A stretch of DNA of 64,000 nt, from contig NZ_SPNT01000002.1 in NCBI RefSeq assembly GCF_004959855.1, forward strand, positions 558,001 through 622,000, written 5' to 3'. Numbering within the stretch: the first letter of the stretch is position 1; each line of letters opens with the position of its first letter. The stretch comes from Nitratireductor sp. XY-223. Lineage in GTDB: Bacteria; Pseudomonadota; Alphaproteobacteria; Rhizobiales; Rhizobiaceae. Below, piece after piece: positions 1 to 64,000 of the stretch. Position numbers and translations under genes: made by a program. Below the pieces are notes generated by a model. It searched no databases. It saw only the letters and a program-made list of their open reading frames with translations, and was not told where the DNA came from.

Positions 1-2
1 GC

Positions 3-140
3 GATCTGGTCGGCTATATTGAGCGCGGCGAGGTCAAGCCGGTGCTCGCGGAAGCGTTCCCGCTGGAAAGGCTGCATGAGGCCCAACAGGCCTTCATCGA
101 CAAGAAACACATCGGCAACATCGTCGTGACGATGGATTGA
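3..140 (+). CDS. Zinc-type alcohol dehydrogenase / quinone oxidoreductase, C-terminal end only
   Basis: The reading frame is open from base 3 to the TGA at 138-140 and encodes the last 45 residues of a protein cut by the window edge. It starts DLVGYIERGEVKP and ends HIGNIVVTMD. The pattern of a short helix, then F-x-L-E-x-L-H-E-A-x-x-A, then x-x-G-N-I-V-V is the usual end of medium-chain dehydrogenases and quinone oxidoreductases. Only 7 bases separate it from the next gene, so it is probably the upstream member of the same operon. Substrate, cofactor and metal content cannot be judged from this fragment. Confidence 0.75.
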   Translation, partial: DLVGYIERGEVKPVLAEAFPLERLHEAQQAFIDKKHIGNIVVTMD

Positions 141-147
141 CTAACCA

Positions 148-1266
148 ATGAAGATCACCCGCATCTCGGTCTATCAGAAGGACCTTCCACTGGCCGATCC
201 CTACTGGCTGTCCGGCGGACGGCTGAAATTCGAGGTGCTTGACGCGACCTTCGTCAAACTGGAAACCGATGCGGGCCTGACGGGTTGGGGTGAAGGCACG
301 CCGTGGGGCCACACCTATGTACCGGCCCATGGTCCGGGCATCCGCGCCGGCATCGAGACCATGGCGAAGGCTGTGCTCGGGCTCGATCCGCGCAAGGTGG
401 AACTGGTCGAGCGGGCCATGGATCTGTGCCTTCCCGGTCACCTTTATGCCAAGGCGCCGATCGACCTTGCCTGCTGGGATATCATGGGCAAGGCCTTCGG
501 CCTGCCGATTGCCGATCTCCTGGGCGGCAGGCGCGAGACCGGCACGCCGGCGGCGTCCTCGGTCTCCTCCGGCGATCCCGACACCATGATGGGCATCATC
601 GAGCGCTACCGCGCGATGGGATATGTCGCCCACTCCGCCAAGGTCGGCGGCAGCGATACGGAAAGGGATATCGAGCGCATTCGGTATCTTGAGGAACGCC
701 GCCGCCCCAAGGAAATCATTCTCTACGACGTCAACCGGGCCTGGACCCGCCGGGAGGCCGCCATCGTCATGAACGCGGTCGCTGAACTCGGCGTGACCTT
801 CGAGCAGCCGGGGGAAACGCTCGACGACATCGCCGCGATCCGGAGGGTGACCACGGCGCCGATCAGCGTCGATGAAACGCTGGTGACGCTGCAGGACGCA
901 TGCAGAATCGCCCGCGAGGGCATTGCCGATGTCTTCGGCATCAAGCTCAACCGGGTCGGCGGGCTGACCAAGGCGCGGCGCATCCGCGACGTCGCCCTGG
1001 CCCACGGCATTCAGATATTCGTCATGGCGACCGGCGGTTCGGTCCTCGCGGACACCGAGGCGGCGCACCTCGCCCAATCCATCCCGCAGGAATTCATACG
1101 AGCATGCTGGGCCTGCCAGGACATGCTCACGGTCGATGTTGCGCCGGACCGGGGCTGTCGCTGCATCGACGGGATGATGACCATCGGCGACGCGCCGGGC
1201 CTAGGCTGCGATCCGGACGAAGCGATTCTGGGAGATCCCGTTGCCGTATACGAGGTGCAGCGGTGA
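148..1266 (+). CDS. Mandelate racemase / muconate lactonizing enzyme family protein (enolase superfamily), first of two
   Basis: This is a 372-residue enolase-superfamily enzyme, the normal length for the mandelate racemase/MLE subgroup. These enzymes abstract the proton alpha to a carboxylate and stabilise the enolate with Mg2+. Visible features are the N-terminal capping domain, the barrel metal ligands D194 (LYDVN), E219 (FEQPGE) and D242 (VDET), and the second-half lysine K266 (GIKLNRVGG). At the end of the second barrel strand the usual KxK is S163-A-K165, so only the second lysine is present. That favours epimerases or dehydratases of amino-acid or betaine-type substrates over sugar-acid dehydratases, but the substrate is unknown. 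It overlaps the next gene by four bases (GTGA). No strong Shine-Dalgarno is seen, so translation may be coupled to the upstream dehydrogenase. Confidence 0.88.
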   Translation: MKITRISVYQKDLPLADPYWLSGGRLKFEVLDATFVKLETDAGLTGWGEGTPWGHTYVPAHGPGIRAGIETMAKAVLGLDPRKVELVERAMDLCLPGHLYAKAPIDLACWDIMGKAFGLPIADLLGGRRETGTPAASSVSSGDPDTMMGIIERYRAMGYVAHSAKVGGSDTERDIERIRYLEERRRPKEIILYDVNRAWTRREAAIVMNAVAELGVTFEQPGETLDDIAAIRRVTTAPISVDETLVTLQDACRIAREGIADVFGIKLNRVGGLTKARRIRDVALAHGIQIFVMATGGSVLADTEAAHLAQSIPQEFIRACWACQDMLTVDVAPDRGCRCIDGMMTIGDAPGLGCDPDEAILGDPVAVYEVQR

Positions 1267-2366
1267 GGATTACCCGGATCAATATCTGGCGCGTGCCACT
1301 TGAAAGCCACACGGCCTACAACATGGCCGCAGGCAAGAAATGCGAAACGGTCGAGACCGTCGTCGTGCGGGTCGAAACCGATGCCGGCATCGACGGCTGG
1401 GGCGAGGCCTGCCCGATCCCGCACTACCTGCCCGCCTATGCGGGCGGCATTGCGCCGGCCATCGAGAACATGGCTCCCGTCCTGATCGGCAGCGACCCCG
1501 TCGGACCGGAAGCGGTGATGGATCGGCTCGACGCGCATCTGATCGGTCACCCTTACGCCAAATCGCCGATCGATATCGCACTATGGGACATTACCGGAAA
1601 AGCTGCCGGCCTGCCGCTTCACGCGCTGCTCGGCGGCCGGCGGGTGCGCGACCTGCCGCTCTATCATTCGATCACGTGTGTCGCGCCCGACGAAATGGCG
1701 CGGATCGCACAGGATGTCCACGCGCAGGGCATCCGGCAGTTCCAGGTCAAGCTCGGTGCCGACGCCGACTGGCAGGCGGATGTCGAACGCCTTTCCAAAG
1801 TGCGCGCCGCCGTCGGCGACGGTCCGCTCGTCTACGGAGACTGGAACTGCGGCGCCAGCCGGCTCGATGCCATCCGCGTCGGGCGGGCCGTATCGCACCT
1901 CGACATCATGCTCGAACAGCCCTGCGCAACGCTGGAAGAATGTGCGGCGGTCAAATCCGCGACCGGCTTGCCGATGAAGATCGACGAATGCGCGCATGAC
2001 ACGGAATCGCTCTTGAAGGCATCTCGCCTGCAATGCATGGACGCGGTGGCGATCAAGCTTTCCAAGATGGGCGGCATCGGCGCCAGCCGCCGCGCCCGCG
2101 ATCTCTGCCTGCACCTCGGCGCGCAGATGTGCATTGAGGATACCTGGGGATCGGACATTGCGACCGCAGCCCTGCTTCACCTCGGCGCAGCGACCGACCC
2201 GCGGGCGGTGATGAATGTCTGCGATCTCTCCGGCTATGTGGCGCCGCGCCTCGCGCCGGACGGGCCGGAACGGCGAGAGGGCCGCATCGCGCCCCCTGAG
2301 GGTCCGGGTCTCGGCGTTGCACCCGATCCGGACCGGCTCGGCCCACCCGCCGCGCAATACGACTAG
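1263..2366 (+). CDS. Mandelate racemase / muconate lactonizing enzyme family protein, second of two
   Basis: This is a second enolase-superfamily enzyme of 367 residues. The start is GTG at 1263, chosen because it overlaps the preceding stop as GTGA and gives an N-terminus (RITRINIWRVPL) that aligns with the first enzyme. Metal ligands are D193 (VYGDWN), E218 (LEQPC) and D241 (KIDEC), and K265 (AIKLSKMGG) is the lysine on the opposite face. The KxK position reads Q161-V-K163, again without the first lysine. The two copies are clearly divergent, so they probably act on different intermediates or opposite stereoisomers. The flanking dehydrogenase and aminotransferase suggest a small-molecule catabolic operon. 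The substrate is not identifiable by eye. Confidence 0.88.
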   Translation: MRITRINIWRVPLESHTAYNMAAGKKCETVETVVVRVETDAGIDGWGEACPIPHYLPAYAGGIAPAIENMAPVLIGSDPVGPEAVMDRLDAHLIGHPYAKSPIDIALWDITGKAAGLPLHALLGGRRVRDLPLYHSITCVAPDEMARIAQDVHAQGIRQFQVKLGADADWQADVERLSKVRAAVGDGPLVYGDWNCGASRLDAIRVGRAVSHLDIMLEQPCATLEECAAVKSATGLPMKIDECAHDTESLLKASRLQCMDAVAIKLSKMGGIGASRRARDLCLHLGAQMCIEDTWGSDIATAALLHLGAATDPRAVMNVCDLSGYVAPRLAPDGPERREGRIAPPEGPGLGVAPDPDRLGPPAAQYD

Positions 2367-2379
2367 AAAGGAAAGGCCC

Positions 2380-3663
2380 ATGAGCACTTCCCAGCAGGAA
2401 TGGATCGAACGCGCGGAGGCGGTGCTCCCGGCCGGCGGTTTCGGCAATTTCGATCCCGGCATCGTTATCCGCGAAGGAAAGGGTTCGCGTGTCTGGGACG
2501 AGGACGGCAATGAATATGTCGACTACCTGATCGGTTCGGGACCGATGCTGCTCGGCCACGGGCACCCGGAGGTGCTGGCCGCGGTCGAGGAACAGCTCGG
2601 CAAGGGCATGACGTTCTTCGCCAACAACGCGCGCGGCATTGAACTCGCCGAGGAAATCTGCCGCGCCGTGGCGTGTTCCGAAATGGTGCGCTACGTATCG
2701 TCCGGCGGCGAGGCGGACATGTATGCCATGCGCCTCGCCCGCGCCTTCACGGGGCGTGACAGGATCATCAAGTTCGAGGGCGGCTATCACGGCATGTCGG
2801 CGGAGGCGCAGATGAGCCTGGCGCCGACGCGGCTCGCGAATTTTCCGACCGCGGTGCCCGATTCCGCCGGAATACCTGCAAGCGTGCGCGACGCGATGCT
2901 GATCGCGCCATTCAACGACATCGACTTCGTGCGCTCGCTGATCGCGGAACATGAAGGGGAAATCGCGGCGATCATCGTCGAGCCGCTGCAGCGCATCATT
3001 CCCCCGCAGCCCGGCTTCCTGGAGGCGCTCAGGGACGAGTGCACGCGGCATGGCATCGTCCTCATCTTCGACGAGATCGTCACCGGATTCCGCTTTGCCT
3101 ATGGCGGCGCGCAGGCGCTTTACGGCGTGGTGCCGGACGTGTGCACGCTCGGCAAGGTGATCGGCGGCGGCTTTCCGCTGGCGGCGATCGCCGGCAATGC
3201 CGACATCATGGCCCATTTCGACAAGTCGAGGGTTGGCGAAGAAGGTTTCCTGATGCAGCTCGGAACGCTGAGCGGCAACCCGGTCGCCGCCGTCGCCGGC
3301 CTGAAGACGATGGAAATCCTCAGGCGTCCCGGTGCCTATGACAGGCTGCGCCGGAGTGGCGAGACGCTGATGACCGCCATGACCGGGGCGTTGACAAAGG
3401 CCGGGGTCGATCACCGGATCGTCGGCGATCCGACCCTGTTCGACGTGGTCTTTACCGCCAGGGACGTACGCGACTACCGGGACGTCTTCGCCGCCGATGC
3501 CGGGCTCAATGCCCGCTTCAACGCGGCGCTGCGGGCCAAGGGAATCTTCAAATCGCCCGGCAAGCTCTACCCGTCGCTGGCGCTGAGCGATGAGGACATC
3601 GCGCAGACCGTCGATGCGATCGACTTTGCCGCCTACGAACTTTGCCGGCAGCCGGTTTCATAG
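2380..3663 (+). CDS. Class III aminotransferase, glutamate-1-semialdehyde aminomutase-like
   Basis: A 427-residue PLP-dependent aminotransferase of the acetyl-ornithine/GSA-aminomutase fold. Motifs in order are GSGPMLLGHGHPEV near the N-terminus, SSGGEADMYAMRLARA (phosphate-binding loop), KFEGGYHG, IFDEIVTGFR with the PLP-ring aspartate, and TLGKVIGGGFPLAA with the Schiff-base lysine K259. ATG 2380 is preceded by AAAGGAAAGG at 2367-2376, a good ribosome binding site 14 bases after the preceding stop. It closes the operon that begins before the window. It is unlikely to be the haem-pathway HemL, because the context is catabolic and the sequence is clearly a side branch. It may transfer the amino group of an amino acid freed by the two enolase-superfamily enzymes. 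Confidence 0.85.
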   Translation: MSTSQQEWIERAEAVLPAGGFGNFDPGIVIREGKGSRVWDEDGNEYVDYLIGSGPMLLGHGHPEVLAAVEEQLGKGMTFFANNARGIELAEEICRAVACSEMVRYVSSGGEADMYAMRLARAFTGRDRIIKFEGGYHGMSAEAQMSLAPTRLANFPTAVPDSAGIPASVRDAMLIAPFNDIDFVRSLIAEHEGEIAAIIVEPLQRIIPPQPGFLEALRDECTRHGIVLIFDEIVTGFRFAYGGAQALYGVVPDVCTLGKVIGGGFPLAAIAGNADIMAHFDKSRVGEEGFLMQLGTLSGNPVAAVAGLKTMEILRRPGAYDRLRRSGETLMTAMTGALTKAGVDHRIVGDPTLFDVVFTARDVRDYRDVFAADAGLNARFNAALRAKGIFKSPGKLYPSLALSDEDIAQTVDAIDFAAYELCRQPVS

Positions 3664-3740
3664 ATTTCGCGGCCTGATTGCGGTTTCGCACCATGGCCGG
3701 TTCGGATATGGTGGCCCCGATCATTCGAGGGGATCCGTTC

Positions 3741-4358
3741 ATGACTGCCGTTGAGATTTTTTCCAAACCCGTCAGGCCGGGCGCCATCGTTGCACTTCTG
3801 CTTGCGGTCCTGACACTCTCCGGTTGCGGCATCAACGCCATTCCGACCTATGAGGAACAGGCCAAGGCGGCCTGGAGCCAGGTGCTCAACCAGTATCAGC
3901 GCCGTGCCGATCTCATCCCGAATCTCATCGAAACCGTCAAAGGTTATGCGGCTCAGGAAAAGGACGTGCTGACCTCGGTGGTCGATGCGCGCGCCAAGGC
4001 GACATCGGTACAGATCCCGTCGGACGTTTTAACCAATCCGCAGGCTTTCGAGACCTTCCAGCAGAACCAGTCGGCGCTGACATCGGCGCTCACCCGGCTT
4101 CTGGCCGTCTCTGAAGCCTATCCGGACCTCAAGTCCAACCAGAATTTCCTGGCCCTGCAGTCGCAGCTCGAGGGAACCGAGAACCGCATTGCCGTTGCCC
4201 GGCGCGACTATATCGAGGCGGTGCGAAAGTATAACACCGAGCTGAAAACCATTCCGGGCCGCTGGTGGGCATCCTGGTTCTACCCGGAGGCCAAGCCGAT
4301 GCAGACCTTCACCATCGACGCGCAGAGCCGCGAGGTTCCCAAGGTCAACTTCGATTGA
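3741..4358 (+). CDS. lemA: LemA family lipoprotein
   Basis: A 205-residue LemA-family protein. ATG 3741 follows a GAGGGGAT ribosome binding site and gives a lipoprotein signal: a hydrophobic stretch at residues 15-26, then L26-S-G-C29. An upstream in-frame ATG at 3678 would bury the signal and is rejected. The body is the helical LemA domain with the family signatures QYQRRADLIPNLIETV and the C-terminal TIPGRWWASWFYPEAKP. LemA proteins are anchored in the inner or outer membrane and usually sit next to TPM-domain genes, as here. Their biochemical role is poorly defined. It is the first gene of a three-gene operon with 4369 and 5184. Confidence 0.92.
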   Translation: MTAVEIFSKPVRPGAIVALLLAVLTLSGCGINAIPTYEEQAKAAWSQVLNQYQRRADLIPNLIETVKGYAAQEKDVLTSVVDARAKATSVQIPSDVLTNPQAFETFQQNQSALTSALTRLLAVSEAYPDLKSNQNFLALQSQLEGTENRIAVARRDYIEAVRKYNTELKTIPGRWWASWFYPEAKPMQTFTIDAQSREVPKVNFD

Positions 4359-4368
4359 GGCCGCGGTG

Positions 4369-5184
4369 ATGATGGCTCGGTTTCCACTCCTCTACGGCAA
4401 TCTGCTGTGCCTGCTGCTGGCCCTGCTGCTGGCGGCCGCGCCTCTTTCGGGGGCCCGCGCGCAAGACATTCCCCGGCTCACGGAACGGGTCATGGACACG
4501 GCCGGAATCCTGCCGGACGGGGTCAAATCGCGGCTGATCGCGCAGCTTGCCGCCTTTGAGGACAAATCGTCCGACCAGCTGGTCGTTGCGACCATCCCGA
4601 CGACCGGAGACTGGACGATCGAGCACTACGCCAACCTGATGTTCCGGCGCTGGGGGCTTGGCCAGGCGGAAGAAAACAACGGCGTCCTGCTGCTGGTCGC
4701 CGTCAACGACCGGAAGCTGCGCATCGAGGTCGGGTACGGTCTCGAAGGCACCCTGACCGACGCGCTTTCGAAACTGATCATCGACGAGACCATCGTGCCG
4801 GAATTCCGCGCCGGCGACTTCCCGGCGGGTATCCAGGCCGGCGTCGACAACATCATCGCCGTTCTGGAGGGCGACGCGGCGGAGATGCAGGCGCGCGCCG
4901 AGCGCAACGAACGCTGGATCGAACCCGACGACCTCATCGCCATCGGGTTTTTCAGCCTGTTCGGGCTGTTTTTCGGGGGCATGATCATCTTTTCGATCCT
5001 TGCCACGATCTTCGGCAAGAAGATCGCGCCCGGCCGCTACAAATGGTTGGGCGTGCAGGTTTCCGTGAGCAGCTCCGGCGGGTCATCGGGCAGCAGATCG
5101 TCCGGCTGGAGCAGTTCGAGCTCCGGGGGCTTTTCGGGCGGCGGCGGCTCGTCCGGTGGCGGCGGCGCATCGGGGAGTTGGTGA
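4369..5184 (+). CDS. TPM-domain membrane protein with Ser/Gly-rich tail (YgcG family)
   Basis: This 271-residue protein has a signal peptide (hydrophobic residues 9-28, likely cleaved after GARA). A TPM domain follows, with LTERVMDTAGILP and RIEVGYGLEGTLTD, and then a transmembrane segment around residues 185-210. The low-complexity tail is rich in serine and glycine and ends GGGGASGSW. GTG 4366, ATG 4369 and ATG 4372 lie in a row; 4369 is a compromise. It starts 11 bases after lemA and its stop overlaps the next ATG by one base (TGATG), so the three genes are an operon. TPM domains face the periplasm or thylakoid lumen; some have phosphatase activity or roles in photosystem repair. The role here is unknown. 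Confidence 0.88.
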   Translation: MMARFPLLYGNLLCLLLALLLAAAPLSGARAQDIPRLTERVMDTAGILPDGVKSRLIAQLAAFEDKSSDQLVVATIPTTGDWTIEHYANLMFRRWGLGQAEENNGVLLLVAVNDRKLRIEVGYGLEGTLTDALSKLIIDETIVPEFRAGDFPAGIQAGVDNIIAVLEGDAAEMQARAERNERWIEPDDLIAIGFFSLFGLFFGGMIIFSILATIFGKKIAPGRYKWLGVQVSVSSSGGSSGSRSSGWSSSSSGGFSGGGGSSGGGGASGSW

Positions 5185-5810
5185 TGCTGAGCAAAGCAGA
5201 ACACGAACGGATCTCGGCGGCGATCACGGCCGCCGAGGCAAAGACCAGCGGCGAGATCCACTGTGTCGTTTGCGGCCGGTCGGATCCATATTTCATGGCC
5301 GCGGCGTTCGTCCTGTCATCCGCTGCGCTGGTGCTCGGGGCGGCGCTCGCCTGGATATTCCACTGGCTGTGGATCGAGGTCGGCACGGCGACATACGCCA
5401 CGGCGCTGCTTTGCGCCTGGCTGCTTGCCATGGTCCTGATATGGCAGGTGCCGGCGCTGCGCCTGCGTTTCGTCACCAAGTCCGTGCGCTACCGCCGGGC
5501 GCACGCCCATGCCGTGCAGCAGTTCCTCGCCCACAATATCCACGCGACCGACGGGCGCACCGGCGTCCTGATCTTCGTGTCGCTCGACGAGCACTACGCC
5601 GAAATCATCGCCGACAGCGGCATATCCGAGAAGGTCGACCAGGAGCGCTGGAACGCCATTGTCCGCACGGTGACCGAGGGTGCCGCAAGCAGCAAACTCG
5701 CGGATGCGCTGACGGCGGCGGTGAGCGATGCCGGCGCGCTTCTGGCCGAGCATTTTCCGCCCGGCCCGGACGACCGGAACGAGCTTCCGGATCGTGTTGT
5801 CGAACTGTAA
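5184..5810 (+). CDS. TPM-domain membrane protein, second copy
   Basis: A 208-residue protein. ATG 5184 overlaps the TGA of the previous gene by one base. After a short N-terminal helix (KAEHERISAAITAAEAKTSG) there are two transmembrane segments at about residues 36-60 and 64-92. A TPM-like core follows, including ATDGRTGVLIFVSLDEHYAEI and the conserved ADSGISEKV. Members of this subgroup lack the export signal and Gly-rich tail of the first TPM protein, and the two types commonly travel together with lemA. It ends only 17 bases from the convergent AhpD-like gene. Confidence 0.85.
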   Translation: MLSKAEHERISAAITAAEAKTSGEIHCVVCGRSDPYFMAAAFVLSSAALVLGAALAWIFHWLWIEVGTATYATALLCAWLLAMVLIWQVPALRLRFVTKSVRYRRAHAHAVQQFLAHNIHATDGRTGVLIFVSLDEHYAEIIADSGISEKVDQERWNAIVRTVTEGAASSKLADALTAAVSDAGALLAEHFPPGPDDRNELPDRVVEL

Positions 5811-5827
5811 TTCAACCGGCTAAATTT

Positions 5828-6403
5828 TTACCGCGCCATGGCGTGATAATCGTCGTTCGGCCGCATGTCGGTCGCCGATGCCATGCGGTTGGACATATTG
5901 AAGAAGGACGCGGTCGCCGCGATGTCCCATATGTCGCGGTCCGTGAAGCCGGCAACGCGCAGTGCCTGGCGGTCCGCCTCGATGATCTTGTCCGGCTGCT
6001 CGGTCAGCTTGACAGAGAAGTCCAGCATCGCCGTCTGGCGCGCATCGAGATCGGCGGCGCGGTAATTCATGGCGATCTGCTCGCCGAGGGCCGGATTGCC
6101 GGAAAGCTGCCGCACCGCCGCGCCGTGGGCGCTGAGGCAGTAATAGCAATGGTTTACCGAGGATACCGCGACGGCGATCATTTCCCGTTCCAGCTTCGAC
6201 AGGCCGGAATCGCCGAGCATCAGGTCGTTGTAGAGCATGCTGAAGGCCTGCAGCTTGGCCTCGTCGAACGCATAGGCGAGAAGCACGTTGGGGATCATGC
6301 CCAGCTTTTCCTGGCACTTGTCGAAATAGGCCCTGGTCTCCGGGCTCAATTCGGCCATCGGCCCCGTTTCGAGAGCGGTTATCGGGCTTTCTTTGCTGGT
6401 CAT
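5828..6403 (-). CDS. AhpD-like / carboxymuconolactone decarboxylase family peroxidase-related protein
   Basis: A 191-residue all-helical protein of the CMD/AhpD superfamily. The redox motif C86-Y-Y-C89 followed by H93 (NHCYYCLSAHG) matches the alkylhydroperoxidase core, in which the two cysteines cycle to reduce peroxides. The context KLEREMIAVAVSSVNHCYYC is typical of the uncharacterised peroxidase-related subgroup. The start at 6403 follows GGAG-rich sequence on the minus strand. It is monocistronic and divergent from the glutamate dehydrogenase gene. Physiological partner and electron donor are unknown. Confidence 0.88.
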   Translation of the reverse strand: MTSKESPITALETGPMAELSPETRAYFDKCQEKLGMIPNVLLAYAFDEAKLQAFSMLYNDLMLGDSGLSKLEREMIAVAVSSVNHCYYCLSAHGAAVRQLSGNPALGEQIAMNYRAADLDARQTAMLDFSVKLTEQPDKIIEADRQALRVAGFTDRDIWDIAATASFFNMSNRMASATDMRPNDDYHAMAR

Positions 6404-6480
6404 ACGAAGACTCCGGTCTGTTCATTTTTGGTGGTGCAGTTTTGCCGCTTATCCGGTAACTGTTTTGTTAGCATTCATCG

Positions 6481-6505
6481 CCGCCGGGGGTCGAGGCCCC
6501 GGCGG
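6481..6505 (+). other. GC-rich hairpin in the leader of the glutamate dehydrogenase gene
   Basis: CCGCCGGGG (6481-6489) and CCCCGGCGG (6497-6505) form a perfect 9-bp stem with a 7-base loop, ending 19 bases before the dehydrogenase ATG and just upstream of its AGGGGGAG ribosome binding site. It has no U tract directly after it, so it is not a standard terminator. It could stabilise the transcript or modulate initiation. Confidence 0.5.
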
Positions 6506-6524
6506 GGTATAGGGGGAGTAAGAC

Positions 6525-9500
6525 ATGGGTACGCGCCGGCACCCGAAGCGTGACAAGCAGATCGCAAGAATTGCCGAGATCCTCAGCCAGAAAAAACAAG
6601 ACTACATCGAGCCCGACTACCTGTTCGGCCATGTCAGCGCCGACGATGTGCTTTTGTATCGGCCGGAATCCCTTGCCGCCGCCTGCGTGCATGCCCGAAA
6701 ACAGCTCGACGAGTGGAACGGCAAGGACACGCGCATCGATGTCGGTCCAGTCGAGGGGGTGGACCTGGCCGGCAGGTCCCTCACCGTCATCACGCTCATC
6801 GACAAGAACATGCCGTTCATATTCGATTCCGTCATGGGTGAGGTTTCGCACGCGCACCGCGATATCTGCCTCGCCGCCCACCCGATCCTGAAGCTCAAGC
6901 GGGCTCCGGACGGCGCGATCAGGGAAATCGCGCCGGCGGCGGGCGGGACTGCCGAGGATGACTGGCAGAAAATCAGCGTCGTGCAGATCCATCTGCCGCG
7001 CCTCTCCGCCGAAGCGATCAAGCTTTTAAAGGCCAATCTCCTCAAGGTGTTCGACCAGGTGCACCGGGCAGTGGCCGATTGGGCATCGATGCTCGAGAGG
7101 CTCGACAAGATCGTCGTCGAGTTGCAGAACGCCGGCGGCAGTCAGCACCTGGCGGAGCGCGAGGAGGCGCTGGCCTTTCTCGAATGGCTGCGCGACGACA
7201 ATTTCACCTTCCTCGGCATGCGCGAATACCATTTCCGTGGAACCGGACGCGACGCGACTGTCGAACGGGCGGAGGCGACGGGGCTAGGCATTCTGTCCGA
7301 TCCGAATGTACGGGTGCTGCGGCGCGGCAGGGACCCGGTGACCACGACGCCCGAACTGCTCGCGTTCCTCCAGGGTCCCGACGCGCTGATCGTAACCAAG
7401 GCCAATGTGCGCTCGCTCGTGCACCGCCGCACCTATATGGATTATGTCGGCGTAAAGCGTTACGACGAGAGCGGACGGGTGACCGGCGAACTGCGCATCG
7501 TCGGCCTTTTCACCTCCACCGCCTATACGCGATCGGTGCAGCGCATCCCGCTGCTGCGCTCCAAGGCCTACGCCGTGGTGGAGAGCTTCGGTTTCGATTC
7601 GGAAAGCCACTCGGGCAAGGTGTTGCTCAATGCGCTCGAGAGCTATCCGCGCGACGAGCTGTTCCAGATCGACGTGCCGATGCTTGCCGGCTTTTGCGAA
7701 CAGATCATCGAGCTCAGCGACCGGCCGCGGGTGCGCGTGCTGCCGCGCATCGACCGTTTCGACCGGTTCGTGTCCGTGCTCGTCTACGTTCCGCGGGATC
7801 AGTACGACACCGACGCGCGCGGGCGCATCGGCGCCTATCTCAAGGACGTGTTCGACGCCCGGCTTTCGGCCTACTACCCCGCCTTTCCCGAAGGCGGGGT
7901 GGCGCGCGTGCATTTCGTGCTCGGCCGCTCGGGCGGGCGTACGCCGCGCGTGTCGCAGGAAGTGCTTGAAAATACCGTGCGCCGCATCGTCACGCGCTGG
8001 GAAGACCAGTTCTCGACGCTGGCCGGCGTCGATGCGCTGGCGCTGCACACATCCGACGCCTATCGCGACAACTTCACGCCGGAAGAGGCGGTCGAGGACC
8101 TGCCGAGCTTCCTGCAATGCGACGAAGACATCCCGATCTGCATCGATTTCTATCAGCGCGACGGCGAGGCCAGCGAAAACCTGTCGCTAAAGATATTTCA
8201 CCTGGACGCGCCGGTGGCGCTGTCGCGCCGGGTGCCGCTCCTGGAGAATCTCGGCTTCAACGTGATCAGCGAACAGACATTCGAGGTCGCCGTCGGTGTC
8301 GACGTGACGCAGACGCGCAAGGTCGTGCTGCACAATATGGAGCTCGTCCATCGCGACGCCATGCCGGTCGACCTCGCCCGGCTAGTCGATCTGCTCGACG
8401 AGGCGTTCCTGGCGACCTGGTTCGGACGCATCGACAATGACAGTTTCAACCGGCTGGTGATCAATGCGGGGCTGACGGCGCGCGAGGTGAAGGTGCTGCG
8501 CGCCTATGCGCGCTATCTGCGACAGGCGGGCATCACTTATTCGCAGGGCTATATCGCCGGCACGCTCAACCGCTACCCGGAGATCGCCGCCGAGATTTTC
8601 GGCCTGTTCCGGACCCGTTTCGATCCCTCCCTCAAGGCCCGTGCTGCCGCCAAGGAATTCGAGGCGATCATCGACCGCATCGAAACCGCGCTGGCGCGGG
8701 TGCCGAGCCTCGACGACGACCGGATCTTCCGCCGGTTCATCAACGTCATCGCGTCGACCCTGCGCACCAACTACTACCAGAAGACCCGCGACGGCGGCGT
8801 TCACGACGCGCTGGCCTTCAAGCTGGATCCGCGGGCACTCGACGGCATTCCCGATCCGCGGCCTTACCGGGAGATCTTCGTCTACGGCTCGGATGTGGAA
8901 GGCGTTCACCTGCGCTTCGGTCCCATCGCCCGCGGCGGCCTGCGCTGGTCCGACCGGGCGCAGGACTACCGCACGGAGGTGCTCGGGCTGGTTAAGGCGC
9001 AGCAGGTCAAGAACGCCGTTATCGTGCCGGTGGGCTCCAAGGGCGGCTTTTATCCGAAGAACCTGCCGACCAGCGGCACACGCGACGACATCTTCAACGC
9101 CGGCCGCGAGGCGTACAAGATCTTCATCTCGACGCTCCTGTCGGTGACCGACAATATCGTCGACGGCAAGGTCGTGTCGCCGAAAAACACGCTTTGCCAT
9201 GACGGAGACGACCCCTATTTCGTGGTCGCCGCCGACAAGGGGACCGCGACCTTTTCCGACACGGCGAACGCGATCAGCCAGGAGCACCATTTCTGGCTCG
9301 ACGACGCCTTCGCCTCCGGCGGCTCCGACGGCTACGACCACAAGAAGATGGGCATCACCGCGCGCGGCGCCTGGGAGGCGGTGGAGCGGCATTTCCGCGA
9401 GATGGATATCGATATCCAGAAGACCGAGTTCACAGTCGTCGGCGTCGGCGACATGTCGGGCGACGTCTTCGGCAACGGCATGCTCTTGTCGCCGGTCATC

Positions 9501-11324
9501 CGCCTCGTTGCGGCCTTCGACCACCGCGACATCTTCATTGATCCGAACCCTGACAGCAAAACATCCTTCGCCGAGCGCAAGCGTCTCTTTGCCCTCGGCC
9601 GCTCGAGCTGGCAGGACTACGACAAGTCGATCCTGTCGGCCGGCGGCATGATCATCTCGCGCACCGAGAAATCGGTCAAACTCAGCAAACAGGCAGCGGC
9701 CGCGATCGGCCTGTCAGCCACCGTCGCCACGCCGTTCGAGATCATCACCGCGATCCTGAAAGCCGATGTCGACCTGCTCTGGTTCGGCGGCATCGGAACC
9801 TATGTGAAGGCCGCCGGCGAGAGCGATGCGGAAGTCGGCGACCGCACGAACGACCCGGTGCGCATCGTTGCCAGCGAGGTGGGCGCCAAGGTCATCGGCG
9901 AAGGCGCCAATCTCGGCGTGACGCAGCGCGGCCGCATCGAGTTCAACCTCAATGGCGGGCGCTGCAATTCGGACGCCATCGACAATTCGGCCGGCGTGAA
10001 CTCCTCCGACCTCGAGGTCAACATCAAGATCGCGCTGTCGGCCGCGATGCGCGCGCAGCGGTTGTCACTGGCCAATCGCAACAAGCTGCTGATTTCGATG
10101 ACCGACGAAGTGGCGTCGCTTGTGCTGCGCAACAACTACCTGCAGACACTGGCCATTTCCCTCGTCGAGCGGCGCAGTGCCCGGGCAACCGGAGACCTGG
10201 TGCGGCTGATGAACAAGCTGGAGAGCGAGGGTCAACTGGACAGGCACGTGGAGACGCTGCCCGACAACCAGACGCTGGCCGAGCGCGTGGCCGCCGGAAA
10301 GCCGCTGACGCGGGCCGAAATCGGGGTGCTGCTTTCCTACGCGAAGATCGTGCTCTTTGAGGATCTGACAAAGAGCCTCCTGCTGGACGATCCCTATTTC
10401 GATTCCGAACTGCTCGGCTATTTCCCCGAACGCATGCACAAGGCCCATGCCGGCGACATCCGCGAGCACCGGCTGCGGCGCGAAATCATCGGCACGGTGC
10501 TGGCCAATGACGCCATCAACCGCGGCAGCCCGGTATTCATCAACCGTCTGGTGGATGCGACGGGCATGCTGCCCTCCGACATTGTCAAATGCTACGTGAT
10601 GGTGCGCGACGGTCTCAACCTCCCGGCGCTCTACGACGCGATCGACGGGCTGGACAACAAGGTCCCCGGAGAAATCCAGAACGAGCTCTACGCCGGGGTC
10701 GGCCATGTCATCCAGATGGTTTCCCGCTGGGCCCTGAAGACGGGGATCAATTCCGAACCGCTGGCGCCGACCATCAAGGCGATGCGGGCCGCCGCCGAGG
10801 CGCTCGAAGACGTGCTGCCGTCGCTGGTGCCCGGTAATATGCGGGAGGAAACGGAGCGCTGGTACGAGCGGGCCGTCAGCCACGGCGTGCCGAAGAAACT
10901 CGCCCGGCAACTGTCGCAGATGCCGAGCCTGGCGCTGATCCCGGAAATCATGAAGATCGCGTCGGCCGCCAAGGCGGACCTGAAAAAGACGGCCAAGACC
11001 TTCTTCGATGTCACCGAACTGTTCCGCATCGGCCGGATGGACCTGGCGGCCCACCAGGCGACCGTCTCCGATCACTACGAGGCGCTGGCAATCGCCCGCA
11101 GCCTCGACGAGATCTCGGCGGCGCGGCGCCTGATCACGACGACGGCGCTGGAGAAATTCGGCAAGGACAAGGAGCCGGTGGCCGCCTGGCACGCGGCGGA
11201 CCAGACCCGCATCGACCGCGGCCACGCGCGGATCGGCGAGATGATAGAGGGCGGCGAGATCAACATCGCGCGGCTGACGGTCGCCGCCGGCATGCTGGGC
11301 GACATCGCGCGGGGCAGGAACTGA
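6525..11324 (+). CDS. NAD-dependent glutamate dehydrogenase, large (180-kDa) type
   Basis: This 1599-residue protein has the normal length of the L_180 class of NAD-specific glutamate dehydrogenase, which converts glutamate to 2-oxoglutarate plus ammonium. The long N-terminal half (about residues 1-700, including DKNMPFIFDSVMGE) carries the ACT-like regulatory regions. The catalytic core contains GPIARGGLRWSDRAQDYRTE (near residue 800) and the lysine-rich VPVGSKGGFYPK. The NAD-binding region is at VVGVGDMSGDVFGNGML (near 970). A helical C-terminal region follows. The start is ATG 6525 behind AGGGGGAG. It likely serves glutamate catabolism and nitrogen balance. It is followed 28 bases later by an MFS gene on the same strand. 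Confidence 0.97.
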   Translation: MGTRRHPKRDKQIARIAEILSQKKQDYIEPDYLFGHVSADDVLLYRPESLAAACVHARKQLDEWNGKDTRIDVGPVEGVDLAGRSLTVITLIDKNMPFIFDSVMGEVSHAHRDICLAAHPILKLKRAPDGAIREIAPAAGGTAEDDWQKISVVQIHLPRLSAEAIKLLKANLLKVFDQVHRAVADWASMLERLDKIVVELQNAGGSQHLAEREEALAFLEWLRDDNFTFLGMREYHFRGTGRDATVERAEATGLGILSDPNVRVLRRGRDPVTTTPELLAFLQGPDALIVTKANVRSLVHRRTYMDYVGVKRYDESGRVTGELRIVGLFTSTAYTRSVQRIPLLRSKAYAVVESFGFDSESHSGKVLLNALESYPRDELFQIDVPMLAGFCEQIIELSDRPRVRVLPRIDRFDRFVSVLVYVPRDQYDTDARGRIGAYLKDVFDARLSAYYPAFPEGGVARVHFVLGRSGGRTPRVSQEVLENTVRRIVTRWEDQFSTLAGVDALALHTSDAYRDNFTPEEAVEDLPSFLQCDEDIPICIDFYQRDGEASENLSLKIFHLDAPVALSRRVPLLENLGFNVISEQTFEVAVGVDVTQTRKVVLHNMELVHRDAMPVDLARLVDLLDEAFLATWFGRIDNDSFNRLVINAGLTAREVKVLRAYARYLRQAGITYSQGYIAGTLNRYPEIAAEIFGLFRTRFDPSLKARAAAKEFEAIIDRIETALARVPSLDDDRIFRRFINVIASTLRTNYYQKTRDGGVHDALAFKLDPRALDGIPDPRPYREIFVYGSDVEGVHLRFGPIARGGLRWSDRAQDYRTEVLGLVKAQQVKNAVIVPVGSKGGFYPKNLPTSGTRDDIFNAGREAYKIFISTLLSVTDNIVDGKVVSPKNTLCHDGDDPYFVVAADKGTATFSDTANAISQEHHFWLDDAFASGGSDGYDHKKMGITARGAWEAVERHFREMDIDIQKTEFTVVGVGDMSGDVFGNGMLLSPVIRLVAAFDHRDIFIDPNPDSKTSFAERKRLFALGRSSWQDYDKSILSAGGMIISRTEKSVKLSKQAAAAIGLSATVATPFEIITAILKADVDLLWFGGIGTYVKAAGESDAEVGDRTNDPVRIVASEVGAKVIGEGANLGVTQRGRIEFNLNGGRCNSDAIDNSAGVNSSDLEVNIKIALSAAMRAQRLSLANRNKLLISMTDEVASLVLRNNYLQTLAISLVERRSARATGDLVRLMNKLESEGQLDRHVETLPDNQTLAERVAAGKPLTRAEIGVLLSYAKIVLFEDLTKSLLLDDPYFDSELLGYFPERMHKAHAGDIREHRLRREIIGTVLANDAINRGSPVFINRLVDATGMLPSDIVKCYVMVRDGLNLPALYDAIDGLDNKVPGEIQNELYAGVGHVIQMVSRWALKTGINSEPLAPTIKAMRAAAEALEDVLPSLVPGNMREETERWYERAVSHGVPKKLARQLSQMPSLALIPEIMKIASAAKADLKKTAKTFFDVTELFRIGRMDLAAHQATVSDHYEALAIARSLDEISAARRLITTTALEKFGKDKEPVAAWHAADQTRIDRGHARIGEMIEGGEINIARLTVAAGMLGDIARGRN

Positions 11325-11352
11325 CACCCGGGGGTCCCGGACAGGAGCGGAT

Positions 11353-12720
11353 ATGAGCGAGGCTGCGCAGCCGACGGCACAAACCGACCGCAAGGGCATT
11401 TACGGCTGGATGATGTTCGACTGGGCCACCCAGCCCTTCCACACGCTGATCATCACCTTCGTGTTCGCGCCGTATTTTACTTCGCATGTCGCATCGACAC
11501 CCGTGAAGGGGCAGGAAATCTGGGGCTACGCCACCGGTCTCGGCGGACTGGCCATTGCATTGCTGGCACCGGTTCTCGGCGCCATCGCCGACAGCACCGG
11601 ACCGCGAAAACCGTGGATCGTGTTCTTCTCGATCGTCGGCGTCGTCGGCTGCTGGCTGTTGTGGTACGCGGTGCCGGAAACCGACGCCGTGACGATTGCC
11701 GTCATCGGCGTGGTCCTGGGCCTGATCGGCATGGAATTCGCGGCCGTCTTCAACAACGCGATGATGCCCGACCTGGTGCCGCGCTCGCATCTCGGCCGGC
11801 TGTCCGGTTCGGCCTGGGCGCTGGGTTACATCGGAGGAATAATATCGCTTGTCCTGGTCCTCGGTTTCATGTCCGCCACGCCTGAAAGCGGAATGACGCT
11901 GTTCGGCCTGACACCCATTTTGGGGCTCGACCCGGCCACCTATCAGGGGGACCGCGCGTCCGGGCCGCTGACCTCGCTGTGGTACGTGATATTCGTCCTG
12001 CCGATGTTCCTGTTCACGCCGGACGCCCACCGCAGAATGTCCCACAGCGGCGCCGTCATGCGCGGTCTGCGCGAGCTTGGCGATACGCTACGCAAGCTGC
12101 CGGCGCAGAAGAGTTACTTCAGTTACCTTGTTTCCAGCATGCTCTACCGTGACGGGCTGAACGCGCTGTATGCCTTCGGCGGCATCTATGCGGCGGGGGT
12201 TCTCGGCTGGTCGATCATCCAGATCGGCGTCTTCGGCATCCTTGCAGCGGCGACCGGGGTTTTCGGCGGCTGGCTCGGCGGCAAGGCCGATGACCGCTAC
12301 GGGCCCAAGGCGGTGGTCTCCACCGGAATTGTCATCCTGACCCTTTGCTGCCTGGTGATCGTCTCGACGTCCAAGACCGAGGTGTTCTTTATACCCGTTG
12401 GCGACACCGATGTTCCCTCATCACTGCCAACCATCGTCTTTTACGTCGCGGGTTGCCTGATCGGTGCCGCCGGTGCGGCGCTTCAGGCTGCGTCGAGGAC
12501 GCTCCTTGTCGACCAGGTCGAACCGGACCGGGTGACCGAAGCGTTCGGGCTCTATGCGTTGTCCGGAAAGGCGACGACTTTCGTCGGTCCGCTGCTGATC
12601 GCACAGGCCACCGGACTGTTCGACAGCCAGCGTATCGGTGTGACACCGGTGATCGCATTGTTCGTGGCCGGTATCGTCCTGCTGCCCTTCGTGCGCAGCG
12701 CGCATTCGAAGCCCGCCTAG
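11353..12720 (+). CDS. MFS transporter, UMF1 / Atg22-like family
   Basis: A 455-residue polytopic membrane protein with about 12 transmembrane segments. The N-terminal GWMMFDWATQPFHTLIITFVFAPYF is characteristic of the UMF1 (Atg22-like) family of the major facilitator superfamily. Other visible features are LLAPVLGAIADSTGPRKPW (the MFS loop 2-3 motif) and GGWLGGKADDRYGPK. The ATG at 11353 follows ACAGGAGCG. Eukaryotic Atg22 exports amino acids from vacuoles; bacterial members are mostly uncharacterised. Its position just after the glutamate dehydrogenase gene makes amino-acid transport plausible but unproven. Confidence 0.9.
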   Translation: MSEAAQPTAQTDRKGIYGWMMFDWATQPFHTLIITFVFAPYFTSHVASTPVKGQEIWGYATGLGGLAIALLAPVLGAIADSTGPRKPWIVFFSIVGVVGCWLLWYAVPETDAVTIAVIGVVLGLIGMEFAAVFNNAMMPDLVPRSHLGRLSGSAWALGYIGGIISLVLVLGFMSATPESGMTLFGLTPILGLDPATYQGDRASGPLTSLWYVIFVLPMFLFTPDAHRRMSHSGAVMRGLRELGDTLRKLPAQKSYFSYLVSSMLYRDGLNALYAFGGIYAAGVLGWSIIQIGVFGILAAATGVFGGWLGGKADDRYGPKAVVSTGIVILTLCCLVIVSTSKTEVFFIPVGDTDVPSSLPTIVFYVAGCLIGAAGAALQAASRTLLVDQVEPDRVTEAFGLYALSGKATTFVGPLLIAQATGLFDSQRIGVTPVIALFVAGIVLLPFVRSAHSKPA

Positions 12721-12796
12721 ACAGGGCCGGCCCGCCGCTTCGTGCCATTCGCGGCAATCGGGCGTAGACTGTTCTTCCAATCGAAGGGAGAGCAGC

Positions 12797-13003
12797 ATGG
12801 ACGACGCGGTCTACAAGCACATCAACATCGTCGGGACCTCCACGCAGAGCGTCGAGGGCGCGATCGAGGGCGCCGTCGCCAAGGCGGCGGAAACGGTCAA
12901 GAATATCAGCTGGTTCGAGGTCGTCGACATTCGCGGCCATATCGAAAACGGCAAGGTCAGGCACTACCAGGTCGGCGTCAAGCTCGGCTTCCGGCTGGAC
13001 TGA
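12797..13003 (+). CDS. Dodecin family flavin-binding protein
   Basis: A complete 68-residue dodecin. Dodecins assemble into hollow 12-mers that bind FMN, riboflavin or CoA and buffer free flavin. Family landmarks are VYKHINIVGTSTQSVEGAI at the start, the central NISWFEVVDIRGHIE (the W is the flavin-stacking position) and the final YQVGVKLGFRLD. ATG 12797 is preceded by GAAGGGAGAG. It is convergent with purH, with 15 bases between the two coding regions. Confidence 0.93.
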   Translation: MDDAVYKHINIVGTSTQSVEGAIEGAVAKAAETVKNISWFEVVDIRGHIENGKVRHYQVGVKLGFRLD

Positions 13004-13018
13004 GCAGCGGCGCCGGCA

Positions 13019-14635
13019 CTAGTGCCTGAAATGGCGCATGCCGGTCAGGACCATGGCGATGCCGGCCTCGTTGGCGGCCTTGATGACCTCGTCGTCGCGC
13101 ATCGAGCCGCCCGGCTGGATGACGGAAGTCGCGCCCGCCTCGATCGCCGACATCAGGCCGTCGGCGAAGGGAAAGAAGGCGTCGGACGCGACGGCGGAGC
13201 CTTTTGTCAGCGGCTCTGAAAGCCCTTGCGCATCGGCGGCATCCTGCGCCTTGCGGGCGGCGATGCGGGCCGAATCCACCCGGCTCATCTGGCCGGCGCC
13301 GATGCCGACGGTGGCGCCGTCCCTGACATAGACGATGGCGTTTGACTTGACGTGCTTGGCGACGCGGAACGCGAATTTAAGGTCATCCAGCTCGGACGCC
13401 GACGGCGCCCGTTCGGTCACCACCTTCAGGTCGAGATCGTCGACGACGCCGTTGTCGCGCGACTGCACCAGCAGGCCGCCGGAAACCGTCTTGGCCGACA
13501 GCCCCGCGGCGCGCGGGTCCGGCAGGCCGCCGGTGGTCAGAAGCCGCAGGTTCTTCTTCGCTCCGATGATCGCCTTCGCCTCGTCGGTGACATCCGGCGC
13601 GATGATGACCTCGGTGAAAACCTTGACGACCTCATGCGCCGCAGCCGCGTCGAGCATGCCGTTGAAGGCGACGATGCCGCCGAAGGCCGACACCGGATCG
13701 CAGGCGAGCGCCTTCCGATAGGCGCCGGAGAGGTCGTCGCCGATGCCGACACCGCAGGGATTGGCATGTTTGATGATGGCGCAGGCGGCGCCCCTGTCCG
13801 GGGCGAACTCGGCGACGAGCTCGAAGGCGGCGTCCGTGTCGTTGATGTTGTTATAGGAGAGCTGCTTGCCCTGGTGCAGCGTGGCGGTGGCGACACCCGG
13901 CCGGTTTTCGCCGGTCACGTAGAAACCCGCCGTCTGGTGCGGGTTCTCGCCGTAGCGCATGACGTCCCCGAGGGCGCCCGCGACGGCGCGGTGGCGCGGA
14001 TGCTCAACGGATAGTTCGTCGGCAAACCAGTTCGAGATCGCCGCATCGTAAGCGGCGGTGCGGGCGTAGGCTCTTGCGGCCTGCTGCTGGCGGAACGCAT
14101 AGGATACGGCGCCGTTCCGCGCTTCGAGTTCACCGACCAGCCCGTCATAGTCCGCCGGGTCGGTGATCACCGTGACATAGGCATGGTTCTTGGCCGCCGC
14201 GCGGATCATGGCCGGGCCGCCGATGTCGATATTCTCGACCGTTGTCGGGTAATCGCCGCCGGCCGCCCGGACCGCCTCGAACGGATAGAGGTTGATGACG
14301 GCGATATCGATCGCAGCGATGGCGTTTTCCCGCATCGCCGCGGCGTGGTCGTCATCGTCGCGGATGGCCAGCAGGCCGCCATGCACCGACGGGTGCAGCG
14401 TCTTGACGCGCCCGTCCATGATTTCCGGAAAGCCGGTGAGTTCCGAAACGTCGCGCACCGCAATCCCGGCCTGCGCTATGGCGGCTGCCGTCCCGCCGGT
14501 CGAGATCAGCTCGATGCCGCGCGCCGCCAGTGCCGCGGCGAATTCGACAAGGCCGGTTTTGTCGGAGACCGACAACAAAGCACGTTTCGGCGTGACCAGT
14601 TCGGGCGCGGGGATTTTCTTGGAGGCAACGGCCAT
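13019..14635 (-). CDS. purH: Bifunctional AICAR formyltransferase / IMP cyclohydrolase
   Basis: This 538-residue PurH catalyses the last two steps of de novo IMP synthesis. The N-terminal cyclohydrolase (MGS-like) domain shows [14 protein letters not shown] and the Thr-rich STGGTAAAI. The C-terminal transformylase domain contains [13 protein letters not shown] with the catalytic Lys-His pair. The frame is open 70 codons further upstream, but ATG 14635 ([14 protein letters not shown]) is the start that fits the family, with GGAGC just before it on the minus strand. In related genomes I recall purH following rsmB and a heparinase-like gene; here 2.3 kb of other genes lie between. Confidence 0.97.
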
Positions 14636-14768
14636 TGCGGGCTCCTGGGCAGTCGGAAATACGCGACAGTGCGCACCGTCGGGCGGGCGTCCTGTCGTGG
14701 GGTGCGGAAACTGCCGTCCGCCTAGCACAACGGCGCTGAAGATAAAACAGCGAAGCGCCGAATGGGCG

Positions 14769-15803
14769 TCACGAAAGCGCTTTGCCCTGCTTGTACATCC
14801 GGCGGTACTGGTTGGGAGACTGGCCGGTCCAGCGCTTGAACGCACGGGAAAAAGCGGAAGGCTCGGAAAAACCGACCAGATAGGCGGTCTCGTTGACGGA
14901 GGCCGACTGTCCCTCGAGATAGAGTCTTGCGATCCGCTGGCGTAGATCGTCGAGCACCTGCGAAAAGGAGGTTCCTTCCTCCTTCAGCCTGCGGAAGAGC
15001 GTCTGACGGCTGAAGCCCAGTTCGGCGGCGATCGCATCGGCGTTGACTTCGCCGCGATGCAGCACCGGCAGCAGCAGGCTTTCTATCTGCCCCTTGAGGT
15101 CGCGTGTGGCGTCCAGTTCCCGCAGCAGCGCATCGGCGTGCCGGGTCAGCAGGCCGAAGACATAGCGCGGGTTCTGGGCAACCTTCCAATCGGCGATTTG
15201 GGGATGGAGTTCGAGGGCGTTCCATTCGGCGCCGAAGTGGACCGGGCACTGAAATATGCGCTCGTATTCCGCCCCATAGGCCGGGCGCGGGTGGGTTACA
15301 TACACGGAGAGCACATGGGGTCGCGGCAAAAAACGCCGCGGCCCGCAGACCAGGCTGACGAAAGCCGCTTCCGTGAGCTCCGGGACGGTATCGGGATCCC
15401 GTCGCCGGTCGACCATGTACAGCCTGCCGCCCCTGTTCACGAGTTCAAACCGGGGCCCGTCGGCGACATTCTCGACTTCCGCCGCCAGGCGCCCGTAGCG
15501 CTGCAGCTGCAGGAACGCTTCGCCCATCGTGGCGGATGCTTCCATGATGAGCCCGACGATGGAGACCTGCGCCATGCCGACCTGTTCGGCGAAGTGCAAC
15601 GCCAGGGCGGGATCGCCGGTCAGGGACTGGGCTGCCCGCATGAGGCCGACATAGCGCTGCAGCGGCAGCCTTTTGTCGGGGTCGTGCAGCGCGCCGGGAT
15701 CGATGTCCGCGCGCATGGCAAGGGTCGCGGGATCCGCACCGTTGCGCGCGGCAAATGCCATGAGGCCGGCGACAAGGCCGGCTGAAACCGTCGGCTGAAC
15801 CAA
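14769..15803 (-). CDS. AraC family transcriptional regulator
   Basis: A 344-residue regulator. Residues 1-210 resemble the arabinose-binding-like N-terminal domain of the OruR/ArgR-type AraC subgroup ([29 protein letters not shown]). The C-terminal 110 residues carry two helix-turn-helix motifs, seen in [22 protein letters not shown] and [24 protein letters not shown]. It is divergent from the oxidoreductase at 15992 with a 188-base gap, which suggests it controls that gene. Regulators of this subgroup respond to amino acids, betaines or fatty-acid-like molecules. The effector is unknown. Confidence 0.92.
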
Positions 15804-15991
15804 ATCCGTTTCCTGTTACGTTCGGTCATGTTCGTGCGACGAACGATCATGGCCGGCTATCTGATGGTAAAATATTGAGTGGAAGCGGAAATTTCCACAA
15901 ATCAATGGTTCCGGACGGAACGGGCATCAAGAAGGATAATGACAGGAATGCAGATGCGGATACCAAACACACCAGAATCGCGGGCCGACCA

Positions 15992-16915
15992 ATGAAGGCG
16001 GTCGTTTGCAGGAAATACGGGCCGCCGGAGGTTCTCAGCCTGGCGGAGCTTGAAAAACCGGCCCCGGGGAAGGGGCAGGTATGCGTTAAAATCGTCGCAA
16101 CGGCGGTTACCGCCAGCGACTGCAGGGTGCGTGCCTTCAGGTTTCCCATGTGGCACCCGATGATCCTGATGTTCAGACTGATTATCGGCGTTACCGGGCC
16201 GAGACGGCCCATTCTGGGTCTCGTGTTGGCCGGTGAAGTCGAATCAGTCGGCGAGGACGTTACGAAATTCAAACCGGGAGATCAGGTCTACGGCATGACC
16301 GGTGCGGATTTCGGAACCTATGCCGAATTCAAATGCCTGCCGGAAAACGCCTGTCTGGTAAAGAAACCTTCTTTCATGAGCTATGAGGAAGCAGCGGCCG
16401 TTACCTATGGCGGCCTCTTAGCCGGCTACTGTCTGGAAAAAGGCGAAATTCACAGGCGGAAGAAAGTGCTGATCTATGGTGCTTCGGGTGCTATCGGAAC
16501 AGCCGCTGTTCAACTTGCCAAGCAAACCGGAGCGGAGGTTACCGGAGTATGCAGCACCGCGAACCTCGATCTGGTCGAATCACTGGGTGCCGATATGGTG
16601 ATCGATTATACGAGGGAAGATCGTATCGACACCGGCGAGCGTTATGATTTTGTATTCGACGCGGTGGGCAAGGACAAAAGCTCAAAATTGAAAGTCAGCT
16701 GCCGCAAGGCGCTGACCCGCAGTGGCAAATACCTGTCGGTCGATGATGGCATGCTCAAATCCCGCACTGAAGACTTACACAAAATCAATGAACTGATGGA
16801 ATCGGGACGGTTCCGGGCGGTCATAGACAGGACCTACACGCTGGACCAGATTGTCGAGGCGCACTGCTATGTCGACACGGGCCGCAAGAGGGGAAATGTC
16901 GTGATCGACGTCTAA
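15992..16915 (+). CDS. NAD(P)-dependent medium-chain oxidoreductase (quinone oxidoreductase-like)
   Basis: A 307-residue zinc-independent medium-chain dehydrogenase/reductase. ATG 15992 gives the family start MKAVVCRKYGPPEVL; an open extension back to 15875 is unlikely to be translated. The nucleotide-binding motif is YGASGAIGTAAVQLAK, and the end GRKRGNVVIDV matches quinone oxidoreductase-type enzymes. No catalytic zinc ligand set is evident. The gene is visibly lower in GC than its neighbours (many AAA, GAA, TAT and ATT codons), which hints at recent acquisition. It is divergent from the AraC gene and convergent with the heparinase-like gene, and sits in the middle of an otherwise housekeeping block. 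Confidence 0.88.
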   Translation: MKAVVCRKYGPPEVLSLAELEKPAPGKGQVCVKIVATAVTASDCRVRAFRFPMWHPMILMFRLIIGVTGPRRPILGLVLAGEVESVGEDVTKFKPGDQVYGMTGADFGTYAEFKCLPENACLVKKPSFMSYEEAAAVTYGGLLAGYCLEKGEIHRRKKVLIYGASGAIGTAAVQLAKQTGAEVTGVCSTANLDLVESLGADMVIDYTREDRIDTGERYDFVFDAVGKDKSSKLKVSCRKALTRSGKYLSVDDGMLKSRTEDLHKINELMESGRFRAVIDRTYTLDQIVEAHCYVDTGRKRGNVVIDV

Positions 16916-16956
16916 TACCCGTGCACGGCCGGCAGGTGCTTGGACCTTAGCGCGCC

Positions 16957-18666
16957 TTAGCCCTTCTTGGCCTTCGGCACGGTGCGGACCATGCTCCAGC
17001 TTACCTCGGACTGCTGGGCGATGATGAAATGCAGGCAAATCTGCTGGGAGCGGCGCGGACCTGCCAGATCGGCGAAAAATATGTCATCCTCGATCTCGGC
17101 CGCCGCGTCGGGCGAGAAAAACGTCCAGATTTCACTGTCGGGTGCGGTCAGCACGATGTCGTTGTTGTTGTCACGGGAGATGGCGATCTTCGGGTGGATG
17201 TGAAAGCGGATAACGCCCGGCGTTTCTCCGTCGATCAGCAGTTTGTGGCTTGCGGATTTTGCGATGCGGTCGCGGCCGGTCACCATGTTGCCGTCGGCGC
17301 TCAACTGGATGGAACGTTCGTGGATCAGGCCGAAAAGCTCGGCATAGCCGTCATGGCGGGCGATGAATCCCTGCCGGCCGTCGGCCTCGTCGCGGCGTTC
17401 CAGGTCGACCTTTTGTGGTCCGTTCGTCATGATCGGACCGAGGAAGCTCGAACCCGAGATGGTGGCCGAGGACGTATCGTCGATGATCAGCGTCGAATGG
17501 GCCGCCGTGGCGCGGGCGAGCCGGCGGTATTCGGCGTGGTAGAAGGCCGGCGATCCGGCGTTGACGATGAAGCGGTGATGGCCGGACGACAGTTCGAATG
17601 AAAGGCATCCGGCATGCGCGGTCGCCGACAGTTCGCCGGCCGGATAGGGGCCCGTGTCGGCGATGATGACCGTATTGTGGTTGGAAAGGCGCTGATAGTT
17701 CATCTGCGGTGTCGACCGCGGCGGCTCGCCGGTCGATTCATCGTAGCGCAACACCGACAGGAGACGGTCGGCCGGCTGCGCGGTGCAGCCGTTGAACAGG
17801 GCAAGCGTGCCGTCCACATGACGGAAGAACCGCAGCGCCTGGAACATCCTGTCGATGCTGGAGACCAGCCCCTTCGGCGGGGTGTGACCGAGATTGAGAT
17901 AGGTCTGGCGCAACGGCAGCAGATCGGCAAGAAGCGTCATCGCCACCTGGGGGTTGCGCGATATGTGTCCGCCGTCCGGCAGGATCTGCTTGTCGATCTC
18001 CTGGTCGAGAAACCGGGCGGCATGGCGGATCGCCGCCGGCGTTGCCGGAAGGGCGAGCGTTGCCATGGCCAGAGCGATGCGCACGCGGAAGCGTTTCTCC
18101 CCGTCGCGCATGGCCGGCGCGATTTTCCGCAGGTAGCGGATCTGCAGCGCCAGGCTCCTGATGAAGCGGCGGTAAAATCCGCGGTCCTGTTTCTTCAGGA
18201 TAATCGGCGAATGCGAGAGCCAGGCAATGACCCGCTGCGCGGTGACATTGGCATCCCAGCCGATACCCGAATAGCGGCGTCCCCAAAGGTTGATCCAGTC
18301 CTCTGTCAGCGTGCGGGCGTCGGCAAATGACTCTTCGGTGTTTGCCGCGCGCAGGTGCCGGAGCCAGCGAAAACTGTGCAGCATTTCGTCGAAACCGAGG
18401 GACGGGCCGGTGTACAGGAAAGGCGAGTCGTTGTCGGTCTCCAGCACCCTGCCGGCGAGTGGATAACGACCCTGGTGGATTTCGTGGGCGATATAGGGAT
18501 CGGCGATCCGCAGATCCGTCGGCGCGACGACCAGTCGGTCTGGTGACGAGCCCCAAAAACGCCAGGGACTGGCGCGACCGACAGCAACCTGGCGGGAAAC
18601 CCGGCGCCAGCTTTCACGGAAATACAGTGGCAAAAACTGCCGGAAATGCAACAATACTGCTGCCAA
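16957..18666 (-). CDS. Heparinase II/III family protein
   Basis: A 569-residue protein. It has an alpha/alpha-toroid N-terminal half and a C-terminal heparinase II/III-like beta domain, seen in NHNTVIIADTGPYPAGELSATAHAGCLSFELSSG and in HSTLIIDDTSSATISG. Family enzymes are polysaccharide lyases for uronic-acid-containing glycans. The alphaproteobacterial copies next to rsmB and purH are conserved but uncharacterised, and could act on cell-envelope polysaccharide. No classical signal peptide is evident, although an N-terminal hydrophobic stretch exists. It lies 94 bases downstream of rsmB on the same strand. Confidence 0.88.
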   Translation of the reverse strand: MAAVLLHFRQFLPLYFRESWRRVSRQVAVGRASPWRFWGSSPDRLVVAPTDLRIADPYIAHEIHQGRYPLAGRVLETDNDSPFLYTGPSLGFDEMLHSFRWLRHLRAANTEESFADARTLTEDWINLWGRRYSGIGWDANVTAQRVIAWLSHSPIILKKQDRGFYRRFIRSLALQIRYLRKIAPAMRDGEKRFRVRIALAMATLALPATPAAIRHAARFLDQEIDKQILPDGGHISRNPQVAMTLLADLLPLRQTYLNLGHTPPKGLVSSIDRMFQALRFFRHVDGTLALFNGCTAQPADRLLSVLRYDESTGEPPRSTPQMNYQRLSNHNTVIIADTGPYPAGELSATAHAGCLSFELSSGHHRFIVNAGSPAFYHAEYRRLARATAAHSTLIIDDTSSATISGSSFLGPIMTNGPQKVDLERRDEADGRQGFIARHDGYAELFGLIHERSIQLSADGNMVTGRDRIAKSASHKLLIDGETPGVIRFHIHPKIAISRDNNNDIVLTAPDSEIWTFFSPDAAAEIEDDIFFADLAGPRRSQQICLHFIIAQQSEVSWSMVRTVPKAKKG

Positions 18667-18760
18667 TTCTAGTCCCCGTACACCCCATTACTGAGGCCCC
18701 TTGGCGAGACTATAACATAAGACCCAGATGACCGCAGACATAAAATTGGGGAGTTAACAA

Positions 18761-20119
18761 TCATCCCTTGCGGATCAGCACGGAGGCAAAAAACCCGTCC
18801 ATTCCCGATAGTTGCGGCGTTTCGCGTTCGAGCATGGCCGGATGGGTGCGGACATCGCCGCGCGCGGTTACGGCCGTCTCGAGACCCGGTAGACCGGTCG
18901 TCTCGACGGGCCTGCGCGAGATGTCCGGCAGCGATTCCAGCACGCGCTCGACCAGGTCCTCACCCTCCTGCGGATCGAGGGAGCAGTTGGAAAACACAAC
19001 CGTGCCGCCCGGTCTCACGAGTGTCAGCGCGTGCCGCAGCATACGCTCCTGCAGGGCGGACAGTTTATCGATGTCGGCGGGGCCTTTCGTCCACGGAACA
19101 TCCGGATGGCGGCGCACCGTTCCCGTTGAGGAACAGGGCGCGTCGAGCAGCACGGCATCGAAGGGTGTGTCCGGCCGCCATTCGAGCAGATCCGCCTGCA
19201 CGATCTCGGCCTGCAGTTTCAAACGGTCAAGGTTCTCCGTCAGTCGCCTGAGGCGGTTGCGCGAAAGGTCGACTGCGGTTACCCGGGCGCCGTCGGCGAT
19301 CAGCTGCGCGGTCTTGCCGCCGGGCGCTGCGCAAAGATCGGCGATGCGTGCGCCATCGACGTCGCCGAACAGCCTGGCGGGGATCGCGGCAGCGGCGTCC
19401 TGCACCCACCACGCGCCTTCTGCAAAGCCGGGCAGTTGGGTGACCGATCCCTCAAACGGCTTCAATCGCACCGTTGCGGTCGGCAGAACAATGCCGCCCA
19501 GCCGGTCCGCCCAGGCCTGCGGCTCGCTCTTGACGGTCAGGTCAATGGGGGGCAACGCCGCATGGGCTGAGAGAATCCTCTCAGCGTCCGGGCCGTAGGC
19601 GGCCTTCAGCCGCTCGTAGAACCATGGCGGCGCATTGATCGTCTTTGCCTCGATTTCCGGCAGAAGCCGCGCCTTCTCGCGGATCAGACGGCGAAGGACC
19701 GCATTCACCAGCGCGGCATAGCGGCGGTTTCGCGGATCAAGGTTCGCCTGCTCGACCGCAAGATCGACGGCCGCGTGGTCGGGCGTGTCGAGATAGAGGA
19801 TCTGTGCCGCGGCAATCGTCAGCACGTGCGAGAGAGCGCGCGCGCCGCCCGGCAGCGGACGGTCGACCAGGTGCGCCAACGCCGCCTCGATGACGGGAAG
19901 GTGGCGCAGGGCCGAGAGCAGAATGGCGCGCACCAGCGCCTGGTCGGCGGCCTCGAGATTGCGGAAGGCGGGATTGCCGCCTGCGGGATCGAGCAGCCCG
20001 TCCAACGGCGTCTTCCTGTCGATGACCGCGGCGAGCAGCTTTGCGGCAGCCCGGCGCGGCGCAAGTCCCGGCTTGTCGGCCCGGCCGCCCTTCGCGCCGG
20101 CGGCTTTCGCCTGATTCAC
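18761..20119 (-). CDS. rsmB: 16S rRNA (cytosine-967 C5)-methyltransferase
   Basis: This 452-residue RsmB/Sun protein has an N-terminal NusB-like RNA-binding domain ([24 protein letters not shown]). A SAM-dependent methyltransferase domain follows, with [30 protein letters not shown] and [13 protein letters not shown], which show the two cysteines of m5C methyltransferases. The start is taken as GTG 20119. It overlaps the htpX stop as GTGA (four bases) and lies a sensible distance before the NusB-like domain; the longer open frame to 20434 runs antisense-like through htpX and is rejected. It is translationally coupled to htpX. Confidence 0.93.
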
Positions 20120-21075
20120 GACCAGGGACCCTTGATTTCCCGGTTGCCGCCGTTCCGGCCCCACGGGCCGCCATGGGTTGCCGACTGCCGGCCGGGCGGG
20201 TCCGACCTCGGCATGGCCGGGCCATCGCCCTGGCCGCGGAACTCGGCTTCCATCTTGCGCAGCGCCGCGATCCGGTTCTCCGTCGCCGGGTGTGTGGAGA
20301 ACAGGCCGTCCATGCGCTGGCCCGACAGCGGATTGATGATGAACATGTGGGCCGTGGCAGGATTGCGCTCCGCGTCCTCGTTGACGATGCGCGGCGCGCT
20401 GCCGGCAATCTTGCCGAGCGCCGAGGCGAGCCACATCGGGTGGCCGCAGATTTCCGCGCCGCCGCGGTCGGCGGAGTATTCGCGCGTCCGGCTGACGGCC
20501 ATCTGGACGACCGCGGCGGCGAGGGGCGCCAGGATCATGGCTGCGAGCAGGCCGATTATGCCGAGCGGATTGTTGCGTGCGCCGCGGAAGAAGAAGGCGA
20601 AGTTTCCGAGCATCGATATGGCACCGGCCAGCGTGGCCGTGATCGTCATGGTCAGCGTGTCGCGATGCTTCACATGGGCCAGTTCGTGCGCCATGACACC
20701 GGCGACTTCCTCGTGCGAAAGCCGGTGCAGCAAGCCCGCGGTCGCGGCAACAGCGGCGTTTTCCGGATTGCGGCCGGTGGCAAAGGCATTCGGCTGGTCG
20801 TTCTTGATCAGATAGACCTTGGGCATGGGCAGGTCAGCGCGCTCGGCCAGCTGGCGCACAATGCCGTAGAACTCGGGCGCCGAGCGTTCGTCGACCTCGA
20901 CGGCGTGGTGCATGCGCAGGACCATCTTGTCGGCGTTCCAGTAGGAAAACAGGTTCATGGCCGCGGCGATGGCAAGCGCAATGAGCATGCCGCCGGTGCC
21001 GCCGATCAGAAACCCGATCGCCATGAACAGCGCCGTCATAAAGGCCAGCAGCATTGCTGTCCGCACCACATTCAT
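20116..21075 (-). CDS. htpX: Membrane zinc metalloprotease HtpX
   Basis: A 319-residue M48 metalloprotease of the inner membrane that degrades misfolded membrane proteins. It has N-terminal transmembrane segments at about 7-25 and 27-45. The zinc motif is H130-E-L-A-H134 ([11 protein letters not shown]), with the third ligand in the YSADRGGAE segment. Two further transmembrane segments lie near 145-190. It is slightly longer than the E. coli enzyme because of a Pro/Gly-rich tail. It is divergent from the SDHAF4-like gene and the first gene of the htpX-rsmB pair. Confidence 0.96.
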
Positions 21076-21177
21076 GCCATGTACTCCATTGTCCGGGCCG
21101 GTGGGATACCGGTCATTACTCCCTATATGTTGGGAGTGGCAATCAATAGTTCAATGCGCAATCGATCCGGTAACGCC

Positions 21178-21414
21178 ATGGGTGAAAAACCACAATCACA
21201 ATCGGAAAAAGAGGCGATCGATACCGATCCGGCGCCCGGCGGGCACCTTCGGGATCTGCCGCCGGCGGCGCAGCGCGCGCTGGCGGAGGCCGAGGCGCGC
21301 CGCAAGGCGCGCGGCGGCGAGAAAAAGCCGCCGAAGGAAATCGGCGGGCGCGGCGGCAAGGATCCGGCGCGCTACGGCGACTGGGAAATCGACGGACGCG
21401 CCATCGATTTCTGA
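21178..21414 (+). CDS. DUF1674 / succinate dehydrogenase assembly factor 4-like protein
   Basis: A 78-residue charged protein ending GGRGGKDPARYGDWEIDGRAIDF, the hallmark C-terminus of the DUF1674/SDHAF4 family, whose mitochondrial members assist flavinylated SdhA. ATG 21178 is chosen; ATGs at 21127 and 21154 in the same frame would add up to 17 residues. The middle is Lys/Arg/Glu-rich and probably disordered. It is divergent from htpX. Confidence 0.85.
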   Translation: MGEKPQSQSEKEAIDTDPAPGGHLRDLPPAAQRALAEAEARRKARGGEKKPPKEIGGRGGKDPARYGDWEIDGRAIDF

Positions 21415-21853
21415 AAACCGGTGCCGGCGACAGCCGGTTAACCCGGCGTTAGCCATACGGGCAGACAGCGCCGCGGCGTTCGCCGCTTCCGCGCCTTTGA
21501 TGCCCCTTGATTAACCTTTGGGCAACATCGCTCCGATAGACACGATGCAATCGAATATTTGCGTACCGATAATTGCGGGTTCTTGCAGCCTGCGCATTTT
21601 TAAAGGTCTTTTGGAAACAGATGTTGAGGTCCGGTCAGGCGAAAATATTCTAGCCTAGAAATCATACAGATACAGTTTTAGTGAGATGCAGATCGCCGCT
21701 GGTTGGATGGGAACCGGTGCCGCGGTTCAAGGCCCATCGCGGCCGTCAATCACAAGAGCAAATGTATCCAGCAGGACGTGGCAGCCGCGGGCGGCCGCCG
21801 TCCGACGGATGCATCGGGGCGAATGTTCTTCAGAGCTAAGGAGTTAGCTGAAG
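21415..21853. other. Intergenic region upstream of the first vWA gene
   Basis: This is 439 bases without a convincing gene. The first 30 bases can fold (AACCGG...CCGGTT at 21416-21439), possibly ending the SDHAF4-like transcript, but there is no U tract. The middle (21520-21690) is AT-richer than the surroundings and is the likely promoter region. At the 3' end AGCTA (21834-21838) and TAGCT (21845-21849) flank AGGAGT, so the ribosome binding site of the next gene sits in a small hairpin loop. Confidence 0.5.
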
Positions 21854-23506
21854 ATGAACATTGAATCCGCTATGCGCAAATGTCGCCGGTTGACAGGCGA
21901 CAGACGCGGCAACTTCGCCACGATGTTCGGTCTCGGCGTTGCCGTGATATTCCTGGCCGCCGGCATGGCTGTGGACTATTCGCTGGCACTCCTGAACAAG
22001 ACGCGGGTCAACAACGCGCTTGACGCCGCAACCCTGGCAACCGCCCGGGCCATCGCCTCCGGTGAGGTCGATCCTACCGTTACGGACGAGGCCGAGGACT
22101 ACCTGGAGGCCATCTTCATGGCCAATCTCGGCGTCGACGACCTGACGACCAGCGACTATTCGCTCGACAGCATTACCATCAATACCACCAATCAGTCGGT
22201 CGCGGCATCGGCAAGCATCGAACAGGATTTCAACCTGCTGCAGGTCGCCACCAGCGAGGACACGATCACGGTGTCCAGTTCCTCGGCGGTCAGTTACGGG
22301 GTTTCCGACATCGAGGTGGCAATGGTTCTGGACGTGACCGGCTCGATGCGCGGCTCAAAGCTGACCGCGCTCGAAGACGCTGCCGAACTGGCGGTCAAGG
22401 ACCTGCTCAGCATAAACACCGACGCCAAGGACTATGTGCGCATCAGCCTTGTGCCCTATGCCATCGGCGTCAATGTCGGCCCGGATCTCGTTCGGTACGT
22501 CTATGCGGATGCCTATTGCGAGACCAGCGATGCCCCCGTTTACAACGCGACACTCTACTCAAGCACCGGCGTCGGCTACGACTGGGAGGATTTCCAGGAC
22601 AATAACGGGTCCTGTGACAGCGGTTCGACATTTCTTAACAACGATTTCCCCGTCCAGTATGCCGGCGGCTTCCTGTTCGGCGCCGCTGCCGGACTTGGAA
22701 GCAGCTACGGCTATGACGGCTACACCTTCGGCGGCGCCCGTGTCTTCAAGGCACACCACGGCGGTGGAGGCGGCGGCGGCGGAGGCGGCGGTGGAGGCGG
22801 CGGCGGCAGCGACGACGACGACGACACCTGGGACTTCGTCACCGAAAGCGACGGCACAAACTCCGACTATTGCGCCTCCGACCGGAAGGAGCCGGCCAGC
22901 GGCGGTACCTCCTACCAGTACAGCGACGCCAACCCGTCAAACGGCATGATCAGCCGCGACGCCCGGCTCGAAGAGGACGATTGTCCCGATTCCGAGATCA
23001 TCACCCTGACCAGCAGCGAGAGCACGCTGACAACCGCCATCCGCGACTTTTCCGCGAGCGGCTACACGGCCGGACATATCGGGCTGCAGTGGGGTTGGTA
23101 CACGATTTCCCATGACTGGGCGGGCTACATGCCGACCGGGTCGGAACCGGCCGACCATACGGATCCCGACGAGGAAATCGCCAAGTACATCATCATGATG
23201 ACCGACGGTATTTTCAATACCGCCTTTGCGGATGTCGAATATGAAGATTTCGACTACGGGGATCAGGACGATGATTCCTATACACATTTCGCGGCACTTT
23301 GCACGGCCATCAAGAATGACGAGATCACGATTTTCACAATCGGGTTCGAGCTTAATGATTCAGATGCGCTGGACGCCCTTGACAGCTGCGCGACGGACGA
23401 CACCAGCACCGTCCAGTATTTTTACGACGTCGATGGCGCGGACGAATTGGAGGATACGTTCCAGGAGATCGCCAGCACGATCCAAAGCCTGCGGCTCACG
23501 CACTAG
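21854..23506 (+). CDS. TadG-like pilus-assembly/vWA domain protein, copy 1
   Basis: A 550-residue protein with a Tad-type N-terminus: a short basic segment, then RRGNFATMFGLGVAVIFLAAG as the single membrane anchor, then NNALDAATLATARA. The rest faces the periplasm or outside and carries a von Willebrand A domain. Its MIDAS is D160-V-T-G-S-M, and the later aspartate is D451 in MMTDGIFNTAF. Between them is an insert with a run of 16 glycines (residues 303-318), a serine and five aspartates. Its closest relatives here are the next two genes. TadG-type proteins usually belong to tad pilus loci, but no other tad gene is in the window. Confidence 0.88.
   Translation: MNIESAMRKCRRLTGDRRGNFATMFGLGVAVIFLAAGMAVDYSLALLNKTRVNNALDAATLATARAIASGEVDPTVTDEAEDYLEAIFMANLGVDDLTTSDYSLDSITINTTNQSVAASASIEQDFNLLQVATSEDTITVSSSSAVSYGVSDIEVAMVLDVTGSMRGSKLTALEDAAELAVKDLLSINTDAKDYVRISLVPYAIGVNVGPDLVRYVYADAYCETSDAPVYNATLYSSTGVGYDWEDFQDNNGSCDSGSTFLNNDFPVQYAGGFLFGAAAGLGSSYGYDGYTFGGARVFKAHHGGGGGGGGGGGGGGGGSDDDDDTWDFVTESDGTNSDYCASDRKEPASGGTSYQYSDANPSNGMISRDARLEEDDCPDSEIITLTSSESTLTTAIRDFSASGYTAGHIGLQWGWYTISHDWAGYMPTGSEPADHTDPDEEIAKYIIMMTDGIFNTAFADVEYEDFDYGDQDDDSYTHFAALCTAIKNDEITIFTIGFELNDSDALDALDSCATDDTSTVQYFYDVDGADELEDTFQEIASTIQSLRLTH
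22760..22825 (+). repeat. In-frame poly-glycine / poly-aspartate codon repeat inside vWA copy 1
   Basis: Sixteen consecutive GGN codons (22760-22807), a serine codon, and five GAC codons (22811-22825). Units such as GGCGGTGGAGGC recur, so the tract is a coding microsatellite prone to slippage in multiples of three. It is absent from copies 2 and 3 and lies just after a divergent insert. It may act as a flexible linker. Confidence 0.85.
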
Positions 23507-24001
23507 GGCCGACCCGAATTCGGAACGCGGCGTCCCGCAAGTTGCCGCTTCCGACCGATACACGTAACCGGATCGCAACCGACCCCCAATGGTTGCAATC
23601 CAAAAATAACAACTATTACGTGTATCCATAAAGCCTATGTTCAGCATACGGCTCAAAGATTGCCGGCCAACCGACCCGTTGGCCGGCGATTTAACCATTG
23701 TGCAATCTTCAACGCGAAAATGCTTGCTCGTGCAGATGTTGCGCGGTCGATGAGCGGCCGTGCGCTGTTGCGAAAGAGGCAGGTATCTGCGGCCGCTTGC
23801 GTTCATGCGGGACGACATTGGCGGCCGTTTGGTGACGGTTCGGTATTCAGGTTGCGGTGCCGCGAAGTTCAAGGCGACGCACAATCCGAATTCCGGCATC
23901 ACCAAAGCGGATACGACCGGTTAAGGCCGCTGCTTCTGGCCGGTTTCGACCGGTGCATCCGAGCCGTCGGGCGACGGTCGGCCTTATTGGGGGTAGCAAG
24001 C
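23507..24001. other. Intergenic region between vWA copies 1 and 2
   Basis: This is 495 bases. A frame in phase with copy 2 is open back to 23660, but it shows no family similarity upstream of ATG 24002, so I treat it as non-coding. It contains a strong hairpin at 23662-23687 (listed separately), a weaker GCAACC/GGTTGC hairpin at 23575-23596, and an AT-rich part at 23597-23640 that could hold a promoter. Confidence 0.45.
23662..23687 (+). terminator. Strong hairpin after vWA copy 1, possible terminator
   Basis: GCCGGCCAAC (23662-23671) and GTTGGCCGGC (23678-23687) form a perfect 10-bp stem with a 6-base loop. It is followed by GATTTAACC rather than a long U run, so termination is likely but not certain. 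It lies 155 bases past the stop of copy 1. Confidence 0.45.
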
Positions 24002-25573
24002 ATGTTTTACCGCAAACTTCGCCGCGATTGTCGTCGGCTCGTGAACGACCGCAGTGGCAACTTCATGATGATGTTCGGCCTCTCCGTGGGCGTTCTGTTC
24101 GTGGCTGCCGGACTGGCCGTCGAGTATTCGCAGTCGCTGCTTTACAAGACGCGCATCAACAATGCGCTCGATGCTGCGACCCTGGCGACCGGACGGGCCC
24201 TTTCGATCGGTGAGATCAGCAAAACGGGTGATGCCGCCGAGAACTACTTCAAGGCGATCTTTGCGGCCAATATGGGCGACGACTCGTTCGACGCCACCGC
24301 CTACACCCTCGAATCGTTCGATGTGAATACAAGCAACCAGACCGTATCGGGCCGGGTCAGCATCAAGCAGCCGCTGAAACTGCTGCGCGTGGGAACCGGA
24401 ACGACCGAACAGAAGATTGCCAGCTATTCCGCGGCAAGTTTCGGCATCGGATCGGTCGAGGTCGCGATGGTGCTCGACGTCACCGGCTCCATGGGCTCCG
24501 GAAACAACAGCAAGCTCGAGAACCTGAAGGATGCCGCGCAAATCGGCGTCGCCGAGCTGCTGGCCGCCAACACGGCGACCGATGAGAACATCCGCATCAG
24601 CCTCGTGCCGTACAACTACGGGGTCAATGTCGGCTCCCAGCTCGCCAAATATGTCTATCCGGACTACCGCTACAGCAAGAGCGACGCGCCGATCTACGAC
24701 GCGAAGATGGACAGCGATTCGGCAGAGTACGATGCCACGCAGGATCCCGGCGGCTACGGGCTTGGTTTTGATGTCGCGTCCTACATCAAGGACTATGATG
24801 TCTGCTACAAGCTGAAGAACAACAAGGCCAAGGTACGGATCAAGATCAAGGCATCCGATATCGACGACTACTGGTGCCCGACCGATACGTCGGTTGACAA
24901 TCTTCCGTCGGACTTTGAAATCGAAGACGATTTCTCCAATGTCGACAATTGCGCGACCGACCGGAAGGCGCCCTACAGCGGCGGAACGAACTACCAGTAT
25001 TCCAGCGCCAACCCCAGCAAGGGGATGATCAGCCGCGATTCGCGCATCGCAACCTGCCCCGCTTCACCCCTTGTTCTGTTGACCAGTTCCGAGTCCGATC
25101 TCGATACGGCCATCGAAAACCTCAACAGCGGCGGATACACGGCCGGCCAGATCGGCCTGATGTGGGCCTGGTACACGATCTCGTATGAGTGGGCCGACTA
25201 TTTCGACGGGACGGCTTCCGATCCCGGCGACATGGCGACCGACGACGATCTTGCCAAATACATCATCCTGATGACCGACGGTATCTTCAATACCGCCTAT
25301 GCCGGCAACAACAGTTCCAGCAATGTCACCAGCCAGTCCACGAAATCCGAAAACCGTGCGAAACAGCTGTGCACGAAGATCAAGAACCAGGGCATCAAGA
25401 TCTTCACCATCGGCTACGAGACGCCGAGCAGCGCCGACACAATGCTGCAGGCCTGCGCCTCGCCGACGGAAGGTACCCTGGTCTACCACTACGAGCCGGA
25501 AACGGCGGAAGATCTTCGCGAGACCTATCAGAAGATCGCCAATCTGATCAGGACGCTGCGCCTGACCCAGTAA
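24002..25573 (+). CDS. TadG-like pilus-assembly/vWA domain protein, copy 2
   Basis: A 523-residue paralog of the preceding gene. ATG 24002 (MFYRKLRRDCRRLVNDRSGNF) aligns with the other copies and follows GGGGGTAG; the in-frame extension to 23660 is rejected. It has the Tad-type anchor (MMMFGLSVGVLFVAAGLAVEY), a vWA MIDAS D159-V-T-G-S-M, ILMTDGIFNTAYA, and the shared end EDLRETYQKIANLIRTLRLTQ. Its central insert differs from copy 1: it has no glycine run but a Lys-rich stretch (KLKNNKAKVRIKIKASD). An own terminator follows at 25597. Confidence 0.88.
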   Translation: MFYRKLRRDCRRLVNDRSGNFMMMFGLSVGVLFVAAGLAVEYSQSLLYKTRINNALDAATLATGRALSIGEISKTGDAAENYFKAIFAANMGDDSFDATAYTLESFDVNTSNQTVSGRVSIKQPLKLLRVGTGTTEQKIASYSAASFGIGSVEVAMVLDVTGSMGSGNNSKLENLKDAAQIGVAELLAANTATDENIRISLVPYNYGVNVGSQLAKYVYPDYRYSKSDAPIYDAKMDSDSAEYDATQDPGGYGLGFDVASYIKDYDVCYKLKNNKAKVRIKIKASDIDDYWCPTDTSVDNLPSDFEIEDDFSNVDNCATDRKAPYSGGTNYQYSSANPSKGMISRDSRIATCPASPLVLLTSSESDLDTAIENLNSGGYTAGQIGLMWAWYTISYEWADYFDGTASDPGDMATDDDLAKYIILMTDGIFNTAYAGNNSSSNVTSQSTKSENRAKQLCTKIKNQGIKIFTIGYETPSSADTMLQACASPTEGTLVYHYEPETAEDLRETYQKIANLIRTLRLTQ

Positions 25574-25903
25574 GAACCGGAGGTCTTGCCGGAATCGACG
25601 GGGCGCCCGCAAATAATTGCAGGCGCCCCGTCTTTATATGTTTGTATCAATAAGCAATATCCAAATCGAAATTACGCCGGTTTGCCGATATCTACAGAGC
25701 ACCCCAAGAATATCCCCGCAATATTCAAATTTAAATCCGTTTCGGATCAGCGCGTTGACGATTTGAATAAAATGCAGGCAATAAAATTAAGTTCACTTCA
25801 ATCCTGCACCCTTAAAAATAGTGAGATAATAGCGGTGAGGTGCGCCCTGGTTCGCGCGGCCGGCCGTGTGATGTGACAACGATCAATCTGATGGGAAGAT
25901 GTG
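25574..25903. other. Intergenic region between vWA copies 2 and 3
   Basis: This is 330 bases holding a terminator at 25597-25632 and then a conspicuously AT-rich stretch (about 25633-25835, with ATATTCAAATTTAAAT and AAAATTAAG). That base composition is unlike the rest of the window and is the likely promoter region of copy 3. No gene is seen. Confidence 0.55.
25597..25632 (+). terminator. Rho-independent-type terminator after vWA copy 2
   Basis: GACGGGGCGCC (25597-25607) pairs perfectly with GGCGCCCCGTC (25622-25632). The loop can extend the stem by GCAA/TTGC. TTTATATGTTTG follows as a weak U tract. It begins 24 bases after the stop of copy 2. Confidence 0.75.
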
Positions 25904-27322
25904 ATGGGTACGGGTAAACTGAACACGCTCTTCGCGAATTTCCGGCGCGACGAAGGCGGCAATTTCATGATGATATTCGCCTTCGCAACGGCAGCGATAT
26001 TTCTGACAGTCGGCCTGGCCGTCGAATTCTCGCATTCAATCAACATGAAGACCCGGGTCACGAACTCGCTGGACGCGGCGACGCTGGCAACGGCGCGCGC
26101 GCTGTCGATCGGCGAGATCACCGAGGATCAGGCCGATGACTACCTCGAAGCGGTGTTCATCGCCAACCTCGGTGTCGATGATCTGGGCTCGAGCGATTTC
26201 GCCATCGAGAACATCACCATCAATCCGGTGGACAAGACCGTTTCCGCCAGGGCCGTCTACGACCAGGACCTGAAATTCATCAGCATCGGCGCCGCGGTCG
26301 ACCATCAGGAGGTCGGCAGCAACTCGGCCGCAACCTACGGCATTTCGGATATCGAAGTGGCGATGGTGCTCGATACGACCGGTTCCATGGGCGGTTCGAA
26401 GATCACGGCGCTGAAAGACGCCGCGGAAATCGGCGTCGAGGAACTGCTCAGCGTCAACACGCCGACCGACGTCAAGGTCCGCATCAGCCTCATTCCCTAC
26501 AGCTACGCGGTCAATACCGGACCGTTGGCGCAGTATGTCTATGCGGACTTCAAGGAAAAGAAGAGCGACGCGCCGTTCTACAGCAACGAGCTCTTCGACG
26601 ACACCGGTGTCGGCTATGACATCGACGCTTTCCAGGAAACCGGCAACATGGATGACATGTATGCCAATGACGACGGCACGCCGATCGACGATTGCGCGAC
26701 GGACCGGAAGGCGCCGAACAGCGGCACGTCCTACCAGTACTCCGATGCCAATCCGTCCTACGGCATGCTGCCGCGCGATTCACGGCTGCACACGGACTGG
26801 TGCCCGAGCGCGGCGCTGATGCCGCTCAGCAGCAACGAATCGGCACTCAAGACGCGGATCAACAGCCTCAATGCAAGCGGCTGGACCGCCGGGCATATCG
26901 GCCTGCAGTGGGCCTGGTACACCCTGTCGCACGACTGGTACGACTATATGCCTTCGGGTTCGAAACCGGGCGACCCGGCCGTCGATGACGATCTGCAGAA
27001 ATATGTGATCCTTATGACCGACGGCGAGTTCAACACGGCCTATGCGGACGTGAAGAAAAAGAACTGGTCCGCCGGCAGCCAGGGATCGAAGTCGCGCACC
27101 CATACGGAAAATCTGTGCGACAACGTCAAGGGCGACCAGATCAAGATCTTCACCATCGGTTTTCAGCTCTACGATTCCACGGCGCTTGCCATGCTCAAGG
27201 ATTGCGCGACGCCGGACGATGGCGAAGTCACCTATCACTACGAGCCGGAAACCGGCGAGGAGCTGAAGGAAACATACGAGAACATCGCACGCACGATCCA
27301 GAGCCTGCGACTGATCCAGTAG
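25904..27322 (+). CDS. TadG-like pilus-assembly/vWA domain protein, copy 3
   Basis: A 472-residue third paralog. GTG 25901 and ATG 25904 are adjacent; ATG is preferred, behind GGGAAG. It has the same plan: a basic N-terminus, the anchor FMMIFAFATAAIFLTVGLAVEF, NSLDAATLATARALS, and a vWA domain with D157-T-T-G-S-M and ILMTDGEFNTAYA. The C-terminal segment EELKETYENIARTIQSLRLIQ is close to copy 2. It is the shortest copy, with the smallest central insert. The motif DCATDRKAPNSGTSYQYSDAN is shared nearly word for word with the other two. It is followed by a clear terminator. Confidence 0.88.
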   Translation: MGTGKLNTLFANFRRDEGGNFMMIFAFATAAIFLTVGLAVEFSHSINMKTRVTNSLDAATLATARALSIGEITEDQADDYLEAVFIANLGVDDLGSSDFAIENITINPVDKTVSARAVYDQDLKFISIGAAVDHQEVGSNSAATYGISDIEVAMVLDTTGSMGGSKITALKDAAEIGVEELLSVNTPTDVKVRISLIPYSYAVNTGPLAQYVYADFKEKKSDAPFYSNELFDDTGVGYDIDAFQETGNMDDMYANDDGTPIDDCATDRKAPNSGTSYQYSDANPSYGMLPRDSRLHTDWCPSAALMPLSSNESALKTRINSLNASGWTAGHIGLQWAWYTLSHDWYDYMPSGSKPGDPAVDDDLQKYVILMTDGEFNTAYADVKKKNWSAGSQGSKSRTHTENLCDNVKGDQIKIFTIGFQLYDSTALAMLKDCATPDDGEVTYHYEPETGEELKETYENIARTIQSLRLIQ

Positions 27323-27343
27323 TTTCGTCATCGCGGGGCCTGT

Positions 27344-27378
27344 GGGCCGGTCGCCATGATGGCGATCGGCCCTTTTTT
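27344..27378 (+). terminator. Rho-independent terminator after vWA copy 3
   Basis: GGGCCGGTCGCCA (27344-27356) pairs with TGGCGATCGGCCC (27360-27372), with one G-U pair and a 3-base loop, followed directly by TTTTTTG. It isolates the vWA genes from the cfa pair. Confidence 0.88.
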
Positions 27379-27467
27379 GTTTCGATGCCATTCCCGCTGC
27401 GGTTGACCGCATTTGGCCGTAACATTAATTTTTCCTCGGTTTGTCTAGGTGAACCGGAGCATTGGAT

Positions 27468-28769
27468 ATGGGCGCCAAAGCTAGGCTGAATTCCCTTCGT
27501 GAACTTCTCTCCCATGCACGCGAACTCGCGCAGGTCGACGTCGGCATCCGGCTGTGGGACGGGTCAACCGTCCCGGAAGATCTTTCGGACAGCGCCTTTG
27601 CCGTCAGCATTGCCGACGAGGGCGTTGTTGCGGCGTTGATTAAAAAGCCGAAAATGGAGACGCTGCTCAATATCTGGGTCTCCCGGCGCATCGACCTGCA
27701 CAATGGCGACATGTTCGATCTGGTCGCGCAGAAGCCGAAGATTCGCTCGCGCGAGCTGCGCAGGAGGATCAGCAAATGGCTGGCATTCAACACCGCCCGG
27801 AAGTTCTGGCTCGTCGACCGCGGCGGCCCCTGGCCGCTCGAGGACCAGGAGCAGGACAAGCCCAGCGACGGCAGCCGAGAGGCGAACGAAAGAAACATCC
27901 AATACCACTATGACGTGTCCAATGCCTTCTATGCATTGTGGCTCGACAAGGAGATGGTTTACACCTGCGGCTACTGCACGGACTGGGACAATGACATCGA
28001 CCAGATGCAGATCGACAAGCTGGAAATGATCTGCCGCAAGCTGCGGCTGAAGCCCGGCGAGACGATGCTCGATATCGGTTGCGGCTGGGGTGCCCTTTCG
28101 CTCTACGCCGCGCAACACTACGGCGTCACCGCACATGGCGTCACCCTGTCAAAGCAGCAGGTCGAATACGCCAGGGAGAAGGCCGAACGCCTCGGACTGT
28201 CCGACCGGGTGACGTTCGAGCTGGCCGACTACGCGACCGTCGAGGGCCGGTACGACAAGGTCGCGGCGATCGGTATCCAGGAACATATCGGCGTCGCCAA
28301 CTACCCGACCTATTACAGGACGGTCAAACGGGTCCTCAAACCGGACGGGCTGTTCCTGCACCATGCCATCACGCGGCCGGCGAAGCTTGATCCGAAGGAC
28401 TACAAAAAGAAGACCCAGGCCTTCCAACTGCTGACCAAGTTCATCTTTCCCGGCGGCGAACTCGACAATATCGGCAACACCGAGCTCATGCTGGAACAGT
28501 ACGGTTTCGAAGTGCACGATGTGGAGGCCTGGCGCGAGCATTACCAGCGCACCTGCCGGCTGTGGCACGACCGGCTGCTGGCGAATTACGATGCCGCCGT
28601 CGCCGAGGTCGGTGAGGTCAAGACGCGCATGTGGCTGGTCTATCTCGGCGGCTGCTCGATCGCTTTCGAGCGCAACACGGCGCGGCTCTTCCAGACGGTC
28701 GCAACGCACAAGAGACGGGGCCCCAGCGGCCTGCCGCCGACGCGGGCGGACCTTTATCGTCCGAATTGA
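27468..28769 (+). CDS. cfa: Cyclopropane-fatty-acyl-phospholipid synthase family protein, copy 1
   Basis: This 433-residue SAM-dependent enzyme adds a methylene bridge to unsaturated acyl chains of membrane phospholipids. ATG 27468 is used; an in-frame TTG lies at 27462, and GGAG sits 8 bases upstream of the ATG. An N-terminal lipid-binding region is followed by NIQYHYDVSNAFYALWLDKEM, the SAM motif MLDIGCGWGALSLYAAQHYG, AIGIQEHIGVANY and the C-terminal LGGCSIAFERN. It is followed after 115 bases by a paralog of identical length. Whether it makes cyclopropanes or methylates lipids another way cannot be decided by eye. Confidence 0.9.
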   Translation: MGAKARLNSLRELLSHARELAQVDVGIRLWDGSTVPEDLSDSAFAVSIADEGVVAALIKKPKMETLLNIWVSRRIDLHNGDMFDLVAQKPKIRSRELRRRISKWLAFNTARKFWLVDRGGPWPLEDQEQDKPSDGSREANERNIQYHYDVSNAFYALWLDKEMVYTCGYCTDWDNDIDQMQIDKLEMICRKLRLKPGETMLDIGCGWGALSLYAAQHYGVTAHGVTLSKQQVEYAREKAERLGLSDRVTFELADYATVEGRYDKVAAIGIQEHIGVANYPTYYRTVKRVLKPDGLFLHHAITRPAKLDPKDYKKKTQAFQLLTKFIFPGGELDNIGNTELMLEQYGFEVHDVEAWREHYQRTCRLWHDRLLANYDAAVAEVGEVKTRMWLVYLGGCSIAFERNTARLFQTVATHKRRGPSGLPPTRADLYRPN

Positions 28770-28884
28770 GGGGAACGGTTCGGCCCGTCGGAGACCGCCT
28801 GCCGGTTTTCAGCCATCACACGCTTCCATTTGAAGACGATACGCTCTAGGTTCGCCCGGTTTCAACAGGACCGGAGCGGTGGAC

Positions 28885-30186
28885 ATGGGTGCCAGGGGCA
28901 GGCTGAAATCCCTTCGCAAACTTCTCGCGCATGCGCGCGACCTGATGCAAATCGATGTCGGATTCATCCTTTGGGACGGATCGACGGTGCCGGAAGAGCT
29001 GGCGGATGACGCATTCGCCATCAAGCTCGCCGATGAAGGCATCGTCGCGGCCCTGTTGCGCAGGCCCAACATGGAGACCTTGCTGAACCTTTGGGTGTCG
29101 AAGCGCATCGATCTCGTCAACGGCGACATATTCGACCTGACGGCGCAGAAGCCGAAGGTGCGGACCCGTGAAATCCGCAGCAAACTCAGCAAGTGGACGG
29201 CCTTCAACGCGCTCCGCAAGTTCCTCTTCGTCGGGCGCGGCGGGCCCTGGCCGCTGCAGGACCAGTCCGACGAAAAACCCAGCGACGGCAGCCGCGAGGA
29301 GAACGAAAAGAACATCCAGTACCACTACGATGTCTCGAACGCCTTCTACGCCCTGTGGCTGGATGAGGAGATGGTCTACACCTGCGGCTACTGCACCGAC
29401 TGGGACAACGACATCGACCGGATGCAGATCGACAAGCTGGAGATGATCTGCCGCAAGCTGCGGCTCAAACCCGGCGAGACGATGCTCGATATCGGCTGCG
29501 GCTGGGGGGCGCTGTCATTCCATGCGGCACAGAATTACGGCGTGACCACGCTGGGCGTTTCGCTGGCAACGCAGCAGATCGAATATGCCAAGGCGAAAGC
29601 GGAGCGGCTGGGATTGTCCGATCGCGTGAAGTTCGACCTGGCCGACTACGCCACGGTCAAGGGCCAGTTCGACAAGGTGGCGGCCATCGGGATCCAGGAG
29701 CACATCGGCATCGCCAACCACGCCACCTACTATGGAACGGTGCGCCGCGTGCTGAAGCCGGATGGGCTGTTCCTGCACCATGCGATAACGCGTCAGGCAC
29801 GCAAGGACGACAAGGCCTTCAAGAAGAAGAACGAAGAGACGAAGCTGATCACCAAATACATATTTCCGGGCGGCGAGCTGGACCATATCGGCAACACCGT
29901 GACCAACCTCGAGCGAAACGGGTTCGAGGTCCACGACGTCGAGGACTGGCGGGAACATTATCAGCGCACATGCCGCCGCTGGCACGACCGGCTGCTGGCG
30001 AACTACGACGCGGCGGTCGCGGAAGTGGGCGAAGTCAAGACGCGGCTCTGGCTGGTTTATCTCGGCGGCTGCTCGATCACCTTCGAACGCAACGGCATGC
30101 GGCTCTACCAGACCCTGGCATCGCACAAGCGCCGCGGTCCGAGCGGCCTGCCCCCGACACGGGCGGACCTTTACAGACCGGCATGA
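28885..30186 (+). CDS. cfa: Cyclopropane-fatty-acyl-phospholipid synthase family protein, copy 2
   Basis: This is also 433 residues and collinear with copy 1 without obvious gaps, indicating a tandem duplication that has since diverged at perhaps a quarter of positions. ATG 28885 is chosen over GTG 28879, with CCGGAG upstream. Shared motifs are MLDIGCGWGALSFHAAQNYG, AIGIQEHIGIANH and LGGCSITFERN. The N-terminal region and the loop after DHIGNT differ most between the copies, so substrate or expression may have split. It ends in a shared terminator with acs. Confidence 0.9.
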   Translation: MGARGRLKSLRKLLAHARDLMQIDVGFILWDGSTVPEELADDAFAIKLADEGIVAALLRRPNMETLLNLWVSKRIDLVNGDIFDLTAQKPKVRTREIRSKLSKWTAFNALRKFLFVGRGGPWPLQDQSDEKPSDGSREENEKNIQYHYDVSNAFYALWLDEEMVYTCGYCTDWDNDIDRMQIDKLEMICRKLRLKPGETMLDIGCGWGALSFHAAQNYGVTTLGVSLATQQIEYAKAKAERLGLSDRVKFDLADYATVKGQFDKVAAIGIQEHIGIANHATYYGTVRRVLKPDGLFLHHAITRQARKDDKAFKKKNEETKLITKYIFPGGELDHIGNTVTNLERNGFEVHDVEDWREHYQRTCRRWHDRLLANYDAAVAEVGEVKTRLWLVYLGGCSITFERNGMRLYQTLASHKRRGPSGLPPTRADLYRPA

Positions 30187-30211
30187 AAAAGGGGGCTGCA
30201 CGCCCCCTTTT
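30187..30211. terminator. Bidirectional terminator between cfa copy 2 and acs
   Basis: AAAAGGGGGC (30187-30196) pairs perfectly with GCCCCCTTTT (30202-30211) around a 5-base loop. The A and T arms give a U tract in either direction, so it can serve both convergent genes, whose stops lie within 10 bases on each side. Confidence 0.88.
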
Positions 30212-30220
30212 CCAACGGTG

Positions 30221-32170
<1,950 letters not shown>

Positions 32171-32416
32171 GCACTCCTCCTTTACACGCGAACCGGCGGC
32201 CGGCTCCCGCCCGGCCAGGCGGGTCCGCACCCGATGGTGGTGTTCTTCATAGCAGTTGTTTTCGTTCAAGCAATTAGACTTATGGGCCGAAGGCTTTGGT
32301 GACCGCCGCTTTGATTGCATTTCGTCGCGATTGGCGTTATAGAGGCGCCCACTTCCCGGAAATTGTGGTGATACCACGGCCCGCCCCCGGAGCGGGCGGA
32401 CAGGAGAATTTTATCC
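32171..32416. other. Divergent promoter region between acs and trcR
   Basis: This is 246 bases carrying both 5' ends. A short GC hairpin (CCCGCCCCCGGAGCGGGCGG near 32380-32399) lies just upstream of the trcR ribosome binding site (ACAGGAG). I see no recognisable operator. Confidence 0.4.
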
Positions 32417-33124
32417 ATGGCTCAACAATTGCTCATGCCCAAGGCCACAGCCGTGTGGCTGGTCGACAACACGGCCCTGACCTTCGATCAGATCGCCCAG
32501 TTCTGCAAGCTGCACACGCTGGAGGTCAAAGCCATCGCCGACGGGGAATCGGCGCAGGGCATCAAGGGCCTCGACCCGATCCAGACCGGCCAGCTGTCGC
32601 GCGATGAAATCGCCAAGGCGGAGGCGGATCCGGCGCACAAGCTGAAGCTGTCGAGCCCGAAGGTGCATGTGCCCGAACTGAAGCGGAAGGGCCCGCGCTA
32701 CACGCCCGTGTCGAAGCGGCAGGACCGGCCGAACGCCATCTTGTGGCTGGTGCGCAACCACCCTGAACTGCGCGATGCGCAGATCTCGCGCCTTGTCGGC
32801 ACAACCAAGTCGACCATCGAGCAGATCCGCGAACGCACCCACTGGAACTCGGCGAACCTGACCCCGCTCGATCCGGTGACCCTTGGCCTGTGCACGCAGA
32901 TCGACCTCGACATGGAAGTGGAAAAGGCAGCCAAGGACCGCCCGTCGGAGGTCGTGGTGCGCGAGGACGAGACGTTGCTTCCGGCACAGGAAACGGAAGG
33001 GTTCTCCCTGGAGGAGCCGATCGTGCCGCCGAAGAAGAAGGAAGAGGACGAGATCGACGCCGATGCCGTTTTCGCCAAGCTGAATTCGCTGAAGACCGAC
33101 AAGCCGGAAGAGCCAACGGATTAG
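32417..33124 (+). CDS. trcR: DUF1013 protein, cell-cycle transcriptional regulator TrcR family
   Basis: A 235-residue protein of the alphaproteobacterial DUF1013 family, called TrcR for its described role in cell-cycle transcription. The N-terminus (PKATAVWLVDNTALTFDQIA) and the central winged-helix-like part (NAILWLVRNHPELRDAQISRLVGTTKSTI) resemble DNA-binding folds. The last 60 residues are acidic and low in complexity. The family is nearly universal in Hyphomicrobiales and supports the taxonomic call. ATG 32417 follows ACAGGAG, and a terminator closes it at 33148. Confidence 0.9.
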   Translation: MAQQLLMPKATAVWLVDNTALTFDQIAQFCKLHTLEVKAIADGESAQGIKGLDPIQTGQLSRDEIAKAEADPAHKLKLSSPKVHVPELKRKGPRYTPVSKRQDRPNAILWLVRNHPELRDAQISRLVGTTKSTIEQIRERTHWNSANLTPLDPVTLGLCTQIDLDMEVEKAAKDRPSEVVVREDETLLPAQETEGFSLEEPIVPPKKKEEDEIDADAVFAKLNSLKTDKPEEPTD

Positions 33125-33147
33125 ACCGGTCGATCCGGGAACGGAAG

Positions 33148-33181
33148 GGCCGCGTTGCCAGAACGGCAGCGCGGCCTTTTT
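33148..33181 (+). terminator. Rho-independent terminator after trcR
   Basis: GGCCGCGTTGCC (33148-33159) pairs with GGCAGCGCGGCC (33165-33176), with one G-U pair and a 5-base loop, followed by TTTTT. It starts 23 bases past the trcR stop. Confidence 0.88.
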
Positions 33182-33325
33182 ATGTTCGGTATTGCGTCCA
33201 AGGCGCCGGAACCGGGGAGCGAGGCCGCTTTCATCCGTCCGGATCGCGTGGCATAACGGTGACTGCTCCCTAAGCCCGGGAAACGGGAACGGAAAGGACC
33301 GCACAGCGACTGCGCGGGACACTGA

Positions 33326-33739
33326 ATGAAGCGATTTATCAAGCGTCACGCGCTGTGGGGCGCCTACATCGTATTCCTGACATTGGCCGCGATCTTCGGC
33401 GCGCGCGAGGGCGCGCTCGACTTTTCCGGGCCGGGCGCGGCAGGCAAAGCGGCAATCTGGCTGATCTTCCTTGCCTTCCTCGCCTATTCGGTCCAGGCCC
33501 ATCGCAAAGAGGTCTTCTTCCGTTCCGTCGCCAAGGTGAACCGGCTCTGGTGGGGGCTACAGATCGGCCTCGACCTCTACATCAGCGTCTTCCTGTCGCT
33601 CGCCGTGATCTACCTGGTCGAGGGCTCTCTACTTGTCATGCTGCTTTGGGCACTGCCAGTGCTGATTTTTGCCAACCTGGCGATCCTGCCCTACCTGATC
33701 CTGAACTACGGGGCCGTCTTCAGCGTGCTGGCGGGCTGA
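33326..33739 (+). CDS. Small polytopic membrane protein of unknown function
   Basis: A 137-residue protein with about four predicted transmembrane segments (near 9-25, 40-58, 77-98 and 100-128) and a positively charged N-terminus (MKRFIKRHALWG). I do not recognise a family. ATG 33326 is preceded by a plausible purine stretch but no strong Shine-Dalgarno. It is convergent with the hydrolase gene at 33780, with 40 bases between. Coding potential is supported by its consistent hydrophobic pattern. Confidence 0.65.
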   Translation: MKRFIKRHALWGAYIVFLTLAAIFGAREGALDFSGPGAAGKAAIWLIFLAFLAYSVQAHRKEVFFRSVAKVNRLWWGLQIGLDLYISVFLSLAVIYLVEGSLLVMLLWALPVLIFANLAILPYLILNYGAVFSVLAG

Positions 33740-33779
33740 TCATTTCCGACGGGTCAACGATGCCGATGCGGCCGGTGGA

Positions 33780-35210
33780 CTATTTCACCAGCCTCAACAC
33801 CGCAATCCACGGAAAGGTGCTTGCGCCCTCGGGTCTTGGAAGCAGTAAGCCGTTGGCGTCGATCTTAAGTTTCTTGTCCTTGACGGAATTGCTGACATTA
33901 CCGCCGATCGCCGTAATCTTCTTGGCTCCCGCATCCACCGACACGACAATATCCGAGTGGGACGGATAGAAGCTGTCGGCGAGATAATCCCCCCGCGCGG
34001 CACTGAAATCGTGCTGCTTTGCCCCGCCCCGCCCGAAGTGCACGATGTCACCGCGCTGCGGCGCATAACTTTCCGGATGCATCGCTTCATAGACCGCGTT
34101 CACCCGCCCGGAGATAAAGTCCTGCACATAGTGACAGTGGGCCTGGCTGTATAGAAATCCGCTGCCCGCACCGGCTTTTTTAAGCACATGGCTTATGAAC
34201 GCGGACGACCAGGGCGGGTTGTGCGATTTACCGGTAGCCTGGTTGACGATCTGGGTGCGCCCGTTATGGGCGATTCCAAGCCCGCTCCAGTAGTCACCGA
34301 TCCGCAGGAATTGAGGATCGTCGGCTTCCTTTCTGGTGCCCTTTTCGAAGAACTCCCATTCCTCAAGGCAGATCGATACAATTTTGTCTGCGAGCGAGGC
34401 GCCTGTGGCTGAACTGCCGAGCGTTACACCGTTGCCGGCGAACTTCGCTTTCTGGTTGCCGTGTTCGAGAATGTAGTTGCGAGGCAGCACCGTCCCCGGC
34501 GCAAAACCGTGAAAATGGACATCCTTCTTGGCGTTATTGCCGAATATCGCAACCGGGTTTGCCACCACATGGTTTCCCCAGGTTGCAAGGGCGTTCTGCG
34601 AGGACAGATGCGGGTTGAGAAAATGGGTTGCGCCCTTTACCGAGCAGGGTCCGCCCGAAATGCGGTGCTGCACGTGATCGGCGATGATCTTCGTGACATC
34701 CTGTCGGGCGGCCGGCAATCCGGTCCAGCTTCCCAGGCTGTTGATCGCCGAAAACTGGAACGGTTGATCAACCACCTCCTGAACCGCGTCGGGAAAGCCC
34801 TTGTGGGCGACCCGGTTGATAACCGTGTCAACCACTGCAGCCAGTCCGCCTTCCAGTTGCGACTGGCCGTGCTTGCCGAAATGCCCCACTTCGCTTTGCG
34901 CGACACGGCAAAGAGCGTCGAAATCGGACGGTGTGATCACCACTCTCACAAGTCCGTTGGTCGGACCGGGAACGGGGCCTGGACTGGGGCCTGGGCCAGG
35001 GGCCGGGCCCGGGCTTGGCGTGTTGTTCGTGTCGCCTTCCTCGTTGTCCGCCGGCGGTGTCGCGCCGGGTTGCGTCGTGTAGACAACGGTCCAGCCGCAA
35101 TCGGCCTTGAACTTGGATATGACCTTCAGTCCCTCAAACGCGATGTCTTCCAGGACGACATCAAGCTGGTCATCGGGAATGCACTCGATCTTGTCGGTTC
35201 CTATAGGCAT
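33780..35210 (-). CDS. Two-domain cell-wall hydrolase: SleB-like hydrolase plus DUF2272
   Basis: A 476-residue protein. Residues 1-50 are an unrecognised acidic region. About 55-85 is a Pro/Gly linker (PSPGPAPGPGPSPGPVPGP). About 90-235 resembles the SleB/Hydrolase_2 peptidoglycan-hydrolase domain: ALCRVAQSEVGHFGKHG with the likely catalytic Glu, then AVVDTVINRVAHKGFPDAVQEVV and QFSAI. The C-terminal 200 residues match DUF2272, which has an NlpC/P60-like look (NPPWSSAFISHVLKKAG, PQRGDIVHFGR). There is no signal peptide at MPIGTDKIECIPDD and no alternative upstream start. It lies 26 bases downstream of the lipoprotein gene, probably in the same transcript. A cytoplasmic start suggests a specialised secretion route, but this is inference. 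Confidence 0.8.
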   Translation of the reverse strand: MPIGTDKIECIPDDQLDVVLEDIAFEGLKVISKFKADCGWTVVYTTQPGATPPADNEEGDTNNTPSPGPAPGPGPSPGPVPGPTNGLVRVVITPSDFDALCRVAQSEVGHFGKHGQSQLEGGLAAVVDTVINRVAHKGFPDAVQEVVDQPFQFSAINSLGSWTGLPAARQDVTKIIADHVQHRISGGPCSVKGATHFLNPHLSSQNALATWGNHVVANPVAIFGNNAKKDVHFHGFAPGTVLPRNYILEHGNQKAKFAGNGVTLGSSATGASLADKIVSICLEEWEFFEKGTRKEADDPQFLRIGDYWSGLGIAHNGRTQIVNQATGKSHNPPWSSAFISHVLKKAGAGSGFLYSQAHCHYVQDFISGRVNAVYEAMHPESYAPQRGDIVHFGRGGAKQHDFSAARGDYLADSFYPSHSDIVVSVDAGAKKITAIGGNVSNSVKDKKLKIDANGLLLPRPEGASTFPWIAVLRLVK

Positions 35211-35236
35211 ATCCGAACTCCCTGTTGTTGAAACGT

Positions 35237-36151
35237 CTACAGGCCGAAATCGCGAACCAGTTCGGCGCGCAGCGTGGCATATTGCTGTTTGTTCAGCAGG
35301 GCGGTTGTCGTGGCGTTCACGCCTTTAGCCTTGAGCCAGAGCCGGACCTTTGTTCTGCCGTCGGCCCCGTTCGCCCTAAGGTAGTTCCTGATTTTCGTCG
35401 TCGCGTTGTCGGCGCCGAAACGGTCGATCGTGGACAGTTCGTTTTCCTTCGCAGCCTTCAGTTCGGAAGCCGAGGCCTCGGTAACCGTCAAAAAGCCGCC
35501 GGTGAGCGTTCCGGCCCGGTAATAGCGCTCCACATCCGACAGGCCGAGTTCGAGGGGATACTGGGCGACACTCAGATCGAGCCGGGAGATGATATCCGAA
35601 CGTATTCTCGCCCGGTTCGTCTGCATGGCCGTCTGCAGAATATCGATCGTTTTCTGGACGAGAATGTCCTTCTCGTAGGCTTCAACCGAACCTTTGAGAC
35701 CGGTATCGATCGCGGCCAGCACGCTCTTGGTGGTCGTGTCAGCGATCAGGACGCCGGTGCCGCTGAGTGCGATGCTCGTCACGGTGGCGACAAACGGGAC
35801 CTGCTGGCGTTCCTGCGTGAGGCGGGCCTCGTAGCGTCCGTAGGCCAGATCAATGGCATACATGCGTCCCAGAATAATTGAATTCCGGTATCCCAGCTTT
35901 TGCGCCGGTGTTGCCGCGTTGTTGTATCTTTCGACCATGGCCACGCCGTAGGTGGTTCTCAGCGCGGTCAATTCATTGTCGACGGTGTAGAGGCGCGGGG
36001 GGCCGGTCTGGACCGACGGGCTGCAAGCCGTCGCGACCAGCGCGATGGCGATTGCGGCTATGGCTGCTCCGGCTTTTCCTTGAAAAATGCTTGCGCCGGA
36101 TGGCTTTCCGGCAGTTGGACGAGCGCCTAGGACCACGACATCCCTCCCCAA
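35237..36151 (-). CDS. Predicted lipoprotein of unknown function
   Basis: A 304-residue protein with an unusually long n-region (about 26 residues), then a hydrophobic segment and the lipobox-like V-A-T-A-C43 (AIAIALVATACSPS), so a lipid-anchored periplasmic protein is predicted. The rest is largely helical with no family I recognise. It is the upstream member of a two-gene operon with the cell-wall hydrolase. Possible roles are an accessory factor or an immunity-type partner; neither is shown. A start nearer the hydrophobic segment is possible, since no strong ribosome binding site fixes ATG 36151. Confidence 0.7.
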   Translation of the reverse strand: MGRDVVVLGARPTAGKPSGASIFQGKAGAAIAAIAIALVATACSPSVQTGPPRLYTVDNELTALRTTYGVAMVERYNNAATPAQKLGYRNSIILGRMYAIDLAYGRYEARLTQERQQVPFVATVTSIALSGTGVLIADTTTKSVLAAIDTGLKGSVEAYEKDILVQKTIDILQTAMQTNRARIRSDIISRLDLSVAQYPLELGLSDVERYYRAGTLTGGFLTVTEASASELKAAKENELSTIDRFGADNATTKIRNYLRANGADGRTKVRLWLKAKGVNATTTALLNKQQYATLRAELVRDFGL

Positions 36152-36471
36152 GGCCGCGATGGTAAAATTTCGTAAGATATTCTTATTTTTTGTGATCTTT
36201 TGCGACCAAAACCTAGAATAGCAATATACTTAAGCAAATCAACCAAAAATGATTAAGTATTCAACAGCTAAATTTCAGTTTCGGGTCGGTTTCGCCGGGT
36301 TGATTGATTGGCGGCGATGGCTCTGTTGCCGGGGCGGCTGGCCTAAGGAAATCCGGCTGCGGCGCGGCCGGATTTCGTCCTGAGGGGGCCGGTGTGGACC
36401 TCGGGAAGACGCCGAACGGCGAGATCCACGACCGGCCAATTCTGCCGCCGCGACGGGCGGGGCGGTCGTCC
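36152..36471. other. Intergenic region between the lipoprotein gene and the AbgT gene
   Basis: This is 320 bases. The side next to the lipoprotein gene (36160-36285) is AT-rich and probably its promoter. The other half holds a 9-bp hairpin, AAATCCGGC (36349-36357) with GCCGGATTT (36367-36375). It could terminate the AbgT transcript, which runs leftward into it, although the U tract is short. No gene is seen. Confidence 0.5.
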
Positions 36472-38019
36472 CTAACCGCCGCCGAGACTGAAATCGACCA
36501 CCGCGCCGGGGCCGAGCGGGATGTTGAAGCCGGTCCACACGACGATGATGACGACGCCGGTGATCATCAGCCAGACCGAATAGGGGATCATCACCGCCAT
36601 CAGGCTGCCGATGCCGAAATTCTTGTCCCAGCGCTGGCAGAAGATCAGGATGAGCGGGAAATAGACCATCAGCGGGGTGATGATATTGGTCGCCGAATCA
36701 CCGATGCGGTAGGCCGCCGTCGCGGTTTCCGGGCTGATGCCGAGCAGCATCAGCATCGGCACCAGGATGGGTGCCAGGAGGGCCCATTTCGCCGAGGCCG
36801 AGCCGACGAAAAGATTGATGAAACCGGACAGGATGAGCAGGCCCGCGAGCAGCAGCGGCCCGGGCAGGTTGGTCCAGCGCAGGAACTCGGCGCCGTCGAT
36901 CGCCAGGATCAGCCCGAGATTGGACCAGACGAACATGATGACGAAATGGGCGGCGGCGAAGGCGAGCACCAGGTAGTAGCCCATCTCGGCCATCGACTTG
37001 GACATCAGTTCGACCAGGTCGCGGTGGTTCTTGATGACGCCGGTGACGTGGCCGTAGACCCAGCCGCTCAGCAGGAACAGGAAGAAGAAGCCGGCGACCA
37101 GGGACTGGTAGAACGGGGTGAGGCGGGCTTCCGGCCTCGCGTCCTGGTCGATCAACGGCGTTCCGGGGCCGACGGTGAGCACGACCCACACGGCGATGAC
37201 GCCGAGGATGGTCAGCGCACCCCATTTGAGGCCGCGGCGCTCGTCGGCGGTCAGCGGCCCGGAAATCGGCTCGTCCGTGTCGGCCACGGTGCCGCCGCTC
37301 CATCTTCCGAGGCGCGGCTCCACCTGGCGGTCGGTGATGTACCAGATGACCGGCAGGTAGATGAAGAACAGCGCCATGATCAGATACCAGTTGCCGGCGA
37401 TGTTGGCATTCCAGGCCGGATCGAGGATCTCGGCGCCGGCCTCGGTGATGCCGAAGAGCAGCGCGTCGAGCTGGCCGGGGAAGAGATTGGCCGAGAATCC
37501 GCCGGAGACGCCGGCGAACGCGGCGGCGATGCCGGCGACCGGATGACGGCCGGCGGCGGCGAAGATGACGCCGGCGAGCGGAATCAGCACAACGTAGGCG
37601 GCGTCGGCGGCAAGGTTGCCGATCATGCCGACGGCGACGACGATCGGCGTGAGCAGCGCCGTCGGCGCATTGCTGACGCCGGCGCGCATGGCGGCGCCCA
37701 GGAAACCGGTGCGCTCGGCGACGCCGGCGCCGAGCATGACGACCAGCACATAGCCGAGCGGGTGGAAGTGGGTGAAGGTGGACGGCATGTCGGTGACGAG
37801 GCGGCGCAGGTTCTCCGCCGACAGAAGACTCATCGCCCTGACCGGCTCGTCAGTGACCGGATGAACGGCCGACAGGCCGATGAACGAGGCGAAGACGCTG
37901 ACAATCATCAGGATCGCGATCAGCCAGAAGAAGATGAAGACCGGGTCGGGCAGCCGGTTGCCGGTGCGCTCGATCGCGGCGATTAAGCCTCGGCTTGTCT
38001 GGGAGGGGGTATCCGTCAT
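36472..38019 (-). CDS. AbgT family transporter
   Basis: A 515-residue polytopic protein of the AbgT family, named for p-aminobenzoyl-glutamate uptake, with some members exporting sulfonamides. Family signatures are ERTGNRLPDPVFIFFWLIA at the N-terminus, PLGYVLVVMLGAGVAERTGFLGA, and ITPLMVYFPLILIF near the C-terminus. About 11 transmembrane segments are visible. It is monocistronic, with its start 239 bases from the divergent imuA start. Substrate direction cannot be told from sequence. Confidence 0.93.
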   Translation of the reverse strand: MTDTPSQTSRGLIAAIERTGNRLPDPVFIFFWLIAILMIVSVFASFIGLSAVHPVTDEPVRAMSLLSAENLRRLVTDMPSTFTHFHPLGYVLVVMLGAGVAERTGFLGAAMRAGVSNAPTALLTPIVVAVGMIGNLAADAAYVVLIPLAGVIFAAAGRHPVAGIAAAFAGVSGGFSANLFPGQLDALLFGITEAGAEILDPAWNANIAGNWYLIMALFFIYLPVIWYITDRQVEPRLGRWSGGTVADTDEPISGPLTADERRGLKWGALTILGVIAVWVVLTVGPGTPLIDQDARPEARLTPFYQSLVAGFFFLFLLSGWVYGHVTGVIKNHRDLVELMSKSMAEMGYYLVLAFAAAHFVIMFVWSNLGLILAIDGAEFLRWTNLPGPLLLAGLLILSGFINLFVGSASAKWALLAPILVPMLMLLGISPETATAAYRIGDSATNIITPLMVYFPLILIFCQRWDKNFGIGSLMAVMIPYSVWLMITGVVIIVVWTGFNIPLGPGAVVDFSLGGG

Positions 38020-38224
38020 GTTTTTGTTCCTGTGCTCAACAGTCCCTCAGCATGGTGTCCCCGGCGCGCCCTATTGTGCGCGCTTTGGGGCCAGATTGGG
38101 GCAAAAAGCCGGCTGCTTTGGTCTTACAACTTTAGTTGGCGGCGCGTCGCGAACACAACAAATGACAGAAGAATCTTGCCGCGGGCTTGCTTGACTCCGG
38201 CGAGATTTTTTGGAATCTATATTA

Positions 38225-38239
38225 GAACAAAGCAAGAAC
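38225..38239 (+). promoter_or_regulatory. LexA (SOS) box of the imuA-imuB-dnaE2 operon
   Basis: GAAC (38225-38228), seven bases (AAAGCAA), then GAAC (38236-38239). This is exactly the alphaproteobacterial LexA direct repeat, GTTC-N7-GTTC read on the other strand. It lies 19 bases before the imuA ATG, where bound LexA would block transcription. Confidence 0.88.
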
Positions 38240-38258
38240 ATATGGGAAGCAAAGGACA

Positions 38259-39101
38259 ATGCAGGGCACCGATGTGCGGCAGAGGATGGAGGCATTGCAG
38301 GACGCCGTCGCCAAGGTCGACCGGCGTCACGCCTCCTTCGCGCGCCATGCCCGCCTGCGCGAAAAGAACGGTTTTGTCCGCTTCGGCATCGATGCGGTCG
38401 ACGCGGTCTTCGAGGACGGGTTCCCGGTCTTTGCGCTGCACGAGGTACGCTGCGGCCTCAGCCGCGACATTGGCGCCGCCATCGGCTTTCTCGCCGGGCT
38501 GATCGCCGGCTGCATGAAAAACCGGACGGGGCGGATCGTCTGGGTTTGCGATCCGGCCTGCCGGCTCGACGGCGGTCAGCTGTTCCCGGCAGGGCTTGCC
38601 ATGTTCGGGCTCGACCCGGCGCGGCTTCTCATGGTGCGCCCGGCGGACCTGAAATCGGCGCTGTGGGCGAGCGACGAGGCGGCGAAGTGCACGGAACTGG
38701 CGGGCGTCGTCTTCCAGGTGAAAGGCAATCCGCCGCGCTTCGACATGACGGCGAGCCGGCGGCTGATGCTGAAGGCGCAGCAGAACGGGCTCTTCGTCTC
38801 CATCCTGCGGCAGGGCGGCGAGGAGGAGGCCAACGCGGCGGCAACCAGGTGGTGCGTCAGCGCACGCGCTTCGGCGGCCGACCCGCATCTTGAAAAGGGC
38901 ATCGGGCTTTTGCGGCTGGGCCTTGTCCTTGAACGCAACCGCAACGGTCAGACGGGGCAGTGGACCGTTGCATGGAACCAGCACGAACACGGTTTTGAAC
39001 ATGTCCCAGCGGATTATGTCGATTGCCCTGCCGCGACTCCCCACCGACCGGACAGCGCGCCGCAAATGGGGCAGGTCATGGCGTTTGAACGGGCGTCCTG
39101 A
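38259..39101 (+). CDS. imuA: ImuA, RecA-like mutasome protein
   Basis: A 280-residue ImuA. It has a RecA/SulA-like fold without recombinase function and works with ImuB and DnaE2 in damage-induced mutagenesis. Visible features are FGIDAVDAVFEDGFPVFALHEV, RIVWVCDPACRLDGGQLFPAGL, and LEKGIGLLRLGLVLERNRNGQTGQW, the usual family end. ATG 38259 follows AAAGGAC. Its 3' end overlaps the imuB start by 101 bases in another frame, so the two are coupled. Control is by the LexA box upstream. Confidence 0.94.
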   Translation: MQGTDVRQRMEALQDAVAKVDRRHASFARHARLREKNGFVRFGIDAVDAVFEDGFPVFALHEVRCGLSRDIGAAIGFLAGLIAGCMKNRTGRIVWVCDPACRLDGGQLFPAGLAMFGLDPARLLMVRPADLKSALWASDEAAKCTELAGVVFQVKGNPPRFDMTASRRLMLKAQQNGLFVSILRQGGEEEANAAATRWCVSARASAADPHLEKGIGLLRLGLVLERNRNGQTGQWTVAWNQHEHGFEHVPADYVDCPAATPHRPDSAPQMGQVMAFERAS

Positions 39102-40602
39102 CGCCCCGCCCCTTGCCGCGACCGCCAAGGTCAAGAACGCCATGCGCCTCGTCGCCGTGGACGGCCACGGCTATCGCGCCGGGCTGCGCGTCGGGCAGAC
39201 GCTGAGCGATGCGCGGGCGCTGTTTCCCGATCTGGATGTCTTCGATGACGACCCGGACGCCGATGCGGCGCTGCTTGAGGCGATTGCCGCCTGGTGCGAC
39301 CGCTACACGCCGCTGGTGGCGGTGGAGACGCTTGCGGCAACCGTTTCGGGGAGCGCGCCCGGCCTGTTCTTGGACATTTCCGGCTGTGCCCATCTCTTCG
39401 GCGGCGAGGAGGCGATGCGCGGCGATCTTGTCGCCCGGCTGCGCGCCGCGGGCATCCGCGCGCATGCCGCCATCGCCGACACGCCCGGCGCCGCCTGGGC
39501 CTTTGCCCGCTACAGCGACCGCGCGGCCGTCGCGCCGGGCCGGCACAGCAAGGAACTGCTCGACCTGCCGCTCGCGGGCCTGCGTCTCGAAACGGAAATG
39601 CTCGACATGCTGCGCAAGCTGGGCCTTCGCACCGTCGGCTGCATTGCCGCCCTGCCGCGGGCGCCGCTCGCCGCCCGCTTCGGCAACAGCCTGCTTTTGC
39701 GGCTCGACCAGGCGCTGGGGCGCGAGGAGGAGGCGATCTCGCCGCGCCTGCCGGTGCCGGAGCTGTCGGCGGAACGCATCTTTGCCGAGCCGATCGCCCT
39801 GGTGGAGGACATCGAGCGCACCGCCCTGCAGCTCGCCGGCAACCTTAAATCCCGGCTCGATGCGCGTCAGCTGGGTGCGCGCACGCTGGAGCTGAAGCTT
39901 TTCCGTGTCGACGGACACGTCACGCCGATCGCCGTGCGCGCGGCCAGCCCCGTCTACCAGCCGGAGCGCATCATGATGCTGTTCCGCGAGCGCATTGCCG
40001 GTTTCCACGAGGATATGGATGCCGGCTTCGGCTTCGACCTCATCCGCCTCAATGTCACCGAGAGCGAGGAACGGCCCGTGGCGCAGGCCGATCTCGGCGG
40101 CGGGCAGTCGCGGGGCGAGGCGTTCATCGGCCTCGTCGACAAGCTCGGCGCGCGCCTCGGCACGGACCGGGTGCAGCGCTTCGTCGCCGCCGACACACAT
40201 ATTCCCGAACGCAGCTTCGGCCTTGTGGCGCAGGCCGCCGGCAGCGCCGGCACGTATTCTTGGAACGCGGACGGGCCGGTCGCGGGCGGACAGGGCGGCG
40301 CCGCCGTGCTGACCCGGCCGGTGCTCCTGTTCGACCGGCCCGAGCCGGTCGAAGCCGTCGCGGAGGTGCCCGACGGCCCGCCGATCCGCTTCCGGTGGCG
40401 CAGGACACTCTACAGCGTCGTGCGCTCGGAAGGCCCCGAACGCATTGCCTGCGAATGGTGGCGCGACGGGCGCGGCGGGCAGAGCCGCGACTATTTCCGC
40501 GTCGAGGACGATGCGGGGCTCCGGTTCTGGATCTTCCGGCAGGGGTTGTTCGAGCGCGAGACGCGCGAGCCCGCCTGGTTCATGCACGGGCTGTTCGCAT
40601 GA
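39001..40602 (+). CDS. imuB: ImuB, catalytically inactive Y-family polymerase homolog
   Basis: A 533-residue Y-family polymerase-like protein. It is thought to act as the hub that binds the sliding clamp and DnaE2, not as a polymerase, and the usual N-terminal acidic triad of active Y-family enzymes is not evident here. ATG 39001 (MSQRIMSIALPRLPTDR) gives the normal family start; ATG 39016 is an alternative. The palm and little-finger parts are seen in LFLDISGCAHLFGGEEA and in LRTVGCIAALPRAPLAARFG. Its stop overlaps the dnaE2 start as ATGA. Confidence 0.94.
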   Translation: MSQRIMSIALPRLPTDRTARRKWGRSWRLNGRPDAPPLAATAKVKNAMRLVAVDGHGYRAGLRVGQTLSDARALFPDLDVFDDDPDADAALLEAIAAWCDRYTPLVAVETLAATVSGSAPGLFLDISGCAHLFGGEEAMRGDLVARLRAAGIRAHAAIADTPGAAWAFARYSDRAAVAPGRHSKELLDLPLAGLRLETEMLDMLRKLGLRTVGCIAALPRAPLAARFGNSLLLRLDQALGREEEAISPRLPVPELSAERIFAEPIALVEDIERTALQLAGNLKSRLDARQLGARTLELKLFRVDGHVTPIAVRAASPVYQPERIMMLFRERIAGFHEDMDAGFGFDLIRLNVTESEERPVAQADLGGGQSRGEAFIGLVDKLGARLGTDRVQRFVAADTHIPERSFGLVAQAAGSAGTYSWNADGPVAGGQGGAAVLTRPVLLFDRPEPVEAVAEVPDGPPIRFRWRRTLYSVVRSEGPERIACEWWRDGRGGQSRDYFRVEDDAGLRFWIFRQGLFERETREPAWFMHGLFA

Positions 40603-43600
40603 CGGTACCTTCCCCCGGCTATGTGGAGCTTGCCGCCACCAGCAATTTTTCTTTCCTGCGCGGGGCGTCGCATCCCGAGGAACTGGTTGTTGAGGCCGCC
40701 CGCCTCGGCCTTGCGGGGCTGAGCGTTGCCGACCGCAATTCGCTGGCCGGCGTGGTGCGGGCGCATATGGCCGCCAAGGAGGCCAGGCTCGCCTTCGCGC
40801 CGGGCTGCCGGCTGGTGTTTTGCGACGGCACGCCCGATATCCTGGTCTGGCCGCAGGACCGGGCCGCCTATGGGCGGCTGTGCGAACTGCTGACGCTCGG
40901 CAAGCGCCGGGCGCCGAAGGGCGAGTGCCATCTCGGCCTTGCCGACCTCGTTGAACACGGCGACGGGCTGATCATGGCTGTGGTGCCGGCAGCGACCCTG
41001 CCGCTTGCCATGCCCGCCTGTCTTAAGACGCTCGGGCAGCGCTTTTCCGGCGCCGTCTATCTCGCCGCCGCCTGGCGCTACGGCGCCGCCGACCAGCGCC
41101 TGCTCGCCGCGGTCGCCGGCCTTGCCCGGCAGGCTGGCCTGCCGTTGCTGGCGGTGGGGGATGTGCTCTACCACGCGCCCGAGCGGCGTTTCCTGCAGGA
41201 TGTGGTGACCTGCATCCGCGAGCACCTGAGCCTGCGCGAGGCGGGAAGGCAGCTCGAGCCCAATGCCGAGCGGCACCTGCGCGGCGCGGCGGAGATGCTG
41301 CGCCTCTTCAAGGGCTACGAACAGGCCGTCGCCGAAACGGAAAGGCTTTTTAGCCGGCTTTCTTTCTCGCTCGACGAACTCCGGTACCTCTATCCGGAGG
41401 AGCCGACCGGAAGCGCGACGCCGCCGCAGGAAACCCTGGAGCGACTGACCGCCGAAGGGCTGCAGGAGCGCTATCCGGACGGCGCCCCGCAAAAGGTGCT
41501 GGCGGCGCTCGAGCATGAGCTGGCGCTGATCAGAAAGCTCGACTACGCGCCCTATTTCCTGACCGTCTACGATATCGTACGCTTTGCCCGCAGCGAGAAG
41601 ATCCTGTGCCAGGGGCGCGGGTCGGCGGCCAACTCCGCCGTCTGCTACTGCCTGGGCATAACGGAAGTGGATCCGGAAAAGGTCGACCTGCTTTTCGAAC
41701 GCTTCATTTCCGAGGAGCGCAACGAGCCGCCCGATATCGATGTCGATTTCGAGCACGAGCGGCGCGAGGAAGTGATTCAGTATATCTACGGGAAATACGG
41801 CCGCGACCGCGCCGGGCTCGCCGCCACGGTGATCACCTATCGCGGCCGTTCGGCGCTGCGCGAGGTCGGCAAGGTATTCGAGCTTTCCGACGACGTCATC
41901 ACCGCCGTATCGGGCACGCGCTGGGGCTCGTCTTCCTCGAAGCTCGACGCGGAGGACGCCCGCCGCGCCGGGCTCGACCCGGACGACAAGCACCTCATGC
42001 AGATCCTCGACATGGCGAGCCAGATCATCGGCTTTCCGCGCCATCTCTCGCAGCATGTCGGCGGCTTCGTGATCACGCGCGACCGGCTGAGCTCGGTGAT
42101 CCCGATCGAGAACGCGGCGATGGAGGACCGCACCGTCGTCGAATGGGACAAGGACGACCTGGAAAGTCTCGGCATGCTGAAGATCGACGTGCTCGGCCTT
42201 GGCATGCTGAGTTGCATCCGCAAGGCGTTCGAATTCCTGCAGACCCATTACGGCCGCAGCGAAACCCTGTCGTCGCTGCCCGACGGCGACGGCAATGTCT
42301 ATGACATGATCTGCCGGGCCGACACGATCGGTGTCTTCCAGATCGAGAGCAGGGCACAGATGTCGATGCTGCCGCGGCTGAAGCCGCGCTGCTATTATGA
42401 CCTCGTCATCGAGGTGGCGATCGTGCGGCCGGGGCCGATCCAGGGCGACATGGTGCATCCCTATCTCAGGCGCCGGCAGGGAAAGGAGCCGGTCTCCTAT
42501 CCCAAGCAGGAGCTGAAGGACGTGCTCGCCAAGACACTCGGCGTGCCGCTGTTCCAGGAGCAGGCGATGAACATCGCCATCGTGGCGGCGAATTTCGAAC
42601 CCGGCGAGGCCGACAAGCTGCGCCGGGCAATGGCCACCTTCCGGCGGGTGGGCACGATCCACAATTTCCGCATCAAGATGGTCGAGGGCATGGTCGCCAA
42701 CGGCTACGAGCGGGACTTCGCCGAGCACTGCTTCAGCCAGATCGAGGGGTTCGGCGATTACGGCTTCCCCGAGAGCCACGCGGCCAGCTTCGCGCTGCTC
42801 GTCTACGTGTCCTGCTGGCTCAAATGCTATTATCCGGACGTCTTCTGCGCGGCGATCCTCAATTCGCAGCCGATGGGTTTTTATGCGCCGGCGCAGCTGG
42901 TGCGCGACGCGCGCGAGCACGGCGTCGAGGTGCGGCCGGTCGACATCAACCATTCCGAATGGCTGTCGACGCTGGAGGCAACCGATGCCGGCAAGCAGGC
43001 AATCGCGGCGCGCCATGCCGAGATGGCGCCGGTGATGCGGAACGCCCATGCGGTGCGGCTCGGCTTCCACCGCATCAAGGGTATCGGCGAGGAGGATGCG
43101 GAACTGATCCTTGCGCATCGCGGCGAAGGCTATGACAGCGTGCGCGACCTGTGGATGCGTTCGGGCCTGTCGCGCCGGGCGATGGAAAAGCTCGCCGAGG
43201 CGGACGCCTTTTCCTCCATCGGGCTTTCACGCCGCGACGCGATCTGGGCGGTGCGGGCGCTCGACCCGCTGGGCGCCGCCGAACGCCTGCCGCTTTTCGC
43301 GGCGGCCGGCAGCCGCGACCTGCAGCGCGAGCCGGATGTCGTGCTGCCGCCCATGCCGCTCGGCGAACAGGTGATCAACGACTATCGCAGCCTGACCTTC
43401 TCGCTGAAGGCGCATCCGGTCTCCTTCGTGCGCCACAAGCTTGCCCGCGACGGCTATGTGCCGGCGGCGCGGCTGCCGGACCTGCGAGCCGGCCGCTTCG
43501 TGTCGGTCGCCGGGCTTGTGCTGGTGCGCCAGCGGCCGGGCTCGGCCAAGGGCGTGGTGTTCGAGACGCTGGAGGACGAGACCGGGGTCGCCAATGCGAT

Positions 43601-43952
43601 CGTCTGGCCAAAGGTGTTCGAGCGCTACCGCACCATCGTGATCGGCAGCCGCTTCATCGGCGTGCGCGGGCCGCTGCAGTCCGAGGACGGGGTGATCCAT
43701 GTGGTTGCCCGCGAGCTCTACGACCTGACTCCGCTGCTGGCCGGGCTTTGCGACGCGGAGGGGCCGATCGACGGCCTGGCGCGCGCCGACGAGGTGAAGC
43801 GCGAGCCGACCGACCCGCGCGAGCGCGACCGCAGCAGGCCGGCGATGCGGCTTCGGAACCTCTTCGAGCAGGTGCCGCAGATGCGCACCGGCGGGCACCA
43901 GCATTATTCCTCCACCCGCAAGGTGCTGCCGGGCGGGCGGAATTTTCACTGA
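40599..43952 (+). CDS. dnaE2: Error-prone DNA polymerase III alpha subunit DnaE2
   Basis: A 1117-residue C-family polymerase of the DnaE2 (ImuC) type, the translesion polymerase of the SOS mutasome. ATG 40599 is fixed by the four-base overlap with imuB. The N-terminal PHP domain starts YVELAATSNFSFLRGASHPEEL. The polymerase core has NEPPDIDVDFEHERREEVI with catalytic aspartates and PHLSQHVGGF-like surroundings (GFPRHLSQHVGGFVITR). The C-terminal OB fold includes VSVAGLVLVRQRPGSAKGVVF. The family end RNFH is intact. Nothing suggests inactivation. Confidence 0.96.
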   Translation: MTVPSPGYVELAATSNFSFLRGASHPEELVVEAARLGLAGLSVADRNSLAGVVRAHMAAKEARLAFAPGCRLVFCDGTPDILVWPQDRAAYGRLCELLTLGKRRAPKGECHLGLADLVEHGDGLIMAVVPAATLPLAMPACLKTLGQRFSGAVYLAAAWRYGAADQRLLAAVAGLARQAGLPLLAVGDVLYHAPERRFLQDVVTCIREHLSLREAGRQLEPNAERHLRGAAEMLRLFKGYEQAVAETERLFSRLSFSLDELRYLYPEEPTGSATPPQETLERLTAEGLQERYPDGAPQKVLAALEHELALIRKLDYAPYFLTVYDIVRFARSEKILCQGRGSAANSAVCYCLGITEVDPEKVDLLFERFISEERNEPPDIDVDFEHERREEVIQYIYGKYGRDRAGLAATVITYRGRSALREVGKVFELSDDVITAVSGTRWGSSSSKLDAEDARRAGLDPDDKHLMQILDMASQIIGFPRHLSQHVGGFVITRDRLSSVIPIENAAMEDRTVVEWDKDDLESLGMLKIDVLGLGMLSCIRKAFEFLQTHYGRSETLSSLPDGDGNVYDMICRADTIGVFQIESRAQMSMLPRLKPRCYYDLVIEVAIVRPGPIQGDMVHPYLRRRQGKEPVSYPKQELKDVLAKTLGVPLFQEQAMNIAIVAANFEPGEADKLRRAMATFRRVGTIHNFRIKMVEGMVANGYERDFAEHCFSQIEGFGDYGFPESHAASFALLVYVSCWLKCYYPDVFCAAILNSQPMGFYAPAQLVRDAREHGVEVRPVDINHSEWLSTLEATDAGKQAIAARHAEMAPVMRNAHAVRLGFHRIKGIGEEDAELILAHRGEGYDSVRDLWMRSGLSRRAMEKLAEADAFSSIGLSRRDAIWAVRALDPLGAAERLPLFAAAGSRDLQREPDVVLPPMPLGEQVINDYRSLTFSLKAHPVSFVRHKLARDGYVPAARLPDLRAGRFVSVAGLVLVRQRPGSAKGVVFETLEDETGVANAIVWPKVFERYRTIVIGSRFIGVRGPLQSEDGVIHVVARELYDLTPLLAGLCDAEGPIDGLARADEVKREPTDPRERDRSRPAMRLRNLFEQVPQMRTGGHQHYSSTRKVLPGGRNFH

Positions 43953-44211
43953 TTATGTCCTCACGGTTGAGCGCGGCTTCGCCGCTAACCTCCGGACGGG
44001 GCGCCGAACGGTCGGCGGCACGCGGTCGCGTGCGTTTGGTGCCACCTGTCATGGACACATCAACTCGAAGCACGTAGTGCTTCGCAAGGCCGACCGGCCG
44101 TCGCCGCTTATGCGGCGCGCCCTCGCAGGCCAGCCGCGCAGCGGCGGTGCGGCCGTGAGCGAAAACAAACCGCCAGCGCCGAAGGCGCGTACGGCGTGAG
44201 GACAGAATTAT
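43953..44211. repeat. Non-coding hairpin array bounded by short inverted repeats
   Basis: The gap between dnaE2 and the YbaN gene starts with TGTCCTCACG (43956-43965) and ends with its exact inverse CGTGAGGACA (44195-44204). Inside are several perfect hairpins in series: GCGGC/GCCGC at 43973-43985, GCACGCG/CGCGTGC at 44018-44033, CGAAGCAC/GTGCTTCG at 44066-44084, CGCCGC/GCGGCG at 44102-44117, and GCGCC/GGCGC at 44176-44188. No gene is seen. The layout resembles a MITE or REP-type intergenic element; it may also end transcription from both convergent genes. Confidence 0.6.
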
Positions 44212-44597
44212 GGCTTCTCATGCGGCGGGCGCGGGCGTGTCAGGATGAAGACGCTGACGGCGGACAGAACGACGACCTGGATGATGATCACGCGCATCGG
44301 CGCGTTGAAAAGGATGCTGGCGGCGAACACCGCGGCGATGGCGATCATTGCCATGGTCTTGCCGCGCCGCGAGATGGCGCGATGGGTCTCCCAGTCACGG
44401 ATCGGGGGGCCGAGGCGCGGGTGGTTGACCAGCCAGGAATGCAGCCTTTCCGAGCCGCGGGCAAAGCAGAACGCCGCCAGGAGCAGGAAGGGCGTTGTCG
44501 GCAGAAGCGGAAGCGGGATGCCGATGATGCCGAGTGCCAGGCTGACGCAACCGGCGGCGAGCCACAAATAGCGATGCAGCCGGTTGCGTTTGAGCAT
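44208..44597 (-). CDS. YbaN / DUF454 family inner-membrane protein
   Basis: A 129-residue protein of the DUF454 family. The signature LALGIIGIPLPLLPTTPFLLLAAFCFARGSERLHSWL is complete, followed by GPPIRDWETHRAISRRGK and two further membrane segments. ATG 44597 lies one base past the upstream decarboxylase stop; ATG 44618 in the same frame would overlap that gene by 20 bases and is less likely. Function of the family is unknown. It shares a transcript with the decarboxylase. Confidence 0.88.
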   Translation of the reverse strand: MLKRNRLHRYLWLAAGCVSLALGIIGIPLPLLPTTPFLLLAAFCFARGSERLHSWLVNHPRLGPPIRDWETHRAISRRGKTMAMIAIAAVFAASILFNAPMRVIIIQVVVLSAVSVFILTRPRPPHEKP

Positions 44598-44598
44598 C

Positions 44599-46023
44599 TC
44601 AGCTGGCCCTGGCGTCAAGGCCGCGGGCGATGTCGCATATGGTCTCGAAGGCGATTTGCGCGTCCTGCTCCTCCATCTCGAACGGCCCGGCGGTGAAGCG
44701 GATCACCTGCCTTGCGCCATGCAGCGTCTGGGTGAGGTAAATGCGGCCGTCATCGTTGATGGCATTGACCAGGCGGCGGTTGAGGTCGTCGAGATCGCCG
44801 CGGTGGCCTTCAGGCACGTAGCGGAAGGAAAACAGCGACAGGACCGGCTCCGTGGTGATCTCGAAATCCGGCTCGCCGCCGAGCCGCTCGGCGAGCGACT
44901 GCGACCAGGCGACATGGTTGCGGATCATGGTGCGCAGGCCGCCGAGGCCGTAGGCGCGCAGCAGGAACCAGATCTTCAGCGCCCGGAAGCGGCGGCCGAG
45001 CTGCACCGACCATTCGCTGAAATTGACCAGCCCTTCCTTGCCGTAGGTCTTGAGATATTCGGGCTGGATGGCGAGCGTTTTGACGAGCGTTTCGGGATCG
45101 CGCACGAAATGGGCCGAGCACTCCATCGGCGCGCCGAGCCATTTGTGCGGGTTGAAGACGATGCTGTCGGCCTGTTCGACCCCTTCCCAAAGATGGCGGA
45201 ATTCCGGGCAGATCATCGCAGATCCCGCCCAGGCCGCGTCGACGTGGATGTAAAGTCCTTCCTCGCGCCCGACGGCGCAGGCGGCGGCGACGTCGTCCGT
45301 CGCCCCGGTCGAGGTCCCGCCGACGCACACCACGAGGCCCGCCGGCTGGAAGCCGGCCTCACGGTCGGACTTGATGGCGGCCTTCAGGAGGCCGATATCC
45401 ATGGCGCCGTTTTTATCGACGGGAATGTGGACCAGGTTGTCCTGACCCATGCCGGACACCCACATCGCCTTGTCCACCGAGCTGTGGGTTCCCTTGGATG
45501 CATAGACGCGCAACGGTTTCTGGCCGAACAGGCCGGCCCTGTTGCCGGTCCAGTCGAGCGCCCGTTCGCGCATCGTCAAGACGGCGCATAGCGTTGCCGA
45601 GGAGGCGGTGTCCTGGAACGTGCCCTTGAAGTCCTCGGGCAGGCCGAGCGCCTGGCGCAGCCAGTCGACCATCCGGACCTCGAGCTCCGTCGCCGCCGGC
45701 GATGTCTGCCACAGCATGCACTGGGCGCCGATGGCTGTTGCGAGCTGTTCGGCAATCACCGCCGCGGGCGCGGCATTGCTCGGAAAATAGGCGAAGAACC
45801 GCGGGTGCTGCCAATGGGTCATGCCGTGCGGAATGATGCGCTCGAAATCGGCAAAGATCGCCTCCATCGAATCAGCTGTGTCTGGCGGGCTGTCTTCGAT
45901 CATCCTGCCTATGTCGCCGGGCCGCACCTGCGCGCGCACCGGTCTTTGCGACAGCGTTTCGAGATAATCGGCCGACCAGTCGCTGGCTTTGTGCGACCAT
46001 TTGCGAAATTCGGATTTGTCCAT
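44599..46023 (-). CDS. PLP-dependent group II decarboxylase (aromatic-L-amino-acid decarboxylase-like)
   Basis: A 474-residue enzyme of the group II amino-acid decarboxylase family. Landmarks are THWQHPRFFAYFPSN near residue 69, GTFQDTASSATLCAVLTMRE, the PLP-ring aspartate in YIHVDAAWAGSA, and the Schiff-base lysine in IVFNPHKWLGAPMECS. The length and the HWQHPRFFAYFP segment match aromatic-L-amino-acid or tyrosine decarboxylases. Substrate could be DOPA, tyrosine, tryptophan or phenylalanine. The internal TGATD variation and bacterial context leave it open. It is the first gene of a pair with YbaN. Confidence 0.9.
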   Translation of the reverse strand: MDKSEFRKWSHKASDWSADYLETLSQRPVRAQVRPGDIGRMIEDSPPDTADSMEAIFADFERIIPHGMTHWQHPRFFAYFPSNAAPAAVIAEQLATAIGAQCMLWQTSPAATELEVRMVDWLRQALGLPEDFKGTFQDTASSATLCAVLTMRERALDWTGNRAGLFGQKPLRVYASKGTHSSVDKAMWVSGMGQDNLVHIPVDKNGAMDIGLLKAAIKSDREAGFQPAGLVVCVGGTSTGATDDVAAACAVGREEGLYIHVDAAWAGSAMICPEFRHLWEGVEQADSIVFNPHKWLGAPMECSAHFVRDPETLVKTLAIQPEYLKTYGKEGLVNFSEWSVQLGRRFRALKIWFLLRAYGLGGLRTMIRNHVAWSQSLAERLGGEPDFEITTEPVLSLFSFRYVPEGHRGDLDDLNRRLVNAINDDGRIYLTQTLHGARQVIRFTAGPFEMEEQDAQIAFETICDIARGLDARAS

Positions 46024-46234
46024 CGATCTGTTCCTGTTGAGGACCGGGCGAGCCTATAGGCAAAAGGGGATTCAAATCCATAGGCTTGCATGGCCTGCGG
46101 CAATTCTCCCCACAGGCGACACAAATATAGATAACATGTTAATTATATTCAACAGCAATCCGGCGCGCCCCGGCAAGTACCGCAGAGACGTTCGGGCCTG
46201 TGTCGCCCGGGGCGGAGAGCCTGGCGCGGTGGCG

Positions 46235-46555
46235 CTATTGCATTTCGGGAAGAGTTACGGTCATGCCGTCCAGCGCATCGGTGACCTTGACCTGGCAGCT
46301 CAGCCGGCTTCCGGACCTGCGCTCGCAGGCGGCGAAATCGAGCATGTCGTTCTCATGCTCGGCCATCGCATCGAGGCCGCCGAGACGGTCCTCCTGGAAA
46401 TAGGCGTGGCAGGTGGCGCAGGCGGCCGACCCGTTGCATTCCGCGGTGATGCCCTCGACATTGTGGGCGAGCGCCGCCTGCATCACCGAATCGCCCGGCT
46501 CAGCCTCGATCTCCCGACGGCTGCCGTCGGGCTGAATGAACGTGATCCTGACCAA
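46235..46555 (-). CDS. 2Fe-2S ferredoxin (adrenodoxin / putidaredoxin type)
   Basis: A 106-residue ferredoxin with the cluster cysteines C40-x5-C46-x2-C49-x37-C87 (AECNGSAACATCHAYF and LSCQVKV), the vertebrate-adrenodoxin/putidaredoxin spacing that serves bacterial P450s. It starts two bases after the P450 stop, so the two genes are an operon and it very likely delivers electrons to that P450. No ferredoxin reductase gene is adjacent. Confidence 0.93.
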   Translation of the reverse strand: MVRITFIQPDGSRREIEAEPGDSVMQAALAHNVEGITAECNGSAACATCHAYFQEDRLGGLDAMAEHENDMLDFAACERRSGSRLSCQVKVTDALDGMTVTLPEMQ

Positions 46556-46557
46556 TT

Positions 46558-47739
46558 TCAGACCTCCCAGCGCACCGGCAGGGAGACGGGGCCGCGAAAC
46601 ACCCAGCCGCTCAATCGAGCCGGCTTGTCGTCATCCAGTTGCATGTTCGGCAGGCGGTCGAACAGTTTGGGAACCGCGATCTCGCCAACCATCTGGCGCG
46701 CGACCCAGGTGCCGGCGCAGAAATGCGGCCCGGCCCCGAAACCGAGATGCTGGCCGCGGTCGCGGAAGACATCGTAGGCATCGGGATCGGAAAACCGGCT
46801 TTGGTCGCGATTGGCCGCACCGACGCAGATTCCGAGCTGGTCGCCTTCCTTCAGCGCGGTGTCGCCGAGCACCGTGTCGCGTGTGACGCGCCGCGGATAC
46901 ATGCCGATCGGCGAGACCCAGCGCACCGCTTCCTCGAAGGCGGGCCGGTAGAGTTTGGGATCGGCCTCGACGCGGGCCCGCTGGTCGGGATTGAGCAGCA
47001 GCCCGTAGACCGTGGTGAGGATCGAATCGCGCGGCTCGTTGAGGCCGCCGCCGATGATCACCTTGATGTTGGCGCGGATCTGCTCGATGGAATGGGCGTG
47101 TTCGGCATGCAGCATCGACGACAGGATCGTGGCATCGGGCCTGTCCCGGTACCGGTCGAGCACGGCATCGATGGCGGCGTCGATCGCGTCCGAGGCCGCG
47201 GCGGCCCTCGTCGCGGTCTCCGGAACGGTGCCGTAATTGCTGACACCGTCCATCAGCGCCTGCGACCAGGCGGCAAGATCCTGCCAGGCGACATTCCTGA
47301 AACCGATCATTTCATTCAGGCACAGCGAGGCCATGGGGGCGGCGAAGCTGCCGAACAGGTCTGTCTCGCCGCTTTCGACAAAGGCATCGATGAGCCGGTC
47401 CGCGATGGCATCGAAAACCGGCGTCCAGTGGTTCTTCACCACGCCCGGGCGGAACGACGGCTCGATGGCCTTGCGCTCGACCTGGTGCGCCTCGTCGTCC
47501 TTGCGCATCAGCGAATGGCCCATGACCTTGTTCATCAGGGAGCCGGGATTGGTCGAGGCAAACCGGCCGTGATCGCGCTCGACCGTCATGATGTCGTCGA
47601 AACGGGTGACGAGGTTGATGCGCGCATCGCTCACCCAGACCGCGGAGGCCGCCTCGCGCATGCGGCGGAAGCTCGGATAGGGGTCGGCCGTCAGCGCGGC
47701 GATCGAGATGTCGTCCATGACTGGGACGGGCGTGGCCAT
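46558..47739 (-). CDS. Cytochrome P450
   Basis: A 393-residue soluble P450. ATG 47739 follows GCAGGAGGC on the minus strand, so the longer frame to 47769 is rejected. Motifs in order are the I-helix region VIIGGGLNEPRDSI (an unusual N-E-P-R-D-S in place of the common A/G-G-x-D/E-T), the K-helix EEAVRW with ExxR, and the haem loop FGAGPHFCAGTWVAR with the axial cysteine. It is in an operon with a 2Fe-2S ferredoxin and divergent from a LysR regulator whose probable box lies between them. Substrate is unknown; bacterial P450s of this kind hydroxylate terpenoids, steroids or alkyl chains. Confidence 0.95.
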   Translation of the reverse strand: MATPVPVMDDISIAALTADPYPSFRRMREAASAVWVSDARINLVTRFDDIMTVERDHGRFASTNPGSLMNKVMGHSLMRKDDEAHQVERKAIEPSFRPGVVKNHWTPVFDAIADRLIDAFVESGETDLFGSFAAPMASLCLNEMIGFRNVAWQDLAAWSQALMDGVSNYGTVPETATRAAAASDAIDAAIDAVLDRYRDRPDATILSSMLHAEHAHSIEQIRANIKVIIGGGLNEPRDSILTTVYGLLLNPDQRARVEADPKLYRPAFEEAVRWVSPIGMYPRRVTRDTVLGDTALKEGDQLGICVGAANRDQSRFSDPDAYDVFRDRGQHLGFGAGPHFCAGTWVARQMVGEIAVPKLFDRLPNMQLDDDKPARLSGWVFRGPVSLPVRWEV

Positions 47740-47813
47740 GAATGCCTCCTGCAATAATCGCTCTAGCATGTGCGCGGTGGGTTACTTGTCAATCAAATGA
47801 CCCTGATCTAATC

Positions 47814-47830
47814 TATCGAAAAATTCGATA
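47814..47830. promoter_or_regulatory. LysR-type operator, copy 1
   Basis: TATCGAAAAATTCGATA is a 7-bp inverted repeat around AAA, and its inner part has the T-N11-A spacing of LysR boxes. It lies 23 bases before the LysR start and 74 bases before the P450 start, in the shared divergent promoter region. Sixteen of its bases recur exactly at 52037-52052. Confidence 0.8.
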
Positions 47831-47853
47831 ACTAGTGTCACGGGCTTCACACA

Positions 47854-48768
47854 ATGGATGGTCAGGACGTCCTCAAGGTCGACTTTGCGGCGCTCAGGAC
47901 GCTGCAATATGTTCATGATTTCGGATCCTTCTCGAAGGCCGCGCATCGGCTGGGGCAGAACCAGTCGACGGTCAGCTACACCATCGCCCGGCTGCGCAAG
48001 GTGTTCGATGATCCGCTCTTCGTGCGCGAGGGCAACGGTGTGGCGGCGACCGACCGGTGCCGCGTCATCGTCGAGCACGCGGCACGGTTCCTTGAGGAGT
48101 TCCAGGGCGTCGCGCGGCGGCGGACCTTCGATCCGGCGACGGCCGCCGGTTCGGTCACCGTTTCATGCAACCACTGGGAACGGGTCATCATCCTGCCGCA
48201 GCTGATCGGACGCATGCGGCATCTGGCGCCGGGTATCCAGCTGCGGGTGCTCAGCTCCTCGGCGGTCGGCGAGGAACAGCTCAAACGGGGCGAATGCGAC
48301 ATCCTGCTGGGCCCGGTGCAGATCTCGGGCGAACAACTCTACAAGCGCAAGATCAGCATGGACCATTATGTGTGCATCATGGACCGGGACAATCCTTTCG
48401 CGGCCCGGACATTCGACTTCAAGGCCTACCAGTCGGCCAAACATGCGGTCGTCACCTACATGGGCAACTGGAGGCCGTTTTACCTCGATGCCCTGGAGGC
48501 GCGTGGCGGATCGATCGACAAGGTGATCGAACTTTCCGAATACGGCGACCTGGAGAGCTGCGTTGCCGGCACCGACCTGGTTGCCACCGTGCCGAACCGG
48601 CTTGCCGAAAAATTTTCCGACCGCGTCGTGCGCCGCGCGCTGCCCTTCAAGGTGGCGCTCGAGGTCGACATGTTCTGGACGATGCGCACCCATCGCTCGG
48701 CCATGCAGAAATGGGTCCGCGAGCTGGTTGCCGAGGCGGCCACCGATGGCCTGGCCGTGCAGCACTAG
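47854..48768 (+). CDS. LysR family transcriptional regulator
   Basis: A 304-residue LysR regulator with an N-terminal winged helix-turn-helix (LRTLQYVHDFGSFSKAAHRLGQNQSTVSYTIARLRKVFDDPLF) and an effector-binding domain from about residue 95. It is divergent from the P450 gene, the classical arrangement for a regulator of its neighbour, and an inverted repeat with T-N11-A spacing lies between. The stop codon TAG is part of the terminal CTAG of a repeat element that begins here. The effector is unknown. Confidence 0.95.
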   Translation: MDGQDVLKVDFAALRTLQYVHDFGSFSKAAHRLGQNQSTVSYTIARLRKVFDDPLFVREGNGVAATDRCRVIVEHAARFLEEFQGVARRRTFDPATAAGSVTVSCNHWERVIILPQLIGRMRHLAPGIQLRVLSSSAVGEEQLKRGECDILLGPVQISGEQLYKRKISMDHYVCIMDRDNPFAARTFDFKAYQSAKHAVVTYMGNWRPFYLDALEARGGSIDKVIELSEYGDLESCVAGTDLVATVPNRLAEKFSDRVVRRALPFKVALEVDMFWTMRTHRSAMQKWVRELVAEAATDGLAVQH

Positions 48769-49069
48769 ACCGTTTCATGGCTAGATTGAATCATTTGACC
48801 GCGGCGATTTTGATCGCTGGCTAGGCGGATTGCGCGCCGTGGTGCACCCCCACCACAAGCGCAAGCCAACGCAGTCAGGGGGCAAAATCGCCGGGCCCAT
48901 TCAGCCCAGAGTTTCAACACGATGATCCTATCAGGGGTGGCGGCAAATCGGCCCATCGGCGTCGTTGCGCCGCTTGCCCGATGCCCCACATCGCGCTGCG
49001 CAACGCGCCTAGCCGACTGGACCGATTTTCCGCCATCAAATGCTTCAAGCTAGCCATGAAACGGTCTAG
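48765..49069. mobile_element. Non-autonomous MITE-like element with 34-bp terminal inverted repeats
   Basis: The left end (48765-48798, beginning CTAGACCGTTTCATGGCTAG) and the right end (49036-49069, ending CTAGCCATGAAACGGTCTAG) are inverted copies that differ at about 2 of 34 positions. Weaker symmetry continues inward (GGCTAGGCG...TTGCGC on both sides), so the whole 305 bases could fold as one long imperfect hairpin. No transposase or credible ORF is inside. The left end supplies the stop codon of the LysR gene. I see no clear target duplication outside CTAG. Confidence 0.7.
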
Positions 49070-49107
49070 ATCCGGCACCCGGCGCCCCGTGGAGATGTCA
49101 GGTTGCT

Positions 49108-49605
49108 CTAGCGGCTGAATTCGATCTCGCTGAGTGTTACCGGCGTGCGCGAATTGGCGTCCGCAGACGCAATGGCGAAGCGATCCGGTGAAATGGTCCA
49201 CAACATGATGCCGTCGGATGTTTCCTCTGTCTTGGGATCGCGGACGCGGTAGCGGAAGGTGATCGTGTTGTCGCGGCTGACGCCATTGACCATCGTGCTG
49301 CCGGCGCCGAACGGATTGGACCAGCGACCCGTGTACCGGCCCGCTTTTTCCAGCGGCTCGACAAAGCCGTCGATGCGGCCGGTCCTGCCCGGCGAGGCGC
49401 ATTTCCCCGTCAGCGTCAGCCGCTCGATGTCCTTGCGGTAGGTGCCGGTCACCTTGCAGCGCACGGACTCCCGTTCGGAGCCGGCGGCCTCGCGCGCCCA
49501 GCCGGAGCCTGTCCACTTGCCGGCCAGCGCCTCAAGCGAATCGACCGCCCGGGCCGGCGTTAGCGGCATCAGGCAAGCAAGCACCACGATGATCGGCAAC
49601 CTCAT
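49108..49605 (-). CDS. Small exported protein of unknown function, partner of the RND exporter
   Basis: A 165-residue protein with a clear signal peptide (MRLPIIVVLACLMPLTPARA, cleavage after ARA). A beta-rich domain follows with LAGKWTGSGWAR, CKVTGTYRKDIERLTLTGKC, GRWSNPFG and DGIMLWTISPDRFAI. This looks like the lipocalin-like small domains that bind hydrophobic ligands, but I cannot name a family. ATG 49605 overlaps the RND stop by four bases (ATGA), so the two are tightly coupled; ATG 49617 is an alternative. Two cysteines (in VRCKV and GKCAS) could form a disulfide. Confidence 0.78.
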   Translation of the reverse strand: MRLPIIVVLACLMPLTPARAVDSLEALAGKWTGSGWAREAAGSERESVRCKVTGTYRKDIERLTLTGKCASPGRTGRIDGFVEPLEKAGRYTGRWSNPFGAGSTMVNGVSRDNTITFRYRVRDPKTEETSDGIMLWTISPDRFAIASADANSRTPVTLSEIEFSR

Positions 49606-51842
49606 GAACGTACCCATTTCAGGCGCATGAGGACCGGCAGCAGGAGCAAGTCGGCCAATAGCGCCGTAACAAAAGTCAGGATCAGCATAATGCCAAACAA
49701 ACGCACCATGATGAAGGGACTCAAAAGCGTGACCAGCAATCCGCCGGAAATCAGCAGCGTTGTGGCGATCATCACCCGTCCCGTGCGGTCGATGGCGAAA
49801 CGCAGCGCCTCATCGACGGAATGTCCGTCCGAGCGCTCCAGCCGGTACCGGTTGATGAAGTGAATACAGTCGTCAATGGCGATGCCGAAGGCAATGGTCA
49901 GCGCCATCATGGCCGTCGGATTGAGCAGTCCGCCGGTGAGAATATGCAGGGCGGACGCCGTCACGAACAGCGGAAGCGTGTTGGGAATGATCAGAACGAG
50001 AAACAGCGCCGGCCAGCGGAAGGCGGCCGCGACCACCAGGATCGCGATGATGCAGGCGGCGACGAGGCTGAGGCCGAGCTGGCCGATAACGACAACCGGC
50101 TCATGGCGCAAAATGACCGGAAAGCCGACGGTGCGGGCGGCGCCTGCCTCGCGCGCGGTGCGCTCGATGCGGTCGTGGGTTTCAAGTGTCTGGCGGCTCG
50201 CCATCGGCTCGGGCGCAAATGTGACGACCCGCGCCGTCCTGCCGTCGGGTGACAGAAGCTGGGTCAGCACGTTCTCGGGAAGCTCGGTAAGCTGGTCGCG
50301 TTGCGGCATGGTTTCCGGTTCGCCGATCCATCTTGCTATCGTAACAAGCGAGACAACCGCGTAATCCGGCGCCGCACTTGCGACCGCGTCGTTGAGCGCG
50401 GTCAGGCGCGCCCAGTCGTTCTGCTCCTCTTCATCGCCCTCCAGCGTCAATTCGTGCCAGATCGGGAAAAAGCCTCCGAAGGTCCGGTTGATATGCGCGT
50501 TGGCCTGCCGGATTTCGCTGTCCGCCGGCAAATAGCCGTCGAAGTGATACCACGGCTCGGTGCGCCAGAACCCCCAGATGCTGGCGACGGCGATAATCGC
50601 GCTCAATGCCACGACCATGCGGCCCCGGGAAAAGACCAGCCGGCGGAAGACCGGGGGGACCCTGAGCCATTCGGATCTGCCGTTGCGGGTTTTGTGCCCG
50701 ATGGCCACCGGAGCCAGCACCGCGAATGTCATGATGACGATGACATAGGAAACCATGACACCCAGGGCGCCAATCAGCGCGAATTCGCGCAGCGGCACGT
50801 TGTCGACCGCGGCGACGGCGGCAAAGGCGATCGCCGTAGTCACTGCCGTCAGACCGCAGGCCGGGCCGATATCGCGCACGCTGATCGCCGTCCGCTCCTT
50901 GACCGGCAGCTCGTTCGACGTTTTCAGGTAGTGCATCACCAGATGGATGCTGTCCGCCAGCCCGAGAACCAGGACAAGGACGGGAATGGTGTTGCTCATC
51001 ACCGTCACCGGAAGACCGAGCAACGGAAACAGCGCGATTGACGACATCGCCCCCAGCACCGCCGGTACGATGGCGGTCATCGCCGTGACCAGATTGCCGA
51101 AAACCAGGAACGCGATGACAAGCGCGAACAGGCACCCGATCGCATTCAGCGTGACGAGATCGCTTCTCATTCCGCCAACGATTTCGAAAGCGATCGCATC
51201 CTCGCCGGTAACGGCACGGGTGAACCGGTCATCGACATAGGTGTCGACCACATCGCGGATATCGGCGTAGATCCGCCGCTGGCCGTCGCGGTCGACCGCC
51301 GGATCCACCGATACGGAAACGAGGATGGTCCGATTGTCGTCGCCGATCATCGAGGGCTGATTGGCCGCGCCCTGGCGGTAGGCCTGCAGGCGGTCCGTCA
51401 GCGTGTTGGAGGTAATCTCGTCGGGAAAGACCGGCTCGCCCGGATATTGCGGGTGATTTCTCGAAAACCGCGCCGAAAAGGGCGACAGCACGGTCAGCAC
51501 GTCGTCCATCAGCGCCAGTTCCAGGGTCATCTCGCGCAGTTGATCCAGGTCCTGTGGCGTAAAGTCCGTGTCGGTCGAAACCAGGACAATGAAATCCGTC
51601 GTCCTGGCGCCCATCGTGCGTTCGAACTGCCTGTAATTGTTGGCATGAATGCTGTCCGAGGACATGCTGCGCTCGATGTCGTCGTCGAAGCGAATGTAAT
51701 TCATCGAGGCGAATGTGACGGCGACGACGATACAAAGGAAGATGGCGGACAGGATCGGCCACCGCACTGCGAGGAGGCCCGGATAGTCCAGGCCGAATCC
51801 GGAAATTGCCCTGCGCTGTATGCCGGAGATTTCGCCCGTCAT
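49602..51842 (-). CDS. RND superfamily (MMPL-type) exporter
   Basis: A 746-residue polytopic protein with the two-fold RND plan: transmembrane segment 1 near 27-47, a large periplasmic loop (about 48-220), five segments, a second loop and a final bundle. MMPL/sterol-sensing-like features include VLVLGLADSIHLVMHYL in the first half and TIAFGIAIDDCIHFINRYRLE in the second, with the aspartate pairs used for proton coupling. Relatives export lipids, hopanoids or other hydrophobic molecules. It has no adjacent membrane-fusion protein or outer-membrane channel. It is coupled to a small exported protein, and a LysR-type operator lies 195 bases upstream. Confidence 0.9.
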   Translation of the reverse strand: MTGEISGIQRRAISGFGLDYPGLLAVRWPILSAIFLCIVVAVTFASMNYIRFDDDIERSMSSDSIHANNYRQFERTMGARTTDFIVLVSTDTDFTPQDLDQLREMTLELALMDDVLTVLSPFSARFSRNHPQYPGEPVFPDEITSNTLTDRLQAYRQGAANQPSMIGDDNRTILVSVSVDPAVDRDGQRRIYADIRDVVDTYVDDRFTRAVTGEDAIAFEIVGGMRSDLVTLNAIGCLFALVIAFLVFGNLVTAMTAIVPAVLGAMSSIALFPLLGLPVTVMSNTIPVLVLVLGLADSIHLVMHYLKTSNELPVKERTAISVRDIGPACGLTAVTTAIAFAAVAAVDNVPLREFALIGALGVMVSYVIVIMTFAVLAPVAIGHKTRNGRSEWLRVPPVFRRLVFSRGRMVVALSAIIAVASIWGFWRTEPWYHFDGYLPADSEIRQANAHINRTFGGFFPIWHELTLEGDEEEQNDWARLTALNDAVASAAPDYAVVSLVTIARWIGEPETMPQRDQLTELPENVLTQLLSPDGRTARVVTFAPEPMASRQTLETHDRIERTAREAGAARTVGFPVILRHEPVVVIGQLGLSLVAACIIAILVVAAAFRWPALFLVLIIPNTLPLFVTASALHILTGGLLNPTAMMALTIAFGIAIDDCIHFINRYRLERSDGHSVDEALRFAIDRTGRVMIATTLLISGGLLVTLLSPFIMVRLFGIMLILTFVTALLADLLLLPVLMRLKWVRS

Positions 51843-52036
51843 ACGATTCCCGGTCGAATGCGGGTGGTTGCCATCGAGCCGACGATGCCGCTCATTTGTT
51901 TGTTTTCCTTGTCATCCGGCCCGGTCCCCTAATTGCCGACACCGCTGGCAGAAACTATTGGCACACTGCGAGCGCGACGAAAAGTCCGGTCAAATAAAAA
52001 CCGGTTTACCAGGTTAATCGCGGACGCAAACAGTCC

Positions 52037-52052
52037 ATCGAAAAATTCGATA
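52037..52052. promoter_or_regulatory. LysR-type operator, copy 2
   Basis: ATCGAAAAATTCGATA is identical over 16 bases to the site in the P450/LysR promoter region, including the T-N11-A spacing. It lies 195 bases upstream of the RND start and 253 bases upstream of the TRAP start, so the RND operon is the likelier target. Confidence 0.75.
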
Positions 52053-52125
52053 GGTCGCATCAAGGCCATCCGATTGACAACTGGCGGGAACGGAACGCAC
52101 CAATGCGCCCGGCCAATGCGAACCT

Positions 52126-52140
52126 GTCCGCATAGCGGAC
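52126..52140. promoter_or_regulatory. Palindrome upstream of the TRAP operon, possible regulator site
   Basis: GTCCGC-ATA-GCGGAC is a perfect 6-bp inverted repeat with a 3-base centre. TCCGCATAGCGGA-type palindromes resemble sites of some IclR-family regulators in alphaproteobacteria, but no IclR gene is in the window. It lies 165 bases before the TRAP start codon. Confidence 0.4.
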
Positions 52141-52304
52141 AATCCCGGTTTGGCCTTTGCCACCGACCGGCGACGGCAGTTAGCAATGGTGGCTGTTCTT
52201 GGGGCTTTTTATGGTTTAGCGTAACAACAAGGTCCTCGAAAAGAGGGCGTTCTGCGCGGACCGGCAGGCAGGAGGTGCCGGGGTCCGCTTAAGGGAGGAT
52301 ACAC

Positions 52305-53321
52305 GTGAACAGACTCTTCAAGCTTGCTGCATCCGCGGCAATTTTCGTCAGCGCAACGGCCGGCGCAATGGCCGCGGACTACAATTTCACCATCGCCGGC
52401 TGGGCGCCGCCGACACACGGGCTGAACTCGATCATGTGGCCGAACATGATCAAGATGATGGAGGAAGCCTCCGACGGTCAGGTCACCGCCGAAATCAAGT
52501 ACGGGCTGGCGCCGCCGCCCGCGCTGATGGACCTCATCATAGACGGTGCCGCCGACATGGCCGTCATCTTTCACGGATATCAGCCCGGACGTTTCGTCGG
52601 CACCAAGCTGATCGAGCTGCCCGGATATGAAGGCAATGCCGAGCAGGCTTCGGTCGCCTACTGGCGGGTCCACGAGAAACACCTTGAAGCGCTCGACGAA
52701 CACAAGGGCGTCAAGCTGCTGGCACTGCACACACACGGGCCGGGCCAGATGCACACCAATTCGAATGTCGGATCGCTCTCCGATCTCGACGGCCTGAAGA
52801 CGCGCATCGGCGGCGGCGTTGCCGGTGACGTCGGCACTGAACTGGGCCTGGTCGGTATTCGCGTTCCCGCGCCGAAGGTCTACGAAACCCTGGCGTCCGG
52901 CGCCGCGGACGCGGTCGCCATGCCGATGGAATCGCGCAAGGGCTTCAAGCTGACCGAGGTCGCCAAGAATGTCTACGAGATGCCCGGTGGTTTTTATCGC
53001 GGCTCCTTCGCCGTGATCATGAACGAGGAGGCGTTCGACAAGCTTCCGGACGACGTCAAGGCGGCGCTTGAGAGCGAAGTCTTCGGCGAGGTGGCCAGCC
53101 GCATGCTCGGCGCTGCCTGGGATCAGATCGACAGCGAGGGGATCGCGGTCACCAAGGCGGCCGATGACAACTCCATCCAGATCGCGTCGGATGCGGATGT
53201 CGCCGCCTATCAACCGATCATCGACAAGGTGACGGCGAGCGTTCTTACCGAGCTTTCCGACAAGGGGGTCGACGCCAAGGCCGCCCATGAGATGATCCAG
53301 AAGGAAATGTCGGCCGAGTAA
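52305..53321 (+). CDS. TRAP transporter substrate-binding protein (DctP family)
   Basis: A 338-residue periplasmic binding protein. The GTG start at 52305 follows AAGGGAGGA. The signal peptide ends at AGAMAADY. The DctP fold is seen in WAPPTHGLNSIMWPNMIKMMEEAS, the family arginine region in GLKTRIGGGVAGDVGTELG and PAPKVYETLASGAADAVAMP. It supplies ligand to the QM membrane complex encoded next. Ligands of this group are usually organic acids, including keto acids and sulfonates. Substrate cannot be named. Confidence 0.94.
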   Translation: MNRLFKLAASAAIFVSATAGAMAADYNFTIAGWAPPTHGLNSIMWPNMIKMMEEASDGQVTAEIKYGLAPPPALMDLIIDGAADMAVIFHGYQPGRFVGTKLIELPGYEGNAEQASVAYWRVHEKHLEALDEHKGVKLLALHTHGPGQMHTNSNVGSLSDLDGLKTRIGGGVAGDVGTELGLVGIRVPAPKVYETLASGAADAVAMPMESRKGFKLTEVAKNVYEMPGGFYRGSFAVIMNEEAFDKLPDDVKAALESEVFGEVASRMLGAAWDQIDSEGIAVTKAADDNSIQIASDADVAAYQPIIDKVTASVLTELSDKGVDAKAAHEMIQKEMSAE

Positions 53322-53359
53322 GTCGGTTCGCCGGCTAATAACCTTCGAGGGTGATTGTC

Positions 53360-53380
53360 GGCGCGGCCAGCGGTCGCGCC
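53360..53380 (+). other. Hairpin between the TRAP P and Q genes
   Basis: GGCGCGGCC (53360-53368) and GGTCGCGCC (53372-53380) form a 9-bp stem with one mismatch and a 3-base loop, in the 96-base gap after the binding-protein gene. There is no U tract. Such hairpins often raise the level of binding-protein mRNA relative to the permease genes. Confidence 0.45.
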
Positions 53381-53417
53381 GGTCAGGATCAGCCAGGGGC
53401 CGTTCGGGGATTCTAGC

Positions 53418-53924
53418 ATGAGCATTACCGTGCGCTGGGCAAGGCGTTTCACGCACCTGCCGGTGCTGTTGGCAAGCGCGGCCCTCTTCATACTGATGGC
53501 GATGACCTTCGCGGATGTCATCCTGCGGTCGGTCTTCAACGCCCCCATCGAGGCAGCGACGGAACTGACGCGCATGCTGATGGCGATCGTGGTGTTCTCG
53601 GTGCTGCCGGTGCTTTCCGTTCGCGAGGGCCATATCGTCGTCGACCTGATGGACCCGTTCTACCGCAGCGCCCTCGTGGAACGCCTCCGCGATGCCGTGA
53701 TTTCGCTTGCCTGCGGCGCCATGCTGATCCTGCCCGCCGAACGGGTGCTGGTGCTCGCCGAAAGGGCGCGGTCCTACGGCGATCTCACCGAGTATCTCAA
53801 CATTCCGCAGTTCTATATCGGCTGGTTCATCGCGATCATGACCTATCTGACCGCCTTTGTGCTCATTGCGCGCGGCGCGCTGACGCTGTTCGCGCCCAGG
53901 CTCCTGGAAGACAGCGATGCTTGA
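53418..53924 (+). CDS. TRAP transporter small permease subunit (DctQ family)
   Basis: A 168-residue membrane protein with four transmembrane segments (about 14-36, 52-70, 89-110 and 130-154). It has the DctQ hallmarks VILRSVFNAPIEAATELTRMLM and REGHIVVDLM. ATG 53418 is preferred over the open extension to 53355 because GGGGA precedes it and the family start matches. It overlaps the large permease gene by eight bases. Confidence 0.92.
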   Translation: MSITVRWARRFTHLPVLLASAALFILMAMTFADVILRSVFNAPIEAATELTRMLMAIVVFSVLPVLSVREGHIVVDLMDPFYRSALVERLRDAVISLACGAMLILPAERVLVLAERARSYGDLTEYLNIPQFYIGWFIAIMTYLTAFVLIARGALTLFAPRLLEDSDA

Positions 53925-55233
53925 GGCGGGAATCGGATTTGCCGCCGTCCTGGTGCTGGTGCTGCTGCGTATTCCCATCGCCTTCGCCATGGGGCTGGTC
54001 GGGATGATCGGCTACATGATGGAGACGAGCTACCGCGGCGCCATCTCCATGGTTGCCCGGCTGATCATCGATGCGAGCCAGGACTACGGCCTCAGCGTCG
54101 TGCCGCTGTTCATCCTGATGGGGCTGTTCGTCAACAAGGGCGGCATCAGCCGCGAGCTCTACCAGGTTTCCTACGCCTTTCTCGGGCACCTGCGCGGCGG
54201 GCTGGCCATGGCGACGATCGTCGCCTGCGGCGGTTTCGCCGCGGTGTGCGGCTCGTCGCTGGCGACGGCCGCGACCATGTCCAAGGTGGCCATGCCGCAG
54301 ATGCGCAAATACGGCTATGCCGACAGCCTTTCGACCGCCTCGATCGCGGCCGGCGGGACGCTCGGTATCCTGATCCCGCCATCGGTGATCCTGGTCATCT
54401 ACGGGCTGCTGACGGAGACGTCGATCGGCAAGCTGTTCATCGCCGGCATCATCCCGGGCATGCTCGGCATAATCTTCTACCTGTGCGCGGTGGCCTATAC
54501 GGTGACCCGCAACCCGGACGCCGGGCCCGCCGGCCAGCGCACCGTGTGGCGCGACCGGCTGGCGGCGCTCAAGGGCGTGTGGGCGGTGCTGTTCCTGTTC
54601 TTCCTGGTGATCGGCGGGCTCTACGGCGCGCTCGATTTCTGGCCGATCCACATTGCCTTCTCGCCGACCGAGGCCGCCGGCATGGGGGCGGCCGGCGCCT
54701 TCCTCATCGCGCTGTCGCGCCGCAATCTGAGCGTCCGCGACACGCTCGAGGTGCTGAGGGAAACCGCCTTCACCACCGCTTCGCTGTTCAGCGTGCTGAT
54801 CGGCGCGTGGATCTTCTCCAATTTCGTCAACATCGCCGGGCTGCCGGAAGCGCTGCTCGGCGCCGTCACCGCCTATTCAGTATCGCCCTGGGTGGTGATG
54901 GTCTTCATCCTGCTGATCTATATCGGCCTCGGCTGCATCTTCGAGAGCCTGTCGATGCTGCTTCTCACCGTGCCGATCTTCTTTCCGCTGGTGCGCGACC
55001 TCGGGTTCGACCCGGTCTGGTTCGGCGTCGTCGTCGTGGTGGTGACCGAGATCAGCCTGATCACGCCGCCGGTGGGGATGAATGTGTTCGTCCTCAAGGG
55101 GGTCGTCGGGGACGTTCCGACAAGCACCATCTTCCGGGGCGTCACGCCGTTCTGGGTGGCCGACATCTTCCGGCTGGCGCTGCTGGTCGGCATACCGGCG
55201 CTGGCGCTCTATCTGCCGAGCCAGATGGGCTGA
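53917..55233 (+). CDS. TRAP transporter large permease subunit (DctM family)
   Basis: A 438-residue permease that carries the transport path and uses a sodium gradient. About 12 transmembrane segments are visible, with family motifs VVPLFILMGLFVNKGGIS, VCGSSLATAATMSKVAMPQM, GTLGILIPPSVILVIYG, and FESLSMLLLTVPIFFPLV. ATG 53917 overlaps the small permease gene. It completes a P-Q-M operon and is convergent with the flavoenzyme gene at 55262. Confidence 0.95.
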   Translation: MLEAGIGFAAVLVLVLLRIPIAFAMGLVGMIGYMMETSYRGAISMVARLIIDASQDYGLSVVPLFILMGLFVNKGGISRELYQVSYAFLGHLRGGLAMATIVACGGFAAVCGSSLATAATMSKVAMPQMRKYGYADSLSTASIAAGGTLGILIPPSVILVIYGLLTETSIGKLFIAGIIPGMLGIIFYLCAVAYTVTRNPDAGPAGQRTVWRDRLAALKGVWAVLFLFFLVIGGLYGALDFWPIHIAFSPTEAAGMGAAGAFLIALSRRNLSVRDTLEVLRETAFTTASLFSVLIGAWIFSNFVNIAGLPEALLGAVTAYSVSPWVVMVFILLIYIGLGCIFESLSMLLLTVPIFFPLVRDLGFDPVWFGVVVVVVTEISLITPPVGMNVFVLKGVVGDVPTSTIFRGVTPFWVADIFRLALLVGIPALALYLPSQMG

Positions 55234-55261
55234 TCGCGCTGAAAAGTGAGGTGGATCGCGG

Positions 55262-56206
55262 CTACTGCGCCGCTACGATCCGGTCTTCGGGGTAAATTTC
55301 TTCCCGCGCCCGTGACTGGCACAGGTCGAACACCAGCCAGGCGGCCGCCATGTTGCCCATGTGGATCGCGGTGTTGGTGTTCTGGTGCCCGCCATAGGTC
55401 AGGTCGCCGGCGGCGAAAATGCCGCGGCGCCCGGTCCGGTAGCATTCGTCGATCTTGACATATCCGTCGTCGCTCAGCGGCAGGTCGAGCGATTTCACCA
55501 GTTCGCTCTGGGTCTGGTGCGGCCAGACAAGGAGGATATCGCGCGGAACGCGGCGGCCGGAACGCAGGACGACATGAGTCAGCTTTTCGCCGCTGCCCTC
55601 GACGGCCTCGATCCGCCCCGGAATGAGCCGGATACCCAGCGCCTCGATGGCTTCGGCGCGCTCCGGAGGAACATCGATACCCGGCTCGACGAACATGACG
55701 AGATCGTCGGTCCAGTTGCGGTAGATTTCCGCGGCGGCGAGGATTTCCGGGCGGTGGACATAGACGCCCCAGGACTGGTTCCTGACCTCGTATCCCTGGC
55801 AGAAGGGGCAGTTGATGATGGACGTGCCCCAATAGTCCTTCAGGTCTTCGATGCTGGGATATTTGTCGACCATTCCGGTGGTCATCAGCAGCCGCCTGGC
55901 ACGGAAGGAGGATCCGCCCTGCGTGGACAGCACAAAACCGTCCTCTTCCTCGTGAACCTCTGCAATCTCGGCCGATTTCAGGTCCGCATAGCCATAGGTG
56001 CGGATATTGGCGGCGATGCTCTCGCGCACCTCGTCAGGCGTTGCCATGTCCATGGTCGGATAGGCGCCAACATGTGGGGACGCCGCGTTCCGTGCAGGAA
56101 TGGGCGAATCAAAGACAATGGTGCGCATCATCGACCGCGACAATGTCAATGCGGCTGTCAGACCCGCCGGTCCGCCGCCGATGATCGCAACCTGGTAATC
56201 CGTCAT
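55262..56206 (-). CDS. FAD-dependent pyridine nucleotide-disulfide oxidoreductase, thioredoxin reductase-like
   Basis: A 314-residue flavoprotein of the thioredoxin reductase fold. The FAD-binding motif is IIGGGPAGLTAALTLS at residues 8-23. The redox pair is C133-P-F-C136 (INCPFCQGYEV) in place of the CATC of classical thioredoxin reductase. A C-terminal FAD contact, AAGDLTYGGHQNTNTAIHMG, is also present. The NADPH-binding G-x-G-x-x-G/A segment of TrxR is not obvious, a feature of the smaller relatives that reduce other disulfides or make them. A role as P450 or ferredoxin reductase is conceivable but unsupported by location. Confidence 0.88.
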   Translation of the reverse strand: MTDYQVAIIGGGPAGLTAALTLSRSMMRTIVFDSPIPARNAASPHVGAYPTMDMATPDEVRESIAANIRTYGYADLKSAEIAEVHEEEDGFVLSTQGGSSFRARRLLMTTGMVDKYPSIEDLKDYWGTSIINCPFCQGYEVRNQSWGVYVHRPEILAAAEIYRNWTDDLVMFVEPGIDVPPERAEAIEALGIRLIPGRIEAVEGSGEKLTHVVLRSGRRVPRDILLVWPHQTQSELVKSLDLPLSDDGYVKIDECYRTGRRGIFAAGDLTYGGHQNTNTAIHMGNMAAAWLVFDLCQSRAREEIYPEDRIVAAQ

Positions 56207-56378
56207 GGCGAGGACCTCCTTGACGTCTGTGCAAGTGCGAGTGATTCGAAACTAAGATAGCATCGACAGTGCACAAAGTGCGGCAGGCCTGTGGATAACG
56301 GGGATTGCGGGGCTAATTGGTGCGTCCCTTGCATAAATATCCGGCGAACGGCCCGCGGGTCGTCCGCCGGATTTGCAA

Positions 56379-58589
56379 TCACCGCCGGCGCTGGAATCGC
56401 CGGGTCGTCGGACGCTGCAGTTCGCTGCGGCCGCCCCTTTCGATCTGGCGGCGCTGCTCGATGCGCTGGATGCCGCGTTCGCGCGAAGCCCGCTGCCGGT
56501 CGAGCGACTGCCGCAGTTCCTCGACGCGCTGCGTGCTGCCGGTGCCGCCCTCGCGCGGGCGGATGTTCTTCCACTCGCCCTTGGTATGCTGCTTCCATTC
56601 GCCGTTTTCCTTGCGGAACACGTTGCCGTCGCGATTGGCGATGAGGTCGTTTTTCCGCTCCCTGGAAACGGCGCCTGTGTCGCGTTTCTGCCAGCGGTTC
56701 TGCGCGTCGGTCTTGACGTTGTCACGCGACCATTTGCTGTTGGTCGTGACGCCCCGGTCCCAGGATTTGTAGATGTTGCCGTTGATGTCGGCGACCCAGT
56801 AGCGATTGCCCGCCGGACCGCGCACGGCAATGTAACCGGCCTGGTTGTAGGGCCCCCAGGCCCGGCCGCCGCGGATATAGCCGCCGGTGTTCTGGTTGTA
56901 GATACCGCCGGCGGCGATGCCGCCATAGGGACCGTAGGCGCGTCCGTAATGCGCGGTGAACGTCCCGCGCCCCGGCAGGTAGTAGGTGCCCGAGCCGTAG
57001 GTGACCCGCCACGGGCGGTAGATCGGCGGGTAGCCCGGACGGTACACCCAGTAGGGCGGATAATACCATCCGGTGCCGTAGATCAGTGTGCCCCAGGCCA
57101 GGAACGCCCAAAGATAGCCGGATGTGTAGCCGTAGACGACATATTCGGGGGTCGTTTCATAGACCCGCACATAGGTCACGTTGTAGACCGGCGAGGACGG
57201 GGGAATGGCGTAGATGTCGTCGGGGACGGTATCGGCGACGACAAAAGGCCCGGTGGGCGTATCGCCGACAAACCAAACGCCGTTATGGAGCACGAAATAC
57301 TTGTCGCCGACGCGGATGACGGTGAAATTGGTGTTGACCGCATAGGCCATATCGGTGCCGACGATGCGCTCGAATTTCGGATCGCCGAAATAGGTGACGT
57401 CGACGGTGACTTCCGAGCGGTTTACACGCGCCGTTGTCGGGATGGAGGCCAGCAGCCGCGCCTCTTCGCTCTCGGAGGTTCCCGGAACCGAGGCGCGGAC
57501 GATCGAATAGGGTTCGCCATCCGGGATGTTGCGGAAATCGGCCGGTAGGTTCTCCGAGGCAAAGGCCCACGGGCCCTTGAGATCCGAGGCGCTGAACCAG
57601 CGGCCCGACGCGAGGAAATACCAGGTGCTGTTCGCCTGGTCGAAGAACAGGTCGGAATTGGCGTTGGAGACCCACCGCAGGCTGGTGTTTGCGACCGGCT
57701 GCAGTTGCGGCTGCCCGTCAATGACGACGAGCTCGGCCGGCTTGTCGCTGTAATAGACGGCGGGCGCCCCGTCCTTGAAGGCCTGCGGCGGCATGGCGGC
57801 GCGCGCTTCCTTCCAGTTGTCGTCGTCCGGTAGCTTGCCGAAAATGGTCGGCAATTCGCTGACCGGGGTCCACGGCCCGTCGACCTTGGCGGAAGACACC
57901 CAGGAATCGTCGATGCGCAGGTAGTAGGTCAGCGGATCGCCGGTCGCGAGCAGGTCCCAGTTCGTGTTGACGACGAATTCAAGGCCGTCGGCGCCCTTGA
58001 CCGGCGCCGTGGTCGGCTTGCCGTTGGTCTGCAACAGGATGGCGGGTTGTTCCGAGACGAAGATCGCCGGCGCGTCGCCGCCGAAGCCCGACGCGTCCTG
58101 CAATCGCTCGTAATTGTCGAGGCTCGCGGTCAGGCGGGTCATGGAGACCGTGATCGGTGCCGTCGGCAGCACCTTGCCGATCTCAAGCGACGCGTCGGCG
58201 AGCTGGTCGCGCCCCAGGGTCGAGAAGTTGATGTTGGCGACCTCGATGTTGGACAGGGTCACCTCGTCGGTCTCCCGGTCCGCCGCCGTGTCGGCGGTGA
58301 CCTCGATGACGCCATAGGCCGGATCGTCGCTGCCCTTGGGACTGTATTCGCTGGCGATGAGCGCGGTGAGCTCGGAGAAGCCTTTCCACGCGCTCACCTG
58401 CGGCTGGTGCAGGGTGATTGTCGCGCCGTCGGGCGACTCGAAGCTGCGCGGCCATTCGGGCGCCGGCTGTGCCTGTTCTTGCTGATTGCCGGCGGAGGCC
58501 GATTGGGCAAAGCCGTGTGCGGTCCAGCTGAAGGACATGAGAGACGCCAAGGCAATGCGCAGGAAGGAAGATCCGGTGACGCGATTCAT
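56379..58589 (-). CDS. Large secreted protein of unknown function, Tyr/Trp/Gly-rich
   Basis: A 736-residue protein with a signal peptide (hydrophobic residues 10-27, cleavage near HGFAQ). Residues 40-450 contain repeated short aromatic units such as STWYFLASGRWFSASDLKGPW, which fits beta-rich modules resembling carbohydrate-binding type V/XII annotation seen in rhizobial genomes. Residues 470-580 are rich in Tyr, Pro and Gly (YYPPYWVYRPGYPP) and may span or line the outer surface. The C-terminal 150 residues are basic and helical (REGGTGSTQRVEELRQSL). No catalytic motif is recognised. It is monocistronic. Confidence 0.8.
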   Translation of the reverse strand: MNRVTGSSFLRIALASLMSFSWTAHGFAQSASAGNQQEQAQPAPEWPRSFESPDGATITLHQPQVSAWKGFSELTALIASEYSPKGSDDPAYGVIEVTADTAADRETDEVTLSNIEVANINFSTLGRDQLADASLEIGKVLPTAPITVSMTRLTASLDNYERLQDASGFGGDAPAIFVSEQPAILLQTNGKPTTAPVKGADGLEFVVNTNWDLLATGDPLTYYLRIDDSWVSSAKVDGPWTPVSELPTIFGKLPDDDNWKEARAAMPPQAFKDGAPAVYYSDKPAELVVIDGQPQLQPVANTSLRWVSNANSDLFFDQANSTWYFLASGRWFSASDLKGPWAFASENLPADFRNIPDGEPYSIVRASVPGTSESEEARLLASIPTTARVNRSEVTVDVTYFGDPKFERIVGTDMAYAVNTNFTVIRVGDKYFVLHNGVWFVGDTPTGPFVVADTVPDDIYAIPPSSPVYNVTYVRVYETTPEYVVYGYTSGYLWAFLAWGTLIYGTGWYYPPYWVYRPGYPPIYRPWRVTYGSGTYYLPGRGTFTAHYGRAYGPYGGIAAGGIYNQNTGGYIRGGRAWGPYNQAGYIAVRGPAGNRYWVADINGNIYKSWDRGVTTNSKWSRDNVKTDAQNRWQKRDTGAVSRERKNDLIANRDGNVFRKENGEWKQHTKGEWKNIRPREGGTGSTQRVEELRQSLDRQRASRERGIQRIEQRRQIERGGRSELQRPTTRRFQRRR

Positions 58590-58735
58590 CGATACTCTCC
58601 TTGAAAAAGGGCCTCGTTCGACACCATTTGGAGAGACTATAGCGCAATTATGGCGCGTTGTTACTTTTATGCTGATTTATTATTTGCCCGGTACAGGCTT
58701 TATACTTGAGTTCTTCCGATTGCCGGCCGTCGAGA

Positions 58736-59362
58736 TCACCGCCTGCGAAGGCCTTCGATAAACAGGTCGATATACCGGTCCGCAAGCGCGTCGTGGGAAA
58801 CGGGATTGTCGTTGCGGTTCCAGTGCGGGATCCAGTTGAAGGCGCCGAATATCGCGGCGGCGGTCAGCTTCGGATCGTTCGGCGCGATCGAGGCATCGTC
58901 GATGCCGGCCTGGATGAGGTCGCGCAGCAGCCTGTCCAGCGAACGGCGGCCCTCGCGCAGGACGTCGCGATTGGGTTCCGACAAGGGAATGTCCTTCGAC
59001 AGCACCAGGCAGGCGCCCATGTCGTCGGCAAGCAGCGCCGCGTAACCGCGCAGCAGGAGACCGATGCGGTCGATGGGCGGAAGGCTCTCATCGCGGCAGC
59101 GCGCTAGCACGTCCTGCATGAATTCGAGGCCGAGCCGGCTGCACTCGAAGAGAATCTCCTCCTTGCTGCCGATATAGTAGTAGAGCGTGCGTTTCGACAC
59201 GTTGAGGGCGCCGGCGATATCGTCGAGCGTCGTGCGGTCGAAACCGCGCTCGTTGAACAGGCGCGCGCCGGTGCCGAGCACGGCAAGGCGTTTTTGCCGG
59301 CGCTGCTCGTCCCGGCTTGTAACCGCATTGTTCCAGAGCGCTCTTTCCATGGCTTCCTTCAT
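58736..59362 (-). CDS. TetR/AcrR family transcriptional regulator
   Basis: A 208-residue TetR regulator. ATG 59362 is taken as start; ATG 59350 is close, and the open frame back to 59524 lacks family support. The helix-turn-helix is LNERGFDRTTLDDIAGALNVSKRTLYYYIGSKEEIL, followed by a ligand-binding domain containing a TetR_C_33-like region. It is divergent from the thiolase operon with 195 bases between, so control of that operon is likely, as with many fatty-acid-catabolism TetR repressors. I could not find a clean palindromic operator in the gap. Confidence 0.92.
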   Translation of the reverse strand: MKEAMERALWNNAVTSRDEQRRQKRLAVLGTGARLFNERGFDRTTLDDIAGALNVSKRTLYYYIGSKEEILFECSRLGLEFMQDVLARCRDESLPPIDRIGLLLRGYAALLADDMGACLVLSKDIPLSEPNRDVLREGRRSLDRLLRDLIQAGIDDASIAPNDPKLTAAAIFGAFNWIPHWNRNDNPVSHDALADRYIDLFIEGLRRR

Positions 59363-59557
59363 AGCCGATTCTGACGCCGGCGCCAGATGGCACGGCGCGG
59401 CGGTCGCGGCGAAAATCACCCGACCGCTGTTGACCGTAACTTGGCAGTGGAATATGTAACTGATGAGTGTAAATGTCAAAGGGGCCTGCGCCCCGGGGCA
59501 TGCGAACGACAGGCGGCGGGTCAATCAGCAGCGCCGCCATTTGGCAGGGAGCACGAT

Positions 59558-60742
59558 ATGAACAAGGCACTGGTCGCCGGCGTGGGCATGACACGGTTCG
59601 TCAAGCCCGGGGACAATGAGGACTATCCGCAGATGGGCGCCGCGGCGGTTCGCGACGCGCTGGCCGATGCGGGCCTTTCTTATGACGCCGTGGAGCAGGC
59701 CTATGCCGGCTATGTCTATGGCGACAGCACCTGCGGCCAGCGGGTCATCTACGATGTCGGCATGACCGGGATCCCGGTGATCAATGTCAACAACAACTGT
59801 TCCACCGGCTCGACCGCGCTCTATCTTGCCCGGCAGGCGGTCGAAAGCGGTGCGGCCGATTGCGTCCTGGCCCTCGGTTTCGAGCAGATGCGGCCGGGTG
59901 CGCTGACCAGTGTGTTCGAGGACCGGCCCAGCCCTTTCGATCCGTTCGACGCGCAATGCGACGCGCTTGTCGGACACGGCGAAATCCCGCTGGCGCTGCG
60001 CTATTTCGGCGGTGCGGGCCTGCATCACATGGAGCGGCACGGCACGACGCTCGAGGATTTCGCAAAGGTGCGCGCCAAGGCCAGCCGTCACGCGAAGACC
60101 AACCCGCGGGCGCTTTTCCGAAACGAGGTGACGCCGGGCGACGTGCTGCAGTCGCCGGTGATGTGGCCGGGCGTGATGACGCGGCTGATGGCCTGCCCGC
60201 CGACCTGCGGCGGCGCCGCGGCCATACTTGTCTCGGAAGCGTTCGCCCGCAAGAACGGCCTGCGCGCGGATGTGGCGATCGCCGGCCAGGCGATGACCAC
60301 CGATACGCCGAGCACATTCGACTCCGGCGACATGATGCGGCTTGTCGGTTACGACATGACGGCAGCAGCCAGCGCCGCGGTCTACGAGGCGACCGGCATC
60401 GGCCCGGAGGATGTCGATGTCGTCGAGCTACATGACTGTTTCGCCCACAACGAACTGATCACCTATGAGGGGCTGGGCCTGTGCGCCGAAGGCACCGCGC
60501 AGCGGTTCATCGCCGACGGGGACAACACCTATGGCGGCAAGGTGGTCACAAACCCGTCCGGAGGGCTCCTGTCGAAAGGCCATCCGCTCGGCGCGACCGG
60601 CCTCGCGCAGTGTTTTGAACTCACCAACCAGTTGCGCGGCACCGCCGGCGAGCGGCAGGTGGAGGGTGCACGAACGGCATTGCAGCACAATCTCGGGCTC
60701 GGCGGCGCCTGCGTCGTGACCATGTACCAGCAGGCGGCGTGA
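59558..60742 (+). CDS. Thiolase family protein, SCP-x / lipid-transfer type
   Basis: A 394-residue thiolase-fold enzyme. ATG 59558 follows GGGAGC. The catalytic cysteine is C81 in NNNCSTGSTALYLA, and the second-half motifs VELHDCFAHNEL and GGLLSKGHPLGATGLAQ supply the catalytic His and Cys of the SCP-x subgroup, whose members cleave branched or steroid side-chain 3-ketoacyl-CoAs. Some such proteins are aldolases paired with a DUF35 protein; none is present here, so thiolysis is favoured. It overlaps the following gene by four bases. Confidence 0.93.
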   Translation: MNKALVAGVGMTRFVKPGDNEDYPQMGAAAVRDALADAGLSYDAVEQAYAGYVYGDSTCGQRVIYDVGMTGIPVINVNNNCSTGSTALYLARQAVESGAADCVLALGFEQMRPGALTSVFEDRPSPFDPFDAQCDALVGHGEIPLALRYFGGAGLHHMERHGTTLEDFAKVRAKASRHAKTNPRALFRNEVTPGDVLQSPVMWPGVMTRLMACPPTCGGAAAILVSEAFARKNGLRADVAIAGQAMTTDTPSTFDSGDMMRLVGYDMTAAASAAVYEATGIGPEDVDVVELHDCFAHNELITYEGLGLCAEGTAQRFIADGDNTYGGKVVTNPSGGLLSKGHPLGATGLAQCFELTNQLRGTAGERQVEGARTALQHNLGLGGACVVTMYQQAA

Positions 60743-61191
60743 CGGCCGCGATGATCGACAGGAAACATATCGGGCTCAGCCTCGAGCCGCTGACGGTCAC
60801 CGTCGAGAAGGGGCGGCTTCGGTTCTTCGCCAAGGCGACCGGGCAGGACGATCCCGTCTACACGGATGAGGCGGCGGCACGGGCAGCCGGCTACCCGTCG
60901 CTGCCGGCGCCGCCGACATTTCTCTTCTCGCTGGGTTTCGAAAAGCCCGACCCGTTCGAGCTGCTCCATGTCATGGACGTGGACCTTGCCCGAGTGCTGC
61001 ATGGCGAGCAATCCTTCGTCTACCACAAGCCGGTCTGCGCCGGTGACGTGGTAACGCTGAAATCGACGGTCACCGACATCTACGACAAGAAGGACGGCGC
61101 GCTTGAATTCATTGTCCAGAAAACGGATGTCACAAACGAGGCGGGCGCGCTCGTGGCGGAGCTGCAGCAGGTTGTCGTGGTGAGGAACTGA
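60739..61191 (+). CDS. MaoC-family dehydratase, N-terminal (FAS1-like) half
   Basis: A 150-residue hot-dog protein. GTG 60739 overlaps the thiolase stop as GTGA; ATG 60751 is an alternative. The sequence RFFAKATGQDDPVYTDEAAARAAGYPSLPAPPTFLF is typical of the MaoC_dehydrat_N domain. This half usually lacks the catalytic D/H pair and pairs with a second hot-dog subunit, which is the next gene. Together they would hydrate an enoyl-CoA. Confidence 0.9.
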   Translation: MTAAMIDRKHIGLSLEPLTVTVEKGRLRFFAKATGQDDPVYTDEAAARAAGYPSLPAPPTFLFSLGFEKPDPFELLHVMDVDLARVLHGEQSFVYHKPVCAGDVVTLKSTVTDIYDKKDGALEFIVQKTDVTNEAGALVAELQQVVVVRN

Positions 61192-61195
61192 GAAG

Positions 61196-61615
61196 ATGAA
61201 CGGGCTGCGTTTCGAAGCCGTGAATGTCGGCGACAAGCTGCCGGTGCTGCGCACCGCGCCGATCTCGCGCACAACCCTCGCGCTGTTCGCCGGCGCATCG
61301 GGGGACCATAACCCGATCCACATCGATATCGATTTCGCCAGGTCGGCCGGCATGGAGGATGTCTTTGCCCACGGCATGCTGTCCATGGCCTATCTCGGCC
61401 GGCTCCTGACCGGATGGGTGCCGCAGACGGCGCTGCGGCGCTTCGACACGCGGTTCGTCGCCATCACGCAGTTGCGCGAGCGCATCGTCTGCACGGGAAC
61501 GGTGGCGCAAAAATACGAGGAGGACGGCGAAAAGAGGGTGCGGCTCGCCGTCGAGGCCGCCAACGAAGCCGGCGAAGTCAAGCTGGCCGGCGAAGCGGTT
61601 GTCGCGCTGCCTTAG
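61196..61615 (+). CDS. MaoC-family (R)-hydratase, catalytic half
   Basis: A 139-residue hot-dog protein with the hydratase 2 signature FAGASGDHNPIHIDIDFA, giving the catalytic Asp and His, and HGMLSMAYLGRLL. It lies 4 bases after the N-terminal half. The pair resembles heterodimeric enoyl-CoA hydratases of steroid and lipid degraders, an inference from architecture. ATG 61196 follows GAGGAACTGAGA. Confidence 0.92.
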   Translation: MNGLRFEAVNVGDKLPVLRTAPISRTTLALFAGASGDHNPIHIDIDFARSAGMEDVFAHGMLSMAYLGRLLTGWVPQTALRRFDTRFVAITQLRERIVCTGTVAQKYEEDGEKRVRLAVEAANEAGEVKLAGEAVVALP

Positions 61616-61633
61616 AATTACAGGGAATCTGGC

Positions 61634-62458
61634 ATGGGAAAACTGCAGGATAAGACGGCCTATGTGAGCGGATCGGGCCGCGGCATCGGCCGCGCCGTGG
61701 CGCTCAAACTGGCGCGCGAGGGCGCTCATGTCGTGGTCAACGATCTCGACCAGGCACCCGCCGATGCCGTCGTCGAGGAGATCAGGGCTGGTGGCGGCGA
61801 GGCGGTCGCCGTCGCCGGCAGCGTCACCGCCGACGGTTTCGCTGAACGTTTTGTCGGCACCGGCATCGACACGTTCGGCGGCGTCGACATCATCGTCAAC
61901 AATGCCGGCTATACGTGGGATTCGATGATCGGCAAGATGAGCGACGAGCAGTTCGACGCGATGATCGACGTGCACCTCAAGGCGCCGTTTCAGATCCTGC
62001 GTGCCGCCAGCGAATTCATTCGCATCGAGGCAAAGCGCGAGGCCGAGGCGGGCCAGGAGGTGTTTCGCAAGGTCGTCAACATCTCCTCCGTCGCCGGAAC
62101 AGGCGGCAATGCCGGGCAGGCGAACTATTCCTCGGCCAAGGCCGGAATCATCGGACTGACCAAGACGCTGGCCAAGGAATGGGGCCGCTCGAAGGTCAAT
62201 GTCAACTGTGTCGCGTTCGGCTATATCGAAACCCGGCTGACCGAATCCACCGATGAGAAAAAGACCATCACGGTGGAGGGCAATGAGGTCGCCATCGGCA
62301 TTCCGACAAAGGTGGCGAGCGGCTTCAAGGCGATGATACCGATGGGTCGCGCGGGGACCGTGGAAGAGGCCGCGGACGGCGTCTACCTCTTTTGCGCGCC
62401 GGAATCGAACTACGTCTCCGGCCAGGTTCTGATCGTCGGCGGCGGGCTGGGTCTCTAG
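61634..62458 (+). CDS. Short-chain dehydrogenase/reductase (3-hydroxyacyl-CoA dehydrogenase type)
   Basis: A 274-residue SDR with the Rossmann motif VSGSGRGIGRAVALKLA (the usual TGxxxGIG is SGSGRGIG), NNAG at about 95, and the active-site YSSAK in GQANYSSAKAGIIGLTKTLAKEWG. It is slightly longer than FabG, with an insert near residue 130. With the thiolase and the two MaoC subunits it would oxidise the 3-hydroxyacyl-CoA and complete the beta-oxidation round. Its stop codon TAG belongs to the CTAG that opens the structured spacer downstream. Confidence 0.92.
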   Translation: MGKLQDKTAYVSGSGRGIGRAVALKLAREGAHVVVNDLDQAPADAVVEEIRAGGGEAVAVAGSVTADGFAERFVGTGIDTFGGVDIIVNNAGYTWDSMIGKMSDEQFDAMIDVHLKAPFQILRAASEFIRIEAKREAEAGQEVFRKVVNISSVAGTGGNAGQANYSSAKAGIIGLTKTLAKEWGRSKVNVNCVAFGYIETRLTESTDEKKTITVEGNEVAIGIPTKVASGFKAMIPMGRAGTVEEAADGVYLFCAPESNYVSGQVLIVGGGLGL

Positions 62459-62854
62459 ACCATTGTTTGGCAGGATTCAAAGGGCGCACTTTGTCCGGCC
62501 TGGTTCGCTTGGCGCACCGGATCAGCTGTTGCCGGCGCGCCAAGCGGCCCCCGGTCCGCACGAGACTGGAGTATCGTGCGGACAGAGGAGCTTGGGAGTC
62601 GACTAAGGCGGGGTCGCCGGCCGGGTTCAGATCGACTGAACCCGGCACGGACACTGGCCCTCAGACCGGTTTGCGCCGTCTTGCGTTTGGGCCCACAAGA
62701 AAAGCTGAAACCACGGTCCGAAGTCCCCCCATCACGATGCCTGTGGAGATTGGCCGATCGCGGACCGGCAGGATGTGGGAATTCTCACAAACCGCCGAGA
62801 TTCCGGTGCATAACCGCGTATACCGCGGTCACTCAATGATATGAAACGGCCTAG
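62455..62854. repeat. Structured non-coding spacer with CTAG-type ends, possible relative of the 48765 element
   Basis: The left end CTAGACC (62455-62461) and the right end GGCCTAG (62848-62854) both carry CTAG. The right-end inverse CTAGGCCGTTTCAT matches the 48765 element start at 13 of 14 bases. Inside are strong perfect hairpins: CGCTTGGCG/CGCCAAGCG (62506-62546), GTCCGCACGA/TCGTGCGGAC (62554-62583) and GCCGGGTTCAG/CTGAACCCGGC (62620-62646). No credible gene is inside. The SDR stop (62456-62458) and the Crp stop (62851-62853, minus strand) are both inside the CTAG ends. It could be a degenerate MITE, a terminator array or a small RNA locus. Confidence 0.55.
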
Positions 62855-63543
62855 TAAATTCCTGACTGGGCGAGCTGCCGCAAACGCTCCACATCCAGGA
62901 CCTCGATCTTGCGGCGGCCGGAATTGACGATGCCCAGCTTCGAAAGGCGCGCCAGTTCCTTGCTGACCGCCTCGCGATGTGTGCTCAATTTCGTTGCGAT
63001 CTGGTAGTGGGACGGTGCCGGCTCGATCAGGTGCTTGTCCTCGGCATCGCTCGAATCGACCATGCGCAGCAGCTCGGTGCAGATGCGCTGATGGACCGCC
63101 ATCGTGCTGTATTCGAACATCCGGTCCGTCAGGCTGCGGTTCTTGCGCACCAGGAGCTCGGCCAGTTTCAATCCGATCACCGGATAGTCGGCGATCAGTG
63201 CGCGAAACTGGGTTGAGTCCATGCGTGCCAGATAACTGTCCTCCAGGGCCTCAACGGCGGCGGACCGGGGCCGCTCATCGATCGCCGAGAATTCGCCGAA
63301 CACCTGGCCGGCCGAAATCTCCGCATAGGTGACCTCCTTGCCGTCGACCGAGTAGCCCTTGGCGGCGACACTGCCCTCGACAATGAAATAGACGTCGGTG
63401 GTCAGCTGGTTCTGACTGATCACCTCCTGGCCCTTCGAAACCCGGATCCACTCGCAGGTTTCACCGATTTCGTTCAACTGACCGATATCAAGATCAGCCA
63501 GCAAATCGACGAGATACAACAGATTTCTTGCGCCCGATTTCAT
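62851..63543 (-). CDS. Crp/Fnr family transcriptional regulator
   Basis: A 230-residue cyclic-nucleotide-binding-fold regulator. ATG 63543 (MKSGARNLLYLVD) follows AAGGGTGGG on the minus strand and is preferred to 63588. The N-terminal domain has QEVISQNQLTTDVYFIVEGSVA and GQVFGEFSAIDERPRSAAV. The C-terminal winged helix has HYQIATKLSTHREAVSKELARLSKLGIV, where R-E-x-x-x-K corresponds to the DNA-contacting R-E-x-x-x-R of CRP. Only one cysteine lies near the N-terminus, so it cannot hold an FNR-type iron-sulfur cluster. A CRP-like site lies upstream. Confidence 0.9.
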   Translation of the reverse strand: MKSGARNLLYLVDLLADLDIGQLNEIGETCEWIRVSKGQEVISQNQLTTDVYFIVEGSVAAKGYSVDGKEVTYAEISAGQVFGEFSAIDERPRSAAVEALEDSYLARMDSTQFRALIADYPVIGLKLAELLVRKNRSLTDRMFEYSTMAVHQRICTELLRMVDSSDAEDKHLIEPAPSHYQIATKLSTHREAVSKELARLSKLGIVNSGRRKIEVLDVERLRQLAQSGIY

Positions 63544-63656
63544 CAATCCCACCCTTGGGCATACCGCCGAAACAAAGAGTAGCGTCATTGCCTAGGGCTT
63601 GCAGCAAGTTTTTCTGCACGTTGCGCAGACGCCACGCACCGGATCCGATCCGCATC

Positions 63657-63676
63657 AATGTGAGTTATCTCACATT
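63657..63676. promoter_or_regulatory. CRP-like operator between the Crp-family gene and the last gene
   Basis: AATGTGAGTTATCTCACATT is a perfect 8-bp palindrome with a 4-base centre and contains TGTGA-N6-TCACA, the CRP consensus. It sits 113 bases upstream of the Crp start and 112 bases upstream of the ATG at 63789, so it could control either gene. Confidence 0.75.
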
Positions 63677-63788
63677 TGAGCCGGGCCCGTTGTGCAATAG
63701 GTCGCCAGGGTGAGGTCCGTCCAGGGGACCGACCGGAATGTGGGCGAACCGACAGGAACATGAGCAACGTGACAGCCGGAAGCATGCG

Positions 63789-64000
63789 ATGATGCCGATC
63801 AGGACCCTCAATCATCTGCTCGTCAGACCAGAGGTCAGCCGCAATATCGAGATTGCAGATCCTGGCCGCAACGCGCTGCCGGCCGATGAACTGGGTTTCG
63901 TGCTTCAATATGCAGTGCAGCCGGATATCAGCACGGCACGCAGGCAATTGGCAGCGATCCTCGACACGCTCGACTTTTCACTCGAACCGCTCTTTCCGCG
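63789..64000 (+). CDS. Unidentified protein, N-terminal part only
   Basis: A frame from ATG 63789 (or ATG 63792) stays open to the window edge, giving 70 residues beginning MMPIRTLNHLLVRPEV with later RRQLAAILDTLDFSLEPLF. I do not recognise it. GGAAGCATGCG precedes the start, with GGAAG as a possible ribosome binding site. Its position just downstream of the CRP-like site and divergent from the Crp-family gene supports a real gene, but the length seen is too short to be sure. Confidence 0.45.
   Translation, partial: MMPIRTLNHLLVRPEVSRNIEIADPGRNALPADELGFVLQYAVQPDISTARRQLAAILDTLDFSLEPLFP

Follow-up and report, generated by a model that had tools for sequence, protein, structure and literature searches.

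The LysR-type regulator encoded at position 47854 of the window, by which we mean the whole 64,000-nucleotide stretch of DNA from Nitratireductor sp. XY-223 that was analysed, very probably binds two copies of the same composite operator, and would thereby co-activate a cytochrome P450-ferredoxin gene pair and the TRAP transporter genes dctPQM, probably for the uptake and oxidation of an aromatic acid. The prediction of a local LysR regulon, which is a familiar kind of bacterial control, is well supported by the sequence comparisons described below. A literature search, judged by titles and the first part of the abstracts, identified no paper on such a regulon, and as far as these searches go, it is undescribed. 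The features of the locus are listed in Table 1.

Table 1. Genes and operator elements of the locus, in window coordinates; offsets are counted from the first position of the dyad.
Feature	Position	Strand	Basis or detail
2Fe-2S ferredoxin, 106 aa	46235..46555	-	Pfam Fer2
Cytochrome P450	46558..47739	-	Pfam p450; nearest solved chain 6g71, 9.5e-105
Operator 1, remainder	47787..47807	-	AT at +23 (47807-47806), ATT at +32 (47798-47796), TTGACA at +38 (47792-47787)
Operator 1, dyad ATC-N9-GAT, predicted recognition site	47815..47829	-	sequence, model search
LysR-type regulator, 304 aa	47854..48768	+	Pfam HTH_1 and LysR_substrate
Operator 2, dyad ATC-N9-GAT	52037..52051	+	sequence, model search
Operator 2, remainder	52059..52079	+	ATC at +23 (52059-52061), ATC at +32 (52068-52070), TTGACA at +38 (52074-52079)
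TRAP solute-binding protein DctP	52305..53321	+	Pfam DctP; nearest solved 4p56, 7nr2
TRAP small permease DctQ	53355..53924	+	Pfam DctQ; start assigned mechanically, the true one may be a downstream ATG
TRAP large permease DctM	53917..55233	+	Pfam DctM

The 16-mer ATCGAAAAATTCGATA occurs in two identical copies in the window, at positions 47815-47830 and 52037-52052, both of which are intergenic. It contains a 6+3+6 dyad in which the arms ATCGAA and TTCGAT flank the spacer AAA, giving the spacings T-N11-A and ATC-N9-GAT. The coordinates and the palindromic sequence are as reported in an earlier note on this DNA, and its claim that a chance match is very unlikely is borne out, since base composition predicts 0.0002 exact copies genome-wide versus the two that were found (6,185,659 bases in 59 contigs searched). 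The same genome-wide search recovered only one further place within two mismatches of the 16-mer, C22:194553-194568. With the spacer left free, the dyad alone, ATCGAANNNTTCGAT, is without specificity: it occurs at five places in the window genome, at five in Hoeflea poritis and at zero to two in each of the other six genus genomes. The regulator of H. poritis is 88% identical to the protein encoded at 47854, and both operators are present there at the orthologous places, the second dyad having an altered spacer (ATCGAATAATTCGAT) and the same arms.

Each palindrome is part of a larger element with a direction. At both places, the dyad is followed by 22 nucleotides and the hexamer TTGACA, with AT at +23 and AT(C/T) at +32. 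Operator 1 faces the P450 and ferredoxin genes on the minus strand and is located 24 bp 5' of the lysR start codon, and operator 2 faces the dctP/TRAP operon on the plus strand, in which DctP, DctQ and DctM are encoded together. The palindrome had been noted correctly before, while the surrounding element, from which each copy gets its direction, had been overlooked. The composite pattern ATC-N9-[GC]AT-N7-AT-N12-ATTG, which was drawn up with the window sites in view, has two matches in the window genome, namely the two operators. Five places in H. poritis match it, namely the P450 operator and four others. The TRAP operator there is not among them, as it reads GTTG in place of ATTG.

The TTGACA hexamers are the predicted -35 elements of the P450 gene (operator 1) and of dctP (operator 2). 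Against the proposed regulon, a sigma-70 scan of positions 47600-52400 returned a single promoter-like site, located at neither operator, where 1.2 were expected, and it detected no consensus promoter of this type at the operators. The open frame of the P450 begins at 47769, but the start at 47739 is likelier because the upstream ATG falls at the expected -10. The predicted leader of dctP is long, about 195 nt, which also speaks against the proposal. The segment immediately 5' of dctP (52150-52304) is well conserved in H. poritis, which may reflect a long leader or a second promoter.

To place the locus among its relatives, loci were picked by regulator similarity, independent of operator or neighbouring genes, from all genomes in which the best match was at 1e-45 or below; the plasmid loci are 10 of the 24 matches with more than 38% identity among the best 40 of 211 records, and L057 (28% identity, no P450) was excluded. 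In 27 of the 30 relative loci, a P450 match lies no more than 6 kb from the regulator, counting L093, where it is in pieces. A TRAP match is near the regulator in 13 of the 30, that of L101 being fragmentary, weak and on the opposite strand, and 17 have no TRAP match near the regulator; both P450 and TRAP are nearby in 12. Several of these loci form a run in one direction, such as P450-Fdx-DctP-DctQ-DctM in the congeneric G001, P450-Fdx-DctP-DctM in G1064 and DctP-168-aa ORF-DctM-P450 in G968. G272 and G399 contain the run P450-Fdx-DctP, and G321 contains P450 and DctP with no ferredoxin match. On a Paracoccus aestuarii plasmid, the run is P450-Fdx-FAD oxidoreductase-TRAP with pobA across the regulator, and Rhizobium plasmids contain P450-Fdx-FAD oxidoreductase near fumarylacetoacetate hydrolase genes, in one case also near gentisate 1,2-dioxygenase. 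The P450 and TRAP genes are thus often found in one run in relatives, in several of them starting from a single operator of this kind, and the window has them as two units, each with an operator. Two of the loci deviate in their oxygenase. At L075:9253-14121, the regulator is divergent from a PhyH-type oxygenase followed by DctPQM with no P450 match, the oxygenase replacing the P450, and at L093:4686-5874, on a Paracoccus liaowanqingii plasmid, the P450 matches lie in pieces without an annotated gene, which looks like a broken copy.

The earlier note had assigned to the regulator an oxidation-plus-export module that included the RND gene next to operator 2. Operator 2 might control the RND gene, and hence export, alone or together with the TRAP operon: it lies between dctP and the divergently oriented RND gene, an arrangement kept in H. 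poritis, and in L054, a relative, an RND gene is encoded close to the regulator, albeit one of the AcrB family, to which the window gene does not belong. However, the conserved half-sites and the TTG are confined to the side that faces dctP; on the RND side of operator 2, the window sequence has none of the conserved triplets at its place, and no operator layout faces the RND gene. Its homologue is near the regulator in just 1 of the 30 relative loci (H. poritis), and at 51950-52010, between operator 2 and the start of the RND gene, a separate block that is also conserved in H. poritis may hold an RND promoter of its own. The RND gene was therefore rejected as a target on operator direction and neighbourhood, despite the gene in L054, and we consider its control by operator 2 unlikely. 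Thus, the proposed control of P450-ferredoxin by the regulator, and of the TRAP genes, which had been included as a perhaps, is supported, and the export part, for which the position of the RND gene alone speaks, is not. The module is better read as uptake and oxidation than as oxidation and export.

The predicted operators are conserved beside orthologous regulators. In an ungapped alignment of 15 rows, comprising 13 P450 promoters and two TRAP promoters with near relatives included, ATC (positions 1-3), AT (14-15), AT (23-24) and TTG (38-40) are invariant in all 15 rows. The P450 promoters are from 13 LysR-P450 loci (the window, L034, L053-L056 and L068-L074), and all rows were brought into register by eye; the boxes of L054 and L055 were located by counting back from the TTG, so that the agreement of these two rows there is by construction. 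The T-N11-A dyad upstream of the divergent gene is kept with the orthologous regulator. The operator is also present at three further orthologues that are located beside a PhyH-type oxygenase (L075) or LigB-type dioxygenases (L076, L077). A further alignment, A2, excludes L055 and L074 as near-duplicates of L054 and L073, and also L090, L091 and L094, where the site is doubtful or absent, and the first regulator of L102.

The pattern ATC-N9-[GC]AT-N22-TTG was fixed in advance and then tried on 15 newly fetched loci with 16 regulators between them. It matched beside 12 of these 16 held-out orthologous regulators, three of the matches (L090, L101 and L102a) being weak or oddly placed, where dinucleotide shuffles gave an expectation of 0.07, and the idea that the box is conserved at orthologous loci is thereby upheld. 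Among the misses, L098 and L100 have AAT in place of [GC]AT, L091 has TGG in place of TTG, and no site for the pattern was found in L094. A looser pattern that allows AAT matched 14 of 16, but it was set once the misses were known and is not used as evidence. In the paralogue control, which covered loci L010-L033 (24 of 24), the preset pattern was found beside 1 of the 24 LysR genes.

A sequence-only model that left out the genus (R2), built from 22 operators outside it, was run on eight genus genomes, with the best 150 first-look candidates scored in each. Among these candidates, the two window operators rank first and second in their genome, with 32.7 bits for the TRAP promoter and 26.3 bits for the P450 promoter, and the next, unrelated place scored 12.4 bits. 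The corresponding scores in H. poritis were 29.3 and 26.1 bits, also among the best 150 candidates, and G001, G002 and G005 each had a single match on the same basis, of 24.2-25.9 bits, in the gap between regulator and P450. Scores of 24.2 bits or more at the regulator were thus reached in five of the eight genomes, which are those with an orthologue of at least 42% identity. In G003, G004 and G006, where the best regulator match is 9.8e-30 or weaker, the best 150 candidates included nothing above 16.9 bits. The highest score at any other place across the eight genomes, again among the best 150 candidates in each, was 17.1 bits.

These distributions bear on which protein binds the operators. 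The window genome encodes many LysR paralogues, with 29 matches to the protein at 47854 at E 0.001, and the operators could be real and yet be bound by one of these rather than by the neighbouring regulator. However, strong operator matches in the eight genomes are confined to the five that encode an orthologue of the regulator, at its gene, and the preset pattern is nearly absent from the paralogue loci, which makes binding by another LysR-type protein very improbable. Still less credible is an origin of the repeat by chance or as a dispersed mobile repeat, which is refuted by the cross-genus model search and the presence of only two exact copies: there is indeed a dispersed repeat, about 305 bp long, between the two boxes, but the 16-mer lies outside it and the dyad arms and spacing are kept across genera. 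The dispersed repeat (48766-49070) is a MITE-like element with inverted ends, of which the genome contains 12 copies of at least 250 bp at at least 84% identity, this one included, and it has no counterpart at the corresponding position of the H. poritis genome.

The nearest solved relatives of the regulator, the P450 and DctP, together with the aromatic-catabolism genes near the regulator in relatives (pobA, gentisate dioxygenase and LigB genes), suggest a methoxylated or similar aromatic acid as the substrate class. For the regulator, the closest proteins of known structure are the 1uth/1utb group, which we take to be DntR, and 4rns, an activator of PCP degradation. The regulator resembles the DntR/NahR- and PcpR-type LysR proteins, although these have other targets and the similarity is only about E 1e-22 and weaker. 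The P450 resembles aryl-O-demethylases, with 6g71, presumably a demethylase of methoxylated phenylacetates, as by far the best solved match, followed by 8u09, 9ia1 and then O-demethylases, including GcoA at about 1e-44. Literature searches for CYP1232A24 or CYP1232 gave no match, and those for 6G71 or the papaverine P450 gave no paper fitting by title and none on a methoxylated-phenylacetate demethylase. Like TarPQM and related aromatic-acid transporters, dctPQM encodes a TRAP system, and the solved proteins nearest to its DctP are presumably mandelate- and aromatic-acid-binding proteins. From this homology and the neighbouring genes in relatives, DctP may be an aromatic-acid-binding protein as well. 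The P450 and the ferredoxin of the locus may belong to a class I P450 system, which also comprises an FAD reductase, but a gene for such a reductase is adjacent only in relatives; an FAD protein encoded at 55262-56206 resembles thioredoxin reductase. GcoA is described as an aryl-O-demethylase in PMC6021390, but unlike GcoA, the P450 here pairs with a separate small ferredoxin rather than with GcoB.

In the regulon that we propose, the LysR-type protein would bind both copies of the composite operator by recognising the dyad. The +23 triplet would serve as the activation site of the effector-free regulator and the +32 triplet as that of the effector-bound one, a scheme modelled on the alternative activation sites set out in PMC11739112. 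The effector would shift the regulator and thereby cause activation at the TTG, which would be the -35 element, and operator 1 may also provide autorepression of lysR. Most likely, dctPQM would import a methoxylated or similar aromatic acid, which the P450-ferredoxin system would attack by O-demethylation or hydroxylation, and the imported acid would also be the inducer.

The layout invites a comparison with the nod box, for which ATC-N9-GAT is given as the motif in PMC5596368. As in the NodD system, a LysR-type regulator is divergent from its target. Nod boxes were located by searching plasmid records with a nod-box consensus, which matched 193 records, 172 of them from Rhizobium or Sinorhizobium. 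The two real nod boxes that were examined, one before glmS-nolF and the other beside a LysR gene, are in register with the operators at ATC-N9-GAT, AT at +23 and ATC at +32, but have TTT at +38, where the operators have TTG. On the operator matrix, they score 8.0 and 10.1 bits, as compared to 31.6-52.3 bits for the 28 operators, and model R1 had no match up to E 10 at the nod-box loci (L103 and L104). Furthermore, the regulator at 47854 is 21% identical to the LysR protein adjacent to the nod box, and the locus contains no nod genes. Identity with the nod box and NodD was rejected on the low matrix scores, the lack of an R1 match and the 21% identity. A tentative reading is that the architecture of the nod box extends beyond nodulation, and that nod boxes and these operators either share an origin or converge on a layout of aromatic-sensing LysR proteins, which NodD would later have used for the sensing of flavonoids. 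The low nod-box scores and the lack of an R1 match make this parallel less likely. The operators nevertheless supply a non-symbiotic comparison for the nod box.

With the two operators, what look like separate transcription units become one predicted regulon with a testable class of inducer, and the operator model is able to find the same regulon in other genomes. Genes that relatives have in a single run are here distributed over two units, and a copy of the operator precedes each.
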